Virus record (IMG/VR): IMGVR_UViG_3300034760_000025
Span: 25,727 to 89,726 of that record
DNA: 64,000 nucleotides
Source: a virus
Reading direction: 5' to 3' (one strand)
Position numbers and translations under genes: made by a program. Within the stretch, counting starts at the first letter, position 1. Each line of letters begins with the position of its first letter. Below, piece after piece: positions 1 to 64,000 of this stretch. A model generated the notes under the pieces. It was not told where the DNA came from. It worked only from the letters and a program-made list of their open reading frames with translations, and ran no database searches.

Positions 1-2
1 TC

Positions 3-227
3 GGCGGTAAGGCCAAGGCCAACGGCAACGAGCTGGCCCCGGCTGTGATCACCCGTGTGTGGTCCGAGCGGGAGGACGGCAGCTGGCTGGTCAACGCCAC
101 GCTGCTCCCGGACGCCAGCGCCCCGGCCGTGATCACCTCGGTCTACCTGTTCGAGGACGAGCAGGCCGCCCGCGACTCGCTGCAACACGAGACCTCGACG
201 GCGCTCTTCTGGCCGCCGCGCGTCTGA
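3..227 (+). CDS. Hypothetical protein, 5' end cut by window edge
   Basis: The reading frame is open from base 3 with no convincing start inside the window, so the N-terminus lies to the left. A GTG at 45 is the only internal candidate start. The visible part is acidic and ends in a tryptophan-containing tail (ALFWPPRV). I recognise no family. The stop overlaps the ATG of the next small frame (TGATG), which suggests a translationally coupled cassette. Confidence 0.5.
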   Translation, partial: GGKAKANGNELAPAVITRVWSEREDGSWLVNATLLPDASAPAVITSVYLFEDEQAARDSLQHETSTALFWPPRV

Positions 228-340
228 TGCGTGAAGGCCCGCCCTCGCCAGATGGAGCGGCTTACGCGCCGCAAGGACGCTGCGGCCATCCCGGCGAGGA
301 CGGGCCTACCGGCCAGAGTAACGGTGATTCGTCAGCGTAG
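227..340 (+). CDS. Small hypothetical protein (37 aa)
   Basis: The ATG overlaps the upstream stop (TGATG). The product is glycine/proline-rich and ends in SSA, encoded by a 3'-terminal sequence (CGTCAGCGTA) that recurs at the ends of other genes in the first 1.7 kb. A second frame from ATG 252 to the TAA at 360-362 encodes 36 basic residues ending RQRRRGAATT and is a competing reading. Neither is recognised. Confidence 0.3.
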   Translation: MREGPPSPDGAAYAPQGRCGHPGEDGPTGQSNGDSSA

Positions 341-363
341 GCGCGGCGCCGCCACCACGTAAC

Positions 364-612
364 TCAGTAGCGGTCACCGATCGACTCCTGCGTCTCACGC
401 TGAGGATCACGCGGTGCAGACCCCAGCCATGCGCCGTCCCAGTGCACGGGGAAGTAGACATACCGCTCGGTCCAAACCAGGACCGGCGGGGCGGTGTACG
501 ACGTCGCCTCTGCGTCAAGGACATCCGCGGATGGGGCTACGGCCACGATGGGGGACGTGTCGCCGTTCTGCTTGCGCCGGAATTCCAGGTCTTCGCGCCA
601 GTAGCCAATCAT
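364..612 (-). CDS. Hypothetical protein (82 aa), leftward
   Basis: A leftward frame with balanced, aromatic-rich composition (YWREDLEFRRKQNGD near the N-terminus, then LVWTERYVYFPVHWDG). This looks far more protein-like than the competing rightward frame at 442-657. No membrane segment or known motif is seen. It is a single gene facing against its rightward neighbours, which suits an accessory cassette. Confidence 0.55.
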   Translation of the reverse strand: MIGYWREDLEFRRKQNGDTSPIVAVAPSADVLDAEATSYTAPPVLVWTERYVYFPVHWDGAWLGSAPRDPQRETQESIGDRY

Positions 613-755
613 GGCTTGATCGTCCCATACCGGGGGAAGACGAATACGTCAGAGTAAATGGCGGGGCCGGGCCGGGCGTGTGCGCCGGCGCTGTCCGGAC
701 ACTGCATCAGCACTTCCGGCCCCGCGCTCCGTCAGCGTAACCGGCAGGAGGCGCG

Positions 756-863
756 ATGCCCGGTCTGGGAGTCACCCCGCCGGCGCCGGTCGATGAGCAT
801 CCGGTGACGTGCCCGTGCACCTGGTGCTGGGAGCGCCGCACCGGCGCGACACCGTGGGCGTAG
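756..863 (+). CDS. Small cysteine-containing protein (35 aa)
   Basis: ATG is preceded by a strong ribosome-binding site (CAGGAGG, about 6 bases upstream). The peptide contains CPCTWCWERR, a compact set of three cysteines that could bind zinc. It follows another copy of the CGTCAGCGTA boundary sequence (731-740). Function unknown; support is the ribosome-binding site and the cysteine motif. Confidence 0.45.
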   Translation: MPGLGVTPPAPVDEHPVTCPCTWCWERRTGATPWA

Positions 864-993
864 AGCGGACGCCCGGTTGGCCCGACTCGAACGGCGCTTT
901 CGTCCAACGCCCCGGCCTGCCCCGGGGCCTTTCCCACTTCCCGGGCGCCCGCGCGGCCAGCCTATGCCGCGCCCCACCACGAAGGAGGTCGCC

Positions 994-1272
994 ATGGCCG
1001 ACGAGACACAAACGTGCCCGCGGCGGCTGAGCGACGCGTCCAGATTCGCCGGGCCGCCCGAAGCCGTCGTCGAGCGGCCCGGGCGCTGGAGATACCGCGT
1101 GTACGTGCGGGATGGGTGGGTGCTGTGGGGGCCGAATGGGTACGGCTGGGCCGTCTTCGGCCGGCAGCGGGCCGCTCGCAAGGCTGGCCGGGTCATCGCC
1201 GGCTACGTACGGGACCGGGAGCGCCGTGCCGATGTCTTCGTGGTGCGCCGGCTGGGTGACACGTCAGCGTAG
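994..1272 (+). CDS. Hypothetical protein (92 aa)
   Basis: Starts at ATG 994 with GAAGGAGG at 981-988, which decides the start over upstream in-frame codons. The middle is rich in tryptophan, tyrosine and glycine (RYRVYVRDGWVLWGPNGYGW), followed by a basic helix-like stretch and ending DTSA. The gene end carries the second copy of the long boundary repeat also seen at 331-362. No family recognised. Confidence 0.6.
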   Translation: MADETQTCPRRLSDASRFAGPPEAVVERPGRWRYRVYVRDGWVLWGPNGYGWAVFGRQRAARKAGRVIAGYVRDRERRADVFVVRRLGDTSA

Positions 1273-1301
1273 GCGCGGCGCCACCACCACGTAACCCTCA
1301 C

Positions 1302-1335
1302 GGCTAATCCGTGGCTAGCCACGCCAGATTTAGCC
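1302..1335. promoter_or_regulatory. Nested inverted repeats, possible operator
   Basis: A perfect 12-base palindrome (GTGGCTAGCCAC, 1311-1322) lies between outer arms GGCTAA (1302-1307) and TTAGCC (1330-1335). It sits in the intergenic gap just upstream of the nucleotidyltransferase-like gene at 1361. The shape suits a dimeric regulator site or a short hairpin; no protein partner can be named. Confidence 0.35.
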
Positions 1336-1360
1336 ACCGGCCTAAACGGAGGTCAGCATC

Positions 1361-1717
1361 GTGAGTACGGGGATGCCGGCGGGGATCTGGCTGGGCAAGT
1401 TCGGCACGATCGTTCGCGACTACTTCGGCCACGTGCCGTATCACGTCGGCTCGTCGCTCAACTCGAAGCAGTGGCGCGACGTCGACGTCCGGCTCATCCT
1501 GCCCGACGACGAGTTCGCCGAGCGGTTCGGCGACAACCTCAGCGCCTGCACCAACCGGAAGCTCGCCGCGATCACACTGGCGTTCGCTGCGTTGGGCAAG
1601 GAGATGACCGGCCTCCCGATTGACTTCCAGATCCAGCAGCAGACCCACGCCAACAAGGCGTACTCCGGCACGCGCAGCGCGCTATTCGAGCTGGACCCTC
1701 CGGATTCGTCAGCGTAA
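1361..1717 (+). CDS. Nucleotidyltransferase-fold protein
   Basis: 118 residues starting at GTG 1361 behind GGAGG. It shows the nucleotidyltransferase pattern: GSS at 30-32, then D40-x-D42 (RDVDVRLIL), with a third acidic residue at D88 in PIDFQIQ. This is the metal-binding triad layout of MNT-type and related small nucleotidyltransferases. The target (protein, RNA or nucleotide) cannot be told. No HEPN partner is adjacent, so a toxin-antitoxin role is not supported. The gene ends in the CGTCAGCGTA boundary sequence. Confidence 0.6.
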   Translation: MSTGMPAGIWLGKFGTIVRDYFGHVPYHVGSSLNSKQWRDVDVRLILPDDEFAERFGDNLSACTNRKLAAITLAFAALGKEMTGLPIDFQIQQQTHANKAYSGTRSALFELDPPDSSA

Positions 1718-1806
1718 TCGCCGACCCGCTCATGTCCGTGATCAGCAAGATGATGAACATGCTCACCGGAGGCATGTCAGTGAACTGCCACCTGAGGGGG
1801 GACCGC

Positions 1807-2031
1807 ATGACCGCCGACCTGTCTCCCCGTGCCCGCCGCGAGCTTGACGCCCTGGCTCAGGTCCGCGGGCCTCAGCGGGCCGAAGCCGTCCTGATCGCCC
1901 ACCAGCGACGTGACATCGGCAGCTGCCTGTGCGGCTGGGCCGAGCTGGGCAAGTCCCACGCCGGGCACCAGGTCGCCAAGCTTCGCGAGGCCGGGCTACT
2001 GGTCCAAGGCGAGTCGGACTCGACACCGTAA
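1807..2031 (+). CDS. Hypothetical protein with CLCGW motif (74 aa)
   Basis: I place the start at ATG 1807 because GAGGGGGG lies directly upstream; in-frame codons at 1732 and 1774 would add a poorly conserved-looking leader. The protein has CLCGWAELGKSHAGHQ followed by a helix (VAKLREAGLL), a cysteine/histidine arrangement found in small actinophage proteins of unknown function. It could bind zinc or nucleic acid. Confidence 0.55.
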   Translation: MTADLSPRARRELDALAQVRGPQRAEAVLIAHQRRDIGSCLCGWAELGKSHAGHQVAKLREAGLLVQGESDSTP

Positions 2032-2034
2032 CCG

Positions 2035-2234
2035 TCAGCTGTCGGTCCTGACCTCGATCAGAAACATCCCGAAGTCGACGAACTGCTGGCCATCGCAGTG
2101 GTGTAGACGGGCCGGGCTGATGGCCGGCTCGCCGTCGCGGCCTTCGAACGGGAACTCCCCGTTGTGCCAGACGTACACCTCAAGGCAGTCCCCCGGCCGT
2201 GTTGCCACTCGCGCCGGTTGTACCAGTCGATCAC
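2035..2234 (-). pseudogene. Frameshifted small gene (G-run)
   Basis: A GTG at 2234 overlaps the TGA of the upstream leftward gene (GTGA). It begins VIDWYNRREWQHGRG, then the sensible continuation (DCLEVYVWHNGEFPFEG, ending FLIEVRTDS at 2035) is in the -1 frame. The switch falls at a run of five Gs (five Cs at 2190-2194 on the plus strand); one extra G would restore a 66-residue protein. This is a sequencing slip, a real mutation or frameshifting. A shorter protein from GTG 2208 would need no shift. Function unknown. Confidence 0.5.
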
Positions 2235-2425
2235 GGCCCGGCCGCTGAGTTGATCGCCGCGATCCGGCACGGCGGGCAGACGTCGCGCCCGGTGGTATGG
2301 CGCTGCACTTCCCACCCGACCGCCGCCGCGTCGACGCGTACCGCCTTCGCTGTCCCCGCCACCGGCGCCGGCGGGAACACCGCGCCGCATCCGCACACGA
2401 TTTGCACGGTGAAGATCGCCGTCAT
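2231..2425 (-). CDS. Small zinc-ribbon-like protein (64 aa)
   Basis: Leftward frame starting with MTAIFTVQIVCGCGAVF and continuing to a second cysteine pair (VCPPCR), a CxC...CxxC layout typical of small zinc ribbons. It is coupled by a 4-base GTGA overlap to the frameshifted gene at 2035-2234. Probably an accessory nucleic-acid- or protein-binding protein; no family is named. Confidence 0.55.
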   Translation of the reverse strand: MTAIFTVQIVCGCGAVFPPAPVAGTAKAVRVDAAAVGWEVQRHTTGRDVCPPCRIAAINSAAGP

Positions 2426-2465
2426 GGCGTCACCGTACCCACCTGCCCAGAAAGGGGCCCCCGGG

Positions 2466-2639
2466 ATGGACGACTTCGCAGACGCCGTCGTGCTCTACCA
2501 GGCGTACGGCGATTCCGCTGACTGGCGTAACTTCCGCGGCGACGCGATGCCGACGTGGCCGAACCTGCCCGACACCACCAAGGAACACTGGCGCGCCGCA
2601 GCGGAAGCGCTCCGCGGGCGCGTCGAGGCGCGGAACTAG
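2466..2639 (+). CDS. Hypothetical protein (57 aa)
   Basis: Starts at ATG 2466 behind GAAAGGGG. The acidic peptide MDDFADAVVLYQAYGD is followed by a tryptophan-rich helical section (WPNLPDTTKEHWRAAAEAL). It lies just before the YiiX-like gene. Composition is convincing for a real protein, but I recognise no domain. Confidence 0.5.
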   Translation: MDDFADAVVLYQAYGDSADWRNFRGDAMPTWPNLPDTTKEHWRAAAEALRGRVEARN

Positions 2640-2662
2640 CCGGCCGGGCCCGGGGCGCCGTC

Positions 2663-3307
2663 ATGCTCACCGTCCGTACCGTCGCCGACCTGCAGCCCGG
2701 CGACCTCGGCTTCACCAGCATCGCCGGGCGGGCCGGCGCGGGTGTCCTCGCCGGGCAGACCGCTATCGACGTCGCCGCGCTGCTGCGGGCCCGGCGGGCC
2801 GAAAACGCCGGGTGGATCACCCACGCGTACATCGTCACGACCACCGGTCGGCACCTCACCAGCGGCGCGCCGTGGGCGGAGATCGTCGAGGCGGTCCCCG
2901 CCGGCGCCCGCCGGGTCCTACTCACCGGCGCCGACCGGACCGGCCACGGGTACGCGTACGTCCGCCTCGGCGGGGATGCCGGGCCGGCCGGTTGGCAGAC
3001 CCGGGCCGGCGCGGCCGCCGGCCGGATGGTCGGCACCCCGTACGGATGGGGGCAGTACGCGGCGATCGCCGGGCTGACCCTCTCCGGTGGTGCCGCCGCC
3101 GACGCGTGCGGGCCGCTGGCCCGCTACGTCAACCGGCGTGACGCCGGAACCGGGCTGCCCGTGCAAGTCATCTGCTCCCAGCTCGCCGACGAGGCGTTAC
3201 GCCTCGCCGGGGTGGCCCTGTTCGTCGACGGCCGCCCCCCGCAGTACGTGACGCCCGGTGGGCTGTTCTGGCGCGCCGCGCATCTCGGCGACGTCGCCGT
3301 CTGCTGA
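2663..3307 (+). CDS. YiiX/YebB-like permuted papain-fold hydrolase
   Basis: 214 residues. It begins LQPGDLGFTSI..., followed by THAYI (conserved histidine, about residue 54) and a late VICSQL (cysteine, about residue 173). That His-before-Cys order is characteristic of circularly permuted NlpC/P60-like enzymes of the YiiX group, which act as amidases or acyl hydrolases. It precedes a glycosidase-like gene and a small membrane protein, so a role in wall or surface digestion is likely, but the substrate is not shown. A hairpin at 3325-3349 follows. Confidence 0.6.
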   Translation: MLTVRTVADLQPGDLGFTSIAGRAGAGVLAGQTAIDVAALLRARRAENAGWITHAYIVTTTGRHLTSGAPWAEIVEAVPAGARRVLLTGADRTGHGYAYVRLGGDAGPAGWQTRAGAAAGRMVGTPYGWGQYAAIAGLTLSGGAAADACGPLARYVNRRDAGTGLPVQVICSQLADEALRLAGVALFVDGRPPQYVTPGGLFWRAAHLGDVAVC

Positions 3308-3324
3308 CCCCCGCCCCTGGATCT

Positions 3325-3349
3325 CCGCACCCCCACCGTGGGGGTGCGG
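3325..3349 (+). terminator. GC-rich hairpin, terminator-like
   Basis: An 11-bp perfect stem (CCGCACCCCCA with TGGGGGTGCGG) around a CCG loop, 17 bases after the stop of the YiiX-like gene. There is no U-run, so it may be a pause or mRNA-stabilising hairpin rather than a true terminator. Confidence 0.45.
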
Positions 3350-3378
3350 ACGACCACGCCCTAGAGAGGCATCCGCCC

Positions 3379-4416
3379 ATGCTTCACACCACCAAACTCA
3401 CCGGGACAACCTCCGAGGGTCTCCCGATGACCATCACCCTTGAGGTTGAGCAGCCCGACCCGCCGCCGCTGCCGGTTGGCCCGCCGACCCCGCTGACCGT
3501 GATCGGGACGAACGTCAACACGCCCGACCTGGGGCTACTCGCCCCCGGTGGGCGCAACGCCGGGTCGCGGTTCGTCCGCACGTTCTCCGCCCCCGGGCAG
3601 GCCATCCTGCCGTGGTCCGTGGGTAAGCGCGCCGTACCCACCGGGGTTGTCGACTTCCACTCCTGGAAGGACTGGCCCTCGGACACCGACGCCGTGGCCC
3701 TGGTCACCAGGATGCTCGACACCATGCCCGCGCAGCTCCTCGCCGACGAGCCGCTGCTCCCGGAGCTGGGAATCTACGACCCCGACGGGTACAGCGACGG
3801 GCAACCCGAATGCGACGGCATCAGCTTCCTGGTGACGTACTTCCACGAGGGCGAGCCCGATTTCATCAGGGCCGGGCTGACGGCGGCGGAGTGGCGGCGC
3901 CGGCACCGGCTGGTGTACCGCACCATCCGCCAGCACCACAACGGCCGCCGGGTCGCGTACGTGCCAATCCAAACGCTGACGTGGACCGACGCGGTCAGCA
4001 CCCCCACCAACCCGAAGGGTGACCGGGACCCGGTCGCGTGGTGGGCCGGTGTCGGTGACTACGCCGGGTGGGACTGCTACGCCCCGTCGGTCACGACGAA
4101 ACCACCGGCGCCCGGCCTGTACCCGCCGCCGGCGAAGTTCCTGACGGTGCCGCTGGACGGGGCGCGGGCCACCGGTCGGCAACTGTTCGTCCCCGAACTG
4201 GGCGTCATCCGCCAAGGGGCACCGGTGGACCTCGGTGCGTTCCGCGCCGCGTGGATGGTCCAGGTCGCCGCGTACCTCGCCGACCAGGGCACCGCTGGGG
4301 TCGGCTGGTGGGACGCGGTCGGCAACCCGACGTCGACCAGCCCGGCGCGCGACTTCCGGCTGGTCGACTCGCCGTCACGCGCCGCGTGGCAGGAGATCAT
4401 CGCCGGCCGGTACTGA
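3379..4416 (+). CDS. TIM-barrel glycoside hydrolase-like protein
   Basis: 345 residues; ATG 3379 has AGAGAGG upstream (ATG 3427 is an alternative). After a proline-rich N-terminus the protein reads as a GH clan A-type barrel: VVDFHSWKDW, TYFHEGEPDF (candidate acid/base Glu), YAGWDCYAP and FVPELGV (candidate nucleophile Glu). The same motif order occurs in the C-terminal half of the tail protein at 32606. It probably cleaves a host surface polysaccharide. The specific GH family and substrate are not determined. Confidence 0.55.
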   Translation: MLHTTKLTGTTSEGLPMTITLEVEQPDPPPLPVGPPTPLTVIGTNVNTPDLGLLAPGGRNAGSRFVRTFSAPGQAILPWSVGKRAVPTGVVDFHSWKDWPSDTDAVALVTRMLDTMPAQLLADEPLLPELGIYDPDGYSDGQPECDGISFLVTYFHEGEPDFIRAGLTAAEWRRRHRLVYRTIRQHHNGRRVAYVPIQTLTWTDAVSTPTNPKGDRDPVAWWAGVGDYAGWDCYAPSVTTKPPAPGLYPPPAKFLTVPLDGARATGRQLFVPELGVIRQGAPVDLGAFRAAWMVQVAAYLADQGTAGVGWWDAVGNPTSTSPARDFRLVDSPSRAAWQEIIAGRY

Positions 4417-4461
4417 GCAGCGGACCCGCACCGGGCCGGGTGGACAGCAAAGGGGGCGTGG

Positions 4462-4695
4462 ATGCGCCGTGCGTGGCGGTGGTGGCGGTCCCGTGACAAG
4501 CGGGTCCGTCTGGCGTGGGCGTTGCTCGCCTGCGTCCTACTCGGCTGGCCGACGACGTCGACCCTCGTCGCGGTCGGCGTCCCGATCTTCGAGCAGACGA
4601 TGCTCGCCCTGTCCTGGATCGCGCCGGCTATCACCGCGCTGGACCTGCTGTTCACCTCGCAGCTCCACGAGAAACACGACGCCGCCGGGTCCTGA
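4462..4695 (+). CDS. Small membrane protein, holin candidate
   Basis: 77 residues: a very basic, tryptophan-rich N-terminus (MRRAWRWWRSRDKR), then two hydrophobic segments (about 17-35 and 40-60) and a charged tail (HEKHDAAGS). Size, two membrane spans and position behind two wall/glycan-active genes fit a holin or a small lysis-associated membrane protein. No sequence signature proves this, and the main endolysin is 31 kb away. Confidence 0.45.
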   Translation: MRRAWRWWRSRDKRVRLAWALLACVLLGWPTTSTLVAVGVPIFEQTMLALSWIAPAITALDLLFTSQLHEKHDAAGS

Positions 4696-4756
4696 TCATT
4701 CGCCGGGGTCGCCGCCCCGCCGCGGTGGGCGGGTGTCCGTGCGGGTCGCGGTGGCC

Positions 4757-4785
4757 CCCGGCGGTGGGCGCCGCCCACCGCCGGG
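4757..4785 (+). terminator. Perfect 12-bp hairpin before head operon
   Basis: CCCGGCGGTGGG pairs perfectly with CCCACCGCCGGG across a 5-base loop. It lies between the membrane protein gene and the AT-rich stretch (ATCAATTGAT palindrome, 4854-4863) in front of the capsid protease gene. It lacks a U-run. It probably insulates the head operon from the genes on its left. Confidence 0.5.
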
Positions 4786-4887
4786 CAGCAGGTGCGGGGG
4801 CTCCGATGAGGGCTCCGGTCGATCATCCCGGGCGCATTCGTTGTCATACATCAATCAATTGATACCCGAAGCTCGGGAGGTTTCGCC

Positions 4888-6768
4888 ATGTCCAATCGTC
4901 GACGCCCACGCGTCCCTGGCCGGTACGAGCGGGCCCCCGAACTCCGGGCGCCGTTGGGTGACCACGCCGGCGAGGCCGGTATCCGGGCCGGGTTCCGGGC
5001 CGCCCTGCACGCCAATGCCACCGCCCGCAGGGTCGCGACTGTCGAGGCGGCCGACACCCTGGAGCGGGTCACGGTCACCGAGGCCACCTCGGGTGGTGTC
5101 CGCCCGGTCAGGGGCAAGCCGGCGGAGATCACCGTCGACATCATCCGGTCGGGGTGGAACAGGTCCGGGACCCGGTACTACCCGGCCGAGGTGCTTGAGC
5201 GGGACATCCCGGTCTGCTACCCGGCCGGCACGCACATGTACGTGAACCACCCCGGTCAGGTCGAGGCTGAGGACCGACCGGAGCGGTCCCTGTACGACCT
5301 CGCCGCGGTGTTCACCAGCACCCCGTACGCGGTCCGTGAAGGCGACCAGACCGTCATGCGGGTGACCGCCCGGGCGTACTCCCGACACCGGGAGTTCCTC
5401 GCCGAGGCGGCCGGGGACATCGGCGTCAGCATCAACGGCAACGGCGACGGGTCGATCACCGAGCGGGAAGGCCGCACCGGGCTGGTCCTCGAACGGCTCA
5501 CCCACGGCCAGTCGGTCGACTTCGTCACCAAGCCCGGCGCCGGCGGTCGCATCGTCGCCCTCCTCGAGGCGCACCGCGGCGATGTGCTGCGGGAAGCCGC
5601 GAGCCTGGGCGGCTGGCTCGAATCGCGTATCCACCTCGGATTCACCCAGCTCGCCGACGACCTGTACGGCGACGGGCGCCTCAGCCGCGACGAGCGGATC
5701 GCCGCGTCCAGCGCGGTCGGTGACGCCCTGGCCGCGTTCGTCAAGGCCGTCGAGGACAAAGCCCCCGCGCTGTACCAGCGGTCCCGGTGGGCGAACCCCG
5801 ACACCGCCGGCACCCCCGCCGCCGCGACCCGGGAGGCGGCCGTCGAGGCACAGCGGGAGGCCCTCGACCGGGCGCTACAGAGCGCGTACGGCGGCGACGA
5901 CCGGTACGCGTGGCTGCACGACTTCGACCCCGACGCCGGCGTCGCCTGGTTCCGCAGCAGCGGGAAGGACACCCCTTCGGCGCTGTGGCAGCAGAAGTAC
6001 ACCCGCGGCGCGGCCGGTGTCATCACCCTCGACGGCGCTCGCGTCGAGGTCCGCGCCCGCACGGTCTACGACCCCGTAGACCCCGGCGTGCCCACCCAGG
6101 AGGCCCAGCCGGGCCCCACCACACAGACCCCCGACGGTGCGCAAACACCGCCGGGCCCACCGGCCGACGAGGCCACCACCGCGAAGGAGACAGCTATGAC
6201 CGACACCACGGTCAAGGACGCTGCGGCGCGCGAGGCCGACGAGGCCACCCGCATCCGTGAGGCCATCCGCACCCAGGAGGCCACCGAGCTGGCCCAGTAC
6301 CGGCAGGCCGACAAGGCCCGCGGCGTGCTGGACAGCAAGCTCGCTGAGAGCACTCTCCCGGCGCTCTCGCAGAGCCGGATCCGGGCCGAGTTCCCCGCGA
6401 CCCGGCTCCCGCTGATCGAGTCGGACCGCACCCTCGACGTCGCCGCGTTCACCCGGACCGTCGAGGCCGCGATCGCCGCCGAGAGCGACTACGTCACGTC
6501 GATCCTCGAGGCGGCCGGCGTCGGGAAGGTCACCGGCAACGGTGCCGCCCCTGGTGCTGGTGCGGGCGCCCCCACGTCCCTGTTCGGCACCCCGCCGCTG
6601 ACCGGCGGGGTGCTGTTCGGCGCCGCCGCCGGCGGCGTGTTCGGCGCCCCGGTCACGGAGGCCCAGGCGGTCCAGGACAAGCAGCTCCGCGAGGCGCTCA
6701 TCGACACGTACGTGCGGCGCGGGCAGACCCGCGAGGCCGCCGAGCGGGCCGTCGACGCCCGGATCTAA
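4888..6768 (+). CDS. Capsid maturation protease with C-terminal scaffold
   Basis: 626 residues, start behind GGGAGG. The N-terminal half is a prohead-protease-like domain: IIRSGWNRSGTRYYP, MYVNHPG, RSLYDLAAVF and HGQSVDFVTKPGAGG are the segments expected in actinophage head maturation proteases. The C-terminal third is charged and helical, then Gly/Ala-rich (residues 550-590), as in scaffolding domains. An in-frame ATG at 6196 with its own ribosome-binding site would make the scaffold alone. It cleaves scaffold and capsid precursors during head assembly. Confidence 0.8.
   Translation: MSNRRRPRVPGRYERAPELRAPLGDHAGEAGIRAGFRAALHANATARRVATVEAADTLERVTVTEATSGGVRPVRGKPAEITVDIIRSGWNRSGTRYYPAEVLERDIPVCYPAGTHMYVNHPGQVEAEDRPERSLYDLAAVFTSTPYAVREGDQTVMRVTARAYSRHREFLAEAAGDIGVSINGNGDGSITEREGRTGLVLERLTHGQSVDFVTKPGAGGRIVALLEAHRGDVLREAASLGGWLESRIHLGFTQLADDLYGDGRLSRDERIAASSAVGDALAAFVKAVEDKAPALYQRSRWANPDTAGTPAAATREAAVEAQREALDRALQSAYGGDDRYAWLHDFDPDAGVAWFRSSGKDTPSALWQQKYTRGAAGVITLDGARVEVRARTVYDPVDPGVPTQEAQPGPTTQTPDGAQTPPGPPADEATTAKETAMTDTTVKDAAAREADEATRIREAIRTQEATELAQYRQADKARGVLDSKLAESTLPALSQSRIRAEFPATRLPLIESDRTLDVAAFTRTVEAAIAAESDYVTSILEAAGVGKVTGNGAAPGAGAGAPTSLFGTPPLTGGVLFGAAAGGVFGAPVTEAQAVQDKQLREALIDTYVRRGQTREAAERAVDARI
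6196..6768 (+). CDS. Nested scaffolding protein (internal start)
   Basis: In-frame ATG inside the protease gene, preceded by AAGGAGA (6184-6190) with a 5-base gap. It would yield a 190-residue protein beginning MTDTTVKDAAAREADEATR, mostly alpha-helical with a Gly/Ala-rich stretch. Production of scaffold from an internal start in the protease gene is known for lambda C/Nu3 and other phages. Seen here: the start site and frame; inferred: its use. Confidence 0.6.
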   Translation: MTDTTVKDAAAREADEATRIREAIRTQEATELAQYRQADKARGVLDSKLAESTLPALSQSRIRAEFPATRLPLIESDRTLDVAAFTRTVEAAIAAESDYVTSILEAAGVGKVTGNGAAPGAGAGAPTSLFGTPPLTGGVLFGAAAGGVFGAPVTEAQAVQDKQLREALIDTYVRRGQTREAAERAVDARI

Positions 6769-6813
6769 CCGGACCGGTCACCGGCCCGCACAACCCCAGA
6801 AGGAGAACAAGCG

Positions 6814-7191
6814 ATGGCGCTTCGCGACTACATCGTCCACGAGCTGGGCGACCAGCTCGACCGTAAGCCGACCCTGCCCGCGTCCGGCGGGAAGGTCGGC
6901 GACCCGTGCATGTTCGGCCGCCGGCCCGGAGTCCTCAAGACCGATCAGGACGCGGTCACGAACCGGGCCACGATCAAGTTCAACGGGTCGCACCGCTTCA
7001 ACGTTCACGCGGTCACCGCCGGCGGCAACTCGGCGATCGCCCCCGGCGACGACCTGTTCTACGACCCGTCCCCCGGGGCGACCAACCCCAACATCAACAA
7101 GGACGTGACGAACGGCCAGTTCTTCGGCGTAGCGGCGGAAGCCGTCGCGTCCGGGGGCAAGGCCGTCATCGTCGTGGACTTCGTGAGCTGA
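6814..7191 (+). CDS. Head decoration protein
   Basis: 125 residues behind AGAAGGAGAA, directly between protease/scaffold and major capsid genes, the canonical decoration-protein position. The compact beta-rich sequence with an ending like DUF2190-type proteins (FFGVAAEAVASGGKAVIVVDF) fits a capsid-stabilising protein bound to the outer shell. Confidence 0.65.
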   Translation: MALRDYIVHELGDQLDRKPTLPASGGKVGDPCMFGRRPGVLKTDQDAVTNRATIKFNGSHRFNVHAVTAGGNSAIAPGDDLFYDPSPGATNPNINKDVTNGQFFGVAAEAVASGGKAVIVVDFVS

Positions 7192-7208
7192 GCGGAGAAC
7201 CGACCAAG

Positions 7209-8405
7209 ATGACAAGCACCCTGTTCGCCCCGGTCGTCGAGACCCTCGACGCCTCCCAGGCCGGCACCCCGGCCCTGTTCGGCTCCGACGGCATGGCCAA
7301 GAAGGCCAGCTTCGCGGCCGGCATGATGCACCCCCGGATCGGCGGCGACCCCCGCAAGTACAAGATGGCGATGTACGAGGCCGAAGAGCTCGTCGGCGAC
7401 GTCATCGCCGGCCGCCGGCCGATCTGGCGTTTCACCGAGGCCATGACCACGGACCTGTTCCCCCTCGTCCACGCCGACAGCCTCGACCGGCAGATGTACG
7501 GCGCCTACTCCGCTGCGCCGGTGTCGTGGTCGCGGTACGCCCGCCGGGGCAAGGTCAACGACTTCCGGGAGGTGAAGCGGTTCGCGAACACGGGCATCCG
7601 CGGCCTGCTGAAGATCGTTCCGGAGCTGGCCGAGCATGAGCGGCGCACTACCGAGGAAGCCGTCTACAAGTACTCGGTCAACAAGTACGAGGCCGGTTTC
7701 GGCATGTCGTTCGAGCTGATGGTCAACGACGATCTGGACCAATTTGCGCGGCTGCCGCAGGACCTGGCGCAGTCTGCGATCGACACCGAAGAGAACTTTG
7801 TGGCCACGCTCATCGCGGGCCCGTCCGGCCCGAACGCCACGTACTACAACCTCGCCAACGACAACGTGGCGACGTCGAACGCGCCGCTGACCCGGGGCAG
7901 CCTCCAGGACGCGCTCACCCGCCTCTTGAAGCGCAAGGATGAGCGGGGCAACCCGATCACCGTGTCCGCGGTGGAGCTGGTCGTCGCGCCCGGTCTGATG
8001 ATGACCGCCAACGAGATCATCGGTGCGACGCAGTACCGGATCGTGGGCGACAACGGCAACGTCACGATCATCTCCGGGAACGGCGTCGCGGTGAACCTCA
8101 CCCTGTCGGTCAACTACCAGATCGGGGCGGTGGCGACCACCGCGAACGCTGACACGTCATGGTGGTTGTTCGCCAACCCGGGCAGCGCCCGGCCGGCCCT
8201 CGAGGTGGGTTTCCTGCGCGGCTACGAGCAGCCCGCCCTGTACGAGAAGATCCCGGACATGCGCCGGTTCGGCGGCGGCGCCGAGGTCGCGTGGTCCTTC
8301 GAGCACGGCGACGCCCACAAGAAGGTCCAGCACGTGCTGGGCGGGTCGTTCGTCGACGCGAAGATGACGATCGCCAGCCGAGGGGACGGGTCCACCGTCT
8401 CCTGA
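7209..8405 (+). CDS. Major capsid protein
   Basis: 398 residues, start at ATG 7209 after GCGGAGAA. It includes a helix-rich N-terminal arm (EELVGDVIAGRRPIWRFTEA), a long E-loop-like region, and a C-terminal P-domain section with PRGYEQP-like residues (LRGYEQPALYEKIPDMR). Size, position after protease and decoration genes and overall pattern fit an HK97-fold capsid subunit of the Mu GpT-like type. It overlaps the next gene by one base (TGATG). Confidence 0.8.
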   Translation: MTSTLFAPVVETLDASQAGTPALFGSDGMAKKASFAAGMMHPRIGGDPRKYKMAMYEAEELVGDVIAGRRPIWRFTEAMTTDLFPLVHADSLDRQMYGAYSAAPVSWSRYARRGKVNDFREVKRFANTGIRGLLKIVPELAEHERRTTEEAVYKYSVNKYEAGFGMSFELMVNDDLDQFARLPQDLAQSAIDTEENFVATLIAGPSGPNATYYNLANDNVATSNAPLTRGSLQDALTRLLKRKDERGNPITVSAVELVVAPGLMMTANEIIGATQYRIVGDNGNVTIISGNGVAVNLTLSVNYQIGAVATTANADTSWWLFANPGSARPALEVGFLRGYEQPALYEKIPDMRRFGGGAEVAWSFEHGDAHKKVQHVLGGSFVDAKMTIASRGDGSTVS

Positions 8406-8944
8406 TGACGGAGATCAGCAGCAAGGCCCGTGAGGCACTCGCCGCGCTGACCGCCTACGAACGCGAGACGAACCGGGTTCTCGTGATCCTGGCAGAGCTA
8501 CTCGTCGAGCAGAACGACCTGCTCCGCGAGCAGCTCGAGGAACAGCGCAACAGCGCCGCTGTCACGGTCAACAACGCCGCGCCGGCCGACACCCCCGCGG
8601 GTGCCGGCCGGCCGGCCGCCGGGCACACCCCGGCCGCCGGGCACACCCCGGCAGGGAAGAAGGAAGCCGCTGTGCGACTCACCGAACCCGACGTACCCCC
8701 GGCCGACGACGACGGCCACGGTGGCCGGCCACGCCCCGGGACCAGCTCCCCGCCGGCGGACCCCGACGATGCGCCGGCCCCCGCCCCGGCCCGTGTGGCC
8801 GCCAAGGCCACCGAGCCGACCACCGACAAGCCCACCACCGGCGCCGCGCCCGACGGGCCGGCCCGCCCGGCCGCCAAGGCCAAGGCTGCCCCGGCCAAGA
8901 CCACCAAGGCCGCAACCAAGGCAGGGAAGGCGGGCAGCCGATGA
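8405..8944 (+). CDS. Coiled-coil/low-complexity head-associated protein
   Basis: 179 residues. An N-terminal helix of about 50 residues (LTAYERETNRVLVILAELLV, then EQNDLLREQLEEQ) looks coiled-coil. Next comes a proline/alanine-rich region with a repeated PAAGHTP unit, then a Lys/Ala/Pro tail resembling histone H1. It sits directly after the capsid gene and is coupled at both ends (TGATG and ATGA). It might be a trimeric head-fibre stalk or a DNA-contacting head protein; function not established. Confidence 0.5.
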   Translation: MTEISSKAREALAALTAYERETNRVLVILAELLVEQNDLLREQLEEQRNSAAVTVNNAAPADTPAGAGRPAAGHTPAAGHTPAGKKEAAVRLTEPDVPPADDDGHGGRPRPGTSSPPADPDDAPAPAPARVAAKATEPTTDKPTTGAAPDGPARPAAKAKAAPAKTTKAATKAGKAGSR

Positions 8945-9192
8945 CAGCCAAGACCCGCGCGGCGTACGTCGGTGACCTCGCGATCGCCGGCAGGGCCATC
9001 CTGGTCGGCGGGACGGTCACCGTGCCGAACACCAAAGTCACCGCCGCGTCTTTGATCATCCCGGCTATCCAGATCCCGGGTGGCACCCCCGGCGCGGTGT
9101 ACGTGTCAGCTCGCGTCCCGGGCGTCTCGTTCACACTCACGTCGACATCGAGCGCCGACACCAGCACTGTCGGCTACTCGATCGAGCCGTAA
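8941..9192 (+). CDS. Short fibre protein with RAAYVGD tag
   Basis: 83 residues overlapping the previous gene by ATGA. The N-terminus TRAAYVGDLAI matches the first residues of three large beta-helix proteins downstream. The rest (GTVTVPNTKVTAASLIIP, then FTLTSTSSADTSTVGY) resembles the short beta-structured tip seen in phage head and tail fibre proteins. It may be a minimal fibre that shares an attachment site with the larger spikes. Confidence 0.55.
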   Translation: MTAKTRAAYVGDLAIAGRAILVGGTVTVPNTKVTAASLIIPAIQIPGGTPGAVYVSARVPGVSFTLTSTSSADTSTVGYSIEP

Positions 9193-9247
9193 CGCCGGCC
9201 GCTTTTCACCCTTCCCGCGGGCCGGGCCCCGCACCAACCACCCATGT

Positions 9248-9284
9248 GCGGCGCCCGGCGCCGGAAAGGCGGCACCTCATGCCC
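9248..9284 (+). repeat. Spike-gene leader repeat, copy 1
   Basis: Thirty-seven bases (from GCGGCGCCCGGCGCC through the ribosome-binding site to the first codons) are identical to the segments before the spike genes at 15713 and 18430. The GGCGCC-C-GGCGCC core is self-complementary. A shorter, diverged version lies at about 11103-11122. The repeat brings the same ribosome-binding site and start to each gene and offers homology for recombination. Confidence 0.8.
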
Positions 9285-11073
9285 GGACCCCGCAGCCGCG
9301 CGGCGTACCTTGGCGACCTCGCCCCGTACCTCGACGACCCGTCATCGATCAACCCCCGGGACGTCAAGTACGGAGCGGCAGGCACCGGCACGAAAGACGA
9401 CACCGCCGCCCTGGTGAAGGCCCACGCCGCTGCGGTCGCCGCAGGCGGGTTCGTCCAGCTCCCGGCCCGGCACGTACCTGCACACCGGGTTTTCGATCAC
9501 CTCGTCGCTGCGCGGCTCACCGCTGGGCAAGACGGTCCTACGCGGCCCACAGATCACCCTGTCGACGTCGGGTATCGAGCTGTCCGACCTGAAGATCGTG
9601 TCGTCGACGTCAACAGCGGTGATATCCGCGCACTGCGCCGATGTCCGGTGGCAGCGGGTCGAGGTCAGCCACGAAAACGGGGTGACGGACCACCTCGCGT
9701 GGAACGCGTACAACGTCGACCGGCTGCAGGTCATCGGTTGCAAATTCGGCATCGGGGGGTTGCAACTCAGCCTGTGCGACGACTTCGTCATCAACAACAA
9801 CTTTTGGGACGCGCAGTACCTCAACACCAACGAGCCGTGTCACATCAGTACGCAAAGCTCGGGTGTTTTCACGAACAATACGGTGACGAACACAGCGACG
9901 GACGCGGTTGACCTTTACTCGTCAGGTCACCGGTGCGTGGTCGCCAACAACCGCTTTATCGGGCTGCGGGGCGGCGCCGGTCTTGAATGCAAAGTCACCA
10001 TGTCGGACATCCCTGGTAACTCGTCGTCGCCCGGGAATGTGTTCGAGTCGACGGTTATCGCGAACAACGTTTTCCGGGACTTCAACGGCTCGGTGACGTC
10101 GACGCGGACCGGGATCTACGCGTCGTATGTCGACAGCCGGGCGGCGCCGGCGTTCGCGATCGCCGAGGCCAACCGGGGCATCATCATCACCGGGAACATC
10201 TTGGCCGACTTCAACGAGACGGACCCCGGTAACGGGGCCATCGTGTCGTACCAGGCCATCGTGTTCCACGGCAGCAACGGCATCGTCGCGAACAACATCG
10301 TCCGGAACATGCGGGCGTGGAACGCGGCCACCCCCGTCGGCATCGCGCTGTTCTCCGAGAACGCGGATGTCACCGCCGGGGCGAAGTGCATCGGTGTGAC
10401 CGTGCAGGGCAACAACATCGCCGGGCTGGAAGGCGTCACCAGCTACGGCATCCGGGCCGGGAACCTCGACTACTGCAACATCACCGGGAACACGATCCGG
10501 ACCGATGACGTCGCCGGGCGGTCCCCGAAGTACGGCATCGGCATAACCAACGGTGCGTCGCTGAACCACTGCAGGATCTCCGACAACATCATTCAGTGCA
10601 ACCAGACCAACGCCCAGGCCATTGTGGCGACGAGCACCACCACCACGTTTACCGAGTGCGACATATCGGGGAACATGATCCGGGACTGCGGGATCAGCAT
10701 CTACAAGGCGATCCGGTGCAGCTTCACAAATAACACGTTCAACAACGCGACAAACGGTGGGGCTTTCAACCTCGGCATCGCCGGGGTGACGTGCCTCGAC
10801 ATCCGCATCATCGGTAATCACTTCACGATGAACGGGGCGGCCAGCGCTATCGTCCTGACGAACGTCGACGGGTTCATCGCGAACGGGAATACGTTCAAAT
10901 CGGTTACCCGGTCAATCTTCGCATTCAGCGTGACGAAGAACGGGGTCGTAACGGGGAACATCGCCCGCACCCAGTCGGTCGGCTCCACCGTCCTCATCTT
11001 CGACGCCAGTGTCAGCGGCGGCGACCAGGCCACCACGTACATCGACGCCAGCTCAAACAAGATCCTCACCTGA
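9279..11073 (+). pseudogene. Beta-helix spike protein, frameshifted
   Basis: Begins MPGPRSRAAYLGDLAPYLDD, then DVKYGAAGTGTKDDTAALVKA, the usual entry of pectate-lyase-like spikes. At about 9463 the frame breaks: the expected LPPGTYLHTGFSI is in the +1 frame, and removing one G from CCGGCCC would restore it. The remainder (to 11073) has many NNxFxxx-type parallel beta-helix turns (VIANNVFRDFN, ITGNIL, ITGNTIRTDD). As written, only a fragment of about 200 residues would be made. Either an inactivated gene or a base error. Confidence 0.75.
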
Positions 11074-11138
11074 TGGAACCGCGGCCCAACGCGACCCACC
11101 ACGCGCGGCGCCCGGCGCCGGGAAGGTAAGGCACCCAC

Positions 11139-11459
11139 ATGGCGCGCTGCGAATCCGGCACGCTCACCCCAACCACCCCGGCCACGGTCGTCATCGACGA
11201 CTCATGGCCGGGCGGCGTGAGCATTTCCCGCCTCAACGAGGGCCCGATCGCGACGATCTGGTACCGCCTCGACGGCACAGACCCCACCGTCGGTGGGGAT
11301 GACAGTTTCCCCTGCCTCGACACCGTCCACATACCCCACCCGGCAGACGGTGAGGCCGGGCTTCCCCGAAACGAGCAGGTCGAAGTCCGGATCATCTCGT
11401 CCGCCGCTGTGCAGTACACGGTTGAGGGCAACCCGGTGTGGAAGCGGGTGACGTCATGA
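11139..11459 (+). CDS. Small structural protein candidate (106 aa)
   Basis: Starts at ATG 11139 behind GGGAAGG in a diverged copy of the spike-gene leader. Sequence is beta-rich (TPATVVIDDSWPGG, then VEVRIISSAAVQYTVEG), suggesting a small beta-sandwich. The ATGA overlap with the following 892-residue fibre gene suggests it helps assemble or attach that fibre. No named family. Confidence 0.45.
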   Translation: MARCESGTLTPTTPATVVIDDSWPGGVSISRLNEGPIATIWYRLDGTDPTVGGDDSFPCLDTVHIPHPADGEAGLPRNEQVEVRIISSAAVQYTVEGNPVWKRVTS

Positions 11460-14134
11460 CCGCCCGGCACCAGGTACGGACTACGCCCGGCGCGGGCGCC
11501 GTGACGCCGGAGCAGCTCGCCGTCAAGGCGGAGCGGCTGACGACGACTGGCACGAAGACGGGGGCGTACACCGCGGCGGCGAACGAGCTGGTGCCGTGCA
11601 ACCCCGCCGCCGGCGCGTTCACGGTCACCCTTCCCGACTCGACGGCAGCCGGTGTCGGCGGGACGGTGGTGGTCCGGAAGACGGACGCGACGGCTAACGC
11701 GGTTACCGTGCAGCGGGCGGGGACCGACACCATCAACGCGGTGACCACGCCGGTCACGCTGACCCTCGCCGACGAAACCGTCGTGTTCACGTCGAACGGG
11801 GCCGGGAAATGGGCGATCTCAGCCGGGCACAAGTCCACGGCGGCGCTCGACGGCCGGTTTGCCGCACTCACCGGTTACACCTACGAGCGAGCCTTCCCGG
11901 TGTTTTTCACCAATACGGCAAGCGAGAAAGCGGACCTGTATTTCACCGGCGCAGTCAGCGCCGAGATCGAGGTAACCCTGGTCGGGCAGTTCAACGCCGC
12001 GAACGCTAACGGTGTGCTCCGGGTGATCTACAGCCTCGCCGGTTCGGCGGCCGGGGTGGTGTACGACAACACCGCTACGGTCGTCGCCGCGCAGGGCAGC
12101 CTCCCGGCCCATTTCGGCCTCGTCGGTCCGGTCTGGGACGCCACCAACTCCCGGTGGAAGATCACCATAGTTCATCGCACCGCGTCGGCTAACTCCGTTG
12201 CTGTGCGGGTGCGCTGGCTGACCCAGAACACCACGCAGAGCGCATCTATCCGGGACTCGATCGGTGTGTCGTCGGTCTACACCACCGACACCAGCACGAT
12301 CCCGGCGCCGACGCCCAGCGCCGTGCAGAAAGGCGAGCTGTTCATCGACCCGCGCGCCGCCGTCTACGGGGCTGTCGGTGACGGCGTGGCCGATGACACG
12401 GCCGCCGTGCTGGCCGCGTTCACCGCGGCGAACGCGACTACCAGGGCCGGCGTCGCCGGCACGATCCTGCACCCGGGCGCCACCGTCATCCTGCGGGGGA
12501 AGTTCAACCTGGCCAGCATCGCCAGCGCGATCCCTGTACGGTGCAATGTCCTGTCGGCCGGGGCTGAATTCATCATTCCGGCCGCGTACGCCGGGACGGC
12601 CGTGCTCGTCGGGCACTCGACGTCGGGCAGCATCTTGCAGGCCGCCCGGATCGTGCTGCCAGACGTCATCAAGCCGACCGGGTCCGCGGTGGTGGCCAGC
12701 TCCGTCGGTGTGGTTGTGCAGAACGTGTACAGCTCCGAGATGACTTTCGGGCGGGTCGCGTACTTCGAGACCGGCATCTGGATGACCGGCCTGGGCAACG
12801 GAACGGTGTACAACCGCGTGCACCTGGGGTGGATCTCCTACTGCAAGGTGTCGATTCAGCTCAAGCCGCAAGCCGCCGGTTGGGTCAATCAGAACGCGTT
12901 CGTCGGCGGCGGCATTCAGCAATCGGTGGGCTTCCACGGCGGCACCCGTCTCGCCGGTTTCCGGCACCTGGTCATGGACGGTAACGGCATCGCCGCGATC
13001 GACGGAAACATCTTCACCGGCGTGTCGTTTGAAGGCGACGTTTCCGCGGAGTGTTTTTACATCCACCACGCATTTCAGAACACATTCAACGGATGTCGAT
13101 TTGAGGCCGGCACGCTAGGCAAGGCCATGACCGTATCCGGGAACACCATCACCTCGACGGCGCACGGGCTGGCCGTCGGCGACATGATCATTCCCACGTC
13201 GTCAGTCGAGCCGACCGGGATGGTCAACCTGACCCCGTACTACGTGGTGTCGGTGCCCGACGCCAACACGTTTACGATGGCCCGCAGCAAGGGCGGCACG
13301 GCCATCGTGTTCGGGTCGTCCGGCACCGCGGTCACGTTCGCCCGACCGCACCGCATCTACATCGACACCAGCGGCATCGGTACAGCGGACAATGTGATCC
13401 GCGACATGGTCAACCCGCTGTACTGGCTGGACATGGTGCACAGCACCCCGATCGCCTCGGGCAACAAGGTCGAGACGTCGTCGCTACACATCGCGAGCCG
13501 GTACGCGCCCGAGGACCTGCCGCTGTACCGGGCCCGAAATTCAGCCGGCGTGCTCGCCACGGTCCGGCCGCTGTTCGCGACGTACGCGCCGGGTGTCAAC
13601 CCGCAGGAAGCCCCGGACGGTTGGGCGGTGGCCCTGTCCGACCGCGGGATCCTGTGGCGCAACGGGCAGCTCATCGGCGCGGGTACCGGTTCACCGGAGG
13701 GGGTCGTCACCGCACCGCCCGGGTCGGAGTACCTCAACGCCAGCGGCGGCACCGGTAGCACCAAATGGCTCAAGGAGTCCGGGACCGGCAACACCGGATG
13801 GGCCCCGGTGCCGGGCCTCGCCCCCCGGACGACGTCGGTGACAACGTCAGCGGCACCGACACCCTCGGCGGCGACCGACGACGTGTACCTGCTGACCGCG
13901 TTGGCGCAGTCGGCGACGTTCGGCGCACCGACCGGGTCGCCCGGGTCCGGACAGCGGCTACTCATCCGGATCAAGGACAACGGCACCGCCCGCACGTTGG
14001 CGTGGAATGCGATCTGGCGGCCGATCGGTGTGCTGCTGCCCACGACCACGGTGGCTACCAAACTGCTGTACGTCGGGGCGGTCTACAACGCCGCCGACAC
14101 GAAGTGGGACGTCATCGCCGTGACGCAGGAATAG
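11456..14134 (+). CDS. Large fibre/spike with pectate-lyase-like core
   Basis: 892 residues, start chosen at the ATGA overlap. The N-terminal 100 residues form a repeated beta structure (VVVRKTDATANAVTVQRAG), followed by a beta-sandwich-like part and, near 305, VYGAVGDGVADDTAAVLAAF, the signature entry into a right-handed beta-helix. A separate domain near 560-640 (ITSTAHGLAVGDMI) and a fibre-type C-terminus follow. It probably binds or degrades host glycan. It lacks the RAAYxGD tag of its neighbours. Confidence 0.65.
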   Translation: MTARHQVRTTPGAGAVTPEQLAVKAERLTTTGTKTGAYTAAANELVPCNPAAGAFTVTLPDSTAAGVGGTVVVRKTDATANAVTVQRAGTDTINAVTTPVTLTLADETVVFTSNGAGKWAISAGHKSTAALDGRFAALTGYTYERAFPVFFTNTASEKADLYFTGAVSAEIEVTLVGQFNAANANGVLRVIYSLAGSAAGVVYDNTATVVAAQGSLPAHFGLVGPVWDATNSRWKITIVHRTASANSVAVRVRWLTQNTTQSASIRDSIGVSSVYTTDTSTIPAPTPSAVQKGELFIDPRAAVYGAVGDGVADDTAAVLAAFTAANATTRAGVAGTILHPGATVILRGKFNLASIASAIPVRCNVLSAGAEFIIPAAYAGTAVLVGHSTSGSILQAARIVLPDVIKPTGSAVVASSVGVVVQNVYSSEMTFGRVAYFETGIWMTGLGNGTVYNRVHLGWISYCKVSIQLKPQAAGWVNQNAFVGGGIQQSVGFHGGTRLAGFRHLVMDGNGIAAIDGNIFTGVSFEGDVSAECFYIHHAFQNTFNGCRFEAGTLGKAMTVSGNTITSTAHGLAVGDMIIPTSSVEPTGMVNLTPYYVVSVPDANTFTMARSKGGTAIVFGSSGTAVTFARPHRIYIDTSGIGTADNVIRDMVNPLYWLDMVHSTPIASGNKVETSSLHIASRYAPEDLPLYRARNSAGVLATVRPLFATYAPGVNPQEAPDGWAVALSDRGILWRNGQLIGAGTGSPEGVVTAPPGSEYLNASGGTGSTKWLKESGTGNTGWAPVPGLAPRTTSVTTSAAPTPSAATDDVYLLTALAQSATFGAPTGSPGSGQRLLIRIKDNGTARTLAWNAIWRPIGVLLPTTTVATKLLYVGAVYNAADTKWDVIAVTQE

Positions 14135-14144
14135 GAGGCCACCC

Positions 14145-15668
14145 GTGTCAACGATCACCGCGGCCCCCGGCGGCGGCAACTGGTCGGCCGGCGCCACCTG
14201 GGTTGGTGGCGTCGCGCCGACCGCAGCCGATGACGTCGTCCTCGACGCCACGGCGAACGGCGCCACCAACGTCGTCATCGACGCCGGCGCTGTCGCCCGG
14301 TCCCTCGACTGCACCGGGTACCCGGGCATCCTTACCCACACCGCCGGCGTAGCTCTGACCCTGGGCGATGCCACCGCGGGCGCCGGCTCGGTGGCGCTCA
14401 AGATGGTCGCCGGGATGACGTACACCCTGGGCAGCGCGACCACCTCAACGGTGGCGTTCGTGTCGACGTCGGCGACGCAGCAGAGCATCACCACCGGCGG
14501 TAAAACCCTCGGCAACTGGACGATCAACGCCCCCGGGGGCAGCTACATCCTGGGCGACGCGAACACCGTCGGTACCACCTCAACGGTCACCGTCACCGCG
14601 GGCACCTTCAACACGGGCACCTTCGGCTGTTCGTGGGGAAACTTCGCGTCGAGTAACACGAACACCCGGTCGTTGATCTTCGGCACGGCGGCTATCACGC
14701 TGACCGGCGGGGGCGGCACGTTCGACGTTCTGACCACGACCGGGCTGACGCTGAGCGCCCTGTCGTCAACGATCAACATGCCGGCAAACGGCTACTTCAA
14801 GGCGCTCGGCTCGTACGGCACGGTGACGTGGCTGGCGCTCGGGCCGAACGGCCAGTCACAGCCCTTCACCTGTGTCAACCTGACCATCGTCGGTGGGTCC
14901 GCAAAGACCGGCGACTTCAACACCGCCGGGAACATCACGATCACCGGCACGCTGACCCTGGCCGGGAACTCGGCAGTCAACCGGATCAAGGTGCACTCGT
15001 CGTTGCCCGGCAACCCCCGGTCGCTCATCGCGGCGAACGTGGCGGTCAGCAGCACCGACTTCCTCGACATCGCCGGCGCCGGCGCCGGCAACTGGGACCT
15101 GTCGGCGGCCACCGGCGGGGTCGGCAACTGCGGCGGGAACACCGGCATCATCTTCACCCCGGCGGCAACCCAGACGCACGTGGCCGGGGCGGGCGGCAAC
15201 TGGTCAGACGCCGCCCAGTGGACCAGCCGGGTGCCGCTGCCCCAGGACGACGTCGTGGTCGACGTCAACACCACGGGCACCCTGGTCGCGGACATGCCCC
15301 GTTTGGGCCGCAGCATCGACTTCACGGGGTTCGCCGGCACCGCGGCGTTCACCTCACAGATCACTCAAATGTTCGGGTCGCTGATCCTCGACGCCGCTAT
15401 GACGATCACCGGGACGTTCGCGTTGAGCTTGTCCGGCCGCGGTAGCCACACGGTCACGTCGAACGGCAAGACCCTCACGCAACCGCTGACAGTCAACGCG
15501 CCGGCTATGGGCACCTACACGCTGCGCGACGCCCTCACCACCGCGGGCGCGCTCACGCTGACGCTGGGGACGCTGGCCACCGCTGGCCACCCGGTGGGTT
15601 ACCTGTCTCTCGTGGTCACGGGCGGCGTTCTGCGGGCCGGCGCCGGCCCGTTCGCCGCGTTCTTCTGA
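14145..15668 (+). CDS. Repeat-containing beta-structured fibre protein
   Basis: 507 residues, very rich in Thr, Gly and Ala. Two related entry motifs (GGGNWSAGATWVGGVAPTAADD near 9, and GGNWSDAAQWTSRVPLPQDD near 350) head two copies of a beta-solenoid-like unit with many short TITGTLTLAG-type strands. GTG start behind GGAGG. Likely part of the surface fibre set between two spike genes; no catalytic motif seen. Confidence 0.5.
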   Translation: MSTITAAPGGGNWSAGATWVGGVAPTAADDVVLDATANGATNVVIDAGAVARSLDCTGYPGILTHTAGVALTLGDATAGAGSVALKMVAGMTYTLGSATTSTVAFVSTSATQQSITTGGKTLGNWTINAPGGSYILGDANTVGTTSTVTVTAGTFNTGTFGCSWGNFASSNTNTRSLIFGTAAITLTGGGGTFDVLTTTGLTLSALSSTINMPANGYFKALGSYGTVTWLALGPNGQSQPFTCVNLTIVGGSAKTGDFNTAGNITITGTLTLAGNSAVNRIKVHSSLPGNPRSLIAANVAVSSTDFLDIAGAGAGNWDLSAATGGVGNCGGNTGIIFTPAATQTHVAGAGGNWSDAAQWTSRVPLPQDDVVVDVNTTGTLVADMPRLGRSIDFTGFAGTAAFTSQITQMFGSLILDAAMTITGTFALSLSGRGSHTVTSNGKTLTQPLTVNAPAMGTYTLRDALTTAGALTLTLGTLATAGHPVGYLSLVVTGGVLRAGAGPFAAFF

Positions 15669-15672
15669 CCCA

Positions 15673-15739
15673 CCCCCACCCGCGGCGCCCGGCGCCGGAA
15701 AGGCGGCACCTCATGCCCCCACGTACCCGCGCCGCGTAC
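15673..15739 (+). repeat. Spike-gene leader repeat, copy 2 (67 bp)
   Basis: Sixty-seven bases identical to 18391-18457, covering the GGCGCC-C-GGCGCC core, ribosome-binding site, start codon and first nine codons. After one mismatch the next eight bases also match. The identity contrasts with the divergence of the genes that follow, pointing to recent duplication, gene conversion or selection on the attachment tag. Confidence 0.85.
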
Positions 15740-17527
15740 GTCGGCGACTACAGCCGGATTCCCGTCAGTCAGGACCAGGTGACCGGGCTGCCGACGTCGC
15801 TCGGCAGCAAGGTCGATCGGGACAGCATCGTCGTGAACGTGGCAGACCACGGCGTCGACGCCACCGGCGCCACCGACTGCACCACCGCGCTACGCACGAT
15901 CCTGCAGAGCGGCGCGAAGCGGATCCTGATGCGCGGGACGTTCCTGGTGAACATTCCCAATGGTGGGAGCCTGGCGTCGTTCACCGGGGTCACGGGCCTG
16001 CACATCGACGCGAGTAGCGCAACGATCAACAACCCGGTCGACTACGGCAGCCAAGCCTTCACGTCGGTTTTCCTGCTGAATGGCTGCACCAACACCCGTA
16101 TCGAGATCGGCCAGTTCACCGGGTTCCACCTGGCTGATCTCTACACGAACCTCGGCCGGCAGGGCGTCATCGTGGTCCGGGCGATCAACGGATGCGCCGG
16201 GGTCACCGTCAAGGCCAACATCACCAACGCGCGGTATGGGGTGCAGTCCGGGGAGTACGCCGACCCGACCAAAGGCGGGTGCACCGACTTCGATTTGGAC
16301 ATCCGCGGCTCGTATATGGGATACCCGATTGCCCTGTACCGCGCTGAGGGCCTGCGAGGGCGGGTGCGGGTGGACAACTTCGACCGGGCGGTCTACATCG
16401 CCGGGGTCAGCAACGTCGACCTCGACGTGCAGTTCAAGAATCCGATCAGCGGCGGCGACACCGTCTGCCTGATCACCGACGCCATGACCGGGGTGGGCAC
16501 GTCGAAGGGGTGCTCCAACGTCGACATCCGGGCCACGGACATGGGATCCACCACCATGCCGGTGTCGTGCATGGTCGCCGGAATCATGCTGAGCCGCGTC
16601 GACCCGGGCACCGAATTCGAGAACGTTCGGGTCCATGTGTCGGTCCGATCGTCGGACACCGTCGCGTACCAGATCGGCGCTTTCCGGGTCCACTCCGGTG
16701 CGAACCAGGTTCAGCCGTCGTACCCGTTCAACTGGGAACAGACGATTGTGCTGCGCAATATCACCGTGTCCGGGATCATCGACCGGTCCGGGCAGTCGAT
16801 GGCGTCCGAGTCGGTCGGCCCGCTGTACGTCAACACGTGGGACACCGGTACGCACTACGCCACGGTGACAGGGCTGTCGATCGAGGACCTGACGATCATT
16901 CCCGCTGCCACCGGCGGCGTGAATGCCCGGATCACCTGCCCGGGGTTGCAGGACAAGATTTCGTTCCGCAACTTCACAGCGCCTAGGGTGCCCATCGTCA
17001 TCAACACGGGCCTCGACGCCACTGTCGAATTCATCGGATCCGCGATGGGCCCCATGTCCACCGACGGGTCGGCAGTGGTTTCCCTGATCGGCAGCACTGT
17101 TGCGTCGGTCGACACGAACATCGCCGCGAACCTGCGGCACGTCAACTCCACGGTCGCCGGCGGCGGCGCCCTGATCCGCACCAAGCAGATCGAGCTGACC
17201 CTGACCGGCACGTCCGTCACGTGGGCCGCGGCCATCCCGGCCGGTGCGATCGTGCTGGGCGTCACCGGCCGGATCACCCAGGCCATCACCGGGGCCACCG
17301 GCTACAAGGCAGGGGTGTCCGGCGACGACGACCGGTTCGTTGGCCGTCCGGATACCACTCTCGGGGCGACGTTCGACCCGGCGAACATGGCTGTGGAGGA
17401 GACATTTCTCCGGTACTACCTGGTCAGCACCGCGATCCTCGTCGGCGGCCTGGCGGGCACCACGTTCACCGGCGGGAAGATCCGGCTCACGCTGCACTAC
17501 ATCCTGCTGTCCGCCGCGACAAGCTGA
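15713..17527 (+). CDS. Beta-helix spike with RAAYVGD tag
   Basis: 604 residues beginning MPPRTRAAYVGDYSR. After a short linker it reads as a right-handed beta-helix protein (VNVADHGVDATGATDCTTAL entry; repeated short beta turns). The C-terminal 110 residues (from about 495, TLTGTSVTWAAAIPAGAIV) form a compact trimer-tip-like domain. The protein is paralogous over its whole length to the one at 18430. Role inferred: receptor-binding or glycan-degrading appendage; catalytic residues cannot be assigned. Confidence 0.65.
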   Translation: MPPRTRAAYVGDYSRIPVSQDQVTGLPTSLGSKVDRDSIVVNVADHGVDATGATDCTTALRTILQSGAKRILMRGTFLVNIPNGGSLASFTGVTGLHIDASSATINNPVDYGSQAFTSVFLLNGCTNTRIEIGQFTGFHLADLYTNLGRQGVIVVRAINGCAGVTVKANITNARYGVQSGEYADPTKGGCTDFDLDIRGSYMGYPIALYRAEGLRGRVRVDNFDRAVYIAGVSNVDLDVQFKNPISGGDTVCLITDAMTGVGTSKGCSNVDIRATDMGSTTMPVSCMVAGIMLSRVDPGTEFENVRVHVSVRSSDTVAYQIGAFRVHSGANQVQPSYPFNWEQTIVLRNITVSGIIDRSGQSMASESVGPLYVNTWDTGTHYATVTGLSIEDLTIIPAATGGVNARITCPGLQDKISFRNFTAPRVPIVINTGLDATVEFIGSAMGPMSTDGSAVVSLIGSTVASVDTNIAANLRHVNSTVAGGGALIRTKQIELTLTGTSVTWAAAIPAGAIVLGVTGRITQAITGATGYKAGVSGDDDRFVGRPDTTLGATFDPANMAVEETFLRYYLVSTAILVGGLAGTTFTGGKIRLTLHYILLSAATS

Positions 17528-17566
17528 GCCGCCCGTCCCACGTCCTCACAGGAAAGGGGCCCCCTG

Positions 17567-17923
17567 GTGGCCGCCACCGCAGAGCAAATCAGCACCATGC
17601 GGCTTCTCGCCGCGGACACCTACGCACCTGGGTACCTACTCACCGACGGGCAGTACGGGGAGCTGTTCGACCTGGAGGGCGGCAACGTCAAGCTCGGTGC
17701 GGCGGCCGCTCTGGAGACCATCGCGACGTCCGAGGTGCTGGTAGCGAAGAAGATCACCACCCAGGACCTGAGCGTCGACGGGCCGGCGGTCGCGGAGGCG
17801 TTGCGCAAGTCGGCGGCGTTGCTCCGCTCCCAGGTCGCCGGGGTCGACGAGGCAGCCGCCGCGGAAGCGGACGGGTTCGGGTTCGACTACGTCGATTTCC
17901 CCGTCTACGGCGGGTGGGGGTGA
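17567..17923 (+). CDS. Head-tail connector (adaptor-like)
   Basis: 118 residues from GTG 17567 behind AGGAAAGGGG. It is helical with the pattern LTDGQYGELFDLEGGNVKLG, then ALETIATSEVL and VAEALRKSAALLRSQ, typical of actinophage head-to-tail adaptors of the HK97 gp6/SPP1 gp15 type. It is followed after four bases by the head-closure gene. Binds under the portal to complete the head. Confidence 0.65.
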   Translation: MAATAEQISTMRLLAADTYAPGYLLTDGQYGELFDLEGGNVKLGAAAALETIATSEVLVAKKITTQDLSVDGPAVAEALRKSAALLRSQVAGVDEAAAAEADGFGFDYVDFPVYGGWG

Positions 17924-17927
17924 CCTG

Positions 17928-18365
17928 GTGCCGTTGCCGAACACGCGGGTGATCCACCCCCGTTTCCTGCAGCACCATGCAGCGTCGGTCGCGGGTGGGA
18001 TGACAGCGCGGGTGCGGCTACGCCGGCCCGACACGGTCGAGGTCCGGGACGTTGAGACGGGCCGGACCGGGTTCGAGTCGGTCGCCGCGTACTACGACGG
18101 GCCGGCGCGGGTCCAGGCCGGCGGCGGCGGGCCACCGCAGCAGACCGGATCCGACCAGCGGATCGCGACCGGCAGCTACCTGGTCGCGGTGCCGATCGGG
18201 GCCGGGGTGCCGGAGCACGACGACCTGGTCGACGTCTACGAGTGCCCCGATGACCCGGTCGCGGTCGGGCTGACCCTGCACGTCGTCGACATCCCCACGG
18301 CCAGCATCGTCCTACAGCGCAACCTCCGCTGTGAGGTACACACTCCAGCGCCTGCCACCTCCTGA
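17928..18365 (+). CDS. Head-closure (stopper-like) protein
   Basis: 145 residues, GTG start. The protein (FLQHHAASVAGGMTARVRLR, then YDGPARVQ and a beta-rich C-terminus) resembles the DUF6093-type head-closure proteins of actinophages. Its place between adaptor and gp10-like gene fits, except that a spike gene (18430-20220) has been inserted between them. Confidence 0.6.
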   Translation: MPLPNTRVIHPRFLQHHAASVAGGMTARVRLRRPDTVEVRDVETGRTGFESVAAYYDGPARVQAGGGGPPQQTGSDQRIATGSYLVAVPIGAGVPEHDDLVDVYECPDDPVAVGLTLHVVDIPTASIVLQRNLRCEVHTPAPATS

Positions 18366-18390
18366 CCAACCTCCGGGCGCACGCCCAATC

Positions 18391-18457
18391 CCCCACCCGC
18401 GGCGCCCGGCGCCGGAAAGGCGGCACCTCATGCCCCCACGTACCCGCGCCGCGTACC
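18391..18457 (+). repeat. Spike-gene leader repeat, copy 3 (67 bp)
   Basis: Identical to 15673-15739. It spans the intergenic leader and the start of the spike gene at 18430 and delimits one edge of the inserted spike cassette. Confidence 0.85.
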
Positions 18458-20220
18458 TCGGCGACCTGAACCCGTTCCGTAACAGTGCCGACGGGAGCGT
18501 CAATGTCACGAATGCTCCGTACAACGCCGACCCGACCGGGGCGGTCGACGCCACTGCGGCGTTCCGGGCCGCGGCGGCGTCGGGGGCGTCGCGCATCGTC
18601 GTTCCGGCCGGCAACTACCTGGTGTCGAGCGTCGCCAGCGGCACGCCGCTGCTGAATTTCGTGAACCGGGACGGAGTCACGATCGACGCCGGCGAGGCGA
18701 CGATCACCAACCCGACGTCGTACACCCTGGACACGATCACGCCAATGTTCCTGTTCGACAACTGCCGCAACGTGCGCGTGACCCTGGGCGCCTACGTCGG
18801 GTACACCCTGCCGACGCCGGAGACGCACCACGGCTACCGCGGTGGCACCCTGGTCAGGCTGATCAACGGGTGCGACACCGTCAAGGTCGAGGCGAAGATC
18901 ACGAACGCCCGGTACGGCATCCAGGCCGGCGAATACGCCGACCAGACGAAGGGCTACAACCGCAACATCGACGTCAAGCTCCGCTGTTTCTTCGTCGGCT
19001 ACCCGGTGGCGCTGTACCTGGCCGACAATGTGCGGTACGACGTCGACGCGGACAGCGTCCACCGCGCCGTGTACCTCGCCGGGTGCCAGGACGTCCGCGG
19101 CGTTGCCCGGTGGAAAGACCAGTACATCGCCGATATCGCGACTCTGATCACCGACGCGAAGACGGGCACCGGGACGTCGAGGGGGTGTTCCAACCTTGAC
19201 GTCACGTCGATCGACAAGGGCTCGACGGTCACGACCGCGTCGACGACGTGCTCCGGCATCGCGCTGTCCCGGGTCGACCCGGGCATCGTGTACGAGAACA
19301 TCAAGATCAAGGTGCACGCTAAGAGTACCGACGCGGTGTCGCCCCGCACCGGCGGATTCACCATGGTATCGGGCGCGAAGGCGCTCACCACCCCGGTCGC
19401 TGACTACAACTGGGAACCGTCGATCACCATCCGCAACGTGAGTGTGTCGGGGGTCCTCGACCACTCAGAACAGACCACCGAAGGCAACACCGCCGGCGAC
19501 GTGTTCGTACGCGCCTACGACACCCTCGTGGCGCATTCCGCCACCATCGAGAACCTGTCCTTCGAGGACCTCATCATCCGGCAGTCGTCGGGGAACACCC
19601 GCGCGCTGTGGCTCGAGGCCCCCGGCATCGTCAACAGCGGGGTGCAGTTCCGCAACGTGCAGGCCCCGAACGCGAAGCTTGTCCTGCTGACGAACGCGAC
19701 CGTCCCGACGACCTTCGAGGGCTGCAAGCTCAAGGAACTCAACGTCGTGGGGGTGACCGCCGGCAGCCGTGTCGTGCTGCTCCGGTCGAGCATTGACGCG
19801 CTCACGGGCACGACCGGCGACAACATGAACACCGACACCGTCGGGAGTTCTATCGGCGGGGCCGGCGCGTTCATCCGGCAGAAGCAAATCACCCTCGACC
19901 TGGTCGGCGCCTCGACGACCTGGTCGGCGGCCATCCCCACCGGCGCCCTGGTCCTCGGTGTGCAGGGCATCGTCAAAGAGGCGGTCACCGGCGCGTCGGG
20001 CTACCAGGTCGGCCCGTCCGCCGAGCTGACCCGCTACGTCAACACGAACACGGTCACGCTCAATAGCACGTTCGGGCCGACCAACCAGTCAGCCACCGAG
20101 ACGCCCCGGTACTACCTCGCCACCACCGACCTGGTCGTAACCGCGAAAACGGCGCCGTTCACCGATGGGCAACTGCGGCTGATCGTGACGTACCTAGTTT
20201 TCCCCGCTCCCACGTCCTGA
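18430..20220 (+). CDS. Beta-helix spike with RAAYLGD tag
   Basis: 596 residues beginning MPPRTRAAYLGDLNPFR; start fixed by the leader repeat. The sequence parallels the spike at 15713 (DPTGAVDATAAFRAAAASGA entry, TNARYGIQAGEYAD, closing WSAAIPTGALVLGV domain) but is clearly diverged. The gene lies between head-closure and gp10-like genes, an unusual place for a spike. Probably a host-surface-binding or degrading appendage using the same docking tag. Confidence 0.65.
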   Translation: MPPRTRAAYLGDLNPFRNSADGSVNVTNAPYNADPTGAVDATAAFRAAAASGASRIVVPAGNYLVSSVASGTPLLNFVNRDGVTIDAGEATITNPTSYTLDTITPMFLFDNCRNVRVTLGAYVGYTLPTPETHHGYRGGTLVRLINGCDTVKVEAKITNARYGIQAGEYADQTKGYNRNIDVKLRCFFVGYPVALYLADNVRYDVDADSVHRAVYLAGCQDVRGVARWKDQYIADIATLITDAKTGTGTSRGCSNLDVTSIDKGSTVTTASTTCSGIALSRVDPGIVYENIKIKVHAKSTDAVSPRTGGFTMVSGAKALTTPVADYNWEPSITIRNVSVSGVLDHSEQTTEGNTAGDVFVRAYDTLVAHSATIENLSFEDLIIRQSSGNTRALWLEAPGIVNSGVQFRNVQAPNAKLVLLTNATVPTTFEGCKLKELNVVGVTAGSRVVLLRSSIDALTGTTGDNMNTDTVGSSIGGAGAFIRQKQITLDLVGASTTWSAAIPTGALVLGVQGIVKEAVTGASGYQVGPSAELTRYVNTNTVTLNSTFGPTNQSATETPRYYLATTDLVVTAKTAPFTDGQLRLIVTYLVFPAPTS

Positions 20221-20241
20221 CCTTCGCCACCTCGACCAACA

Positions 20242-20267
20242 CGGCCGGCGCCGACGCGCGCCGGCCG
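20242..20267 (+). terminator. 10-bp perfect hairpin after spike gene
   Basis: CGGCCGGCGC pairs with GCGCCGGCCG over a 6-base loop, 21 bases after the spike stop. An A-U pair can extend the base. No U-run; terminator or transcript-end stabiliser. Confidence 0.45.
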
Positions 20268-20292
20268 TTCCGCGTACCTGGGGGTGATCAGC

Positions 20293-20676
20293 GTGGTGAC
20301 TGTGTGGTTCGACGGCGTTGACGAGATGAACACGGTGCGCCGGGAGATGCGGGCCGCTACGGGCCGGGTCGGCGCCCTTGGTGCGGCGGTCGTCCGGAAG
20401 AGCGGCCTGCAGGTCGAGGCGACCGCGAAGCTGTTCTCCCCGGTCGACACCGGCCACCTCAAAGCGACCATCGGCGCCCGGTTCGAGGGCGACGGCCGGC
20501 ACGGGGAGATGGAAGCGGTCATCTCGGCGACCGCTGAATACGCGCGGTATCAGGAATTTGGCACCAGCAGGCAGGCCCCTCAGGCATTCATGGGCCCGGC
20601 GCTCGACCGGGTCGCCCCGGGGTTCGTGGCGGCCTGCGAAGCGCTGGGCGGCATTATCGGCGGCGGTTCGGGCTGA
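20293..20676 (+). CDS. HK97 gp10-like tail/head-joining protein
   Basis: 127 residues. The start at GTG 20293 is chosen because GGGGG lies about 8 bases upstream (GTG 20284 lacks one). The motif SPVDTGHLKATIG followed by YARYQEFGTSRQAPQAF is diagnostic of the HK97 gp10 family, which acts at the head-tail junction or tail completion step. A nuclease gene on the opposite strand starts its 3' end six bases downstream. Confidence 0.75.
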   Translation: MVTVWFDGVDEMNTVRREMRAATGRVGALGAAVVRKSGLQVEATAKLFSPVDTGHLKATIGARFEGDGRHGEMEAVISATAEYARYQEFGTSRQAPQAFMGPALDRVAPGFVAACEALGGIIGGGSG

Positions 20677-20682
20677 CGCGAA

Positions 20683-21507
20683 CTACAACAGGGCGGTGGC
20701 CAGCCGCCGATGCCACGTCGGCCGGTTGAAGGCCCACGCGGGCAACTCGACCAGGGGCAGGCCGTACTCCTCGTAGAGGCGGGTCTTGCGCTGGCGGCGT
20801 GCGGTGTAGGTCGACGAGTTGAGCACGCCCCACACCTCGATGTAGGTGCCTCCGACGAGGAAGTCAGCGCGGTACCGGCGGTCGAAGGGCAGCGGAGGCT
20901 CGACCTCGTGAGCGAGGCTCTGGGAGGTCAGCCAGTCGTCGACGCGGCGCTCGTAGTCTGACCTGGCTTGGTGGCCGTCGGTGCATGTCCACCGGCGGCC
21001 GCCCGCCCAGCCGCCGGGCCGCACCTCGATGCCGTGTTCGCGGCACAGCTCGCCGATTAGCGAAGCGCTCACGCCGTGTCGTTTGGCGATCCGCGTCAAC
21101 GACGCGCCGCCGTCGTACGCGGCTTGGAGCTGTTCGGGTGTCGGTAGGACGACTTCGCGGCCGCGGCGGCGGGTGCCCCAAACGGTGGGCGCGGTGATGT
21201 CGTGCCGGTTCAACCAGGCCGGTACGGCGGTGTGGTCGACGCCGTACCGGCCGGCGATCGCCCGGTAACTGAGGTGTTCGTCGTGCACCATCCGCTGCAG
21301 GTCGGCCCTGGTCGGTGGGTCGATGCCGCGGTTCGCCAGCCCGCGGTCGGCGCTGCGCCGTGGGATCCCGTGCGCGGCAAGCCATCTGCGGATGGTGATG
21401 TGCCGCACGCCAAAGCGGCGGCCGATATCCCTGGTGGTCATGCGCTGGTCGATGTAGAGAGCGCGCAAAGCGGCTGCGTCCGGCCTGTTGGGTGTCACTG
21501 GTGCCAT
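20683..21507 (-). CDS. Free-standing HTH-nuclease, homing endonuclease-like
   Basis: About 274 residues on the strand opposite the structural operon. Three helix-turn-helix units (TTRDIGRRFGVRHITIRRWL; SYRAIAGRYGVDHTAVPAWL; SLTRIAKRHGVSASLIGELC) precede a nuclease-like domain with RSDYERRVDDWL, YRADFLV and YIEVWG. That Asp...Glu-x-x layout matches PD-(D/E)xK/Vsr-like enzymes of the kind used by phage homing endonucleases. ATG 21507 is preferred; ATG 21537 is possible. It probably cuts phage lacking the insertion and spreads by repair. Confidence 0.65.
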   Translation of the reverse strand: MAPVTPNRPDAAALRALYIDQRMTTRDIGRRFGVRHITIRRWLAAHGIPRRSADRGLANRGIDPPTRADLQRMVHDEHLSYRAIAGRYGVDHTAVPAWLNRHDITAPTVWGTRRRGREVVLPTPEQLQAAYDGGASLTRIAKRHGVSASLIGELCREHGIEVRPGGWAGGRRWTCTDGHQARSDYERRVDDWLTSQSLAHEVEPPLPFDRRYRADFLVGGTYIEVWGVLNSSTYTARRQRKTRLYEEYGLPLVELPAWAFNRPTWHRRLATALL

Positions 21508-21556
21508 GAGGTCAATCCTATGTCTAGTGCGGAACATGCCGCAGTTGGGGGGCGGC

Positions 21557-22012
21557 GTGGCCCGTTCTGACCTTGAACCGGAGGTGCTGCACGCGGACGG
21601 TATCGCCGTGCTGCTGCGGGCCCGGCTCGACGAGCTGGGGTGCGACTTTCCCGTGTACCGCGATGGGCGGATCCCCGCGACCCCGTCGTACCCGTACTAC
21701 GTCGTGTGGGGGTCCGCGGGGACCCCGTACGCGCCCGCTGACCGGCTCGCCGGGTACGGCGGGGAGGTCACCAGCACCCACCAGATCACCGCGGCCGGTT
21801 TGAGCGTCGACGACGTGATCGGCGCCGTGGGCCGGGCCCGGTTCGCGTTGCACCGCCGGCGGCCGGTCGTGCCGGGGCGTCGGGGTGGGGAGCTGACCCA
21901 CGACGGGACACCGGGCCGGCCCGTGCCGGACCCGCAGCGGGAGGCCGGCGGCCAGCAGGTGCTGGCGCTGCCGATGTTCTTCCGTCTCACCACATCACCG
22001 AAACGAGTATGA
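21557..22012 (+). CDS. Tail terminator-like protein
   Basis: 151 residues from GTG 21557 behind GGGGGG. It starts with an acidic helix (LEPEVLHADGIAVLLRARLD) and continues with a beta-rich section (YPYYVVWGSAGTP, then THQITAAGLSVDDVIGAVGR), the usual organisation of siphovirus tail terminators. Location between gp10-like and major tail genes agrees. It ends in an ATGA overlap with the next frame. Confidence 0.55.
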   Translation: MARSDLEPEVLHADGIAVLLRARLDELGCDFPVYRDGRIPATPSYPYYVVWGSAGTPYAPADRLAGYGGEVTSTHQITAAGLSVDDVIGAVGRARFALHRRRPVVPGRRGGELTHDGTPGRPVPDPQREAGGQQVLALPMFFRLTTSPKRV

Positions 22013-22029
22013 GGGAGCGTGACCCGGCG

Positions 22030-22485
22030 ATGGCCGACACGAAAAAGAGCAGCAAGCCGGGCCACGACGGCAAGGCGAAGGTCAGCGAGGGCGGCACGGT
22101 CGACACCGGCGGCAGGCCCGGGTGGGTGTGGGTCACCGACGACGTCTCCGGGCACCGGTTCGACATTCGGTCGAACCGGCTTCCCCGGGCGGGGTTGACC
22201 CCGGTCGAGGGCTACCCGATCAACTACAAGCAGTTCGCCCGGCCGGGGAAGACCCGCGCGGAGTTGGGGTCGGACGTGGCGCCGGCCCCGGTCGACGCCG
22301 GGGAGCTGGTGCCGGGTGAGCACCCGTCGGGTGACGCGGTCGCCGAGACCGCGGTGGTCGAGAAGAAGGCCAGCGAGGCGAAGGCGTCGGGTGACGCCGC
22401 GCAGAAGGCCGACGCGGCCGCGAAGAACCAGACCGCGGGCGCCGCCGGCGGTAAGAGCACCACCGCGAAGGGGGCCCAGAAGTGA
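22030..22485 (+). CDS. Tail-region protein with Ala/Lys-rich tail
   Basis: About 151 residues. ATG 22030 is preferred (GAGGGAG 12 bases upstream); ATG 22009 overlaps the previous stop (ATGA) and is possible. The N-terminal half has a compact domain (GWVWVTDDVSGHRFDIRSNR), the C-terminal half is a low-complexity Ala/Lys/Gly tail (EKKASEAKASGDAAQKADAA). It couples by GTGA to the major tail gene and may assist tail-tube assembly. Confidence 0.5.
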   Translation: MADTKKSSKPGHDGKAKVSEGGTVDTGGRPGWVWVTDDVSGHRFDIRSNRLPRAGLTPVEGYPINYKQFARPGKTRAELGSDVAPAPVDAGELVPGEHPSGDAVAETAVVEKKASEAKASGDAAQKADAAAKNQTAGAAGGKSTTAKGAQK

Positions 22486-22982
22486 CCCAGCCAGCCGCAG
22501 TCGAAACGAACGGCACCGTCCTGGTCAAGTTCATGCCGGTCGTTGCGAACCCGCAGGCGCCGACGATGGCCGAGATCAACGCGGCGGGGGCGCTCGACCT
22601 GTCGTGCTACCTCACCGGCGACGGTCTGAACACCGACACCAGCGAGAACAACATCGAGGACGCGCGGCTGTGTTCCAAGCAGACGTACGAGTCTCCGGGT
22701 GACTTCACCCGGACCCTCGAATTGACGTACGTGTACAACCCGGAAAGCCCGTCGGACGACGAGGCGCGCCTGGAGCTGCCCCGGGGCACGGTCGGGTGGA
22801 TCGGGATCCGGTGGGCGGTCGACTCCGCGCAGGCCGAGGCCGCCGGTGACATCTGGGACCTGTACCCGGTCAAGATGGGCGCGCAGCGTAAGCAGACCCC
22901 CGGCCGTAACGGGGTGCACCGGATCACGCAGAAGCCGTTCGTGACCGGGGAGATGGCCGAGGACGTCGTCGCGGTCGCCTGA
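22482..22982 (+). CDS. Major tail protein
   Basis: 166 residues with a GTG start overlapping the previous stop. Beta-rich sequence typical of tube proteins (TLELTYVYNPESPSDDEARL, then GTVGWIGIRWAV). It is directly followed by two hairpins, one with a U-run, and then the tail chaperone genes, exactly where the tube protein is found. It forms the tail tube. Confidence 0.75.
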   Translation: MTQPAAVETNGTVLVKFMPVVANPQAPTMAEINAAGALDLSCYLTGDGLNTDTSENNIEDARLCSKQTYESPGDFTRTLELTYVYNPESPSDDEARLELPRGTVGWIGIRWAVDSAQAEAAGDIWDLYPVKMGAQRKQTPGRNGVHRITQKPFVTGEMAEDVVAVA

Positions 22983-22998
22983 CCCGGCGCCCTGTTCC

Positions 22999-23038
22999 GC
23001 TGGCCGTGGCCCTTCGGGCGGGAAGGGCCACGGCCAGC
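22999..23038 (+). terminator. 16-bp perfect hairpin after major tail gene
   Basis: GCTGGCCGTGGCCCTT pairs perfectly with AAGGGCCACGGCCAGC over an 8-base loop. It stands in front of a second, U-tailed hairpin; together they would cut back transcription after the abundantly needed tube gene and protect its mRNA end. Confidence 0.65.
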
Positions 23039-23056
23039 ACCCCCGCACCACCGCAG

Positions 23057-23084
23057 CCCGACCTCATGAGGGGTCGGGTTTTTT
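23057..23084 (+). terminator. Intrinsic terminator with U-run
   Basis: CCCGACC and GGTCGGG form a 7-bp stem over an 8-base loop and are followed by six Ts (23079-23084), one of the few classical intrinsic terminators in the window. It separates the major tail gene from the chaperone and tape measure genes, so it probably acts as an attenuator. Confidence 0.75.
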
Positions 23085-23120
23085 CGTGTCGCCCCGCGGG
23101 GCAGAAGGTGAGCACCACCG

Positions 23121-23723
23121 ATGATCGACATGCCGTTGGCCCTGGACGACATCCTCGACGAGGCGTCGCTGCCCGAGCAGACCGTCCTGCTGTGCCTCAA
23201 TGGGAAGCTGCGCGCCCAGTACGACCAGATGAAGGCCCGGATCGATGCGCGGGCCGAAGAGGCGGAGCAGGCCCGTCTCGCCGCCACCGCGGCCCGGACG
23301 GTCGCCGACGACCGGTTGGGCGCGAAGACCCCGGCGGCCCTGGTGGCGGTGCCGGACCCGGAGCAGCCGGCCCTCGACGCCCTGGTCGTGAAGATGCGCC
23401 GGTACACCATCGGGTGCGTGCTGCGGGCCATCCCGTCGCAGGACTGGAACCGGTTGGTGGAGAAGCACCCGCCGCGCAAGCTCGCCGACAACGGCCGGTT
23501 CGACCCCCGCGACGGCGACGGGGTGAACAGTCGGACGTTCTACCCGGAGCTGGTGCGGCTGTCGCTGGCTGAGCCGGCCATGACCGACGCCCAGTACGAG
23601 AAGTTGATGGGGAAGGTCACCGACGCGATGTTCGACCGGCTGGCGCAGGCCGCCGCGGATGTGAATCGGCGGGATGAGGACATCCCTTTCTCGCTGGGCG
23701 GATCGGAGAGTCCCCGGAGCTGA
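23121..23723 (+). CDS. Tail assembly chaperone, first frame
   Basis: 200 residues, helical and charged (LAATAARTVADDRLGAKTPA; HPPRKLADNGRFDPRDGDG). Size and position between major tail and tape measure genes identify it as the first tail assembly chaperone (lambda G-like). Near its end the sequence CCCTTTC at 23684-23690 would allow some ribosomes to slip -1 and make a longer chaperone. Confidence 0.75.
   Translation: MIDMPLALDDILDEASLPEQTVLLCLNGKLRAQYDQMKARIDARAEEAEQARLAATAARTVADDRLGAKTPAALVAVPDPEQPALDALVVKMRRYTIGCVLRAIPSQDWNRLVEKHPPRKLADNGRFDPRDGDGVNSRTFYPELVRLSLAEPAMTDAQYEKLMGKVTDAMFDRLAQAAADVNRRDEDIPFSLGGSESPRS
23684..23690 (+). promoter_or_regulatory. Predicted -1 slippery heptamer CCCTTTC
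   Basis: In the zero frame the codons read ATC CCT TTC, so the heptamer C CCT TTC fits the X XXY YYZ rule exactly. The -1 frame is open from here to 24160 without a stop. Its translation leads smoothly into the second chaperone (GRIGESPELRRRLVAARAMN). Programmed frameshifting between these genes is general in long-tailed phages; the site here is predicted. Confidence 0.7.
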
Positions 23724-24160
23724 GGCGGCGGCTGGTCGCCGCCCGGGCCATGAACATGGCCCTGAAACGGCTCGATGGTTGGGAGCCGAAGACCACGACG
23801 ACGGTCACCAAGTTCGACGGGGCTGGTCGGGCGGTGCGGTGGGAGACGGTCACCGAACCGGAGTGGGACACCCGGGAACGGTCGCTGATGCTCGCCCTCG
23901 CGTACTGGGAGGCCGGGCTGTGTCGCCGCTGCGGTGAACACATGTCGAAGACCCTCGACCCGATGACGGACCCGGACCGGCCGGAGGCAACCCGCCGGTG
24001 GGTCGCTGAGGGCCCCGACGAGTGCCATTGCTGTAAGGCGATGGTCCGCGCTGAGCGGAAACTCGCCGACGACGAGAACGCCGGCGGGATGGCCGCCTGG
24101 GCGTTCCACACCCCCGCGCTGATCGCCGTGAAACCGCGGCTGCGTAGGAAACGACGCTAG
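23690..24160 (+). CDS. Tail assembly chaperone, -1 frameshift extension
   Basis: Coding extension (156 residues) reached from the first chaperone by the -1 slip at CCCTTTC, giving a G-T-type fusion. An ATG exists at 23750, but no good ribosome-binding site precedes it and the frame is open upstream, so fusion is preferred. It contains two CxxC pairs (CRRCGEH, CHCCKA) that may bind zinc and a basic C-terminus. It probably engages the tape measure protein. Confidence 0.7.
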   Translation, partial: LAGRIGESPELRRRLVAARAMNMALKRLDGWEPKTTTTVTKFDGAGRAVRWETVTEPEWDTRERSLMLALAYWEAGLCRRCGEHMSKTLDPMTDPDRPEATRRWVAEGPDECHCCKAMVRAERKLADDENAGGMAAWAFHTPALIAVKPRLRRKRR

Positions 24161-24176
24161 GAAGGGCGGGCCGGGT

Positions 24177-27100
24177 ATGACCGAGCGCAACGTCACCGTG
24201 AGGCTGGGTCTGTCGGTCCGCGACTACATCTCCGGTGGGACTGCCGCCGATGCGATGAACCGCCGCATGACGGAGTCGATGCGGGACCTGGGCGCCGAGG
24301 CCGACCGGACCGCGGGGAAGCTGACCGGGGCGGGTAACGCCGCCGAGCGGTCCGGGAAGCGGATGGGCCGGGGCGCGTTGTACGGGGCGGCTGGCGTCGC
24401 TGCGCTCGCGGCGGCCGGTGGTGGGCTGAAAATCCTGCCGCCGCTGCTGGCCGCGACCGCGACGGCGGGGGCGGCGCTGCCGGGGATCCTCGGTGGTGCC
24501 GCGACCGGCGCCGCGGTCCTCAAGATCGCCCTGAGTGGTGTCGGGGACGCGCTGGGTGACATCTATTCGACCGATGACCCGTTCTCCCGGCTGACGCCGA
24601 ACGCGCGCAAGTTCCTCGCCGTCGCGGATCAGGTGAAGCCGAAGCTGCTGGGGTTGCAGGCCGGGTTGCAGCAGCGGGTCATGCAGGGCACCGCGGCGGA
24701 CCTGAAACTGTTCACCGACGTGACCGTCCCGGCTGTCACGGCCGGGTTGGAGCGGATCGCTGACGACTGGGCGGACACGTTCGCTGAGCTGGCCCTGGCG
24801 GCGGCTGACCCGCAGGTCACGGGGGCGTTCAACACCGTCGCCGAGTCCGCTGACCGGTTTTTCGACCAGTTCAACGACCGGATCCGGCCGACGGCGAAGG
24901 CCGTGGCGTCGCTGGTGGAGTCCGCTGACCCGGTCGCCCGGGCGGTTGGTGACAGCCTCGTCGGGATGATCGACCGGTTCACCGCCCGGGTCGCCGTAGC
25001 GAAGCGGTCCGGCAGCCTCGACGAGCTGTTCGCCGGCGGTGCGGAAGCGGCCCGCGATCTGGCCAGCATCACCGGGAACGTGCTGCGGCTGACGGGGCAG
25101 ACCATAGCCGCGGTCAATCGGCAGGGCACCGGGTTCGGTGACATGGCCGACCGGCTCGACCAGTACATCGCGTCCGGCCGGTCGATCAAGGACATCACCG
25201 GGATTGTGAACACGCTGACCACCGCCTATGAGGGGGTGGCGTCGGTGCTGGGCCCGCTGGGTGCGTTGGCCCGTGACGCTTTCGCTGACCCGGGGACGAT
25301 GCAGTCGATCCAGTCGACGTTTCAGATCCTGGCGGCCGGGTCGCAGGTCCTCGCCGAGGTCGCCCGGCTGTTCCTGGCGTTGAACGGTGCCACCGGTGGG
25401 ATGCTGCTGACCGTTGTGGCGCTGGGGCTGATCGTGTCGAAGGCCACCGCCGGTATCACGCTGATGGGCGTCGCGGCGGGGAAGGCGTCGACCAGGTTGG
25501 CGACGATGGGGCCGGCCGGCGCTCAGGCCGGCAGGGGGCTGAACGCGGTAGCTGCGGGCGCTGGGCGGGCGTTGGGTGCGCTGATCGCCCTGCAGGTCAT
25601 CGACGACGTGCTCGGGTCGCTGCAGGGCGACCTGAACCCGCAGATTGAGGCCGTCGGGTCGGGGCTGGTGCAGTGGGCGAAGGACGGGAAACTCGCCGGT
25701 GAGGCGGCCCGGGTGCTGGGCTCCGACTTTGAGGACCTCAAGGTCGGGTTCGCGTTCCTCGCCGATGAGGACAGCAAACGCCGGGGTGCTGTCCGGGCGC
25801 TGCAGGGCGGCCTCGAGGCGATCGTGCCGGGTCTTGACGGGACCAGCACGTCGTTGACGAAGACCGGTGAGCGGATCGTCGCTATGGACGCGTCCCTGGC
25901 CGGGTTGGTCCAGGGTGGGCACACCGCGCAGGCGGCGGGGGCCTTCCAGGACCTTGCCGACGTCCTGGCCGTCGACGGGGTGTCGCTGGACGAGTTCAAG
26001 GCGAAGTTCCCGCAGTATGCGGCCGCGATGGAGGTGGCCACGTCCGCGACGGGTGGGGCGTCGGCGGCTGTGTCCGATCACTCCGAGCGGACGCGGCTCC
26101 TCGCGGGGTCTTTCCAGGAAGCGTCGGCGGCGGGTAAGGACCTCGCTACGACGATGGCGTTGCTGAACGGGACCAGCCTGACCGCGTTTCAGGCGGAGGT
26201 TGCCCTCGAACAGGCGTACGACGCCGCCCGGGAGGCGATCGGGAAGAACGGGAGGACGGTCAACAAGGCCACCGGGGAGATCGACAAGAGTACGAAAGCG
26301 GGCCAGGAGAACGCGCTGAGCCTCGCGAAGATCGTCGAGGTGTCGACGGCGGCGGCGGACGCGGCGAACAAGCGGGCCGGGAACGAAAAGGCCGGGATCC
26401 CGATCCTGATCGCCGCCCGGGAAGAGTTCGTGAAGCTGGCCACCAAGGCCACCGGTTCCGCTGCGGCGGCGAAGCGGCTGGCCGACGAAATCTTCAACAT
26501 CCCCAACAAGGATGTCCAGATCGCCGCGAAGACGGAGAAGGCCCTCGCGAAGGTCGAGGCGCTGGGGTTCAAGGTCAAGCGGATGCCTGACGGCAGGTTC
26601 GTCATCGACGCTGGCACCGAAGCGGCCCGGGCGAAGCTCGAATCGTTGGGGTACCGGGTCAAGACCATGCCCGACGGCACCGTCCAGGTCATCGCCGAGA
26701 CCGAAGCGGCGAAGCGGCGCATCGCGGAGGCCCGCGCGCAACTGGCCGCGCTGAACGGGAAGACGGCGACAACGTACGTCGTGACGAAGGCCAACTACAT
26801 CGGCCCCGTCGGCCCCAAATCCCCGTACGCGAAGAAGGCGCAGGGTGGTGTCAGCATCCCCCGGCAGCACGGCGGGGTGCGGGCGGCCGCGCAGGGGCTC
26901 CTCCAGCCGGAGATCGCCCCGCCGGGCACCCGCTACCAGTGGGCGGAGCCGGAAACCGGTGGGGAGCTGTTCCTGCCCCGTCGGGGTATCAACATGCGGC
27001 GGGGTCGGGAGCTGCTCGGCGTCGCCGCCGGCTGGTACAACGGTGTGTTCCTGCCGATGGCCCGCGGTGGGGTTCGGCGGGCCGCGGCCGGGTTGGTGAA

Positions 27101-28166
27101 CATGGCACCGCGGGAGACACCGGCGGCGCCGGCCAGGGCGACCCGGCTCGACTACGCCGAGTCGTACCTACAGGCCCGTACCGCGGTGCAGGGCCTCAAC
27201 GCGGCCCTCAAGGAGAACGGGCGCTGGTTCGGCACGTCGACGGTCAAGGGGCAGGAGAACACGGGGGCGCTGTACGCGGCGATCCGCGCCGCGCAGGACG
27301 CCGCGAAGACCAAATTTGAGGAGACCGGGTCGGTCAAGCAGGCCAACGCGGCGTACGCGGCGCACATCGCCCGGCTGCGGGCCACCCTGCAGCAGCAGAA
27401 AGTCAACAGTGCCACCGTGCGGCAGTTGCTGGCGTTGGCGACCCGCCCGGTGTACGACCCGCCGGCCACGACGCCGGCGGCGCCGCAGAACAGCCTGGGT
27501 GCGATCGCCTGGGCGAAGTCGGCGATCACGGCGGCGGGCGGGATTGAGGACCTGCGGGACAAGCTGTCCCTCAACCGGCCGGGGATCAGCCTGGGAACCC
27601 CTGAGGGGCGGGAGAACCTGTCGGGGATCATCGGGTTCCTGGAGCAGGCCGCGGCGGCGGCGCAGGACCGGTACGCGCAGAGCGGCAGCGCGAAGACCGC
27701 GACGGCGCTCTACAACGGGTACGTCGCCCAGCTGCGGCAGGCCTTGGCCGCGAACGGGTTCACCCCGGCGGTCGTCGCGGGGATTCTGTCGGCGTACGGG
27801 CGGATCACGTTGCAGCCCAACGCCCGCGGTGGGGTGTACATGGCCGCCCGGGGTGCGATGTCGCTGTCCGATCCGACGCTGTTCCCGTCGGCGGGCCGGA
27901 CCTTGTACGGCTTCGCTGAGCGGGGCACCGGCGGGGAGGCGTTCATCCCCCGCAACGGGGAGCAGAAACGGGGCCGGGAGCTCGTCGACACCACCGCACG
28001 GTGGTACGGGGGGCGTTTCACACCGGCCGGCGGTGGCGGCACCACATCCACGGTCATCAACAACAACCTGAACGTGACGCCGCTGTCGTACAACCCCACC
28101 ACCGCCGAACTGCTCGGTTTCCAGAAAGCGATGGATGCCCAGGCGCGGGTGGGGCGGCGGCGTTGA
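24177..28166 (+). CDS. Tape measure protein
   Basis: 1,329 residues, the longest gene of the tail operon. It is Ala/Gly-rich with an early hydrophobic stretch (about 60-125) and a second near 400. Around 780-850 there are tandem units containing VEALGFKVKRMPDGRF and LESLGYRVKTMPDGTV. The C-terminal third holds two diverged copies of a module ending in GGELFLPRRG/GGEAFIPRNG, RGREL and WYNG/WYGG. Sets tail length and is ejected during DNA delivery; no lytic domain is evident. Confidence 0.8.
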   Translation: MTERNVTVRLGLSVRDYISGGTAADAMNRRMTESMRDLGAEADRTAGKLTGAGNAAERSGKRMGRGALYGAAGVAALAAAGGGLKILPPLLAATATAGAALPGILGGAATGAAVLKIALSGVGDALGDIYSTDDPFSRLTPNARKFLAVADQVKPKLLGLQAGLQQRVMQGTAADLKLFTDVTVPAVTAGLERIADDWADTFAELALAAADPQVTGAFNTVAESADRFFDQFNDRIRPTAKAVASLVESADPVARAVGDSLVGMIDRFTARVAVAKRSGSLDELFAGGAEAARDLASITGNVLRLTGQTIAAVNRQGTGFGDMADRLDQYIASGRSIKDITGIVNTLTTAYEGVASVLGPLGALARDAFADPGTMQSIQSTFQILAAGSQVLAEVARLFLALNGATGGMLLTVVALGLIVSKATAGITLMGVAAGKASTRLATMGPAGAQAGRGLNAVAAGAGRALGALIALQVIDDVLGSLQGDLNPQIEAVGSGLVQWAKDGKLAGEAARVLGSDFEDLKVGFAFLADEDSKRRGAVRALQGGLEAIVPGLDGTSTSLTKTGERIVAMDASLAGLVQGGHTAQAAGAFQDLADVLAVDGVSLDEFKAKFPQYAAAMEVATSATGGASAAVSDHSERTRLLAGSFQEASAAGKDLATTMALLNGTSLTAFQAEVALEQAYDAAREAIGKNGRTVNKATGEIDKSTKAGQENALSLAKIVEVSTAAADAANKRAGNEKAGIPILIAAREEFVKLATKATGSAAAAKRLADEIFNIPNKDVQIAAKTEKALAKVEALGFKVKRMPDGRFVIDAGTEAARAKLESLGYRVKTMPDGTVQVIAETEAAKRRIAEARAQLAALNGKTATTYVVTKANYIGPVGPKSPYAKKAQGGVSIPRQHGGVRAAAQGLLQPEIAPPGTRYQWAEPETGGELFLPRRGINMRRGRELLGVAAGWYNGVFLPMARGGVRRAAAGLVNMAPRETPAAPARATRLDYAESYLQARTAVQGLNAALKENGRWFGTSTVKGQENTGALYAAIRAAQDAAKTKFEETGSVKQANAAYAAHIARLRATLQQQKVNSATVRQLLALATRPVYDPPATTPAAPQNSLGAIAWAKSAITAAGGIEDLRDKLSLNRPGISLGTPEGRENLSGIIGFLEQAAAAAQDRYAQSGSAKTATALYNGYVAQLRQALAANGFTPAVVAGILSAYGRITLQPNARGGVYMAARGAMSLSDPTLFPSAGRTLYGFAERGTGGEAFIPRNGEQKRGRELVDTTARWYGGRFTPAGGGGTTSTVINNNLNVTPLSYNPTTAELLGFQKAMDAQARVGRRR

Positions 28167-28190
28167 CGATGATCGGGAGAGGGGTCCGCT

Positions 28191-29174
28191 GTGCCGGTCG
28201 CGAGAGGTAATAATCCGGGGCTGCCGGTCGTCCCGGACAGCGGGCCGGTTGCCCGGGTCATCCCCCCGGTCGGGGTGTTCACCCCGGAGTGGTGGTCGCC
28301 GGCGCCACCGGGTGAGGAGCCGACCCGGTTGGCGCTCAACCCGCCCGGTAACTCGCTGTTCTCGCTGCGGTCCGTCGCCGGGCTCGGCGCGGCGCCGGTC
28401 GACATCGTGTCGACTCCGGCGGCGGACGGCGGCGTCATCGTCGAGTTCGTCCGGCCGAAGGAACGCACGATCCTGTGGCCGATCCGGTTGCGCGCCGACA
28501 CCCACGACGCGTTCGTCGAGCTGTGGCGGGCGACGGTGGAGCGGTTCACCGTCACCCGGCAGTGGGGGCCGGGCCGGCTGCGGCTGACCCGCCCCGATGG
28601 GACCGCCCGGGAGATCCCCGCCGTGTATTCGTCGGGTTTCGAGATGGACCCGGAAGAGGGGGCGTGGACGCAGGTAACCGCGGTGGTCAACCTGTTGTGC
28701 CCGTCGCCGTTCTGGCGGGCGACCGCACCGACGGGGCGGGTGTGGGAGGAAGAGGCGCAACCGGACTACCTCGCCCCGTACCCGACGATCTCGTCGGGGC
28801 AGGTCATCGGGTCTACGGAGATCCGCAACGACGGGCATGAGGACGCGTGGCCTTTCTGGACGGTCCGGGGGCCGCTGACCTCCTTGGTCGCGGCGAACAC
28901 CACGAGGGGTGAGTCGTTCACGCTGACGCACACCCTGACCGCTGGGCAGACGATGACGATGTCGTCGCGGCCGATCCAGGTGCGGGGCCCGGCTGGTGAG
29001 CGGCTCACCGGTGCGTTGAACCTGCTGGCTGGTGGGATCCCGTGGCGGATCAACGCCCGGTCCGTCGCCGATATCGTGTTCACCGCGAACGGGTCGGAAC
29101 CGGAGAGCGCCCCGGGGGAGCATGACGGCACGTCGATCGGCGTGTCGTTCCATGAGCAGTACGAGACCGCGTGA
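28191..29174 (+). CDS. Distal tail (Dit-like) protein
   Basis: 327 residues, GTG start behind GGGAGAGGGG. First gene after the tape measure. The N-terminal part (VIVEFVRPKERTILWPIRLR) and the later section CPSPFWRA, then EIRNDGHEDAWPFWTVRG, are typical of siphovirus distal tail proteins of actinophages. It forms the baseplate hub ring at the tail end. Ends overlapping the next start (GTGATG). Confidence 0.65.
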   Translation: MPVARGNNPGLPVVPDSGPVARVIPPVGVFTPEWWSPAPPGEEPTRLALNPPGNSLFSLRSVAGLGAAPVDIVSTPAADGGVIVEFVRPKERTILWPIRLRADTHDAFVELWRATVERFTVTRQWGPGRLRLTRPDGTAREIPAVYSSGFEMDPEEGAWTQVTAVVNLLCPSPFWRATAPTGRVWEEEAQPDYLAPYPTISSGQVIGSTEIRNDGHEDAWPFWTVRGPLTSLVAANTTRGESFTLTHTLTAGQTMTMSSRPIQVRGPAGERLTGALNLLAGGIPWRINARSVADIVFTANGSEPESAPGEHDGTSIGVSFHEQYETA

Positions 29175-30409
29175 TGGGCCGGGCGGACTACACCCTGCTG
29201 ATTACCAACCCGGCGGGGTCGAGCATCGTCGCTGACCCGGTCGGGTCGGCCGATCCGACGACGGGCACCCCCGGACACACCATGATCGACCTCAAGCCGC
29301 GGCACCTCGAGGCCGGGTTCGGGGAGTTCAGCACCGCCGCGGACCCGGACCTACTCGCCGCGGTCAACGACCCGGACAACCGGGTAGTTGTCCGGCGGGC
29401 GCTGGACGACGGGACGGGCACCACCATCGAGATGGCCGGGCCGATCGAGTTGCCGGAGAACGGCTACCAGGCCGCCCGGGACGGCTCCGGCGGGCTGGGC
29501 ACGCTGACGGTGAAGTTCGCCGACGACCTGGTCGTGCTCGCCGACCGGCTGGTCTACCCGGATCCGGCGGCCGCGTCGACAGCGCAGACCACCACCACCC
29601 GGTACGTCATCACCGCCCAGAACCCGGAGAACGCGCTGCGGGCGTTGGTGAACCTCAACGCCGGCCCGGGCGCCCTGACGGCCCGGCGGGTTCCGGGGCT
29701 GGTGCTGGGCCCGGACAACAACCTGATGCCCGGGGTGACGGTGTCGACGTCGTTCGACCGGGCGATGGTCCTCACCGACGCGCTTCGGGAAGTCGCCCGC
29801 CTCCCCGGCGGGCTCGGGCTCGGGTTCCGCATCGTGCAAGTCGGCGGCACCCTGCAGTTCGACGTGTTCCAACCGCAGGACCTCAGCAACGAGATCGTTT
29901 TCAGCCGGTCGATGGGCAACATCGCCGAGCTGGGCTACTCGAGGGCGGCGCCGACCGCAACGGTCGCGATCGTGGGTGACGCGACCGCGGGTGTCGGGCG
30001 GATCGTCAGCGAGCGGGTCAACACGGTTGCGCACACGGCGGGTTGGCGGCGGCGGGAGGTGTTCGTCGACGCCCGGGGGGTGTCGAACGCGACCGAGCGG
30101 GACCAGGCCGGCGACGAGGCCCTGGCCGAGGGGGCGTCGAAGACCAGGGCGGCGGTGACCGCCCTGGAGACCCCCGACACCCGCTACGGGTACGACTACG
30201 GCCGCGGTGACCTGGTGTCGGTGCAGCCGTACGACGGCGGGCCGTTCATCACCGCGCTGGTGCTGGGTGCGGACATCACCGTCACCCCCGACAAGGGCGA
30301 GACGGTCGTCCCGGTCATCGGCACCGACAACGACGTCATCGTCGACGCGAAAGCCGCCGAGATCCGCAAGCTGTGGCGCACCATCGCCCGACTGCAGGGT
30401 GCGTTATGA
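29171..30409 (+). CDS. Gp37-like minor tail protein
   Basis: 412 residues; GTG 29171 or ATG 29174. Sequence pattern (MIDLKPRHLEAGFGEFS, later QPYDGGPFITALVLGADITV) matches the ReqiPepy6 Gp37-like family, tail-tip proteins encoded after Dit in many actinophages. The middle is beta-rich and there is a helical C-terminus (DAKAAEIRKLWRTIARLQ). Probably part of the tail-tip complex. Confidence 0.6.
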   Translation: MMGRADYTLLITNPAGSSIVADPVGSADPTTGTPGHTMIDLKPRHLEAGFGEFSTAADPDLLAAVNDPDNRVVVRRALDDGTGTTIEMAGPIELPENGYQAARDGSGGLGTLTVKFADDLVVLADRLVYPDPAAASTAQTTTTRYVITAQNPENALRALVNLNAGPGALTARRVPGLVLGPDNNLMPGVTVSTSFDRAMVLTDALREVARLPGGLGLGFRIVQVGGTLQFDVFQPQDLSNEIVFSRSMGNIAELGYSRAAPTATVAIVGDATAGVGRIVSERVNTVAHTAGWRRREVFVDARGVSNATERDQAGDEALAEGASKTRAAVTALETPDTRYGYDYGRGDLVSVQPYDGGPFITALVLGADITVTPDKGETVVPVIGTDNDVIVDAKAAEIRKLWRTIARLQGAL

Positions 30410-30440
30410 AACCGATCAGGAGAATGGGGGGTGAATAGCG

Positions 30441-31403
30441 GTGGCATACGATTCGTTTCCGAATAACGCGCACAATAACCGCGCGATTTCGCTGGCCGAG
30501 CAAGAACAACTGTTGGCCCCGCACGGGTTCTCCGGCCTGATCGGGTTCACCGGGGTCACACCGGTGTACGCGAACAGCACCGGGCTACACGCCAAGCTAC
30601 GGGCCGGAGTCGCCGCCGCGGTGCGCGGCACCCGGTTCAACAACGCCACGGAGACGATCGTGGCGTTGGGGGCGAACACGTCCGGGTCACCGCGGATCGA
30701 CCTGATCGTGCTGCGGCTGAACCGGGCCGCGACCGCCCCGAACGCGTTCACGGTCACCCCGGTTGTCGTCGCCGGGACACCGGCGGCGGTGCCGCTGGCA
30801 CCGCAACCGGTGCGTAACAACACCCTCGACGGCACGGGCGTGTGGGACATCCCGGTCGCTGAGGCTGACGTGCCGCACGGGGCGGCGAGTATCCCGTCGA
30901 CGGCGGTCCGGAACCGGGCGTGGTGGCTCACCGGCAGCGGTTACACCGGGTTCGACGCGGTCAGGCCGCCCGTCGAGCCGGGTGTGTTCTTCCGGGCCAA
31001 CGATTCGGGGGTCACGTACGTCGGGACGTCCGGCGGGACGTGGCAGCGGGTGTACTACAACACCGGGTGGTCGTCGCTGCCGATCCCCGCCGGTGCGGGC
31101 TGGTCGGGGCAGGCTTTCCACTTCAACCGGTGCGGCGACCTGGTCGTGATGAACGCCCGGCTGATCCGGACGGGGGCGACGATGCCGGCGACGGCGTCGG
31201 CGGTTTTCGGGACCCTGTCTGACATTTTCCGGCCGACGATGGCGATGTCGGGGACGTACCACTGCACCCTGCCGGACCACTCCGGGCACGTCGGTGTCAG
31301 CACCGGCGGCACCATCACATTCGTCGGTACGAACACCACGGCCCAGAACATTCAGAACGGCGCGACGCTGATATCCAACATGGTTTGGCCGGCCGCGGCC
31401 TAA
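30441..31403 (+). CDS. Minor tail/baseplate protein
   Basis: 320 residues from GTG 30441. The N-terminal half (LRAGVAAAVRGTRFNNATET, then SPRIDLIVLRLNR) is the pattern of actinophage baseplate-upper-like proteins. A linker with tryptophans follows and the C-terminal part is a beta-rich receptor-facing domain. It lies in the tail-fibre cluster. Confidence 0.55.
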   Translation: MAYDSFPNNAHNNRAISLAEQEQLLAPHGFSGLIGFTGVTPVYANSTGLHAKLRAGVAAAVRGTRFNNATETIVALGANTSGSPRIDLIVLRLNRAATAPNAFTVTPVVVAGTPAAVPLAPQPVRNNTLDGTGVWDIPVAEADVPHGAASIPSTAVRNRAWWLTGSGYTGFDAVRPPVEPGVFFRANDSGVTYVGTSGGTWQRVYYNTGWSSLPIPAGAGWSGQAFHFNRCGDLVVMNARLIRTGATMPATASAVFGTLSDIFRPTMAMSGTYHCTLPDHSGHVGVSTGGTITFVGTNTTAQNIQNGATLISNMVWPAAA

Positions 31404-31419
31404 TAGGGGGCAGACAGAC

Positions 31420-32586
31420 ATGGGACAACGGCACCCTTTTGGTGGCGGCGTAGCCGAGTGGGTCATGGAAGGCAACGATTCCGATGTGCCCATCCTGCAG
31501 GGCGGCGCGAGCCTGACGTTCTGGAACGCGAAGGACGGCGGGCTGCAGCACACCGACCTGTCGCTCGACGCGGCCGGGGAAACACCCCTGACGGGGCTAC
31601 TCAGCAGCGACGGAACCGGCGGGTACCGCAAAGGGCAGGTCCCGAGCTTTTTCGGCCCGCCTGACGTCACGTACATGTGGATGTCCGCCGATGGTGGTGA
31701 GCGGGTCCTGATCGTCGCCGTTGACACGGCTGACATCGCCGGGGCGATCGCCCAGCAGTTCTCCAACCACCTCAGTCAGAGCAACGGGCACAACACCACC
31801 ATGGGCGACCTGTCCGATGTGGATTTTCCCGCGACGATCCCACCCGGGTCGGTGCCGGTGTGGAACGACACAGAGCAGAAGTGGGAGGCGGCGACCGCGA
31901 CGGGGCTCAACCCGAACTCGTTCGTGAAGACCGCAGGCGGGAGCGTCGTTCGGATCCCCGACGGGGACACCACCACCGTCGGGCAGGAGGTACGCGCCCC
32001 GGCGGGAAGCCGGGTCGGCGCGGCGAACACCTTCCAGGGGGCATGGAACAGCGGCAGCAACGCGGTCCCGGTGTGGGCGTTGGGTTTCTACCTCAACGGG
32101 TACGCCGAGGGCAGGGCCCGGGCCACCGCCGACGACCGGGTCGCGTTCCGCGTCGAGCGGCGCACCGCCGGCGCCACCGGTGACCTTTTCCAGGCCGTGA
32201 ACGAGTCCGGCAACCCCCTGGCGTGGATCAACTCGAAGGGGCATATCCGGGCGGCGAACCTGGGCCGGTCGGTCACGTTCACCGCCGTCGGGGCGCTGAG
32301 CACGGGCGTCGGCAAATTTGTTTGGTTCAACGACACCGGTGCGGATCTGATCCTGCGGTCGTTGCGGTTCTGGCTGGACACGGTCGGTAGCACGCCGAGT
32401 GTGTTCGACGTCAATCGTGACGGGGTGACGCTGTACGCGTCGGGTAAGCCGACCCTGGCCGCGAGCGCGCAGACGTTACTCGTCGCGGCTTCGTTCACTG
32501 TCGCCGCCGGGCAGCGGCTGTCCGTTGACGTCGACAGCGCGGGCACCGGCGCGCAGAACCTCACCGCCCAGCTAGAGCTGTACTGA
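31420..32586 (+). CDS. Minor tail fibre protein
   Basis: 388 residues. Sections include an N-terminal beta domain (PILQGGASLTFWNAKDGGLQ), a helix (FSNHLSQSNGHN) introducing a fibre shaft, a central section with ending LAWINSKGHIRA and a C-terminal beta-sandwich (GVGKFVWFNDTGADLILRSL). The order anchor, shaft, tip suits a tail fibre. No enzyme motif seen. Confidence 0.55.
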   Translation: MGQRHPFGGGVAEWVMEGNDSDVPILQGGASLTFWNAKDGGLQHTDLSLDAAGETPLTGLLSSDGTGGYRKGQVPSFFGPPDVTYMWMSADGGERVLIVAVDTADIAGAIAQQFSNHLSQSNGHNTTMGDLSDVDFPATIPPGSVPVWNDTEQKWEAATATGLNPNSFVKTAGGSVVRIPDGDTTTVGQEVRAPAGSRVGAANTFQGAWNSGSNAVPVWALGFYLNGYAEGRARATADDRVAFRVERRTAGATGDLFQAVNESGNPLAWINSKGHIRAANLGRSVTFTAVGALSTGVGKFVWFNDTGADLILRSLRFWLDTVGSTPSVFDVNRDGVTLYASGKPTLAASAQTLLVAASFTVAAGQRLSVDVDSAGTGAQNLTAQLELY

Positions 32587-32605
32587 CCCGGACGGAGGCA
32601 CCACC

Positions 32606-34294
32606 GTGGGCTCATGGGTCAACGACAGCAGTTCGGTCACCACCACCTCGGGTTTCACCTCCGTCGGGACCATCCCGACCGGGGTAGCCGCCGGGGACCG
32701 GGTGTACGCGTTCGTCGGCAGTGGGTCCGCGAACCCGAACGCGCTCACCGGGCCGGCCGGGTGGGTGAAGTGCGCCGAGTACGCCCCGACCGGGTTTTTC
32801 AAGTCGGCGCTGTACTACCGCGACGTCGCCGCCGGTGGGGAGGCCGGGGCCACGGTCACGTGGACGTGGGCGGTCACCGGGCGCACCTGGGCGGTTCTGC
32901 AGGCGTACCGGGGTGTGGAGACAGCCCGGGCGCCGTTGTGGGCGACGGCGTCCGGGGTCGCGGACAGTCCGGGGCCTACGAACGTGCCCGTGCTGACCGT
33001 GCCTACGGATGACTGGCTGCTGATCCTCGCCGCGGCGCGGGAGTCGCCGGGCACCGACCTGGCGAAGACGTGGGCGCTGACCGGCGCCGGGACCGACGTC
33101 GAGCGGGTCGACGAGTACGGCAACAACGCGGGGACCGGGGTGAAGCTGACCGTCGCGGTGTACGACACCAACGGCCCCGACCCGGGTGTCGCCGGTGGTG
33201 GTGGCGGCGGGGGTGGCAGCGCGGTGACGTTGACGGGGGCACCGCCGCTGAACACGTACAACTCGATCGCGTTGACGTCGCCGCTGCGGATCGGGGCGAC
33301 GCTCGACAAGGCGGCGATCTCCTACTGGGAGCCGAAGCTGCACGTCAACGGGTGGATGCGGATCTTCCCGGATGGCTCGACGAAGATGCCGAACGACTGG
33401 GAGGACTCCCGCTACCAGTATTGCCGGCGGGTCGGTGCGCACCCGTTCATCAGCACGAAAATCGACGGCGATCCGGTGAAGTTGCAGCAGATGTACGACT
33501 ACCTGATGACGATGCCGTCGTGGATCAAAGACGACCCGGACATGCTGTTGTGGATGACCGACCACCACGAACCGGAAAAAGAATTCACCCCAACAGGGTT
33601 CAAAAACAACTTTATTGCGTTCTGGAATAAGATAAACACGCTGCCGTCGAACATTCGCACGAAAATCAAATGCGGTCCGGCGCAGACGTCGCAATGGACG
33701 GAGTCGGCCAGTAAAGGCAACTTCAACTATTCGACGTACGACCCGCTGGTCGGTGACTTCTGGGGTGTCGACACGTACGTCCTGAGCGCGTCCGGTGGGG
33801 CGGCGATCACGTCGTACCCGAACCCGGTCGCCTTCCTGCAGCACATCAAGGCGTACGTCCCGCCCGGCGGGCGGCCGAAGATTTTCCCGGAGTTCGGGGC
33901 GATCGGCGCCCCGTTCGACACCGACGGGACAGCCCGGGCCGCGTTCCTGCAGGGCTGCTACAACGAGCTGATCACCTGGCCGGACTTCGGCGGGTTCATC
34001 TGGTGGAACGACGACGGGACGTCGTCCGACTCGCCGACGACCGGGATCGGCACCGCCCGGTACTTCCAGCTCAACCGCCGGCACACCGGCACCGACAACT
34101 CCTACACGGAGATCCCGTCGCAGACGACGACGGTGACCGTCGGCAGCGGCGGCGGGTCCGGGACCGCCCGGTCCGTGACCCTGTCCCAACCCGCCGCGAG
34201 CACGCACCTGTGGTCCGTGACGGTGCCCATGGTCGCCCCTCCCCCGCCGGCGCCGGTCAACCCCTGGTCGCACATGGGCCGCCCCCAGAAGTAG
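32606..34294 (+). CDS. Tail protein with C-terminal glycoside hydrolase-like barrel
   Basis: 562 residues, GTG start behind GGAGG. Residues 1-195 form a beta-sandwich (SSVTTTSGFTSVGTIPTGVA), then an eight-glycine linker. The C-terminal part is a GH clan A-like TIM barrel: WMTDHHEPEKEF (candidate acid/base Glu), FWGVDTYVL and IFPEFGAIG (candidate nucleophile Glu). The barrel resembles that of the 345-residue protein at 3379. Likely digests host envelope polysaccharide during adsorption. Confidence 0.6.
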   Translation: MGSWVNDSSSVTTTSGFTSVGTIPTGVAAGDRVYAFVGSGSANPNALTGPAGWVKCAEYAPTGFFKSALYYRDVAAGGEAGATVTWTWAVTGRTWAVLQAYRGVETARAPLWATASGVADSPGPTNVPVLTVPTDDWLLILAAARESPGTDLAKTWALTGAGTDVERVDEYGNNAGTGVKLTVAVYDTNGPDPGVAGGGGGGGGSAVTLTGAPPLNTYNSIALTSPLRIGATLDKAAISYWEPKLHVNGWMRIFPDGSTKMPNDWEDSRYQYCRRVGAHPFISTKIDGDPVKLQQMYDYLMTMPSWIKDDPDMLLWMTDHHEPEKEFTPTGFKNNFIAFWNKINTLPSNIRTKIKCGPAQTSQWTESASKGNFNYSTYDPLVGDFWGVDTYVLSASGGAAITSYPNPVAFLQHIKAYVPPGGRPKIFPEFGAIGAPFDTDGTARAAFLQGCYNELITWPDFGGFIWWNDDGTSSDSPTTGIGTARYFQLNRRHTGTDNSYTEIPSQTTTVTVGSGGGSGTARSVTLSQPAASTHLWSVTVPMVAPPPPAPVNPWSHMGRPQK

Positions 34295-34349
34295 CCGCCC
34301 AGGGGCCCCCGGGGCGGTGCAACCGAGCACCACGCCCCGGAGGTTCCCC

Positions 34350-34958
34350 GTGTTGGTCCCGCCGTCTGTCTACACCGTGCGCGTCAACGGGTTGGCGTCG
34401 CGCACGTCGGTCGACGCCGACGTCGACCTCGGGTTCGGGTACTGGCGCCGCGGCGTTCGGCTGCGGCTGGCCGGCGGGCCGGCCGGTTGGGCTACCGCCG
34501 GTCTGGCGCCGGGGGTGCGTCTGGTGGGCCGGGTGGCCCGGTACGGGGCCGGGTGGGCGGTGCACCCGACCGCCCCGGGGACCCGCCCGGCGCACGTGTA
34601 CGCCGCGGTCCTGGGCGTCGGGCACGACGGCGACAACGTCCGCGCTGACATCGACCTGGGCGTCGACTGCTGGTTGGCTGGCCAGTCGGTCCGGTTGGCC
34701 GGGTGCAACGCCCGCGAGCTGCACGACGCCGGCGGGCCCGCGGCCCGCCTCAACATGGCGACGGCGGCGCCGGCCGGCACCGTGGTCGTGCTGACGTCGC
34801 TCAAGACCGACAAGTACGGCGGCCGGTACGTCGGCCGGATCGGCCTACCCGACGGCACGGACCTCGCCGCCCGGCTGATCGCCGACGGGTGGGCCGCCCC
34901 GTGGGACGGCCGCGGCACCCGACCCGTGCCGCCCTGGCCGCGCCCGGTAGCCGACTAG
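34350..34958 (+). CDS. SNase-like protein with duplicated N-terminal unit
   Basis: 202 residues. GTG 34350 is chosen because CCGGAGG lies about 7 bases upstream. The C-terminal half reads as a staphylococcal nuclease-like domain: VRLAGCNARELHDAGG, TDKYGGRYVGRIGLPDG and PWDGRGTRPVPPWP. The first half repeats its front part (VDADVDLGFGYWRRGVRLRL against VRADIDLGVDCWLAGQSVRL). It may be a nuclease or a structural OB-fold protein. Confidence 0.55.
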   Translation: MLVPPSVYTVRVNGLASRTSVDADVDLGFGYWRRGVRLRLAGGPAGWATAGLAPGVRLVGRVARYGAGWAVHPTAPGTRPAHVYAAVLGVGHDGDNVRADIDLGVDCWLAGQSVRLAGCNARELHDAGGPAARLNMATAAPAGTVVVLTSLKTDKYGGRYVGRIGLPDGTDLAARLIADGWAAPWDGRGTRPVPPWPRPVAD

Positions 34959-35456
34959 GCCCCCCTGGTGCGGCTGGACGGCTGACGCGGCGGCGGCAAT
35001 CTCATCCGTGACTTGGATGGTGTGACCGGCCCATGCGCCGGTCAGTACCAGGCCGGCGGGCCCGGGCCGTCCGGCCGTACGCACGAAGAGCTGCCCCGGG
35101 TGATCGTCCGGGACGAAGAACTCGGCGCCGGCCGGCACCTGAGTCACCAGGTCCCCATTCGTCAGCCTCACGACCAGCGGGTTCCCGCCGACCATCTGGT
35201 AGAACAGCTCGATCGGCCCGCCGGTCGTCGGCGGCCGTGACGCCGCCCGGAGTAGTCGGGCGAGGCCCCGCAGACCGGCCGGATCCTTGCCGTTGCGTTC
35301 GCGCCGGTCCGCGGCCTTGTCTACCCGGCTGGCCAGCTCGGCGAGCTCGTCGCTCGGTAGGTGCCCGCGGAACGCTTCCGCGACCTGGTCGGCGGTGTGC
35401 GTCGGTTGGAACGCGCCGAAACTCGGGACCCGTCCGAGGGTCTCTCTCGTGCTCAT
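34845..35456 (-). CDS. Hypothetical leftward protein (203 aa)
   Basis: Starts at ATG 35456 (MSTRETLGRVPSFGAFQPTH). The N-terminal third is helical (DQVAEAFRGHLPSDELAELA), the centre beta-rich (ELFYQMVGGNPLVVRLTNGD). Its last 38 codons overlap the end of the SNase-like gene on the other strand, so the real C-terminus may be less constrained. No family recognised. Confidence 0.5.
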   Translation of the reverse strand: MSTRETLGRVPSFGAFQPTHTADQVAEAFRGHLPSDELAELASRVDKAADRRERNGKDPAGLRGLARLLRAASRPPTTGGPIELFYQMVGGNPLVVRLTNGDLVTQVPAGAEFFVPDDHPGQLFVRTAGRPGPAGLVLTGAWAGHTIQVTDEIAAAASAVQPHQGGLVGYRARPGRHGSGAAAVPRGGPPVGDQPGGEVRAVG

Positions 35457-35543
35457 GCGGCCAGCGTAGGCGCCCCCACTGATACCCCGCGTCGCCGGCG
35501 AGCTGCCGGCGGTGTGCGTTCCGCCCGAACGAAGGAGGCACTG

Positions 35544-35978
35544 ATGCCCGAAATCACCGAGCCGGTCGACGCCGGCGAGGACGCCGGCCCGTGGGAGGGC
35601 CCAGCTCGCGGTGGGCCGCTCGACGGCACGACGCAGACCAGCCGGTACCCGCGCGGGTTGCTGGCCGCTGACCGGCCCGCCGGCCTGGGCTGGCTGTACG
35701 ACTGGACGGGCCGGGAGTTCGTCGCCCGTAACGCCGGCGTGCCGGTGCCGCTCATCGAGGACCCGGGCGCCCCGGACAACCGGTACCGGGCCGCGGAGGA
35801 GGGCGACTTCGACGTGATCGCGGTCCCGGACGCCGGCGATGACCCGGCCACGGTCGACGCGTACACCGAGGACGACGGTGGGTTCGCCCTCGTCGTCGAC
35901 GTCGACGACGCCGACCGGGGTGTCCAGCCCGACGACCAGGACGACGAGCAGGACGCGGGAGGGCCGAGCCATGTGTAG
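35544..35978 (+). CDS. Acidic hypothetical protein (144 aa)
   Basis: ATG 35544 with GAAGGAGG. The centre has a defined section (RGLLAADRPAGLGWLYDWTG, then REFVARNAGVPVPLIEDPG); the C-terminus is strongly acidic (VVDVDDADRGVQPDDQDDEQ). It overlaps the endolysin gene by eight bases, so it is co-translated with it and may belong to the lysis module, but no function can be assigned. Confidence 0.5.
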   Translation: MPEITEPVDAGEDAGPWEGPARGGPLDGTTQTSRYPRGLLAADRPAGLGWLYDWTGREFVARNAGVPVPLIEDPGAPDNRYRAAEEGDFDVIAVPDAGDDPATVDAYTEDDGGFALVVDVDDADRGVQPDDQDDEQDAGGPSHV

Positions 35979-37011
35979 AGCAGCACCGCCGACCCGGTGG
36001 GTTGTCGACCAGGTCGAGAAGCGGTATTCCAGTGCGGTGATGGCCGGGATCGTCCCGGACCGGCGGCACCTGGCCAACGGGGGCCCGCACGTCTGCATGG
36101 ATCACCTGTGGTCGGGTGGCAACGCCGATGACTACTCCAACCGTCACCGGCTCGACGAGTCGCCACCGGTGAGCGCGGCAGGCCGGCAGTACAGCGCCGC
36201 GTGTGACATCGGCCTGGGCCGGGCGGACATGATGCGGGTGCACGCGTCGGCCCGCCGGGTGTTCCTGGACCGGTCCGACCCCCGCCGTAAGTGGATCAAG
36301 GCGATCAACTGTTGGGACGGGTCGGGGGCGGCGGTCCGGTACGACTACGTCAACAACACCGCGACGTGGGCGACGCCGGACCACTGTTCGCACACCCACG
36401 ACGAGTGGTCGCGGCTGTACGTCGATTTCGACGCCGACCCCGCCCGGTGCTGGAAGGCGGCCCGGGCGATGGCGTCCGTGCTGTGCGCTGAGGCTGAGGC
36501 GGCGTGGGTCGCGCGGGAAGAGCCGAAGCCCGCCCCGAAGCCCGCCCCGAAGCCGGCCACCGCGGCGCCGGCGGCGGGCGGCCCGTCGGCGCCGGCGCCG
36601 ATCACGCACCAGGTCAAGGCCGGCGACACCCTGTGGGACATCAGCCGCCGGTACCGGCTGACTGTGGCGAATCTCAAAGCGTGGAACCGGTTGGCCGGCG
36701 ACGGGATCCGCCCGGGGCAGGTCCTGCGGCTGGCTGCCACTCCCGCCCCGGTGGTGAGAGCGCCGGGGTGGCCGGTCGGGGCCGGCGACTACTTCCGGCC
36801 GCGGGTCGGAGCCCCGCAGTACCCGACGGTCCGGGTGTGGCAGGCCCAGATGCGCAGGATCGGGTGGTCGATCGAGGTCGACGGGCAGCTCGGGCCGAAG
36901 AGCGGCGCGGTCCTGGTCGCGTTCCAACGGGCCGAAAAACTACGAGACACGGGGGTTCTTGACCGGGCAACGTTCCTGCGGGCGTGGTCGACTACCCGCC
37001 GGGGTCGGTAG
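35971..37011 (+). CDS. Endolysin with LysM and peptidoglycan-binding domains
   Basis: 346 residues. Residues 1-170 form a putative catalytic domain with many His/Asp/Cys residues (VCMDHLWSGG, AACDIGLGRADM, CSHTHDEWSRLYV); the late HxH is reminiscent of zinc peptidases of the M15 type but this is tentative. A KPAPKPAPKPA linker leads to a LysM domain (about 212-255, HQVKAGDTLWDISRRY) and a PG_binding_1 domain (about 275-340, VDGQLGPKSGAVLVAFQ). Releases progeny by wall cleavage. Confidence 0.7.
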   Translation: MCRAAPPTRWVVDQVEKRYSSAVMAGIVPDRRHLANGGPHVCMDHLWSGGNADDYSNRHRLDESPPVSAAGRQYSAACDIGLGRADMMRVHASARRVFLDRSDPRRKWIKAINCWDGSGAAVRYDYVNNTATWATPDHCSHTHDEWSRLYVDFDADPARCWKAARAMASVLCAEAEAAWVAREEPKPAPKPAPKPATAAPAAGGPSAPAPITHQVKAGDTLWDISRRYRLTVANLKAWNRLAGDGIRPGQVLRLAATPAPVVRAPGWPVGAGDYFRPRVGAPQYPTVRVWQAQMRRIGWSIEVDGQLGPKSGAVLVAFQRAEKLRDTGVLDRATFLRAWSTTRRGR

Positions 37012-37316
37012 CCGCACGTCGTGTCCATCCAGGGCAGACGGGGGTTTACCCATCGGTAAGTGTTGACCGAGCGGGTGCGCGTTCCGTCGATCCGCACGGA
37101 TGTACTATCCATAACGCGACATTCGTATCATTTCCAGTCGTTCAGGTATACCGGGTGCCTGGATGATTAACACAACACACAGAGCGGCCGGGGCCGATCA
37201 GGCCCGGCCTTGTTGCAGCTTTGCTCGGAGGCGGCGGCGGCGACCGGTGGGGGGATCTCGAGGCAGCGCGCGGCACGCATCACGACCCGAGAATCCCTCC
37301 CACCGTGTCGCTGTCG

Positions 37317-37343
37317 GTGACTGGGAATTGCAGTCCCGGTCAC
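37317..37343 (+). other. 10-bp hairpin in non-coding region
   Basis: GTGACTGGGA pairs with TCCCGGTCAC (one G-U) over ATTGCAG. It is five bases before the next hairpin. Function unknown; possibly part of the late-operon end or of a structured RNA. Confidence 0.4.
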
Positions 37344-37348
37344 AACAA

Positions 37349-37381
37349 GCGGGGCCGTCCCACATGTTGGGTCGGCCCCGC
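37349..37381 (+). terminator. GC-rich hairpin, terminator-like
   Basis: GCGGGGCCG pairs with CGGCCCCGC, with an inner CCCA/TGGG extension past a T-T mismatch. It lies about 340 bases after the endolysin and could end late transcription. No U-run follows. Confidence 0.45.
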
Positions 37382-37661
37382 TACGCCGGGCGGTACAGTA
37401 TTCGGCCAACGCCGACCCGCGCGCCCAGGGGCTTGTCTGGAGATCGCGGCCCGTCGTCGTCACCGCACCGCCGTAGGAGGTAACGAGGGGGACACGCAGG
37501 ACGGCAGACGGTCTTGTCCGTCAGCTGGGCGTCGCCATCCGATCGCGGTCGAGCAGGCCGCGGGCAGGCTACCGCCGCCCGCTGCCGGCGGGTCGGCCGT
37601 CCATGTGTCCGTGACGCGACCTTAGCGTGACCTGAGTACACCAGGGACCGCCCCGACGTAG

Positions 37662-37690
37662 TTGGCGCATCGTGGTGGCCACGTTAGGGG
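37662..37690 (+). promoter_or_regulatory. Promoter P1 of tandem pair
   Basis: TTGGCG, 17-base spacer, TAGGGG. Spacer and -10 surroundings (GCATC..GGTG..CACGTTAGGG) are shared with P2 43-44 bases downstream, so the promoter has been duplicated. GTGGCCAC within the spacer is palindromic and could be an operator. Confidence 0.5.
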
Positions 37691-37705
37691 TACAAGGGGG
37701 GCGAA

Positions 37706-37734
37706 TTACCGCATCACGGTGAACACGTTAGGGT
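37706..37734 (+). promoter_or_regulatory. Promoter P2 of tandem pair
   Basis: TTACCG, 17-base spacer, TAGGGT, same direction as P1. The -10 matches that of other promoters proposed in this window. It would start RNA at about 37741, immediately before the long inverted repeat. Confidence 0.5.
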
Positions 37735-37740
37735 ACAGGG

Positions 37741-37822
37741 AGAGCGCGACGGGGCGCCCCGCGTGATGTCGGCATCGGGCTGGGTAGCTCCGTCGACCCT
37801 CACGCGGGGCGCCCCCGCTTTT
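37741..37822 (+). ncRNA. Predicted short structured RNA
   Basis: Downstream of P1/P2 a 16-bp perfect inverted repeat (37751-37766 with 37800-37815, GGGGCGCCCCGCGTGA arm) encloses a 33-base loop and is followed by CCGCTTTTCGCG. Transcription from P2 would give an RNA of about 80 nt ending near the T-run. No open frame of note lies in it. It converges on the leftward operon, so it could also act as that operon's terminator or as antisense. RNA status is inferred. Confidence 0.45.
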
Positions 37823-37828
37823 CGCGTC

Positions 37829-37957
37829 TTACGTACCGATGGTGTCGTCGCTGACGTTCCGTAGGACATCCCAGGCCGCGCGACCGCAGCGCAACTCACG
37901 CGGTAGCGGGATGCCGATCGTGCGCACGTAGGCTGTGGGATCATCGATGACGCTCAC
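37829..37957 (-). CDS. Small hypothetical protein (42 aa)
   Basis: GTG 37957 overlaps the stop of the methylase gene (GTGA), with GGTGAGGT just upstream. Sequence VSVIDDPTAYVRTIGIPLPR, then ELRCGRAAWDVLRNVSDDTI, has convincing composition. Last gene of the leftward operon. Function unknown. Confidence 0.55.
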   Translation of the reverse strand: MSVIDDPTAYVRTIGIPLPRELRCGRAAWDVLRNVSDDTIGT

Positions 37958-38829
37958 CCGACCTCACCGCCCGCATGCGTAGCGGTATTGGTGCTGAGCA
38001 GGTCGAACAAACCCGGCTGGAGGCCGAGCGGGCGGTTCGACCACAGCACCTCGGTGCGGTTGCCCCACTGGTTCGATCCCTGGCCGGTGCCGGTGGCCAT
38101 GCTGTGCCGGTCCCACCCGCGGTACAGCTCGAGGTCGTACAAGTCTGAGGGGTACCCGGAGAGCACGACCGCAGCTCGAGCTGCGGTCAGCGCGGCGGCC
38201 AGGTCGCGGTGCGACTGCTCGTCGCGCATCTCGTGCCGGTAGCCGTCCACCGACTCGGCGCGCGAGGTGCCGAGGTACGGAGGGTCGACGTAGAGCAACA
38301 CGTCCGGGTCGGCGCCGTACTTGGCGATGAGGTCGAGCGCCGGCATGGATTCCAGTGAGACCGCGGCGAGCCGCTCGACGGCCGGCGCGATGCGGTCGAC
38401 GTAGCCGGCGAGGTAGCCGGGCAGGCTGAACGTCGACCCGCCGGGGTTGACGAAGTGCCGCCATCCGGTCCGGCGCAGCTTGGCCGAACGGCCTTGGGTG
38501 AGCCGGACGAACACACGCCGGGCCGTCTCCAGGTCGGTTTCTGCAGGTTCGTACGCCGCCTGGTGCTCAGCGCGTGAGTGCGGCGTCAGGGCGCAGACCC
38601 GGGCCAGGTCGTCAGGCTGCTCCCGCAAGACCCGCCAGAATGTCATGAGCTCGCCGTCGAGGTCGTTGACGGTCTCGTGCCCGCCCCGCGGCTTGGCGAG
38701 GAGCACGGCGAGGCTGCCGCAGAACGGCTCGACGTAGTGCTTGTGCTCGGGAAGCAGCGCCGCGATGACCGGGCCGAGCGTGATCTTGCCGCCGAAGTAC
38801 GGGATCGGTGGCTTGATGGACGCGGTCAC
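37954..38829 (-). CDS. dam: D12-class N6-adenine DNA methyltransferase
   Basis: 291 residues. It has the Dam-family motifs in order: PPIPYFGGK (AdoMet motif, about 8-16), FCGSLAVLL, ETVNDLDGEL, and the catalytic DPPYLG near 180. Methylates adenine in DNA, presumably for protection against host restriction or for timing packaging or transcription. GTG start behind GGCGGTGAGGGTCA, overlapping the upstream stop (GTGA). Confidence 0.85.
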   Translation of the reverse strand: MTASIKPPIPYFGGKITLGPVIAALLPEHKHYVEPFCGSLAVLLAKPRGGHETVNDLDGELMTFWRVLREQPDDLARVCALTPHSRAEHQAAYEPAETDLETARRVFVRLTQGRSAKLRRTGWRHFVNPGGSTFSLPGYLAGYVDRIAPAVERLAAVSLESMPALDLIAKYGADPDVLLYVDPPYLGTSRAESVDGYRHEMRDEQSHRDLAAALTAARAAVVLSGYPSDLYDLELYRGWDRHSMATGTGQGSNQWGNRTEVLWSNRPLGLQPGLFDLLSTNTATHAGGEVG

Positions 38830-39062
38830 TGACCCTCACCGCCCGACGAGGACTGCGAACCGGTATCGCTCTGCTGCCGGGCAAGGCGGGAGCCGATCGG
38901 CGCGAAATGTAGCTGGTCCGGGCGCTCCCAGCCGTGTTCGGTGGTCACGGTAAGGAAGTCGCAGTGGCGTACGCTCAGCTCCACCTTGAAGCCGGTGACC
39001 TCGGGGATTTCGGTCACCAAGCCGTCCGGCGCTGTGATCTCGATCGTCATCGGCTCAGGCAT
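38826..39062 (-). CDS. Hypothetical protein (78 aa)
   Basis: The start at ATG 39062 overlaps the upstream stop (ATGCCTGA); ATG 39050 is possible. Beta-rich start (MTIEITAPDGLVTEIPEVTG) and a hydrophilic Ser/Gly-rich tail ending GGEGQ that encodes the ribosome-binding site of the methylase gene. Function unknown. Confidence 0.5.
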   Translation of the reverse strand: MPEPMTIEITAPDGLVTEIPEVTGFKVELSVRHCDFLTVTTEHGWERPDQLHFAPIGSRLARQQSDTGSQSSSGGEGQ

Positions 39063-39648
39063 CGCGATCACCCGCATTTGGCGCGGTAGCACCGAACTCC
39101 TGGTCGCTCAGGCAGCCGGCCGCCTGGCAGCTAACGGAGCACTCGGTCGGCGCCCCGCAGGGCATCGGCTCACCGCCCGCATTCGGACGGGTGTCACGCA
39201 TTGCCTGCTCACGGGTCACGCCGATGACGCACCCGAGGGCGTCCCTGTATGTCCTTTGCCAGCGCTTGTAGTCATCGCAGGCATAGACCGGATCACCCTC
39301 TTCGATGGCCTTGGCGCAAGGAGCGCAGCCGCCGGCCAGCACGTGACCGACGAAACCGTGCTGGCCGGTCATCGCCTGACGAAGTTGCCAAGCCACGGCC
39401 CGGAGTCGCTCGACCTCGGCGAGCAGGGTTGGCACGTCCTGTCGGGCGTGGGCGATGAACGCGGCGTCGGCCGTGCCGTTGCGGTCCGGCTGCAGCTCGA
39501 CCATCCCGTGCTGGTGACTGATGACCACCTCGTGCGCGTGCATCACGTCGCTGTACTCCTGGTCCTGGTTTCCGGTCCACCATGGGCCAGGGCTGGCAGC
39601 GGCCAGGCGCTCGCGGATGGCATCGACGTCAAGATCGGGACTACGCAT
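39055..39648 (-). CDS. Ead/Ea22-like protein with Cys-rich tail
   Basis: 197 residues. IRERLAAASPGPWW at the start, then ADAAFIAHARQDVPTLLAEV, is the pattern of Ead/Ea22-like phage proteins of unknown function. A CxxC pair (GGCAPCAKA) and a cysteine-rich end follow. The 29 bases around the start (overlapping the previous gene's end) are repeated at 43147-43175. An internal ATG at 39165 with GGGCGGTGAG in front looks like an old gene junction. Confidence 0.55.
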   Translation of the reverse strand: MRSPDLDVDAIRERLAAASPGPWWTGNQDQEYSDVMHAHEVVISHQHGMVELQPDRNGTADAAFIAHARQDVPTLLAEVERLRAVAWQLRQAMTGQHGFVGHVLAGGCAPCAKAIEEGDPVYACDDYKRWQRTYRDALGCVIGVTREQAMRDTRPNAGGEPMPCGAPTECSVSCQAAGCLSDQEFGATAPNAGDRDA

Positions 39649-39649
39649 G

Positions 39650-40231
39650 TCAGGCACCTCCGGCCTGGTCGGACGGACGGTTATCCACGTCGTCCTGGCC
39701 GCCGAGAGCCGCGAGCACCTGGTCGTACAGCTCGGCGAACGGCGCCCCGTCGTCGGCCTGCTCTCGCCAGCGCTGCCAGGTGTTCACCACGGTCACGACG
39801 CGGTTGACCTGGGTCAGGCGCTCGTCCAGCTCGAATTCGGCCTGACGGCGCAGCTCGTGCGGGGTCTTCTTGCCGGGCCGCTGGATCGTCAAGGTGTAGC
39901 GCTCGCCGGTCTCCCGGTCGTGGACGTGCTGCTCGACGTAGTTCTCCGCGCCTGTGGCGGTCAGGAACGTCTTGGCCGCGGTCACAAGTCCGGCGGCGGT
40001 CTCCAGCGCCATGCTGACCTGCAGGTCCGTGACACCGGCGTTCATGTTCCAGCCGAGGATGTTGGCTTGGGCGACCTGCCCGTCGATGAACTCCTTGTCG
40101 GCGGCCTCCATGGTGGCCTCGACAGCGCGAGCGCCCCAGCGGGCGGTGCTTTCGCCCTCGACGCGCGGCAGGATCTTGCTGGGGTCGGCGATGGCTCGGG
40201 CGAATAGGTCGGTGAAGTCAGAGTTGGACAC
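39650..40231 (-). CDS. Hypothetical protein (193 aa)
   Basis: Helical N-terminus (FTDLFARAIADPSKILPRVE), then WGARAVEATMEAADKEFIDG and a C-terminal helix (EFELDERLTQVNRVVTVVNT), ending SDQAGGA, the same seven residues that end the protein at 42555. The codons for this ending hold the next gene's ribosome-binding site. No family recognised. Confidence 0.5.
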   Translation of the reverse strand: MSNSDFTDLFARAIADPSKILPRVEGESTARWGARAVEATMEAADKEFIDGQVAQANILGWNMNAGVTDLQVSMALETAAGLVTAAKTFLTATGAENYVEQHVHDRETGERYTLTIQRPGKKTPHELRRQAEFELDERLTQVNRVVTVVNTWQRWREQADDGAPFAELYDQVLAALGGQDDVDNRPSDQAGGA

Positions 40232-40234
40232 GGG

Positions 40235-40963
40235 TCATTCGCTTTCGCTTGTTGACGAACCGGCGCTGCGGCTGACAAGTGTCATCCCGCCGCGCATGGT
40301 GGGGACATCGCGGGCGGGCACCAGGCCGGGGCCGTCCGGCTCGTACAGCTCGACGTCGCCGTTCTCGTCGGTACGGGCGTGCCAGTGCATACCGCCGGTG
40401 AGACTCGGTACGACGTCGTGCCAGACGTCGCCGGGTTGCGGGTCGATCGGGTCGGCGAGCCGGGGCGGCTCCGGCGTGTCGTGCCAGCCGTGGCCGCAGG
40501 GCCCGGTGCCGCCCACTGTGGGCATCACGAAGCGGTGGTGCCGGTACGGGCTGGCGCAGTGCGGGCACTGCTCGGCGCATCGGGTGTGCCACCGGCCGCC
40601 GGCCGCGCTGTCCTGTTCGGCGGTGTCGTCGGCGACGATTTCCTGCTGGCAGGTGATGCAGGTGTCGCTACCTGCCGGGCCGTTTTGGCTGGTAGCCCGG
40701 GTCTCCACCTCGTACGGCTTGTCACGGATCATGGAAATCGCCACTCCGGCAAGCTGCTCCCTGATGTTGGTTCGGCGTTTCCACGCCCACCAGGGCAGCG
40801 CGGCGAGGTTGTCGCGCATCGCGGCAATCGAAGCGGCGTGCAGGTTCACCATGTGCCCACGGAACGTGGTGCGGGCTTCCGCTGTTTCGTCGGTCAACGA
40901 GGGCTCTCGTCCGGTCTTGTCGCGCACAGGGGTGGTTACCTCTCCGGTGTGGGCGGCGGTCAT
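40235..40963 (-). CDS. Hypothetical zinc-binding protein (242 aa)
   Basis: Start ATG 40963 overlaps the upstream stop (ATGA). The middle contains DTCITCQQEIV and WHTRCAEQCPHCASPYRHH, a set of cysteines and histidines likely to coordinate zinc. The C-terminal third is acidic and proline-rich. Function unknown. Confidence 0.5.
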   Translation of the reverse strand: MTAAHTGEVTTPVRDKTGREPSLTDETAEARTTFRGHMVNLHAASIAAMRDNLAALPWWAWKRRTNIREQLAGVAISMIRDKPYEVETRATSQNGPAGSDTCITCQQEIVADDTAEQDSAAGGRWHTRCAEQCPHCASPYRHHRFVMPTVGGTGPCGHGWHDTPEPPRLADPIDPQPGDVWHDVVPSLTGGMHWHARTDENGDVELYEPDGPGLVPARDVPTMRGGMTLVSRSAGSSTSESE

Positions 40964-41595
40964 GCCGTGCCCGCCGGGGCGGGCTCGGCGAGGTATGTCT
41001 GCCCGGGCCGGCGGGCGGCGAGCAACGCGACCAGGTCGGCCGTCAGGTTGTCCCGCATGGGGTAGGCGATCGTGACGGGCCACCGGCCGGCGCCGGACCG
41101 GCGGGCGGTGACGGCGTTGTACCGCAGGGCGAGGCGTGCGGGCCCGACCTCGAGATCAGCGTCGGCGCTGTACGCGGCGGCGAGCGCCCCGGGGTCGACG
41201 ACAACCATCATGATGCGGTGGGGACGCTGTTCGCTGTCGGCCATGACCGCGTGTGCGAGGTCGTGCATCTGCCGAACCCGGCCGGCGGACACACCCATGC
41301 CGGTACGGGCGATGCGAGTAGCCCGGCTCAGGACCGTGATCCACGGCACCACGGTCTGGCGTAGGACGGCGCCGATGTCCTCGCCGGTGGTAGTGGGGTC
41401 GGCGATCAGCGCCGCTACCACGCTTACCGGGCTGATCGCCGGGCCGGTGGTCTGCCGCCACCTACCCGACAGGCCCCTAGCCCACCGGTAGCCGCTGACC
41501 CGGTTGACCACGGTCGCGCCGGCCTTGCCGGGGTGGATCCAGTACGACACCGGGCTGGCTAGGGACCGCGCCGGTGCGATCACGTCCTGCGTCAT
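40960..41595 (-). CDS. Hypothetical protein (211 aa)
   Basis: The start at ATG 41595 is supported by GACGGAGAG upstream. Mixed alpha/beta sequence (VSVVAALIADPTTTGEDIGA; PHRIMMVVVDPGALAAAYSA) without recognisable motif. It precedes the zinc-binding protein in the leftward operon. Confidence 0.5.
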   Translation of the reverse strand: MTQDVIAPARSLASPVSYWIHPGKAGATVVNRVSGYRWARGLSGRWRQTTGPAISPVSVVAALIADPTTTGEDIGAVLRQTVVPWITVLSRATRIARTGMGVSAGRVRQMHDLAHAVMADSEQRPHRIMMVVVDPGALAAAYSADADLEVGPARLALRYNAVTARRSGAGRWPVTIAYPMRDNLTADLVALLAARRPGQTYLAEPAPAGTA

Positions 41596-41696
41596 GGGGT
41601 TGCTCTCCGTCTTATCCGTCCCCGGGGCCGCGTACCCACGTCCAGGGCATTGATGCTGGTCTAACACGGGCGGGCGGTGGTGCGTTGCGTTGCGGC

Positions 41697-42383
41697 TCAC
41701 TCGGCGCAGCAGCCGCAGCACCACTCACAGCCGCGTCGACAGTCGGCGTCACCGCGCGGAGACGCCGGTATCCGGCACTGCGGGTGATCACACTGGACCG
41801 GGTCGACGTCGTCGCACGCCTGGTGCTGGTGCAGCAGCCGGCACCGCCGGCGGTCGGCCGGGGTGTCGTCGAGGCACTCGCGGCACACGTCGGCGTGCAC
41901 GGCGCCGATCAGCAGGGCCCCGCAGCGGCACAGCCCGTCAGGGTCGCCGGTGACCAGGGCGCCGTCGATGACGGCGACCGCGCGGCGGGCGGCCGCGCAC
42001 CGGGCGGCGGCGTCCTCGGCGGACTCGGCGACCCGTTGGATCCGGCCGGCGACGAACGCGGTGACGATCGTGTCCGCGTGGCCGCCGCGGGTCACGACCT
42101 GGGCGGCGGACTGGCGCAGGAAGGCCACCGCGCGGGTCTCGTCGCCGGTCCACCGCCGCGCCGTGTTCAGGTTCCCGAAAATCTGTGTTTGGCCGGTGGG
42201 CAGGTATGTCACCTCCCACGGGGTCGACACCGTCTCGAGGCGTTCGTAGAGCCACCGGTGGTCTGCCGAGGTGGCCTGCCACGTCTCGTGCTGTCCCGGC
42301 GTGCCGCGGGTCAGCAGGGGGCGGCGTTGAGTCGATCTGTCATCGAGGGGTGTCAGTACCGCCCGGGTCATCGTTTGGGTCAT
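41697..42383 (-). CDS. Cysteine-rich hypothetical protein (228 aa)
   Basis: First gene of the leftward operon; ATG 42383 behind GGCGGGAG. The N-terminal part is helical. From about residue 150 it is cysteine-rich (CRCGALLIG, CRECLD, CRRGCEWCCGCCAE), suggesting several bound zinc ions. Its leader carries a variant of the CCGGACA stem-loop (42405-42427). Confidence 0.55.
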   Translation of the reverse strand: MTQTMTRAVLTPLDDRSTQRRPLLTRGTPGQHETWQATSADHRWLYERLETVSTPWEVTYLPTGQTQIFGNLNTARRWTGDETRAVAFLRQSAAQVVTRGGHADTIVTAFVAGRIQRVAESAEDAAARCAAARRAVAVIDGALVTGDPDGLCRCGALLIGAVHADVCRECLDDTPADRRRCRLLHQHQACDDVDPVQCDHPQCRIPASPRGDADCRRGCEWCCGCCAE

Positions 42384-42404
42384 TGGGGTGCTCCCGCCTC
42401 TCAG

Positions 42405-42427
42405 GGGTCGGCTGTCCAGGCCGGCCC
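42405..42427 (-). promoter_or_regulatory. Stem-loop leader element, variant (CTGGACA loop)
   Basis: On the minus strand GGGCCGGC and GCCGACCC form an 8-bp stem with one C-A mismatch around the loop CTGGACA, 21 bases before ATG 42383. It is one base different in the loop from the elements at 51074, 59572 and 61144. Confidence 0.45.
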
Positions 42428-42465
42428 GGACCATCAACTTACCGCAAATCCTGCCGAATCGCGAG

Positions 42466-42479
42466 ACGCGATGTCGCGT
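42466..42479. promoter_or_regulatory. Perfect inverted repeat between divergent operons
   Basis: ACGCGA-TG-TCGCGT lies in the 171-bp gap between the leftward operon (start 42383) and the rightward operon (start 42555). It is well placed as an operator controlling both. The binding protein is unknown. Confidence 0.5.
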
Positions 42480-42554
42480 CGTTTTAGACCGGATGTTAGC
42501 GTGTGGAGGCAGCCCACCGACCCGGACGCGCAACCTCAACCAAGGGAGACCCGC

Positions 42555-43172
42555 ATGTTCGGCATCAAAACCCAGCACCGCGTACACCTGCTGTTCGCTA
42601 CCGGCGAACGCCAGTACGTCGTCACCGACAACCAGCTCGCAGACCTGTATGACCGGGTGAAGATGAACCTGCCAGGCGCCATGGAACTCCGCCGCCCCGG
42701 CGCCGCCCACCCCGACCTGGTCGCCACCCGCAAAATCGAGGTCGTCGAACACACCACCGCACCGGACTACTCCAACGCCCACATCGGGCTGTCCGTCGAC
42801 CCGCCCGGCGTCGTCTACCTCACCGACCCCGACCGCCCCAGCGAAGCGTGGCGCGTCACCGAATCCGGACGTAGGCGCCGCTTCGCCGACGAAGCGGAGG
42901 CACTCATCGAGGGTGAATACCTCACCCTCGCCGACCTCGCCAACGACTACGCCGCAGCCCGCGGCGGCGCAGAGCCGGAACCCTATTTCGTTCACACCAC
43001 CGCCGTCGACGACCTCACACCGGTCGCCGTCTACTACCACCGCCGTGGCGACGCCCGCCTCCTCACCGAGGACACACCCGCCACCGCCGCCCGGTACATC
43101 GCCGGCGAACACGGCCACGGCCTGCCGAAAACGGGCGGCGCCCATCCATCCGACCAGGCCGGAGGTGCCTGA
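42555..43172 (+). CDS. Hypothetical protein (205 aa)
   Basis: ATG 42555 behind AAGGGAG; first gene of the rightward operon. Sequence starts MFGIKTQHRVHLLFATGERQ with beta-rich character, then DLANDYAAARGGAEPEPYF, and ends SDQAGGA. The ending codons contain the ribosome-binding site of the next gene and are part of a 29-bp repeat shared with 39646-39674. Function unknown. Confidence 0.5.
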   Translation: MFGIKTQHRVHLLFATGERQYVVTDNQLADLYDRVKMNLPGAMELRRPGAAHPDLVATRKIEVVEHTTAPDYSNAHIGLSVDPPGVVYLTDPDRPSEAWRVTESGRRRRFADEAEALIEGEYLTLADLANDYAAARGGAEPEPYFVHTTAVDDLTPVAVYYHRRGDARLLTEDTPATAARYIAGEHGHGLPKTGGAHPSDQAGGA

Positions 43173-43173
43173 C

Positions 43174-43419
43174 ATGCCCATCTCTGACGATGGCCCGCTG
43201 TACGTGATCGTGCACCGACGCCACGACTACGGCTCGCCCCGCGACCAGGTGTACGACATCCAGCCGGACGACAGCCTCGAAGACATCACCGAGCGGGCCG
43301 GCTACCTCCAGTACAACGCACAGGAAAAGTACGGCCGGACACGTGACACGTACCGAGTCGCCGAGCTGCGCATGGTGGCTGCCCGTCCGAAGGCAACTGA
43401 GGGAGGCGAGGTTCGATGA
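43174..43419 (+). CDS. Hypothetical protein (81 aa)
   Basis: Starts in the 29-bp junction repeat (GGAGGTGCCTGACATGC). Sequence YVIVHRRHDYGSPRDQVYDI, then EDITERAGYLQYNAQEKYGR, looks like a small alpha/beta domain. The ATGA overlap couples it to the HD-domain gene. Function unknown. Confidence 0.5.
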   Translation: MPISDDGPLYVIVHRRHDYGSPRDQVYDIQPDDSLEDITERAGYLQYNAQEKYGRTRDTYRVAELRMVAARPKATEGGEVR

Positions 43420-44069
43420 TCGACGTCGAAGCGGTCATCGCGGCGGGCAGGCTGGCGCTCGACTTCGGCCGAGTCGACCGGATCACCTACCACCCGGACG
43501 GCCTGACGCCGGAATCCGACACCGATCACACCGTCATGCTCGGACTGGTCGCATGCGCCGTCGCGCAGCGGCACTTTCCGGACCTCAACGTCGGCCTGAT
43601 CGCGCAGTACGCCCTCGTGCACGATGTGGTTGAGGTGTACGCCGGCGATACCCCGACGCTCCAAATGCCGACTGCCGACGCCAAAGCGGAGAAGCAGCAT
43701 CGGGAGGAGCGGGCGCAGGAGCGGATCACCGAGGAGTTCGCCGACTCGCTGCCCTGGCTTCCCGGTCGGATCGCCTACTACGAAGCCCGGCTCGACCGTG
43801 AGGCTCGGTTCGTTAAGGCGCTCGACAAGCTGCTGCCGAAGATCACGCACCTGTGCAACGGCGCCGTGACCATCCGCAAGCAGGGCATGAGTACCGCCGA
43901 GTTGGCCGCGCGCTACGAGACGCAGATCGGGGAGCTGGAGGCGTACGCAGCCGACTTCCCCGAGTTGTTCGAGCTGCGCGCCGCCCTCGTGGACCGGGTC
44001 CTTGCCGTGATGGCCGACCAGGACGACAGAGGCTCCGCGCCAAGTGCGACATCGGGCGGTGGGTCATGA
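43416..44069 (+). CDS. HD-domain nucleotide hydrolase, YfbR-like
   Basis: 217 residues. Shows SDTDHTVMLG (His about 37) and LVHDVVEVYAGDT (HD at 68-69), the HD-domain metal site, with helical surroundings as in YfbR-type 5'-deoxynucleotidases. Probably adjusts nucleotide pools, for instance by dephosphorylating a dNMP. Coupled to neighbours on both sides (ATGA; TCATGA). Confidence 0.6.
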   Translation: MIDVEAVIAAGRLALDFGRVDRITYHPDGLTPESDTDHTVMLGLVACAVAQRHFPDLNVGLIAQYALVHDVVEVYAGDTPTLQMPTADAKAEKQHREERAQERITEEFADSLPWLPGRIAYYEARLDREARFVKALDKLLPKITHLCNGAVTIRKQGMSTAELAARYETQIGELEAYAADFPELFELRAALVDRVLAVMADQDDRGSAPSATSGGGS

Positions 44070-44194
44070 TCGTTGCCCGCATCGGTGACGTCCTGGCAGT
44101 GATCGCCATCCCCGTCGCGCTTGCCGTGGCCGCATGGCTCCGAGACCGCCGCAGGGCGGATACCGCGCCGCAGCCCCCGGCGGTGGAGTCGTGA
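44066..44194 (+). CDS. Small single-span membrane protein (42 aa)
   Basis: ATG 44066 follows GGGCGGTGGGTC. One hydrophobic span (DVLAVIAIPVALAVAAWL) is followed by a basic then proline-rich tail. The stop overlaps the next GTG (GTGA). Function unknown. Confidence 0.5.
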   Translation: MIVARIGDVLAVIAIPVALAVAAWLRDRRRADTAPQPPAVES

Positions 44195-44568
44195 CCCCGG
44201 CCGAGCGGCACGCGCTGATCGCGCTGATCAAGTGGGCAAACTCCATGCCGGTCGGCATGGGTCCGGAGCACGAAGCCCTTTCCGACGCCTACGACGCGCT
44301 GGAGCACTGCATCATCTTCGAGGTCGGCCCGGTCGACCCCGAGGTTCGTGCTGCCTACTACGCGCCGCACCAGCTCACGCCCGGTACCCGGCCGTGCGAC
44401 AACGAGCGCGAGCCGGACGGTGAGCTGTGCACCGGGACGCTGACGTTCGCGCTCGGCGACGTTCAGGCGAAGTGCCCGGTCTGCGGCGGGTGGACGGGGC
44501 GTCTCGCGCCCGGCCATGAGCGGGCCGTGATGCCTACCGGTTCGAAGCCCCCGGGCGGTGAGTCGTGA
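44191..44568 (+). CDS. Small zinc-ribbon-containing protein (125 aa)
   Basis: GTG start in the overlap. Helical N-terminus (ERHALIALIKWANSMPVGMG) and a zinc-ribbon-like C-terminus (TRPCDNEREPDGELC, then KCPVCGGWTG). The ending GGES is encoded by the shared junction sequence. Function unknown. Confidence 0.5.
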   Translation: MTPAERHALIALIKWANSMPVGMGPEHEALSDAYDALEHCIIFEVGPVDPEVRAAYYAPHQLTPGTRPCDNEREPDGELCTGTLTFALGDVQAKCPVCGGWTGRLAPGHERAVMPTGSKPPGGES

Positions 44569-44993
44569 CCGCCTACACGATGATCAAGCTGCGCTGCGAC
44601 TGGCCGGGATGCCACGCCCGGATCGAGACGCACAACTCCAAGATCACGGAAGCGAGGAAGTCCGCCTCCGCCCATGGGTGGAGGGCCGCTGGCGGGCTCG
44701 ACCTGTGCGGCTCACGTGACCAGGCGGAGGAGTACACCGACGACTACACCCTCTCGATGCTTCGCGGTCACGCAGCTCGCGAGGACCACGCGCCGGTGAT
44801 CGAGCCAGCACGGAAGGGCTACGTCAAGCTGTCCTGCCGGTGCGGGTGGGCAGTGCCCGCCGAGCACTCCTGGGACCGCGCTGGCGAGTGCGCGCGGTCT
44901 ACCGCCGACATGCGCTGGGGGAAGCACGTCAAAGCGGCCGAACGCGAAGTGGAGCCAACTGATACCGCTACACCGCCGGGCGGTGAGGGCTGA
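44565..44993 (+). CDS. Double zinc-ribbon-like protein (142 aa)
   Basis: GTG start overlapping the previous stop. Two cysteine-bearing units: LRCDWPGCHARIE near the start and LSCRCGWAVPA near residue 88, with helical sections between. Such proteins usually bind nucleic acid or pair with other phage proteins. Ends GGEG at another junction motif. Confidence 0.5.
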   Translation: MTAYTMIKLRCDWPGCHARIETHNSKITEARKSASAHGWRAAGGLDLCGSRDQAEEYTDDYTLSMLRGHAAREDHAPVIEPARKGYVKLSCRCGWAVPAEHSWDRAGECARSTADMRWGKHVKAAEREVEPTDTATPPGGEG

Positions 44994-45346
44994 TGGCCAC
45001 CTTGGAGTTCGTCCTTCCTGAGGGCTCGAACGATCCGTGCCCGAACGCCTGTGGCGGCCTCACTGAGGACCCGTACGGCGGACCATGCAAGGCGTGCTGG
45101 AACGCGGTGGACGACGAGGGCGGTGGTTGCTCGCTCGGCGGGCCCCGCGCGGTCAGCACGTGCCTCTGCACCAACCGCTTCGGGTGCAAGTCCCCAGACC
45201 CGGATGACGACATGCAGGAGTGCAGCCGGTGCGACGACCGCGTCTACACCGTGTCCTTCGACGGCCTGTGCGACGGCTGCATCGAAGAGGACTACCAGCG
45301 GCTGAGCGTCACCGCGCCGAATTTGCCGGCGGTGGGTCGTGGCTGA
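44993..45346 (+). CDS. Cysteine-rich protein (117 aa)
   Basis: ATG overlaps the upstream stop. Fourteen cysteines, mostly in CxxC-like spacing (CPNACGG, CKACWN, STCLCTN, ECSRCDD, LCDGC), indicating at least two or three bound zinc ions. No similarity to a named domain is evident. Overlaps the methyltransferase start by eight bases. Confidence 0.5.
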   Translation: MATLEFVLPEGSNDPCPNACGGLTEDPYGGPCKACWNAVDDEGGGCSLGGPRAVSTCLCTNRFGCKSPDPDDDMQECSRCDDRVYTVSFDGLCDGCIEEDYQRLSVTAPNLPAVGRG

Positions 45347-46124
45347 CCCCTACTTCGCCGATGACACCACGACCCTCTACCTCGGTGATATGCGCGCGGT
45401 GGTCCCGTCCCTCGAGGTCGAGGTGGACTGCGTGGTCACCGACCCGCCGTACGGCGAGACCTCGCTGGCTTGGGACCGGTGGCCGGAGGCATGGCCGGCG
45501 ATTGCGGCCACTGTCGCCCGGTCGATGTGGTGCTTCGGCTCGATGCGAATGTTCCTGGACCGTCGCCCGGACTTCACGCCGTGGCAGATGAGCCAGGACA
45601 TCGTCTGGGAGAAGCACAACGGCAGCGGGTTCGCCGTCGACCGCTTCAAGCGGGTCCACGAGCACGCCCTGCACTGGTACCTGGGCCGATGGGACGACGT
45701 CTACCACGTCACCCCCACCACCCAGGACGCCACCGCGCGGCAGGTCCGCCGCAAGCAGCGCCCGACTCACATGGGCGCCATCGAGGCCGGCTCGTACGCG
45801 AGCGTTGACGGCGGGCCCCGGCTGATGCGTTCCGTCCTCGAGGTCCGCTCGATGCACGGCCGGGCCATCCACCCCACCGAGAAGCCCGTCGGCATCCTGG
45901 CGCCGCTCATTGAGTACGCCTGTCCGCCTGGCGGTCTGGTGCTCGACCCGTTCGCTGGGTCCGGATCAACCGGCCTCGCCGCTCGGTTGACCGGTCGTCG
46001 CGCCGTCCTGATCGAGGCCGACGAGGCGTACTGCGACGCGATCGCCCGCCGGATGTCGCAAGGCGACCTGTTCGGTGACCTGGCCGTCACGGCTAACGCT
46101 ACGTCAGCCACGTCGGCGGGCTGA
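45339..46124 (+). CDS. Beta-class DNA methyltransferase
   Basis: 261 residues from GTG 45339. Catalytic DPPYGET near 35 precedes the AdoMet motif DPFAGSGSTG near 202, with HPTEKPVGIL just before, the order of beta-class N6-adenine/N4-cytosine methyltransferases. No restriction partner is adjacent, so it is probably an orphan protecting phage DNA. It ends the operon before a 19-bp palindrome. Confidence 0.8.
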   Translation: MADPYFADDTTTLYLGDMRAVVPSLEVEVDCVVTDPPYGETSLAWDRWPEAWPAIAATVARSMWCFGSMRMFLDRRPDFTPWQMSQDIVWEKHNGSGFAVDRFKRVHEHALHWYLGRWDDVYHVTPTTQDATARQVRRKQRPTHMGAIEAGSYASVDGGPRLMRSVLEVRSMHGRAIHPTEKPVGILAPLIEYACPPGGLVLDPFAGSGSTGLAARLTGRRAVLIEADEAYCDAIARRMSQGDLFGDLAVTANATSATSAG

Positions 46125-46135
46125 CGGCCCTCCGG

Positions 46136-46175
46136 GGCGGAGTGAACCGGTAAATCTTTACCGGTTCACTCCGCC
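46136..46175 (+). terminator. 19-bp perfect hairpin, terminator
   Basis: GGCGGAGTGAACCGGTAAA pairs without mismatch with its reverse complement over a TC loop, followed by TTCATTGTG. It lies 11 bases after the methyltransferase stop, so it most likely ends that operon. Its AT-rich tip and near-perfect symmetry would also suit a protein-binding site. Confidence 0.65.
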
Positions 46176-46235
46176 TTCATTGTGGGTAGCCCCCCGGGGG
46201 GAACTTGCAACCGCTCAATTGGTCGCGACTCCGCG

Positions 46236-46265
46236 TTGTGTCATTCCGGCGGTCTCGGGTAGGGT
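46236..46265 (+). promoter_or_regulatory. Promoter for DNA-binding/replication operon
   Basis: TTGTGT, 18-base spacer, TAGGGT, 51 bases before the start at 46317 and downstream of the terminator at 46136. The same -10 and spacing are seen at 61171-61200 and similar ones at 59600-59629. Confidence 0.5.
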
Positions 46266-46316
46266 CATGGTGCGCCACCGCGCGTCTACCCCAGCGACCA
46301 TGAGGTGATCCACGTA

Positions 46317-46964
46317 ATGACGGCCCGATCCAGAACGCGCAGGCCGCGCCACGTACAGGAGGCCCGGCCGGTCATCCAGCCGCCGGAGAAGTTCGCGCAC
46401 CTGCAGGGCGAAGCCTTGTTCAGGGCGTTGACCACCGACACCGAGGAGTGGGACTCGGAGCGCTGCGCCGCCGAGTCGGGCCGGAGCCGTTCCCGGTTCT
46501 CGACGCTGGTGAGCAACTACTACGCCGTCGCCGACGGGCGCCGCCCCGCCGACGACAAGACGTTCATCAAACCGTTCGCGTACCGGGGTGCGTCGCCGGT
46601 GTGGCGGGCCGGTGACGCGCGGGCGTGGTTCATGCAGCACGGGATGATGCGTCGTGACGGGGTGTTCCGCCCGTTCAAGCCGGGTGGGCGGGCCCGCGGC
46701 GCCGTCGACGTTGTCCCTCGCCGCCGGCGGCCTACCGAGATGCAGAACCACGCGCCGGCGGTGCTGGGCCGCTACCGGGAGCTGGTCACACCGGGGGCCG
46801 GTGCGACGTCGGGGGCGATGACGCCGAGGGATGCGCGGACCCAGCTCGCGCGGGAATTCGCAATCAGCGAGCGGCAGGTCATCCGCCGGTTGCAGGCCGC
46901 CCGCGACCTCGAGGCGGCGCGCGGCGCTGAGGCTTCCGGGCGGAACGTGAGCCCGCCGGGATAG
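46317..46964 (+). CDS. Putative HTH DNA-binding protein (215 aa)
   Basis: ATG 46317 behind GAGGTGATC. Basic N-terminus (TARSRTRRPRH), a central basic region, and a C-terminal helix-turn-helix-like segment (ARTQLAREFAISERQVIRRL). First gene after the promoter at 46236, so it may regulate the early operon. No close family is recognised. Confidence 0.5.
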   Translation: MTARSRTRRPRHVQEARPVIQPPEKFAHLQGEALFRALTTDTEEWDSERCAAESGRSRSRFSTLVSNYYAVADGRRPADDKTFIKPFAYRGASPVWRAGDARAWFMQHGMMRRDGVFRPFKPGGRARGAVDVVPRRRRPTEMQNHAPAVLGRYRELVTPGAGATSGAMTPRDARTQLAREFAISERQVIRRLQAARDLEAARGAEASGRNVSPPG

Positions 46965-46976
46965 CAGATCGGCCCC

Positions 46977-47045
46977 TCGCTGCCGGCTAGCGGCTCGGAC
47001 AAGCCGCCGTAATGCGCCAACCGCAGGGGCCGATCAGGACACGGA
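46977..47045 (+). promoter_or_regulatory. Long-range inverted repeat in leader
   Basis: GATCGGCCCCT (46977-46987) and AGGGGCCGATC (47035-47045) are perfect 11-bp arms enclosing 47 bases, between the HTH gene and the annealing-protein gene. The transcript could fold into a leader structure that attenuates or protects. Confidence 0.4.
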
Positions 47046-47047
47046 CC

Positions 47048-47073
47048 GGAAAGGTTCCGTGTCGAGACGGAAG
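47048..47073 (+). promoter_or_regulatory. Leader stem-loop, related to CCGGACA elements
   Basis: GACACGGA pairs with TCCGTGTC; the tip begins CCGGAAA. It is followed directly by GAGACGGAAGAACACC, close to the AGACGGAAGGCACC that follows the stem-loop at 61144. The start codon is 40 bases downstream. A possible diverged member of the family. Confidence 0.35.
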
Positions 47074-47113
47074 AACACCACTACCCGATCTCTCAAGCAG
47101 AAAGTGAACTTCT

Positions 47114-48043
47114 ATGACGGACGTTAGCAGCCCGCCCGCCGCACCGTCGAGCGCGCCGGTGCGACCCCCGGCGATCACCGTGCCGATGCCGACCGTGATG
47201 ACACCCGACCTCGCCCGGCTGTTGCGTGAGCCGTTCGCCCCGGAGTACACGGGCAAGCGGCCCCTGATCACCTGCCCGGCGTGCCGCGGCAGCCGCAACG
47301 GCAAGGTATGCGACTCGCACCGTAAGAGCCGGTGCGAGGGCTGCCACAACTACATCACCTCGGAACACATCCACCTCGACTACGTCGGCCACGCCGAGGT
47401 AACCGACCGGTTGTTGGCCGTCGACCCGCTGTGGTCGTGGGAGCCGACGGCGTTCGACGCTGACGGGCTGCCGAAGCTCGACAGCATGGGCGGGCTGTGG
47501 ATCCGCCTGACGGTCGCTGGTGTGCCCCGGCTCGGCTACGGGCACGCCGACGGGAAGACCGGACCCGACGCCGTGAAGGAGACCATCGGCGACGCGATCC
47601 GCAACGCAGCGATGCGCTTCGGTGTCGCCCTGGACCTGTGGGGGGCCAAGTTCAAGGCCGCCGAGGTCGAAGCCGAGGCCGCGGTACGCGCGTCGATGCC
47701 CGGCTACGTCGACGACTGGGACACGGCCATCCCGGTCGGTGCGGGCCGGCCCCCGGTCGAGCAGGCCCCGCCCGGGCCGGCCCGGGTCGTCGACAAGGCG
47801 CCGAAGCCGGCCGCGCACAACCCCACGTACTACCCGCTGGGCGTCAACGCGATCAACGCCGCGGCGACCCTCGGGGAGCTTGACGCCCTGGCCGCGCGGG
47901 TGAAGGCGTTCGCCGGCGCCGGTGAGGTCACCGACGCCGAGGCTGGCCGGTTGAAGCTGAAAATCGGTGCCCGCCGCGACGAGCTGTGCGCGGCCGTCCC
48001 CACGCCCGAACCCGCAGCCGCCGCCCTCGTACCCGCATCCTGA
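47114..48043 (+). CDS. Rad52/Sak-like single-strand annealing protein
   Basis: 309 residues. A zinc-ribbon-like region (CPACRGSRNGKVCDSHRKSR, then CEGC, about 54-78) precedes a core with VTDRLLAVDPLWSWEP, GGLWIRLTV and KETIGDAIRNAAMRFGVALD (about 95-180). This core is the pattern of Rad52/Sak-type annealing proteins common in actinophages. It would anneal single strands in recombination-dependent replication. No exonuclease partner is adjacent; the exonuclease at 51355 is of the FEN type. Confidence 0.65.
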   Translation: MTDVSSPPAAPSSAPVRPPAITVPMPTVMTPDLARLLREPFAPEYTGKRPLITCPACRGSRNGKVCDSHRKSRCEGCHNYITSEHIHLDYVGHAEVTDRLLAVDPLWSWEPTAFDADGLPKLDSMGGLWIRLTVAGVPRLGYGHADGKTGPDAVKETIGDAIRNAAMRFGVALDLWGAKFKAAEVEAEAAVRASMPGYVDDWDTAIPVGAGRPPVEQAPPGPARVVDKAPKPAAHNPTYYPLGVNAINAAATLGELDALAARVKAFAGAGEVTDAEAGRLKLKIGARRDELCAAVPTPEPAAAALVPAS

Positions 48044-48057
48044 TCGGAGATCTGACG

Positions 48058-48726
48058 ATGACCACAGAGCTCACCCGCGCCGAGCACGCCGAACAGGTGG
48101 CGTACTACTCGGCACTCGCCGACGCGGCGGTCGCCCGGGCCGGCCGGCACCGGGCCGCGCTGGACGCCGCCGCGCACGCCGAGTATCAGCAGCAACGCAT
48201 CCGCCCGTCGTGGGAGGTGAAGGGCCTGGGCACGGTGTCGGGCAAGACCCGCAACGGCGCCGTGGTGGTGGAGTCCGAAGCCGACCTCGTCGCGTGGGCC
48301 AAGGCCCACCGGCCCGACGAAGTCGAGACGATCGAGCGGATCCGCCCGTCGTTCGCGGCGGCTCTGATGAAGGGCTGCACCGTCAACGACGACGGTCTCA
48401 TCGTGACCAAGGGCGGCGACGAGGTGGCGGGACTCAAGTTCGTACCCGGCGGTGAGTGGCAGGGCATCGCCTGCAAGTTCGACACGGACGCCAAGGAGAC
48501 ATTTGCGCAGCTCGCCGAGGTGGCGATCGAGCGGGTAGCGCTACTGGCCGAGCCGTCCGAGACCCCCGCCCAAAACCCCGACGAGACCCCCGCCGGGCGG
48601 CCGGCCGAGACGGCCCCGGCCGTGGTGCCGCCGGCCGGCCCGGACCCGTGGGCGATCCCAGACCCGTGGGCGACCCCCGACCCCTGGGCGACCCCGGAGC
48701 CCGCCATGACCGCGGGGCAGGGGTAA
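48058..48726 (+). CDS. Hypothetical recombination-region protein
   Basis: 222 residues from ATG 48058 with ATCGGAGA upstream. Helical N-terminus, then IRPSWEVKGLGTVSGKTRNG and IRPSFAAALMKGCTVNDDGL. The C-terminus carries three tandem DPWATP-type repeats, which may be a protein-interaction tail. It is located with the annealing protein gene and may work with it. Confidence 0.5.
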   Translation: MTTELTRAEHAEQVAYYSALADAAVARAGRHRAALDAAAHAEYQQQRIRPSWEVKGLGTVSGKTRNGAVVVESEADLVAWAKAHRPDEVETIERIRPSFAAALMKGCTVNDDGLIVTKGGDEVAGLKFVPGGEWQGIACKFDTDAKETFAQLAEVAIERVALLAEPSETPAQNPDETPAGRPAETAPAVVPPAGPDPWAIPDPWATPDPWATPEPAMTAGQG

Positions 48727-48729
48727 GCG

Positions 48730-48978
48730 ATGAGGTGCGGCAACGACCCCCGGGCGGTGCTCACCGACGGCGACCGGGCGGTGATCGACTGGTACGCGGC
48801 GTGGCTGACGTGGTCCAAGGCCCCGGCCGACACGCGGGGCCCGGAACCGGTCCCACCGGCCGGCTGGACACCGGCCGAGTTGGCCCACCGGGCCAAGCAG
48901 GCCAGCGACGTCGCCGGCCAGGCCGCCGACCAAAAACCGATACCGACGGCACCAATAGGCCGCGTTTCGCGCCAGTAG
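48730..48978 (+). CDS. Hypothetical protein (82 aa)
   Basis: ATG 48730 three bases after the previous stop. Contains DRAVIDWYAAWLTWSKAPAD and a short alanine-rich helix, then a disordered end. Last gene of the annealing-protein cluster. Function unknown. Confidence 0.5.
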   Translation: MRCGNDPRAVLTDGDRAVIDWYAAWLTWSKAPADTRGPEPVPPAGWTPAELAHRAKQASDVAGQAADQKPIPTAPIGRVSRQ

Positions 48979-49065
48979 GGCGGCATCGGGCGGGTAGGGT
49001 GGCCTGGCGGGTCGGAGTCCCGCCACGACGAAACAAGAGGCGGCGTTGACCCAGAGAATCGCGGT

Positions 49066-49098
49066 GAAGGGCCGGGCACTCGTGGTGCCGGGCCCTTC
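49066..49098 (+). other. Imperfect hairpin in non-coding region
   Basis: GAAGGGCCGGGCAC and GTGCCGGGCCCTTC pair over five bases with one mismatch; flanking GCGGT/GCCGC extends the stem. Possibly a transcription or mRNA-stability element. Confidence 0.4.
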
Positions 49099-49239
49099 GC
49101 CGCGGTCATCGGGTACGCCGTTTGTCCCACATGCCGCACTGGGAGCGCCGGCGACGCGCCGCGCGCTACCAGCACTGCCCGCGCTGTCGGGTCTACGATC
49201 CTGGAACGTCAGCGGGGGACGGGGATCGGGGCGGAAACA

Positions 49240-49269
49240 AAACGGCCCCGCCGGTAAGCGGGGCCGTTT
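49240..49269. terminator. Bidirectional-type terminator hairpin
   Basis: AAACGGCCCCGC pairs perfectly with GCGGGGCCGTTT over CGGTAA. The A-run before and T-run after make it usable from both sides. It separates the annealing-protein cluster from the initiator operon. Confidence 0.6.
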
Positions 49270-49505
49270 CGTACGTGCATTCACTTCGCAGGCGAGGGGA
49301 GGAATCAGGGGGATCGGAGTTCCCCTGACACAAGGACCAAATAACCAACTATAAATCTGCAGCGCCAACCATTTGACCCACTCGACCCGCACCCGCTCGC
49401 AAATGCGCGCGGCGAGGAACAGCATACCGGACCGCGAATCGGAGCGCACCGACCATGCTGTGTCGACTCGCCGGTGGTCCTAGCGATGGTGCTGAAAGGC
49501 ACGAC

Positions 49506-49766
49506 ATGACGATCACCACGGGGCCCCGGACGACCGCCCCCGGGTCCCTTCCGAAGATCCGGCCAGCGCTGCCGACCACGACCGCGAATCACCGCCGAGC
49601 GCACGCCCTCGCGGAGCTGGCCGACTTCTGCTACGCGCAGCGACGTACGGACTCCGACGGCGAGGTCCACGTGAGCGACCCGGACGGAAGGCCGTTCGCC
49701 TGCGTCCACCACGCGCCGCAGGTGCTCGCCTGCTCGCCGTGCATCACGCGGAAGGTGACGCGCTGA
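49506..49766 (+). CDS. Hypothetical protein preceding initiator (86 aa)
   Basis: ATG 49506 behind GAAAGG. Contains ANHRRAHALAELADFCYAQR and a C-terminal pair of cysteines (FACVHHAPQVLACSPC). The stop overlaps the start of the initiator-like gene by one base (TGATG), implying coupled expression. Function unknown. Confidence 0.5.
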   Translation: MTITTGPRTTAPGSLPKIRPALPTTTANHRRAHALAELADFCYAQRRTDSDGEVHVSDPDGRPFACVHHAPQVLACSPCITRKVTR

Positions 49767-51055
49767 TGGCGATCTTCCGCGGCGCCCTTCCGGCCGATGA
49801 CTTCGCGATCGTCGCGAATCACTGGTTCCGCGACCCGCGACTCTCCGGCAAGGCCAAGGGCTACATGGGGTACATAGCGACCCACTCGCCGAAGTACCGG
49901 CTCACCGTCGAACAGCTCATCGCCGAGATGAAGGAGTCGAAAGACGCCGTCTACGCGGGGCTGACCGAACTGGTGAACCTGCAGTACCTGGTGCGCACCC
50001 AGGGCAACGAGGCCGGCAGCTTCGCCGAGGTCGACTACCGCTTCGGACCCGCCGCGTTCGAACAGCAGTACGTTCGGGCGTGGAAGGGCAGCCCGAAGAA
50101 GAAGCCCACCACGGGCGAGGCCCAGGACAACGAAACCGCAGGTCAGACCGGATCCGGAAAACCCGGAAGCGGTCACGACCAGGGCGAACAGGGTGTTTCC
50201 GCAGGTGGGACCGCTTCCGGGTTTTCCGGATCCGGAAAACCCGCGTCCGGAAAACCCGACACAAAGAAGTATCAAGGTAAAGAAGATCAGGGGTTAGAAG
50301 ACCAGGAAGAAGACAACCCCCCTACCCCCCCGGTCGCTGGCGCCGCCGCTGGCCCGGGCCGTGAGGGGGATTCTTCCGACGACAACACCGAAAACCGCGA
50401 CGTGCTGAACACCGCCGTCGAAGCCGCCGCCACCGCACGATCCGACCAGACGGGTTGGTCGGTCGGCGCGATCCGCCGGGCGGTTCGCGACGCGCTGGGC
50501 GCCGGGCACCCGGCCAGCGTCGTCGCCGCTGTGTTGCCGACACTCGCTGGCGACCGCGCTGGCACCAGCTCGCCGGGCCGGCTACGTCCCTACCTGGATG
50601 CCGAGGCCCGCAAGGCCGACGAGAGCAAGACAGCGCCCGCCTGGGCGTCGCCCGGCCCGGTGAACTACCTCGACCCGAAGCGGCCGCGGTGCCCGGATCA
50701 CCGTGACTACCCGGCAGACAACTGCGCCCAACACCGCATCGACGCCAAGGTCGCCCGGGCTGAGGCCGGCGCCACGCCCGAGACCGGCGAGGCGCCGAAC
50801 CCCGGGCGGGATCGTGCCTCCGCAGCTCGCAGGGCGATCGCTGAGGGCATCGCGGCGGGGCGTGCGAAGTTCGGCAACCCGGACGCTCCGCCGGCCCCAC
50901 TGCGTCGGCACGAGACCCGCCCACCCGCGGCAGGCGCCGACCTGGCCAGCCTGGTCGGTGCGTTCGGCATCCCGCAGGACATCGCCGCCGACGCGGCCGC
51001 TGACCTGGCCGAGCAGGGCGACGCCGACCCGTACGGCGAGCACGCCGCCGCCTGA
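49766..51055 (+). CDS. Replication-initiator-like protein with HTH domain
   Basis: 429 residues. The N-terminal 110 residues form a winged-helix-like domain (DPRLSGKAKGYMGYIATHSP, then LTVEQLIAEMKESKDAVYAG and LVNLQYLV) as in phage/plasmid replication initiators of the HTH_36 or RepA-N type. A low-complexity Gly/Ser/Lys linker (about 115-190) follows; its DNA carries iterons and a 27-bp inverted repeat. The C-terminus is helical. The layout resembles lambda O, where the origin lies within the initiator gene. Confidence 0.6.
   Translation: MAIFRGALPADDFAIVANHWFRDPRLSGKAKGYMGYIATHSPKYRLTVEQLIAEMKESKDAVYAGLTELVNLQYLVRTQGNEAGSFAEVDYRFGPAAFEQQYVRAWKGSPKKKPTTGEAQDNETAGQTGSGKPGSGHDQGEQGVSAGGTASGFSGSGKPASGKPDTKKYQGKEDQGLEDQEEDNPPTPPVAGAAAGPGREGDSSDDNTENRDVLNTAVEAAATARSDQTGWSVGAIRRAVRDALGAGHPASVVAAVLPTLAGDRAGTSSPGRLRPYLDAEARKADESKTAPAWASPGPVNYLDPKRPRCPDHRDYPADNCAQHRIDAKVARAEAGATPETGEAPNPGRDRASAARRAIAEGIAAGRAKFGNPDAPPAPLRRHETRPPAAGADLASLVGAFGIPQDIAADAAADLAEQGDADPYGEHAAA
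50148..50258 (+). repeat. Iteron cluster and inverted repeat, candidate origin
   Basis: TCCGGAAAACCCG occurs three times directly (50153-50165, 50231-50243, 50246-50258) and once inverted (50218-50230). Bases 50148-50174 and 50209-50235 are a perfect 27-bp inverted repeat 34 bases apart. All lie in the linker-coding part of the initiator-like gene. Iterons inside the initiator gene mark the origin in lambdoid phages; the origin here is inferred. Confidence 0.6.
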
Positions 51056-51073
51056 CCGACCGGCACCACGCCG

Positions 51074-51096
51074 CCGGCGGCCCGGACAGCCGCCGG
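51074..51096 (+). promoter_or_regulatory. Stem-loop leader element (CCGGACA loop)
   Basis: CCGGCGGC and GCCGCCGG form a perfect 8-bp stem around CCGGACA. AGACGGAAGG follows at 51113-51122, ten bases before ATG 51132. Same loop and same ribosome-binding site as the elements at 59572 and 61144 but an entirely different stem. It lies within an operon, with no promoter evident directly upstream. Confidence 0.65.
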
Positions 51097-51131
51097 TAGC
51101 GCCCAGCACCAGAGACGGAAGGACCAACCCC

Positions 51132-51358
51132 ATGGCCACCATGGACCAACCCGATGGCGTGCCGATGCTCGATGTGCCCGCTGTGGTGTACCTGCTGCAG
51201 GCCGTCGCCGCCGGCCGCTACACCCTCGCCGAAGCCGAACGCCGCGCCACCGAGTGGGCCGTCGTCGCCCGCCCGGTCCCGATCCCCGGCCCGCCGTGGC
51301 CGGGGAGCTGCCCGGGCAGCTCCCCGCGCTGTGCCCCGACGGGGAGGTCCTGCCGTGA
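51132..51358 (+). CDS. Small protein before exonuclease, probable frameshift
   Basis: ATG 51132 behind AGACGGAAGG. Begins MATMDQPDGVPMLDVPAVVY, a helical sequence (LLQAVAAGRYTLAEAERRAT). Near 51302-51305 (GGGG) the frame should shift -1: the continuation GELPGQLPALCPDGEVLP ends in a TGA overlapping the exonuclease GTG. Without a shift the frame runs on to 51422 with unlikely arginine-rich sequence. One missing G or frameshifting would explain this. Confidence 0.45.
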
Positions 51359-53205
51359 GCGCTACCGCGCCGACCCTGACCGCCGACGTCGGGTGGCCCG
51401 AGGTGACCGTCCCCGGCGGTGACATCGCCCTGCCCGCCGCTGAAATCCCCGGTGAGAGCACCGACCCGGTGACCCAGGGCGGGACCCCCGTAGCCCACGC
51501 TGGGCCGCCACCGGTCGTGTGTAGCGCCCCGAAGTGCCAGGCTGAGATCAACCTGGCGCCGACGTTGTCCGGTGGGACGATGCCCGTCGACGTCGACCCG
51601 CGCAGCGACGGCAACTGTGTGTGGCGCAAGTCGCCGGGCGGGGTTTGGTACATGCACGTCCTCAAGAAGGGTGAGCCGCCGGCGACCGCGCGCCGGTTCA
51701 TGGCGCACTGGGCGACGTGCGCCGACCCGGACCACTTCCGGGCGAAGAAGACCCCACCTGCCCCGACTCCGGCGCCCGCCCCGGCCGGGCCTCCCCCAGC
51801 ACCGGCGCCGCCCGCGCCGGCCGGCCCGGGGGTGTTGCTGGCCGTCGACGGGAACAGCCTGGCCCACCGGGCGTACCACGCCTACGAGAAGTCCGCGATG
51901 GCCACACCGGACGGCCAACCGGTGTGGGCCGTGTACGGCTTCCTGGCGCTGCTGGCCGGGATCATCGAGCGGACCGAACCGGCCGCCGTCGTGGTCGGAT
52001 TCGACGACCGGGCCAGCTCGACCCGCCGCGACCGGTACGCCGACTACAAAGCGGGCCGGGCGGAACGCAGCGAAGACCTGTACGCCCAGCTCGGCGAGAT
52101 CCCCGACGTCCTCACCGCCCTGGGCGTCACCGTCGTCACACCGGCAGGCCTCGAGGCCGACGACGTCCTCGCGTCCGCCGCCGCGGCCGCCGAGCGGGCC
52201 GGGTGGCGGTGCGTCGTCGCGACCAGCGACAAAGACGCGTTCGGGCTCATCACGGACCGGACCACGGTGATGCGGCTGGTGAACGGTCTCGACAACGCCG
52301 TCAGCATGACCCCGGCCGCCCTGCTGGACAAGTACGGGGTGACCCCGGCCCAATGGCCCGACTACGTCGCGCTGATCGGTGACACATCGGACAACCTGCC
52401 CGGGGTGCCCGGCGTCGGCCCCAAGACCGCCGTGAAGCTACTCGCCGCGTGCGGCACCCTGAGCGCCGCACTCGACGACCCGGCCGCTGTGGCGTCCGCG
52501 GTCGGGAAGGCGGCCGCCGCGAAGCTGGGCGTCGACGCCGCCCGCACCGCGATCGACCGGAACCGCGACATCATGGCACCGGTCCGGGACATCCCGGTCG
52601 ACCCGGCCGGGTGCCGGCCCGCAGCCGTCGCCAGTACCGTCGCCGCGGTCCTACGGGGTCGGCACCTCCCGGCGCTCGTCGACCGGGTCACCGCCGCCCT
52701 GTGCCGCCCGGTCGTCGTGCCGCCGGCCGGGCCGGACCCGCGGCGTGTCCGGGCCGAGATGGTGCGCCGCGGCCGCGAGCAGCTCGTCGCCGACCGGGCC
52801 GTACCCGCACCGGCCGCCGCGGTGGTGACCGTCGACGACGCGCCCCGCCTCGCCCAGGTCGGCGCCGACCAACCCGCCGCGGACCGCACGTGCGGGCGGT
52901 GCGCCACCGTGTGCCCCGCTGTGATGCCCGCCCTCGGTGGCGGCGCCCCGGTGCTCCTCGACGCTGAGTGGGGCCTGTACGACCAGCTCGCCGTGCACGT
53001 CGACGGCCGGTGGCACGTGCGCCCGGTCGCGGACGGGGAGCACGGCACCCCGTACTGGAATCGCCGCCAGACGCACCACTGCCCGGTGCGCCCGCTGGTG
53101 TGCCAGACCCCCGGACACGCCGAGCCGCGACCGGGCCGACTGTTCCCCGGCGGGGTGTTCTGCGCGTCCTGCGAGGGGCCCGCACCCGGGCAACAGGCGA
53201 ACTAG
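51355..53205 (+). CDS. 5'-3' exonuclease with extra zinc-binding ends
   Basis: 616 residues. The centre (about 160-440) is a PolA-type 5' nuclease: LLAVDGNSLAHRAYHA, STRRDRYADYKAGR, LEADDVLAS, ATSDKDAFGLI and GDTSDNLPGVPGVGPKTAVK. It removes RNA primers or flaps. It is longer than usual (about 300 residues): the N-terminal 160 contain a cysteine-bearing unit (VCSAPKCQ) and a Pro/Ala linker. The C-terminal 100 hold CGRCATVC, HHCPVRPLVC and CASC. Confidence 0.8.
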   Translation: MSATAPTLTADVGWPEVTVPGGDIALPAAEIPGESTDPVTQGGTPVAHAGPPPVVCSAPKCQAEINLAPTLSGGTMPVDVDPRSDGNCVWRKSPGGVWYMHVLKKGEPPATARRFMAHWATCADPDHFRAKKTPPAPTPAPAPAGPPPAPAPPAPAGPGVLLAVDGNSLAHRAYHAYEKSAMATPDGQPVWAVYGFLALLAGIIERTEPAAVVVGFDDRASSTRRDRYADYKAGRAERSEDLYAQLGEIPDVLTALGVTVVTPAGLEADDVLASAAAAAERAGWRCVVATSDKDAFGLITDRTTVMRLVNGLDNAVSMTPAALLDKYGVTPAQWPDYVALIGDTSDNLPGVPGVGPKTAVKLLAACGTLSAALDDPAAVASAVGKAAAAKLGVDAARTAIDRNRDIMAPVRDIPVDPAGCRPAAVASTVAAVLRGRHLPALVDRVTAALCRPVVVPPAGPDPRRVRAEMVRRGREQLVADRAVPAPAAAVVTVDDAPRLAQVGADQPAADRTCGRCATVCPAVMPALGGGAPVLLDAEWGLYDQLAVHVDGRWHVRPVADGEHGTPYWNRRQTHHCPVRPLVCQTPGHAEPRPGRLFPGGVFCASCEGPAPGQQAN

Positions 53206-53250
53206 ATCACGTAGCGTCGCACCGGGCGGACCGGGGGAATCGATACGATG

Positions 53251-53276
53251 CGCCGGGGGCTGGCCGGCCCCCGGCG
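53251..53276 (+). promoter_or_regulatory. 10-bp leader hairpin
   Basis: CGCCGGGGGC pairs perfectly with GCCCCCGGCG over TGGCCG, 22 bases before GTG 53299 and after a possible -10 (TACGAT, 53244-53249). Position matches the CCGGACA elements but the loop differs, so I do not include it in that family. Confidence 0.45.
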
Positions 53277-53298
53277 ACCATCGACCAGGGAGACCCAC

Positions 53299-53616
53299 GT
53301 GTCCGATCCCGATGCCCTTGCTGTGCGGTCCGGTGAAACCGAAGTGTCGAAGCGGCGCATCCTGCTAGGTATCGGCCATCGGGCCGGCTGGTGGAACTAC
53401 GAGTCGGAGAACCCGCCCGGGTACGTCGACCGGGCCGGGCGCCGCTACGACACCACCACGTACACCCTGGTTCTGCCCCAGGCTTCGGAGCGGGTGCTCC
53501 TCGCCGACGAGGTGCCCGGGTACGTCCTGGCGACCGCTGACCAGTACGGCGACGAGGCGGTCGCGTCGATCGCGTACCGGGTGACCCTCCTTCCCCGAAC
53601 GAGCGAAACCGAATAA
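53299..53616 (+). CDS. Hypothetical protein (105 aa)
   Basis: GTG 53299 behind AGGGAGA. Basic start (SKRRILLGIGHRAGWWNYES) and a beta-rich C-terminus (DTTTYTLVLPQASERVLLAD). Between exonuclease and clamp-like genes. No family recognised. Confidence 0.5.
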   Translation: MSDPDALAVRSGETEVSKRRILLGIGHRAGWWNYESENPPGYVDRAGRRYDTTTYTLVLPQASERVLLADEVPGYVLATADQYGDEAVASIAYRVTLLPRTSETE

Positions 53617-53802
53617 ATATCAGGGCAAGAAAAGCCCCCCGATACCGGGGGTAGAGAGTAACGTGACGGGTGACGGCACGCCCACTGCAGCGGGCGCCGC
53701 CGTCAAGATCACAAAGGGTATGCGTGCCGGGTGTACCGCCCTTGGGGCTGCGCCCGGCGCTGCCATGTCCTGCGCGCCGTCACGATCGGAGACCCCCCAA
53801 CT

Positions 53803-54093
53803 ATGGCCATGGGCTTGGCCCTCGCGAGCGGACACACACCGCCGTGGATGGAGCCGGAAATCACCTGGTGCTACCTCGAAGACGACGACATGCCCGTCGT
53901 CGCCCCGGCACCGCTGCCCGCTCTGGCGCCGCCGCCGGCGCCGGCCCCCCGGATCGACTGGGCCGGCATTTGCGCGCACGCCACCGCTCTGGGTTTCCCC
54001 ATCGTCGCCGACGAGCTGGCCGCCCGCCGCCGCCGCCGCGCCGACCAGCGCCCCCTCCCCTACCGGCCCCGCCGGTGGACGAAGGGAGCGTGA
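53803..54093 (+). CDS. Hypothetical protein (96 aa)
   Basis: ATG 53803 with GATCGGAGA upstream. Acidic first half (PPWMEPEITWCYLEDDDMP), a Pro/Ala linker, then a helical unit with IDWAGICAHATALGFPIVAD and a basic end. The 186-bp gap before it has a short CCCCCG/CGGGGG hairpin near 53636. Function unknown. Confidence 0.45.
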   Translation: MAMGLALASGHTPPWMEPEITWCYLEDDDMPVVAPAPLPALAPPPAPAPRIDWAGICAHATALGFPIVADELAARRRRRADQRPLPYRPRRWTKGA

Positions 54094-54161
54094 CCCCTGC
54101 CGAAGACCCGGCCGCCGCGGCCGCTGGCACCGCCCACGCCAACCACCTTGATCGGAGAACC

Positions 54162-55466
54162 GTGAACGACCAGTCAACTCCCGCCGACACCACCTACCCG
54201 ACCGACGCCCTCCCCACGGACCACATCGCCCAGGCCGACGCCGAGCCGACCCCCGCCGGCGAAGGCCCGGCCGCCGCCGTAGCGGGCGTGTCCGTCGACG
54301 GCGCCGAGGACGAGCACGACGGTGTGAGGATGGAGGCCGGTGACCTGGCCGACCTCCTGAACGCCCTGGTCGTGTGCACCAGCAGCGACGACGACTTCGA
54401 CACCCTGACCCACGTGCGGCTCGAATCGACCCCCGGCCGGCTGGCCGGCACCGCCACCGATCAGTTCGTCCTCGGACGCGCCTACAAATCGGCACGCGGG
54501 ACGCTCGCCGGCCCGGTGATGCTCCCGGCGGCCGCCGGCCGCCGATTCCTGGCGGACCTCGCCGACGTCGACCGCGCAGAGACGGTCTACCTGAACCAGT
54601 CCGGGACCGGTGCCGGTGCCGGGAACCGGTTGGTTCTGCAGACCACCCGGGGACTCGTCGGGTGCTACCTGCCCGACCCCCCGCCTGCCTACCCGGCCGG
54701 GCTCGCCGAGCTACTCTCCGCCGACGGGTACGACGAAATCGGCCTTACCGGCATGGTCGCGTTCGCCCCCAGGATGCTCGCCGTCGTCCACGCCGCGACC
54801 GAGGCCGCCGGCGAGCACGAGGCCCGCCTCTACTTCCGCTCCCCGACCAAACCGCTCCGGGTCGAAATCAGCGACTGGCTGGTCATCCTCATCATGCCGA
54901 TGGGGTCGACGGATCGCCGTCCGCTGCCCGCCCGGCCGAGCATCCCGTACGCCCTGCCCGACGCCCCCGCCCACCTGGGCGCCACCGCCGACGAACCCAC
55001 CGCGGTCGGCTGGCCCCGCGCCCTCGAGGAGGCCACACCCCGGCGGCTGGCCCGCCACTACGCGGCGCACTACCAGGCCGCGCACCGCAGGGTGTTCGAC
55101 GCGCCGTGGCCGGCGAGCCTGCCGCCGTGGGACCAGCAGGACGAGGTGCAGCGGCGGATCTCCACCGCCCGCGCCGACGCGTACGCCTTCATCGTCAACA
55201 GCTACACCGTGTCGCTGCTGATCCGCCGATTCGCCGCTGCCGCACCGGCCGCTGCCGCGGCGGCGTGCCGCGAACTGTGGGAGGACCTCGACTACGGCGA
55301 CAGCCTCGGCGAGAAGGCGTGGGAATGGCTGCAGGCCGACAAGATCGACCCGAGTGCCGTCACGGTCGACCCGGCCGAACGTGATGCCCAGGCGTTGGCG
55401 ATCCTCATCCGCGCGTACGCCACCCCGCCTCCGGCCGACGACCCGCTCGCCGGGCAGAACACATGA
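54162..55466 (+). CDS. DNA polymerase sliding-clamp (DnaN)-like protein
   Basis: 434 residues. GTG 54162 has GGAGA at proper distance; GTG 54090 does not. After a disordered acidic start, residues 60-250 read as clamp-like: LLNALVVCTSS, THVRLESTPGRLAGTATDQF and a late RVEISDWLVILIMPM, close to the MPM ending of beta clamps. A further helical C-terminal region (from about 300) is not typical of DnaN. It would tether a polymerase to DNA; no phage polymerase is in the window, so it may serve the host enzyme. Confidence 0.55.
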   Translation: MNDQSTPADTTYPTDALPTDHIAQADAEPTPAGEGPAAAVAGVSVDGAEDEHDGVRMEAGDLADLLNALVVCTSSDDDFDTLTHVRLESTPGRLAGTATDQFVLGRAYKSARGTLAGPVMLPAAAGRRFLADLADVDRAETVYLNQSGTGAGAGNRLVLQTTRGLVGCYLPDPPPAYPAGLAELLSADGYDEIGLTGMVAFAPRMLAVVHAATEAAGEHEARLYFRSPTKPLRVEISDWLVILIMPMGSTDRRPLPARPSIPYALPDAPAHLGATADEPTAVGWPRALEEATPRRLARHYAAHYQAAHRRVFDAPWPASLPPWDQQDEVQRRISTARADAYAFIVNSYTVSLLIRRFAAAAPAAAAAACRELWEDLDYGDSLGEKAWEWLQADKIDPSAVTVDPAERDAQALAILIRAYATPPPADDPLAGQNT

Positions 55467-55804
55467 GGACCGCCGCCCGCCGGGCCGCCGGTGTCCTGGG
55501 CGTCCTCGCGATCGTCGCCGCAGCGGCCGCCGACGCCGGCGGCCGTACCCAGACCGCAACGGCCCTGCAGTGCCTCGCCGGGGTCCTGGTCACCCCGGCG
55601 GTCTGGCACTGGATGGGCTACTCCGTCCTACCCGCCCGAACCCGCCCAGCGCCGGCCCGGACGGCGATCCGCGCCGGGACCGTCCCGGCCAGCCTGCGCC
55701 GGCGCCGGCCAGCGAACGAACTGCCCCCACCGCCCCGCACCGGCGCCCTACCGGCCCCGCACCGCCGCCCCGAACTGCCGGCCGCGCCAGCACTTCCCCG
55801 CTGA
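55463..55804 (+). CDS. Small membrane protein (113 aa)
   Basis: ATG overlaps the previous stop (ATGA). Two hydrophobic segments (GVLGVLAIVAAAAADAGG and LQCLAGVLVTPAVWHWMGY) are followed by a basic, proline-rich tail. Last gene of the replication operon, 12 bases before a strong bidirectional terminator. Function unknown. Confidence 0.5.
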   Translation: MRTAARRAAGVLGVLAIVAAAAADAGGRTQTATALQCLAGVLVTPAVWHWMGYSVLPARTRPAPARTAIRAGTVPASLRRRRPANELPPPPRTGALPAPHRRPELPAAPALPR

Positions 55805-55816
55805 CGCGTCCGGTAC

Positions 55817-55856
55817 AAAATGGCCCCCCGCACCGATCGGTGCGGGGGGCCATTTT
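55817..55856. terminator. 20-bp perfect bidirectional terminator
   Basis: A 40-base perfect palindrome starting AAAATGGCCCCCCGCACCGA. A-run on one side and T-run on the other make it a terminator for both the rightward replication operon and the leftward 1,227-residue protein gene that converge here. Confidence 0.85.
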
Positions 55857-55868
55857 CGTCGTTACGGG

Positions 55869-58800
55869 CTACGCCCGGTCGTTGTCCCCCCGGCCGGCCG
55901 GGCTCCGGCCCAGCGCCGCACGACCGCACCGGATCACCAGCACCGCGCCGGCCGCTACATCCCGGATCACCCCGAACCGCGTCCCGTACGGCAACCGCAC
56001 CGTGACCGGCCCGGTGGCCCCGGGCGGCGCGTCCTCCCCCGCGCCGTACCCGGCACGCCACGACACCGCGACCCCGCCCCGGTCCACCTCGACCCGGACC
56101 CCGGTCTCGTCGTGCTGCATCACCAGCCCACCCACCGCACCGACCGCGTCACGGGCGGTGAACGCGTCCAGGGTGAGCAGCGGCCGCAGGCAGACCCGGT
56201 ACGTCTCCATGGCCCGGGCGATCGCGTCCTGGTCCCCGGCCGACACGTCGCGACGCTGCTGCGCCGGCACGTCAGCGTCGGCGACCGGCCCGACGGGCTC
56301 ACCCACCCCGGCGAGGACCTGCGTCAGCACCGGGTCAGCCTGCCGGGCGTCCGCACCGGCGAGGACCGCCGCGTCGGCGTCGTCCTGCCGGGCACCCGCC
56401 GTGACCGTGTCCCGCCCGGGCCACCGCCCGACCGTCGGCAGCGCCAACGCGGCGCGCTCGGCGGCCGCCGCCACCGCCGGGGCCGGCCCGCCCGTCAGAT
56501 CCGCGGCGGTGGGCCCGCCTCCGCCGTCGCCCGGCCGGCAGCCGGGGCGGTGCACGGTGCGGTCGCTGCCGTCGACCCACCCCCCGCTGGGCATCACCTC
56601 CGCGATGACCGGGCAGCCGCACCCGTCGGTACCGACCTCATCGCGTTCCGCGTGCAGCCACTCCCCGCTGTTGGGGTCGCCCGGGGTTTCCGTCGGCATC
56701 CACTCCAGACCCAGCCCGCACGTCAGGCACGACGTCCCCTCGCCGCCCGGGTCGCTGATCGGGCTGGCCCGGTGCGGGTCGGGGACCGACAGGGAGTTGC
56801 TGTCGACCCGGCCGGTCAGGTCAGCCGTGGTGTCCAGCAGCACGCCGACGCTTCCGATGATCGTGAAGCACGTCCGCCCGTCGGCGTGCTGGTAGCGCCA
56901 CCGGACAGCGAACCCGCCGTCGTCGACCACCTCGACCAGGACGAACCCAGCCGCGATCGTCGACTCGTGAATCTCCCGGACCCGGGGCTCGACCTGGTCC
57001 AACGCCGGCCTCGGCGTGACCGGCTCGGCGTGGTACGCGGCCAGCGCGCACCTGACGCACCCGTACCGCTCCCGGCCCAGGTACGCCTGAGGGGTGGCCT
57101 CACCGCAGGTGCCGCAGCGCCGCCACGGCGCGGTGACGTCGCTACGCGGGTGCTTCGGGTCGACCCGGTCCCGGTCACAGCACGGCCGGGGCCGGCTCGA
57201 GGCCGCCACGACCGGGGCGGGCTCCGGCACGGCGACCGGGTCGGCGACGTACGGCACACCATCGTCGATGGTCAGCGGGTCCGGCTCGTCCTGCCCCGGC
57301 CGGCACCACTCGCACGTGGTGAACCCGGCCCGCGCCTCACTGGCCGCCAGGTAGTGCCCGCACACCCCCCGCACCCGCCCCAGGAAGAACAGCCGCAGCT
57401 CGACCGACACCGACAGGTCCTTCGTGTCGACGGGCACCCCGTCCGCGTCGACGACCGGGCGGCCCTCCTCCTGCGCCTGGGCGGCGCCGGCGGCGAGCTG
57501 GTGGAACGCGATGGCCTGCTCCCACCCCCGGCACGTCGCGTCCTTACGCGCCTGGACGACCCGGGCCGGTTCAACCTCGCCGCACCAGGTCGGACCCTCG
57601 CCCCAGCCGCGCTCGAGGTGCACGGTGCGCCTCCCATGGGGGTCGCACGCGACGCATTCGCAGGACGGCGCCCGGCCGTTCTGCTGCCTCCAGTTGGCGA
57701 GCACCTCCGGGTGGTTACGCCGGTACGCGGCCCATCCGGCTGCGCCGTCGCTCGCCACCTCACCGGCGTCGCCCTGGTCGTCGAGCACAGCCCCGGCGCC
57801 CAGTGCCGTGGGCGTCGGGAGGGCGCACCCGGGGGCGGTGCAGGTGATTGGCGCCTCGACGGGCAGCCAGTTGACGACGCGCGCCTCGGCGGGGTTGCGG
57901 TACCCGCACCCGGCCTCCCCCACGGTGGTGTCGTAGGCGTGCACCACGTCGGTGCGGCGCCCGATGGTGGCCGGGGCCAGCTCGGACGGGTCGATCAGGC
58001 GCACCCGGTTGGCGCTGCGAGCGGTCGTCGCGTGGTTAGGGCGCCGCGGCCAGGAGAGCACCACGCGGCCCGGGCCGTCAGTCTCCGCGCTCGCCTCGGT
58101 CACACGGCCACGCCAACCGGTCAGGACACCGGTGAGCGCCCCGACGCACTCGACCAGGGCGCCGACCCGGATCGGCTTGCCGTTGACGTCCAGAGGCGCC
58201 GGGGGGACCGTAACCGGAGCGGCCTGCTCGGCGCCCCTCAGTGCGCGGATCTCTGCCGCAAGGGCGGGCTCGATCGTCACGGTCGCCCCGGTCTTCCGCC
58301 CGTGATCCGCCATGCGTTCCGACAGCCAGCGGATGTCACTGTCGTTGTAGCTCAGCCGGTCGATGAACCGATCCCACCCGGTCGCCAGGTTGTTAGTCCA
58401 CCCGCGCGGCGGGTAGATCCTGCCGCCCCGGCACTCGACGCCCACGGCGGTTGCCAGGTCGCGCAGAGCGGCCCGGGCGCCGGCGTGCCGGTGGTAGCGG
58501 GCCAGCCACGCAACCGCCTTGACGCGCTGCTTCGAGTCGATGGCCACCACATGGGCGGACTCTCCCGCCGGCTCGTCGTCAGCCGGCGGGGTGGCCTGCT
58601 CGGCCCACACCGCGGCGGCCGCGGCGGCGACGTCGGCGCCGCTCTCCTTGCGGATCTTCTTGACGGCCTTCGCGGTGATCCGGGCCAGCTCGTCGGCGGT
58701 GGTGGTGCCGTTCTTGTGCGCCAGGGCGGCGGCGATCTTCCGGGTGTGCGTCTCGTGGCGCAGCGCGTTGGCCTCCTTCGCCTCGCCGATGTGGCGGGAG

Positions 58801-59552
58801 TGGGCGGCCCACACCAGGGCGTCAACCGCCTTGATCTCGGCCGAGCGGACGGTGCGCAGCGTGTCGCCGTCAACCTTGAGCGGCGTTCCGTCGACGTCGG
58901 CAATCAGCTTCGGGTCGGACACCATCGCGGCGGCCTTCGCGGTCTCGCGCTCGGCGGCGATCTCGTCGCGGGTCTTGCGGACCGGGCCGGCGGTCCACTC
59001 GACCGGGGCCGACGGGAAACACACCGTGCAGAGCGCCGGGCCGAGCTTGGCCACCGCGTCGGCCTCGGTCGTGCCGGACAGGTCGGCGTTCCACCCGAAG
59101 CGGGTCGCGTACCGGCCCCGGTTGCACGTCGAGCAGGTCATCGACGAGTGCACGTGACCGTCGGAGACGGTGAAGAAGCGCGACCAGCGGCCGCGGCGCA
59201 CGTACTCGGCTTCGAGCGGCTGCTGCGCGGCCTCGACGTCGGCCAAGGCCTTGACTGCGGCGTCGTACTTGCCCACCAGGTCGGCGTAGGTGCGGCTCGC
59301 GGCCGCGCCGACCACCGGGGCATCCCCGCGGCTACGGGCGGCCTCGACGGTCTCGGCCGGGTTGACCGTCCACACCTGACGGCGGCCCTGCCATACCTGC
59401 TGCTGCCCGAGCGCGCGGCGGATGGCCACAACGGCGATCTCGATTCCCTGCTCGGCCTTCTGCCCCTCGAAGTACAGCGCGGCGAGCTTGGTGTCGATCT
59501 CGACCGGCGTCGCCGTGGCCAGCGGGTTATCTGCGGGGCGCTTCGTGGTCAT
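55869..59552 (-). CDS. Giant multi-zinc-ribbon protein (1,227 aa)
   Basis: Start ATG 59552 behind GACGGAAGG. About six cysteine-pair sites: CSTC/CTVC (139-177), CTAPGC/CECVAC (569-633), CGEV-CGHY-CEWC (659-750), PCCD (790), CGTC/CVRC (814-835), CLTC/CGCP (942-980). Between them are helical and small beta domains; residues 200-420 are a charged helical region. No catalytic motif is recognised. Composition suggests a fusion of many small zinc-binding units. It shares promoter and leader with the DpdA-like gene upstream. Function unknown. Confidence 0.65.
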   Translation of the reverse strand: MTTKRPADNPLATATPVEIDTKLAALYFEGQKAEQGIEIAVVAIRRALGQQQVWQGRRQVWTVNPAETVEAARSRGDAPVVGAAASRTYADLVGKYDAAVKALADVEAAQQPLEAEYVRRGRWSRFFTVSDGHVHSSMTCSTCNRGRYATRFGWNADLSGTTEADAVAKLGPALCTVCFPSAPVEWTAGPVRKTRDEIAAERETAKAAAMVSDPKLIADVDGTPLKVDGDTLRTVRSAEIKAVDALVWAAHSRHIGEAKEANALRHETHTRKIAAALAHKNGTTTADELARITAKAVKKIRKESGADVAAAAAAVWAEQATPPADDEPAGESAHVVAIDSKQRVKAVAWLARYHRHAGARAALRDLATAVGVECRGGRIYPPRGWTNNLATGWDRFIDRLSYNDSDIRWLSERMADHGRKTGATVTIEPALAAEIRALRGAEQAAPVTVPPAPLDVNGKPIRVGALVECVGALTGVLTGWRGRVTEASAETDGPGRVVLSWPRRPNHATTARSANRVRLIDPSELAPATIGRRTDVVHAYDTTVGEAGCGYRNPAEARVVNWLPVEAPITCTAPGCALPTPTALGAGAVLDDQGDAGEVASDGAAGWAAYRRNHPEVLANWRQQNGRAPSCECVACDPHGRRTVHLERGWGEGPTWCGEVEPARVVQARKDATCRGWEQAIAFHQLAAGAAQAQEEGRPVVDADGVPVDTKDLSVSVELRLFFLGRVRGVCGHYLAASEARAGFTTCEWCRPGQDEPDPLTIDDGVPYVADPVAVPEPAPVVAASSRPRPCCDRDRVDPKHPRSDVTAPWRRCGTCGEATPQAYLGRERYGCVRCALAAYHAEPVTPRPALDQVEPRVREIHESTIAAGFVLVEVVDDGGFAVRWRYQHADGRTCFTIIGSVGVLLDTTADLTGRVDSNSLSVPDPHRASPISDPGGEGTSCLTCGLGLEWMPTETPGDPNSGEWLHAERDEVGTDGCGCPVIAEVMPSGGWVDGSDRTVHRPGCRPGDGGGGPTAADLTGGPAPAVAAAAERAALALPTVGRWPGRDTVTAGARQDDADAAVLAGADARQADPVLTQVLAGVGEPVGPVADADVPAQQRRDVSAGDQDAIARAMETYRVCLRPLLTLDAFTARDAVGAVGGLVMQHDETGVRVEVDRGGVAVSWRAGYGAGEDAPPGATGPVTVRLPYGTRFGVIRDVAAGAVLVIRCGRAALGRSPAGRGDNDRA

Positions 59553-59571
59553 CGGGTGGTCCTTCCGTCTG

Positions 59572-59589
59572 GCGGGCTGTCCGGCCCGC
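59572..59589 (-). promoter_or_regulatory. Stem-loop leader element (CCGGACA)
   Basis: On the minus strand GCGGGC and GCCCGC pair (6 bp) around CGGACA, giving the same CCGGACA string as at 61144 and 51074. AGACGGAAGGACCACCCG then leads to ATG 59552; 19 bases separate hairpin and start. Confidence 0.65.
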
Positions 59590-59599
59590 TCAAGACAAG

Positions 59600-59629
59600 A
59601 CACTACCCGCCTGCCAACTAACGTGGCAA
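59600..59629 (-). promoter_or_regulatory. Promoter of giant zinc-protein gene
   Basis: TTGCCA, 18-base spacer, TAGTGT on the minus strand. RNA would start about at the stem-loop, so the hairpin is the 5' end of the message. Same layout as 61171-61200. Confidence 0.55.
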
Positions 59630-59658
59630 CCGAAACGCCGACTATTAGATCGGTTTTT

Positions 59659-61122
59659 TCATGGGGTGAGTGTGAGCTGCTCCCCGCGCCCCGCACAGCG
59701 CCGACGACCAGGGCCCCGGGCCGCCAGCCGCCGCGGCGGGAGCTCTACCGGCGTCGGCCACGCCACCGGCAGCACCGCCGGCGCACCGTCGACGATGTCG
59801 ACCAGGTCGACGTCCGGCGCCGCCGGGACGACCCGGACGACCCGGGCCGCCAGCAGGTCCCGGGCGCCGATCTTCGCGAGGACCTCCAGGCGCCACGCCT
59901 GGGCGTAGCGCGGGCAGTTGCGGCAGTCCGTCAGGTGCTCGACACAGCCCGTCCCGTGGCTCTTCGCGCATTCGCGGGTGCGGTGGTCGCAGCCCGGCAT
60001 CAGGTACTGCTCCTTACGGGCCGTGTCCGACCAGGCGTACGAGTCGGCCGACCACAGCAGGTGGCCGATGATCGGCAACGCTTCGGTCTTCACGCCGAAG
60101 CCGTGCAGCCGGTATCCCTTGTCGGCGAACAGGCGGATGACCTCGACGATCTCCGGCACGCTCGCGCGGCGGCAGATCGACCCGACACCGACCCGGGCCA
60201 GCTCGGCGAGGTCGACGCCCGCTTCGAGGTAGAGCCGCTCGCAATAGAGGTAGTCCTCGGCAGTCTCGCCCTGGATGACGGGCAGCCACGGGACCATCGG
60301 GAAGTTCTCCACCAGGTACAGGTAGTTGCGGACCGTGTGTTTGATGTGCTCGCGGGTGGTGGCGCCGGTGACGTCGCGGCAGACCTGCTCGCACGGGGCG
60401 TCCTGCGGGGCGACGAAGTCAGGCATCCCCACGTCCATGATCAGTCGGACCCACAGCGCGCCGTAGCTGTCCGGGTGCATGTGCCACGGGTGCACCTCGC
60501 CGCGGTTGGTGCCGGACCCGGTCAGCGCCATGAACGCACCGGAGTCCCCGAACCAGTTGCCGTACCGCCGGCTGGTGAACCGGTCCGACTCGGTGTCGCG
60601 GTACCGGGCCAGCGTCGGCGCGGCGATCATCAGCGGGACGTCGCTCGGCAGGTCGGCCAGCCAGTTCGGCCGCCCACCCAGGTAGTACGTGAAGCTGCGC
60701 GAGGCCCGAACAGGCTCCGGAACCGCAGTGGTGTTCCACCGGGCCCGGCCCGCCGGGCCGTAGCCGCCGAAGAGCCAGAGCTGCCCGTCGGCCGGTAGGT
60801 CGGCGACGTGATCCCAGCACTCGACGTCGACCATCGGGGACCACCCCGACGCCGCGTACCACGCATTCACCCGCTTGCGAAGGACCCGAGCGGCCCGAGC
60901 CGCTACGCCGGCATCGTCGCCGGCCGCGATCCGCGCCGAGAACACCAGGTGATCGACCGGGTCACCACGGAACCCGCAGCAGGGGCACGCGTGCAGCCCG
61001 GTGCGTCGGTTCAGCCAGGTCGGGCACTTGCACGCCCCCGGGGCGGCGATCAACGCGCGCAGCTCGGTGCGTGCGTTGGCCGACTCGTCGGCTTCCGCCC
61101 GGTTCTGTGACTGCAGCTTCAT
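59659..61122 (-). CDS. DpdA/TGT-like 7-deazaguanine DNA transglycosylase
   Basis: 487 residues. A zinc-finger-like N-terminus (CKCPTW...CPCCG, about 29-50) precedes a TGT-fold domain: WFGDSGAFMALTG (general-base Asp near 193), PDFVAPQD, PWLPVIQGETAEDYL, LHGFGVKTEALP and WSADSYAWS (probable nucleophile Asp near 355). The TGT zinc site follows (CDHRTREC...CVEHLTDCRNC). The family (DUF7221/DpdA-like) exchanges guanine for a 7-deazaguanine such as preQ0 in DNA. No preQ0 synthesis genes lie in the window, so the base may come from the host. Confidence 0.7.
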   Translation of the reverse strand: MKLQSQNRAEADESANARTELRALIAAPGACKCPTWLNRRTGLHACPCCGFRGDPVDHLVFSARIAAGDDAGVAARAARVLRKRVNAWYAASGWSPMVDVECWDHVADLPADGQLWLFGGYGPAGRARWNTTAVPEPVRASRSFTYYLGGRPNWLADLPSDVPLMIAAPTLARYRDTESDRFTSRRYGNWFGDSGAFMALTGSGTNRGEVHPWHMHPDSYGALWVRLIMDVGMPDFVAPQDAPCEQVCRDVTGATTREHIKHTVRNYLYLVENFPMVPWLPVIQGETAEDYLYCERLYLEAGVDLAELARVGVGSICRRASVPEIVEVIRLFADKGYRLHGFGVKTEALPIIGHLLWSADSYAWSDTARKEQYLMPGCDHRTRECAKSHGTGCVEHLTDCRNCPRYAQAWRLEVLAKIGARDLLAARVVRVVPAAPDVDLVDIVDGAPAVLPVAWPTPVELPPRRLAARGPGRRRCAGRGEQLTLTP

Positions 61123-61143
61123 CGCGTGGTGCCTTCCGTCTCG

Positions 61144-61166
61144 GTGCTGGGTGTCCGGCCCAACAC
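61144..61166 (-). promoter_or_regulatory. Stem-loop leader element (CCGGACA loop)
   Basis: On the minus strand GTGTTGGG and CCCAGCAC form an 8-bp stem with one U-G pair around CCGGACA. GAGACGGAAGGCACCACGCG follows up to ATG 61122. Stem bases differ from those at 59572 and 51074 while pairing is kept. Confidence 0.65.
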
Positions 61167-61170
61167 CACC

Positions 61171-61200
61171 ACCCTATGCGACCGACGTAATAGACGGCAA
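61171..61200 (-). promoter_or_regulatory. Promoter of DpdA-like gene
   Basis: TTGCCG, 18-base spacer, TAGGGT on the minus strand, directly upstream of the stem-loop at 61144. Nearly the same arrangement as at 59600-59629. Confidence 0.55.
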
Positions 61201-61266
61201 GGCAACGCGCGATTACTGAGACGGTTGTGGGTGGGTCCCCGGTTCCGCGCCCGGGGACCCACCGGC

Positions 61267-61536
61267 TCACGGCGCCGGCGGAACCGGCCGCACACGCTCC
61301 CCGGCCCGCCGACGCTCCCACTCCTCCACCGCATCCACGTACGGCCGCCGGTGCCGGCCCGGGATCGGCCGGCCATCGCTGTCGCGTTCCCGGGCGGCGA
61401 CCGGCTCGCGACCCGGCCCCTCGTGCTCGTCGACCCACACCCGGACCGTGTCCGGGTGGACGCCGATCCGTTCGGCCGCCGCCATTATCGACATCGTCGG
61501 CCGTGGCCGCCCCATGCCGGCGCGCTCGTCGCTCAC
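61267..61536 (-). CDS. MerR/excisionase-like HTH protein (89 aa)
   Basis: GTG 61536 behind GAGGGGTGAGG. The section MSIMAAAERIGVHPDTVRVW, followed by VDEHEGPGREP and GRHRRPYVDAVEEWERRR, is the helix-turn-helix plus wing layout of small excisionase/MerR-type proteins (BldC-like size). It probably regulates adjacent genes or recombination; no integrase is near. Confidence 0.6.
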   Translation of the reverse strand: MSDERAGMGRPRPTMSIMAAAERIGVHPDTVRVWVDEHEGPGREPVAARERDSDGRPIPGRHRRPYVDAVEEWERRRAGERVRPVPPAP

Positions 61537-61676
61537 GCCTCACCCCTCTTCGCGGTCCCGCATCGAATCTCGTGCCACGGCGATCATCCCGGCTCGCAGG
61601 AAAACGCCCGCCCAACGACACGCCCCAAGCTCGTAAACCTAGTGCAGCTCGTACTGATCGTGTCAGACTGGCGACC

Positions 61677-63374
61677 ATGCCGACCGTCGAGACGACCGAA
61701 GCCGACCGGGCAACCCGACCGACCAACGGGCACCCGGTCGGGTCCGCCCTGATCGCCCCGGTCCCGACCGTGCGAGTCGCTCAACCCGGCCGGTCGGGAC
61801 CCGACCCGGCCGACCCCGCCCGCTCCGGTCGGAACCAACCCGACCAGGGCGACCCGACCCGACCCGACGGAACCGACCCGACCAAGAAGGCGACCGGCCG
61901 CCGCTGGTTCCGACCGGGCCGATCCGACCGAGCCGAAGAAACCCGACCCGACCCGCGACCCGACCCGACCAGGGCGACCCGCTCGACCGGGCCGAAGCGA
62001 CCGGACCGGGCCCGCCGGCGCGAGGCGACCGAGTCAGTCGACGCCAAGGCCCGCCGCGCATGGCTTGCCGACCAGGGCGCCACGGTCGGCATCCCCCGCG
62101 GGTACAGCTGGGCGTTCCTCGCCCTGGTCGTCACGACCATCGTGTCCGCCGGCTCCGCGTTCTGGTTCGTGTTCGGCAACGTCACCGACACGGCCGCGAT
62201 GGTCGGAGTCCCCTACGCCCAGCAACGCGTGGTCTCCCCCGCGATCGACGTCATCGTCATCGGGCTCACGGTCTACGTGCAGTACCTGGTGATGGCCGAC
62301 GGCGACCCCGCGATCATCAAACTCACCCGCCGGCTACTGGTCGGGGCCAGCGCGGTCATGCTGCTGATGAACGCAACCCCGCCCGTACTTGCCGCCCTCA
62401 CGACCGAATACACCGGCCCGCTGATGCGGGCGACCGAGGAATTCACCCCAACGTTCGACCGGATGACGACCGGGCAACTCTGGGGCCGCGCCGCCCTCGA
62501 CCTGATCATCACGGGCAGCCTGGTCGCCTGGTCGCACTGGGGACCCAAAGTGTTCTCCGGGCTCGCCGGTATCCGCGCCCGATCCGACCGGGCCGCGCTG
62601 CGCGAGGTAGACGACCGAACGTTCGCGACCGAAGCCGACCGGGCCGCCGCCGCCCAGTTCCGGTCGGAAGCGACCCGGCTACTCGAAGACGCCCGGTCGG
62701 AAGCGACCGCGCTGGTCGCCTCCGCCCGGTCGGAAGCGACCGCACTACTCGACCAGGCCGCCCGCGACCGCCGGGCCGCGGCCGCCGCCGCACGGTCGGC
62801 TACGGACACGACCGTCGAAGCCGACCAGGTCCGCGAGCGCGCCAGCCGGGAAGCCGAAGCGACCCTAGCCGAGGCCCAGGCGACCGCTGGCCGGCTGCGC
62901 CGGCAACTCGAGGACGAGCACCGCGAGATCGCCGCCGAACGGCAGAAGATGACCGGCTACCGCGAGCAGCTCGACCGCGAGCACCTCGCGGCCCGGGCCC
63001 AGATCGAACGCGAGCGCGACCAGCTCGCCGACGACCGCCGGGCCCTCGAGGACCTGTCGGCCGAGGTGTTCCGGGAGTCGGCGACCCCGCCGGCGGCGCG
63101 GCCGCCAGGGTCGCCGAACCGGCCACCGGCCACCGGCACCAGCTCGCCGAGCAAGCAGCCGGCCCAGGCTGGCCGGCGGATGCCCGCCGCTCAGCGCATC
63201 GCCCAGGGCGTCGAGAAGTACAAACGCGACGTCGAGAGCTGGGCGGCCGCCCCGCCGAAGAAAGACGACGTCATGCGGGTCTGCAGCACCTACGGAGAAA
63301 TCGCACTCAAGATCCGTGAGCAGCTCATCCAGGACGCGAAGGCCCTGGTCGGCGCGAGCACGGAAAGTAACTGA
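61677..63374 (+). CDS. Membrane protein resembling Spd/DUF2637 transfer proteins
   Basis: 565 residues from ATG 61677. Residues 1-140 are disordered with Asp-Pro-Thr/Arg repeats. Four hydrophobic segments follow (SWAFLALVVTTIVSAGSAFW; AIDVIVIGLTVYVQYLV; LLVGASAVMLLMNATPPVLA; ALDLIITGSLVAWSHW). A coiled coil with tandem RSEAT-type 11-residue repeats comes next, then a helical end. Similar layouts occur in DUF2637/SpdB-type proteins of actinobacterial conjugative plasmids and phages. Function here not established. Confidence 0.5.
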   Translation: MPTVETTEADRATRPTNGHPVGSALIAPVPTVRVAQPGRSGPDPADPARSGRNQPDQGDPTRPDGTDPTKKATGRRWFRPGRSDRAEETRPDPRPDPTRATRSTGPKRPDRARRREATESVDAKARRAWLADQGATVGIPRGYSWAFLALVVTTIVSAGSAFWFVFGNVTDTAAMVGVPYAQQRVVSPAIDVIVIGLTVYVQYLVMADGDPAIIKLTRRLLVGASAVMLLMNATPPVLAALTTEYTGPLMRATEEFTPTFDRMTTGQLWGRAALDLIITGSLVAWSHWGPKVFSGLAGIRARSDRAALREVDDRTFATEADRAAAAQFRSEATRLLEDARSEATALVASARSEATALLDQAARDRRAAAAAARSATDTTVEADQVRERASREAEATLAEAQATAGRLRRQLEDEHREIAAERQKMTGYREQLDREHLAARAQIERERDQLADDRRALEDLSAEVFRESATPPAARPPGSPNRPPATGTSSPSKQPAQAGRRMPAAQRIAQGVEKYKRDVESWAAAPPKKDDVMRVCSTYGEIALKIREQLIQDAKALVGASTESN

Positions 63375-63379
63375 CCGGC

Positions 63380-63478
63380 TGTTGTTGTCGCATGTGGCCG
63401 CTTGTTGTGGCCTACCAGGGAGGGGGGCACACGCTCGCCGAACACCGGATCACCCCTCCTGGACCGGCGACAACAACA
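63380..63478. repeat. CAA-rich inverted repeats before last gene
   Basis: TGTTGTTGTCGC (63380-63391) and GCGACAACAACA (63467-63478) are perfect 12-bp inverted arms. The right arm continues as further (ACA)n and (GACAACAACA) repeats to 63491. This is the most unusual base composition in the window. Could be a regulator, transfer or replication site. Confidence 0.5.
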
Positions 63479-63527
63479 ACGACAACAACAACGTCCGTAA
63501 CGCAGAGTAAAGAGAGGGGGACCGGCC

Positions 63528-64000
63528 TTGACCACCACATCCGTACCGTCGACTCAGGCCGGCACGCCCACGATCCCGGTCACGACACCCACCCCACCCG
63601 CGGCGAAGAAGCCGCCTGTGGAGAAACCGCCGGTGGCGAACCCCGTCATGCCGGTCCGCCCGGCCGCCACCGCCATCGCCAACGCCGCGGCGATCGCCGG
63701 CGCGACCGCCGTCTACACCGGCACCGCCCCGGTCGCCCTGGCCGTCGCCGCCGCGGTCGCCGCGACCACCGTCGCCGCGGCCGCCGGCCGGCGGGCCGCC
63801 AGCAACCACCGGGCCACCGGCAACCCGTTCCGGATGCCCCGCGTGTCGTCCGGAGGTGGCAGCGGCGGGGGGCGGCGCGGTCGCGGTCTGGGCGGCGCCG
63901 GCCGGGGCCGCGGCGGGCTGGGCCGCCTCGGTGGTGGACTCGGCGGTATCGGCGGCGGTCGGGCCGCCCGCCGGGCCGCAGGGGCCGCAGCCGCCGGGGG
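63528..64000 (+). CDS. Membrane protein with Gly/Arg-rich tail, cut by window end
   Basis: Likely TTG start at 63528 behind GAGAGGGGG. A Thr/Pro-rich start (SVPSTQAGTPTIPVTTPTPP) is followed by a long Ala/Val hydrophobic stretch and a Gly/Arg-rich region. Open to the right end of the window. Composition resembles small transfer-region proteins next to Spd genes; function unknown. Confidence 0.45.
   Translation, partial: MTTTSVPSTQAGTPTIPVTTPTPPAAKKPPVEKPPVANPVMPVRPAATAIANAAAIAGATAVYTGTAPVALAVAAAVAATTVAAAAGRRAASNHRATGNPFRMPRVSSGGGSGGGRRGRGLGGAGRGRGGLGRLGGGLGGIGGGRAARRAAGAAAAG

Follow-up and report, generated by a model that had tools for sequence, protein, structure and literature searches.

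A hairpin with a conserved GGAC loop and a covarying stem precedes non-structural genes in three related phages: a candidate mRNA leader module

The closest described system is that of the start-associated repeats of cluster K mycobacteriophages, in which SAS, a 13-bp element at the ribosome-binding site, is found with or without ESAS, a set of 17-bp inverted repeats (PMC3203893), a further case being that of cluster EF Microbacterium phages (PMC7302621). Pope et al. considered that RNA pairing is not, in general, supported by the departures in the two ESAS arms (PMC3203893), later work placed a SigA-like promoter and a presumed operator in ESAS (PMC11373665), and in 2025 the role of SAS and ESAS was still said to need experimental verification (PMC12699233).

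The window analysed here is a stretch of 64,000 nucleotides, bases 25727-89726 of the 89,726-bp IMG/VR record IMGVR_UViG_3300034760_000025, from an uncultured actinobacteria-type phage. A first-pass annotation had described in it three intergenic leaders with a hairpin presenting the loop CCGGACA, followed by a shared motif and a start codon. Direct reading of the sequence and folding confirm the three hairpins (L1-L3, Table 1), each with a (C)CGGACA loop, then AGACGGAAGG, and then ATG at 51132, 59552 and 61122, respectively; the seven-nucleotide loop stands for L1 and L3, and that of L2 is the six-nucleotide CGGACA. Two more copies, L4 and L5, had been missed and were found by a hairpin scan combined with the reading of all intergenic leaders of the same genome. 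MFE folding of each leader places GGACA inside the loop in all five, the loop being 6 nt long in L2 and L4 and 7 nt long in L1, L3 and L5, and the stem of L3 reaches 10 bp in all when the outer pairs are included. The copies are always oriented with the sense strand of the gene that they precede. The fixed position before the ribosome-binding site that had been proposed does not hold, since the loop and the start codon are about 28-47 nt apart in L1-L3 and about 115 nt apart in L4. A sixth candidate in the window, TGCCC-TGGACGT-GGGTA before the gene at 41595 (-), does not form in the MFE structure and is not counted.

Table 1. Features of leaders L1-L5 (positions in the window) and examples of copies in the related phage G007 (positions in IMGVR_UViG_3300018469_000001)
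Feature	Position	Strand	Details
Leader hairpin L1	51074-51096	+	stem CCGGCGGC/GCCGCCGG, loop CCGGACA; shuffle p = 0.0015
Start-associated motif AGACGGAAGG of L1	51113-51122	+	contains Shine-Dalgarno-like GGAAGG
Gene after L1	51132-51422	+	96-aa ORF, overlaps exonuclease gene start
5'-3' exonuclease gene, downstream of L1	51355-53205	+	PF02739/PF01367
Leader hairpin L2	59572-59589	-	stem GCGGGC/GCCCGC, loop CGGACA; shuffle p = 0.016
Start-associated motif AGACGGAAGG of L2	59561-59570	-	
Promoter-like TTGCCA-N18-TAGTGT	59600-59629	-	ends 10 nt before L2 hairpin
Gene after L2	55869-59552	-	1227 aa; N-terminal region matches PHROG 2433/15500
Leader hairpin L3	61144-61166	-	stem GTGTTGGG/CCCAGCAC, loop CCGGACA; shuffle p = 0.0015
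Start-associated motif AGACGGAAGG of L3	61132-61141	-	
Promoter-like TTGCCG-N18-TAGGGT	61171-61200	-	ends 4 nt before L3 hairpin core
Gene after L3, DpdA-like	59659-61122	-	PF23859, E = 8e-42
Leader hairpin L4	46990-47007	+	stem GCGGCT/AGCCGC, loop CGGACA; shuffle p = 0.044
Second hairpin of L4	47038-47063	+	stem GACACGGA/TCCGTGTC, 10-nt loop CCGGAAAGGT; abuts GAGACGGAAGA
Start-associated motif of L4, GAGACGGAAGA	47064-47074	+	
Gene after L4, single-strand annealing protein (SSAP)	47114-48043	+	PHROG 3290, E = 1.5e-47
Leader hairpin L5	42405-42427	-	stem GGGCCGGC/GCCGACCC, one mismatch; loop CTGGACA
-10-like TAAGTT	42436-42441	-	ends 8 nt before L5 hairpin
Gene after L5	41697-42383	-	228 aa, no family match
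G007 copy	82400	-	GTTGGGG-CCGGACA-CCCCGAC
G007 copy	10245	+	13-bp stem around GTGGACA
G007 copy	10536	+	11-bp stem around CGGGACA
G007 copy	21896	+	12-bp stem, one mismatch, around CCTGGACA

In its placement, the element is like the SAS/ESAS pair as far as sequence comparison goes: many non-structural genes have a repeated, asymmetric and oriented motif that overlaps their ribosome-binding site, part of them also have an inverted repeat upstream as a second element, and promoter-like sequence is found nearby. However, it departs from that pair in both sequence and structure. The motif found here, AGACGGAAGG or CCGAGACG (GAGACGG.AGG), is unrelated to the 13-bp SAS GGGATAGGAGCCC, from which it differs by more than two mismatches; ESAS has a conserved 17-bp sequence and no pattern of RNA pairing, whereas in the present element the stem varies but remains paired and it is the loop that is conserved; and the promoter lies inside ESAS, whereas a promoter, where there is one, precedes the hairpin here. 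In a parallel covariation count on the ESAS of phage Pixie, pairing itself had been used to set the register of the arms, and each half site is a palindrome in its own right. Moreover, the cluster K homologues of the N-terminal region of the protein encoded at 55869-59552 have leaders that carry SAS and ESAS and, thus, the same gene family carries what appears from its sequence to be an analogous but unrelated leader in cluster K phages.

Relatives of the window phage were reached via the terminase (P0003), and repeated 9-mers were then counted without bias in their leaders. In a terminase-related phage of 100,981 bp (IMGVR_UViG_3300018469_000001, here G007), the leaders repeat the 9-mers CACCGAGACG and GGTCGTGTAACGT, and about 11 copies of the module are present, so that the same loop is repeated before five genes in the window phage and about 11 in this relative. 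In a second phage, of 81,120 bp (IMGVR_UViG_3300036852_000742, here G050), one clear copy lies at 27889 (-) and several leaders have the related variant loop GCTGGA. Some of the copies in these two phages are weak (25192+, 39086- and 78799-) or lie outside the MFE fold. The first-pass annotation had named a lack of further hits in related phages as a reason to give up the idea, and the recurrence in G007 and G050 leaves it unrefuted. A virion gene module is common to all three carrier phages, G007 and G050 being distant relatives of the window phage. The hairpin model found no convincing copy in about 90 further records of related phages, a set with many fragments, and the weak matches that were checked were chance matches in coding sequence. 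An exact-pattern scan of IMG/VR gave 36 matches, none with a hairpin and all attributed to chance, and a second pattern gave 79 stretches, with leaders only in G007 and G050; one match (L192/G051), in a record of 44% GC, was rejected as chance. Scans of IMG/VR with DpdA and the exonuclease returned no relatives, and BLASTN of the leaders against named phages returned nothing credible.

CCGGACA alone is not enriched (27 observed vs 21.5 expected); CCGGACA with AGACGGAAGG within 25 nt is found three times, vs 0.00 expected, and the pair has no further occurrence in the whole 89.7-kb record. A test free of hairpin-based selection of copies is obtained when sites are chosen by the downstream motif. 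A search of the whole record for AGACGGAAG near a start codon, with the hairpin as no criterion, gave four sites, all four with a GGACA hairpin (shuffle p values from 0.0015 to 0.044, Table 1; about 3e-6 when combined by Fisher's method), and in G007 the sites chosen by CCGAGAC near a start codon alone have GGAC hairpins far more often than shuffled sequence does (12 sites, combined p of about 1e-13 by the same method). In a gap-free alignment of 12 copies, partly chosen for having hairpins and set in register by the loop, the covariation score is 0.786, vs 0.186 +/- 0.056 for shuffled copies and a maximum of 0.224 with slid partners; each of the eight stem pairs has changed on both of its sides, 85.4% of the cells are paired, and GGAC is invariant, the dinucleotide before GGA being CC, CT, GT, CG or TT. 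The covariance model gives its seed copies 20-30 bits, including 29.3 bits for L3 and 29.9 bits for L5, which are both seeds, and the best match in a control record reaches 20.7 bits. Covariation and the sites chosen by the downstream motif strongly support the earlier observation of a conserved loop on a changing, still-paired stem, which, together with the recurrence in two other phages, makes a role of the element in gene expression at the RNA level likely.

The downstream genes that could be matched encode DpdA, the exonuclease (after the 96-aa ORF), SSAP, RecT, a DNA methyltransferase, and a DUF6884 protein, and the others encode small or large proteins with no assigned function. SSAP/RecT and DNA-metabolism genes lie downstream of copies in both the window phage and G007, and in both a copy comes directly after a replication-initiation-like gene (L1 and 21896 (+), respectively). 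No copy was found ahead of any recognisable virion gene.

In 13 of 21 leaders, a -10-like hexamer, TANNNT, has its end 4-16 nt upstream of the hairpin, the chance expectation being 5.6% per leader, and often has TTG 17-18 nt further upstream; the remaining eight leaders have no -10-like hexamer. Transcription usually starts 6-8 nt after the -10 and, thus, the mRNA of the promoter-bearing leaders would begin with the hairpin. Since copies exist both with and without promoter-like sequence, with the same loop in promoter-less intergenic copies (10245+, 10536+, L1 and L4), the module seems to be tied to the start codon more than to the promoter. Four promoter-bearing leaders of G007 (27462-, 28338-, 35632+ and 60941-) have no GGAC loop, three of them having a different hairpin and, therefore, recognition of the loop cannot apply to every leader, and the structure is more general than the loop.

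The best explanation, to which we give a probability of roughly 0.55, is that of a cis-acting leader module dispersed among the phage mRNAs, the loop of which would be bound by a putative regulator. Its order would be a hairpin with a (C)YGGACA-type loop, a variable gap, a GAGACGG.AGG motif with the Shine-Dalgarno-like sequence in it, and a start codon that opens a non-structural gene. Promoter-like sequence a few bases upstream would make the hairpin the transcript 5' end in about 60% of the leaders, and in the others the hairpin would lie within an operon, between its genes. The loop would be presented by the stem, and a putative trans-acting RNA-binding factor, from phage or host, could read GGAC and set ribosome access or mRNA lifetime, which might place replication, recombination, DNA-modification and small accessory genes under joint control. 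Control of translation is favoured because the module is coupled to a start-associated GAGACG/Shine-Dalgarno block, with mRNA stabilisation as the main rival. The first-pass annotation had proposed a protein-binding operator or translational switch, of which the conserved loop with its compensating stem is retained; the widely varying spacing between hairpin and Shine-Dalgarno sequence counts against the preferred explanation, and the search for a binding partner found no protein family confined to the three carrier phages. Rfam covariance models gave no match at the leaders. The sites of T4 gp43 and RegA and the MS2 coat operator likewise offer a phage protein a hairpin or motif to bind in the ribosome-binding region; however, the T4 and MS2 hairpin operators serve one or few genes, whereas here the same loop stands before five to about 11 genes and the binder is putative. 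A review of the T4 system is available (PMC3014915). A broader version of the preferred reading, in which one regulator would read a GGAC heptaloop or hexaloop on sequence-free stems at the transcript 5' ends or the start sites of up to a dozen genes, as a new phage RNA regulon and a genome-wide post-transcriptional switch in dsDNA actinobacteriophages, is put forward tentatively.

In the main rival, the hairpin would have no specific ligand and would act as a stabiliser at the 5' terminus and as a leader that favours translation; it would shield the mRNA from 5'-end-dependent decay and keep the ribosome-binding site open, the loop being conserved through common descent of a leader cassette or for its own stability. 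The -10-like hexamers close to the hairpin in most leaders, the G007 leaders that keep a hairpin and not the loop, and a ribosome-binding site that is mostly open in the MFE folds all agree with it, but GGAC is invariant while every stem position changes, and the same loop is found in the promoter-less intergenic copies, so that we regard this alternative as rather unlikely. It is improbable that the hairpins are nut/put-like RNA signals that make RNA polymerase antiterminating, one per transcription unit. Hairpins with a conserved loop that lie close to promoters and in the gaps between genes are placed much as boxB is in phage lambda; however, in lambda nut boxA lies upstream of boxB, whereas here the only second conserved block seen is downstream of the hairpin, where it runs into the Shine-Dalgarno region, and many copies have only a single small gene after them. 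A DNA operator or transcription-initiation signal like the cluster K ESAS, with the RNA hairpin as an incidental feature, could account for the promoter-like sequences that abut many copies, and the ESAS of Adephagia have been described as promoters that contain inverted repeats (PMC11373665). This seems a shade more improbable, since the stem sequence is free while its pairing is kept, which leaves no fixed dyad, and since promoter-less copies exist and orientation always follows the gene. Least probable of all is the binding of a host CsrA/Rsm-type protein to GGA in the loop and at the ribosome-binding site, repressing translation: CsrA targets are laid out in this way, with one GGA in a hairpin loop and another in the Shine-Dalgarno region, but the loops lack the ANGGA consensus, CsrA is absent from the three phage records, and an extra conserved GAGACG block is present.

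Start-associated repeats have been known in actinobacteriophages since 2011 with no function assigned to them, and they have been argued not to act via RNA structure. The set described here, with its conserved loop, covarying stem and often predicted position at the transcript 5' end, provides clear sequence evidence for at least one start-associated system that would work through RNA, and the question of RNA-level action thereby becomes testable. The module could also supply a portable RNA part for use in high-GC bacteria.

Another leader hairpin, GCGGCGCCCGGCGCCGG(A/G)AAGG, is placed directly at the ribosome-binding site and is common to the leaders of three virion-region genes of the window, two of which encode tail-fibre-like proteins resembling each other. 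Moreover, three promoter-proximal leaders of the terminase-related phage IMGVR_UViG_3300018469_000001 (G007) retain a hairpin of up to 11 bp, with loops lacking GGAC.

Coordinates of the leaders and genes considered here
Record	Position	Strand	Feature
Window	ahead of 11139, 15713, 18430	+	GCGGCGCCCGGCGCCGG(A/G)AAGG leaders
Window	55869-59552	-	1227-aa protein gene
Window	59659-61122	-	DpdA-like gene
G007	27462, 28338	-	leader hairpins, loops without GGAC
G007	35632	+	leader hairpin, loop without GGAC

An additional start-associated sequence, CCCGCCAAGGAG, distinct from the others, recurs ahead of up to 14 genes in IMGVR_UViG_3300007790_000083, a 63.8-kb phage that encodes a homologue of the 1227-aa protein. 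In IMGVR_UViG_3300036852_000742 (81 kb), a promoter-like TATTGCCCCGC...GGGTANNNT is repeated ahead of genes, often followed by GGGG(A/T)GCTGGA..CCCC hairpins and by GAGACGGA. The pair ACTTGATAGATGTAA / TTGGTAGATGTAA, recurring about 10 times in leaders of IMGVR_UViG_2758568729_000001 (150 kb), could be an operator or promoter repeat.

Mycobacteriophages account for 390 of the 398 records among the named-phage matches of the DpdA-like protein, whose presence suggests 7-deazaguanine DNA modification.
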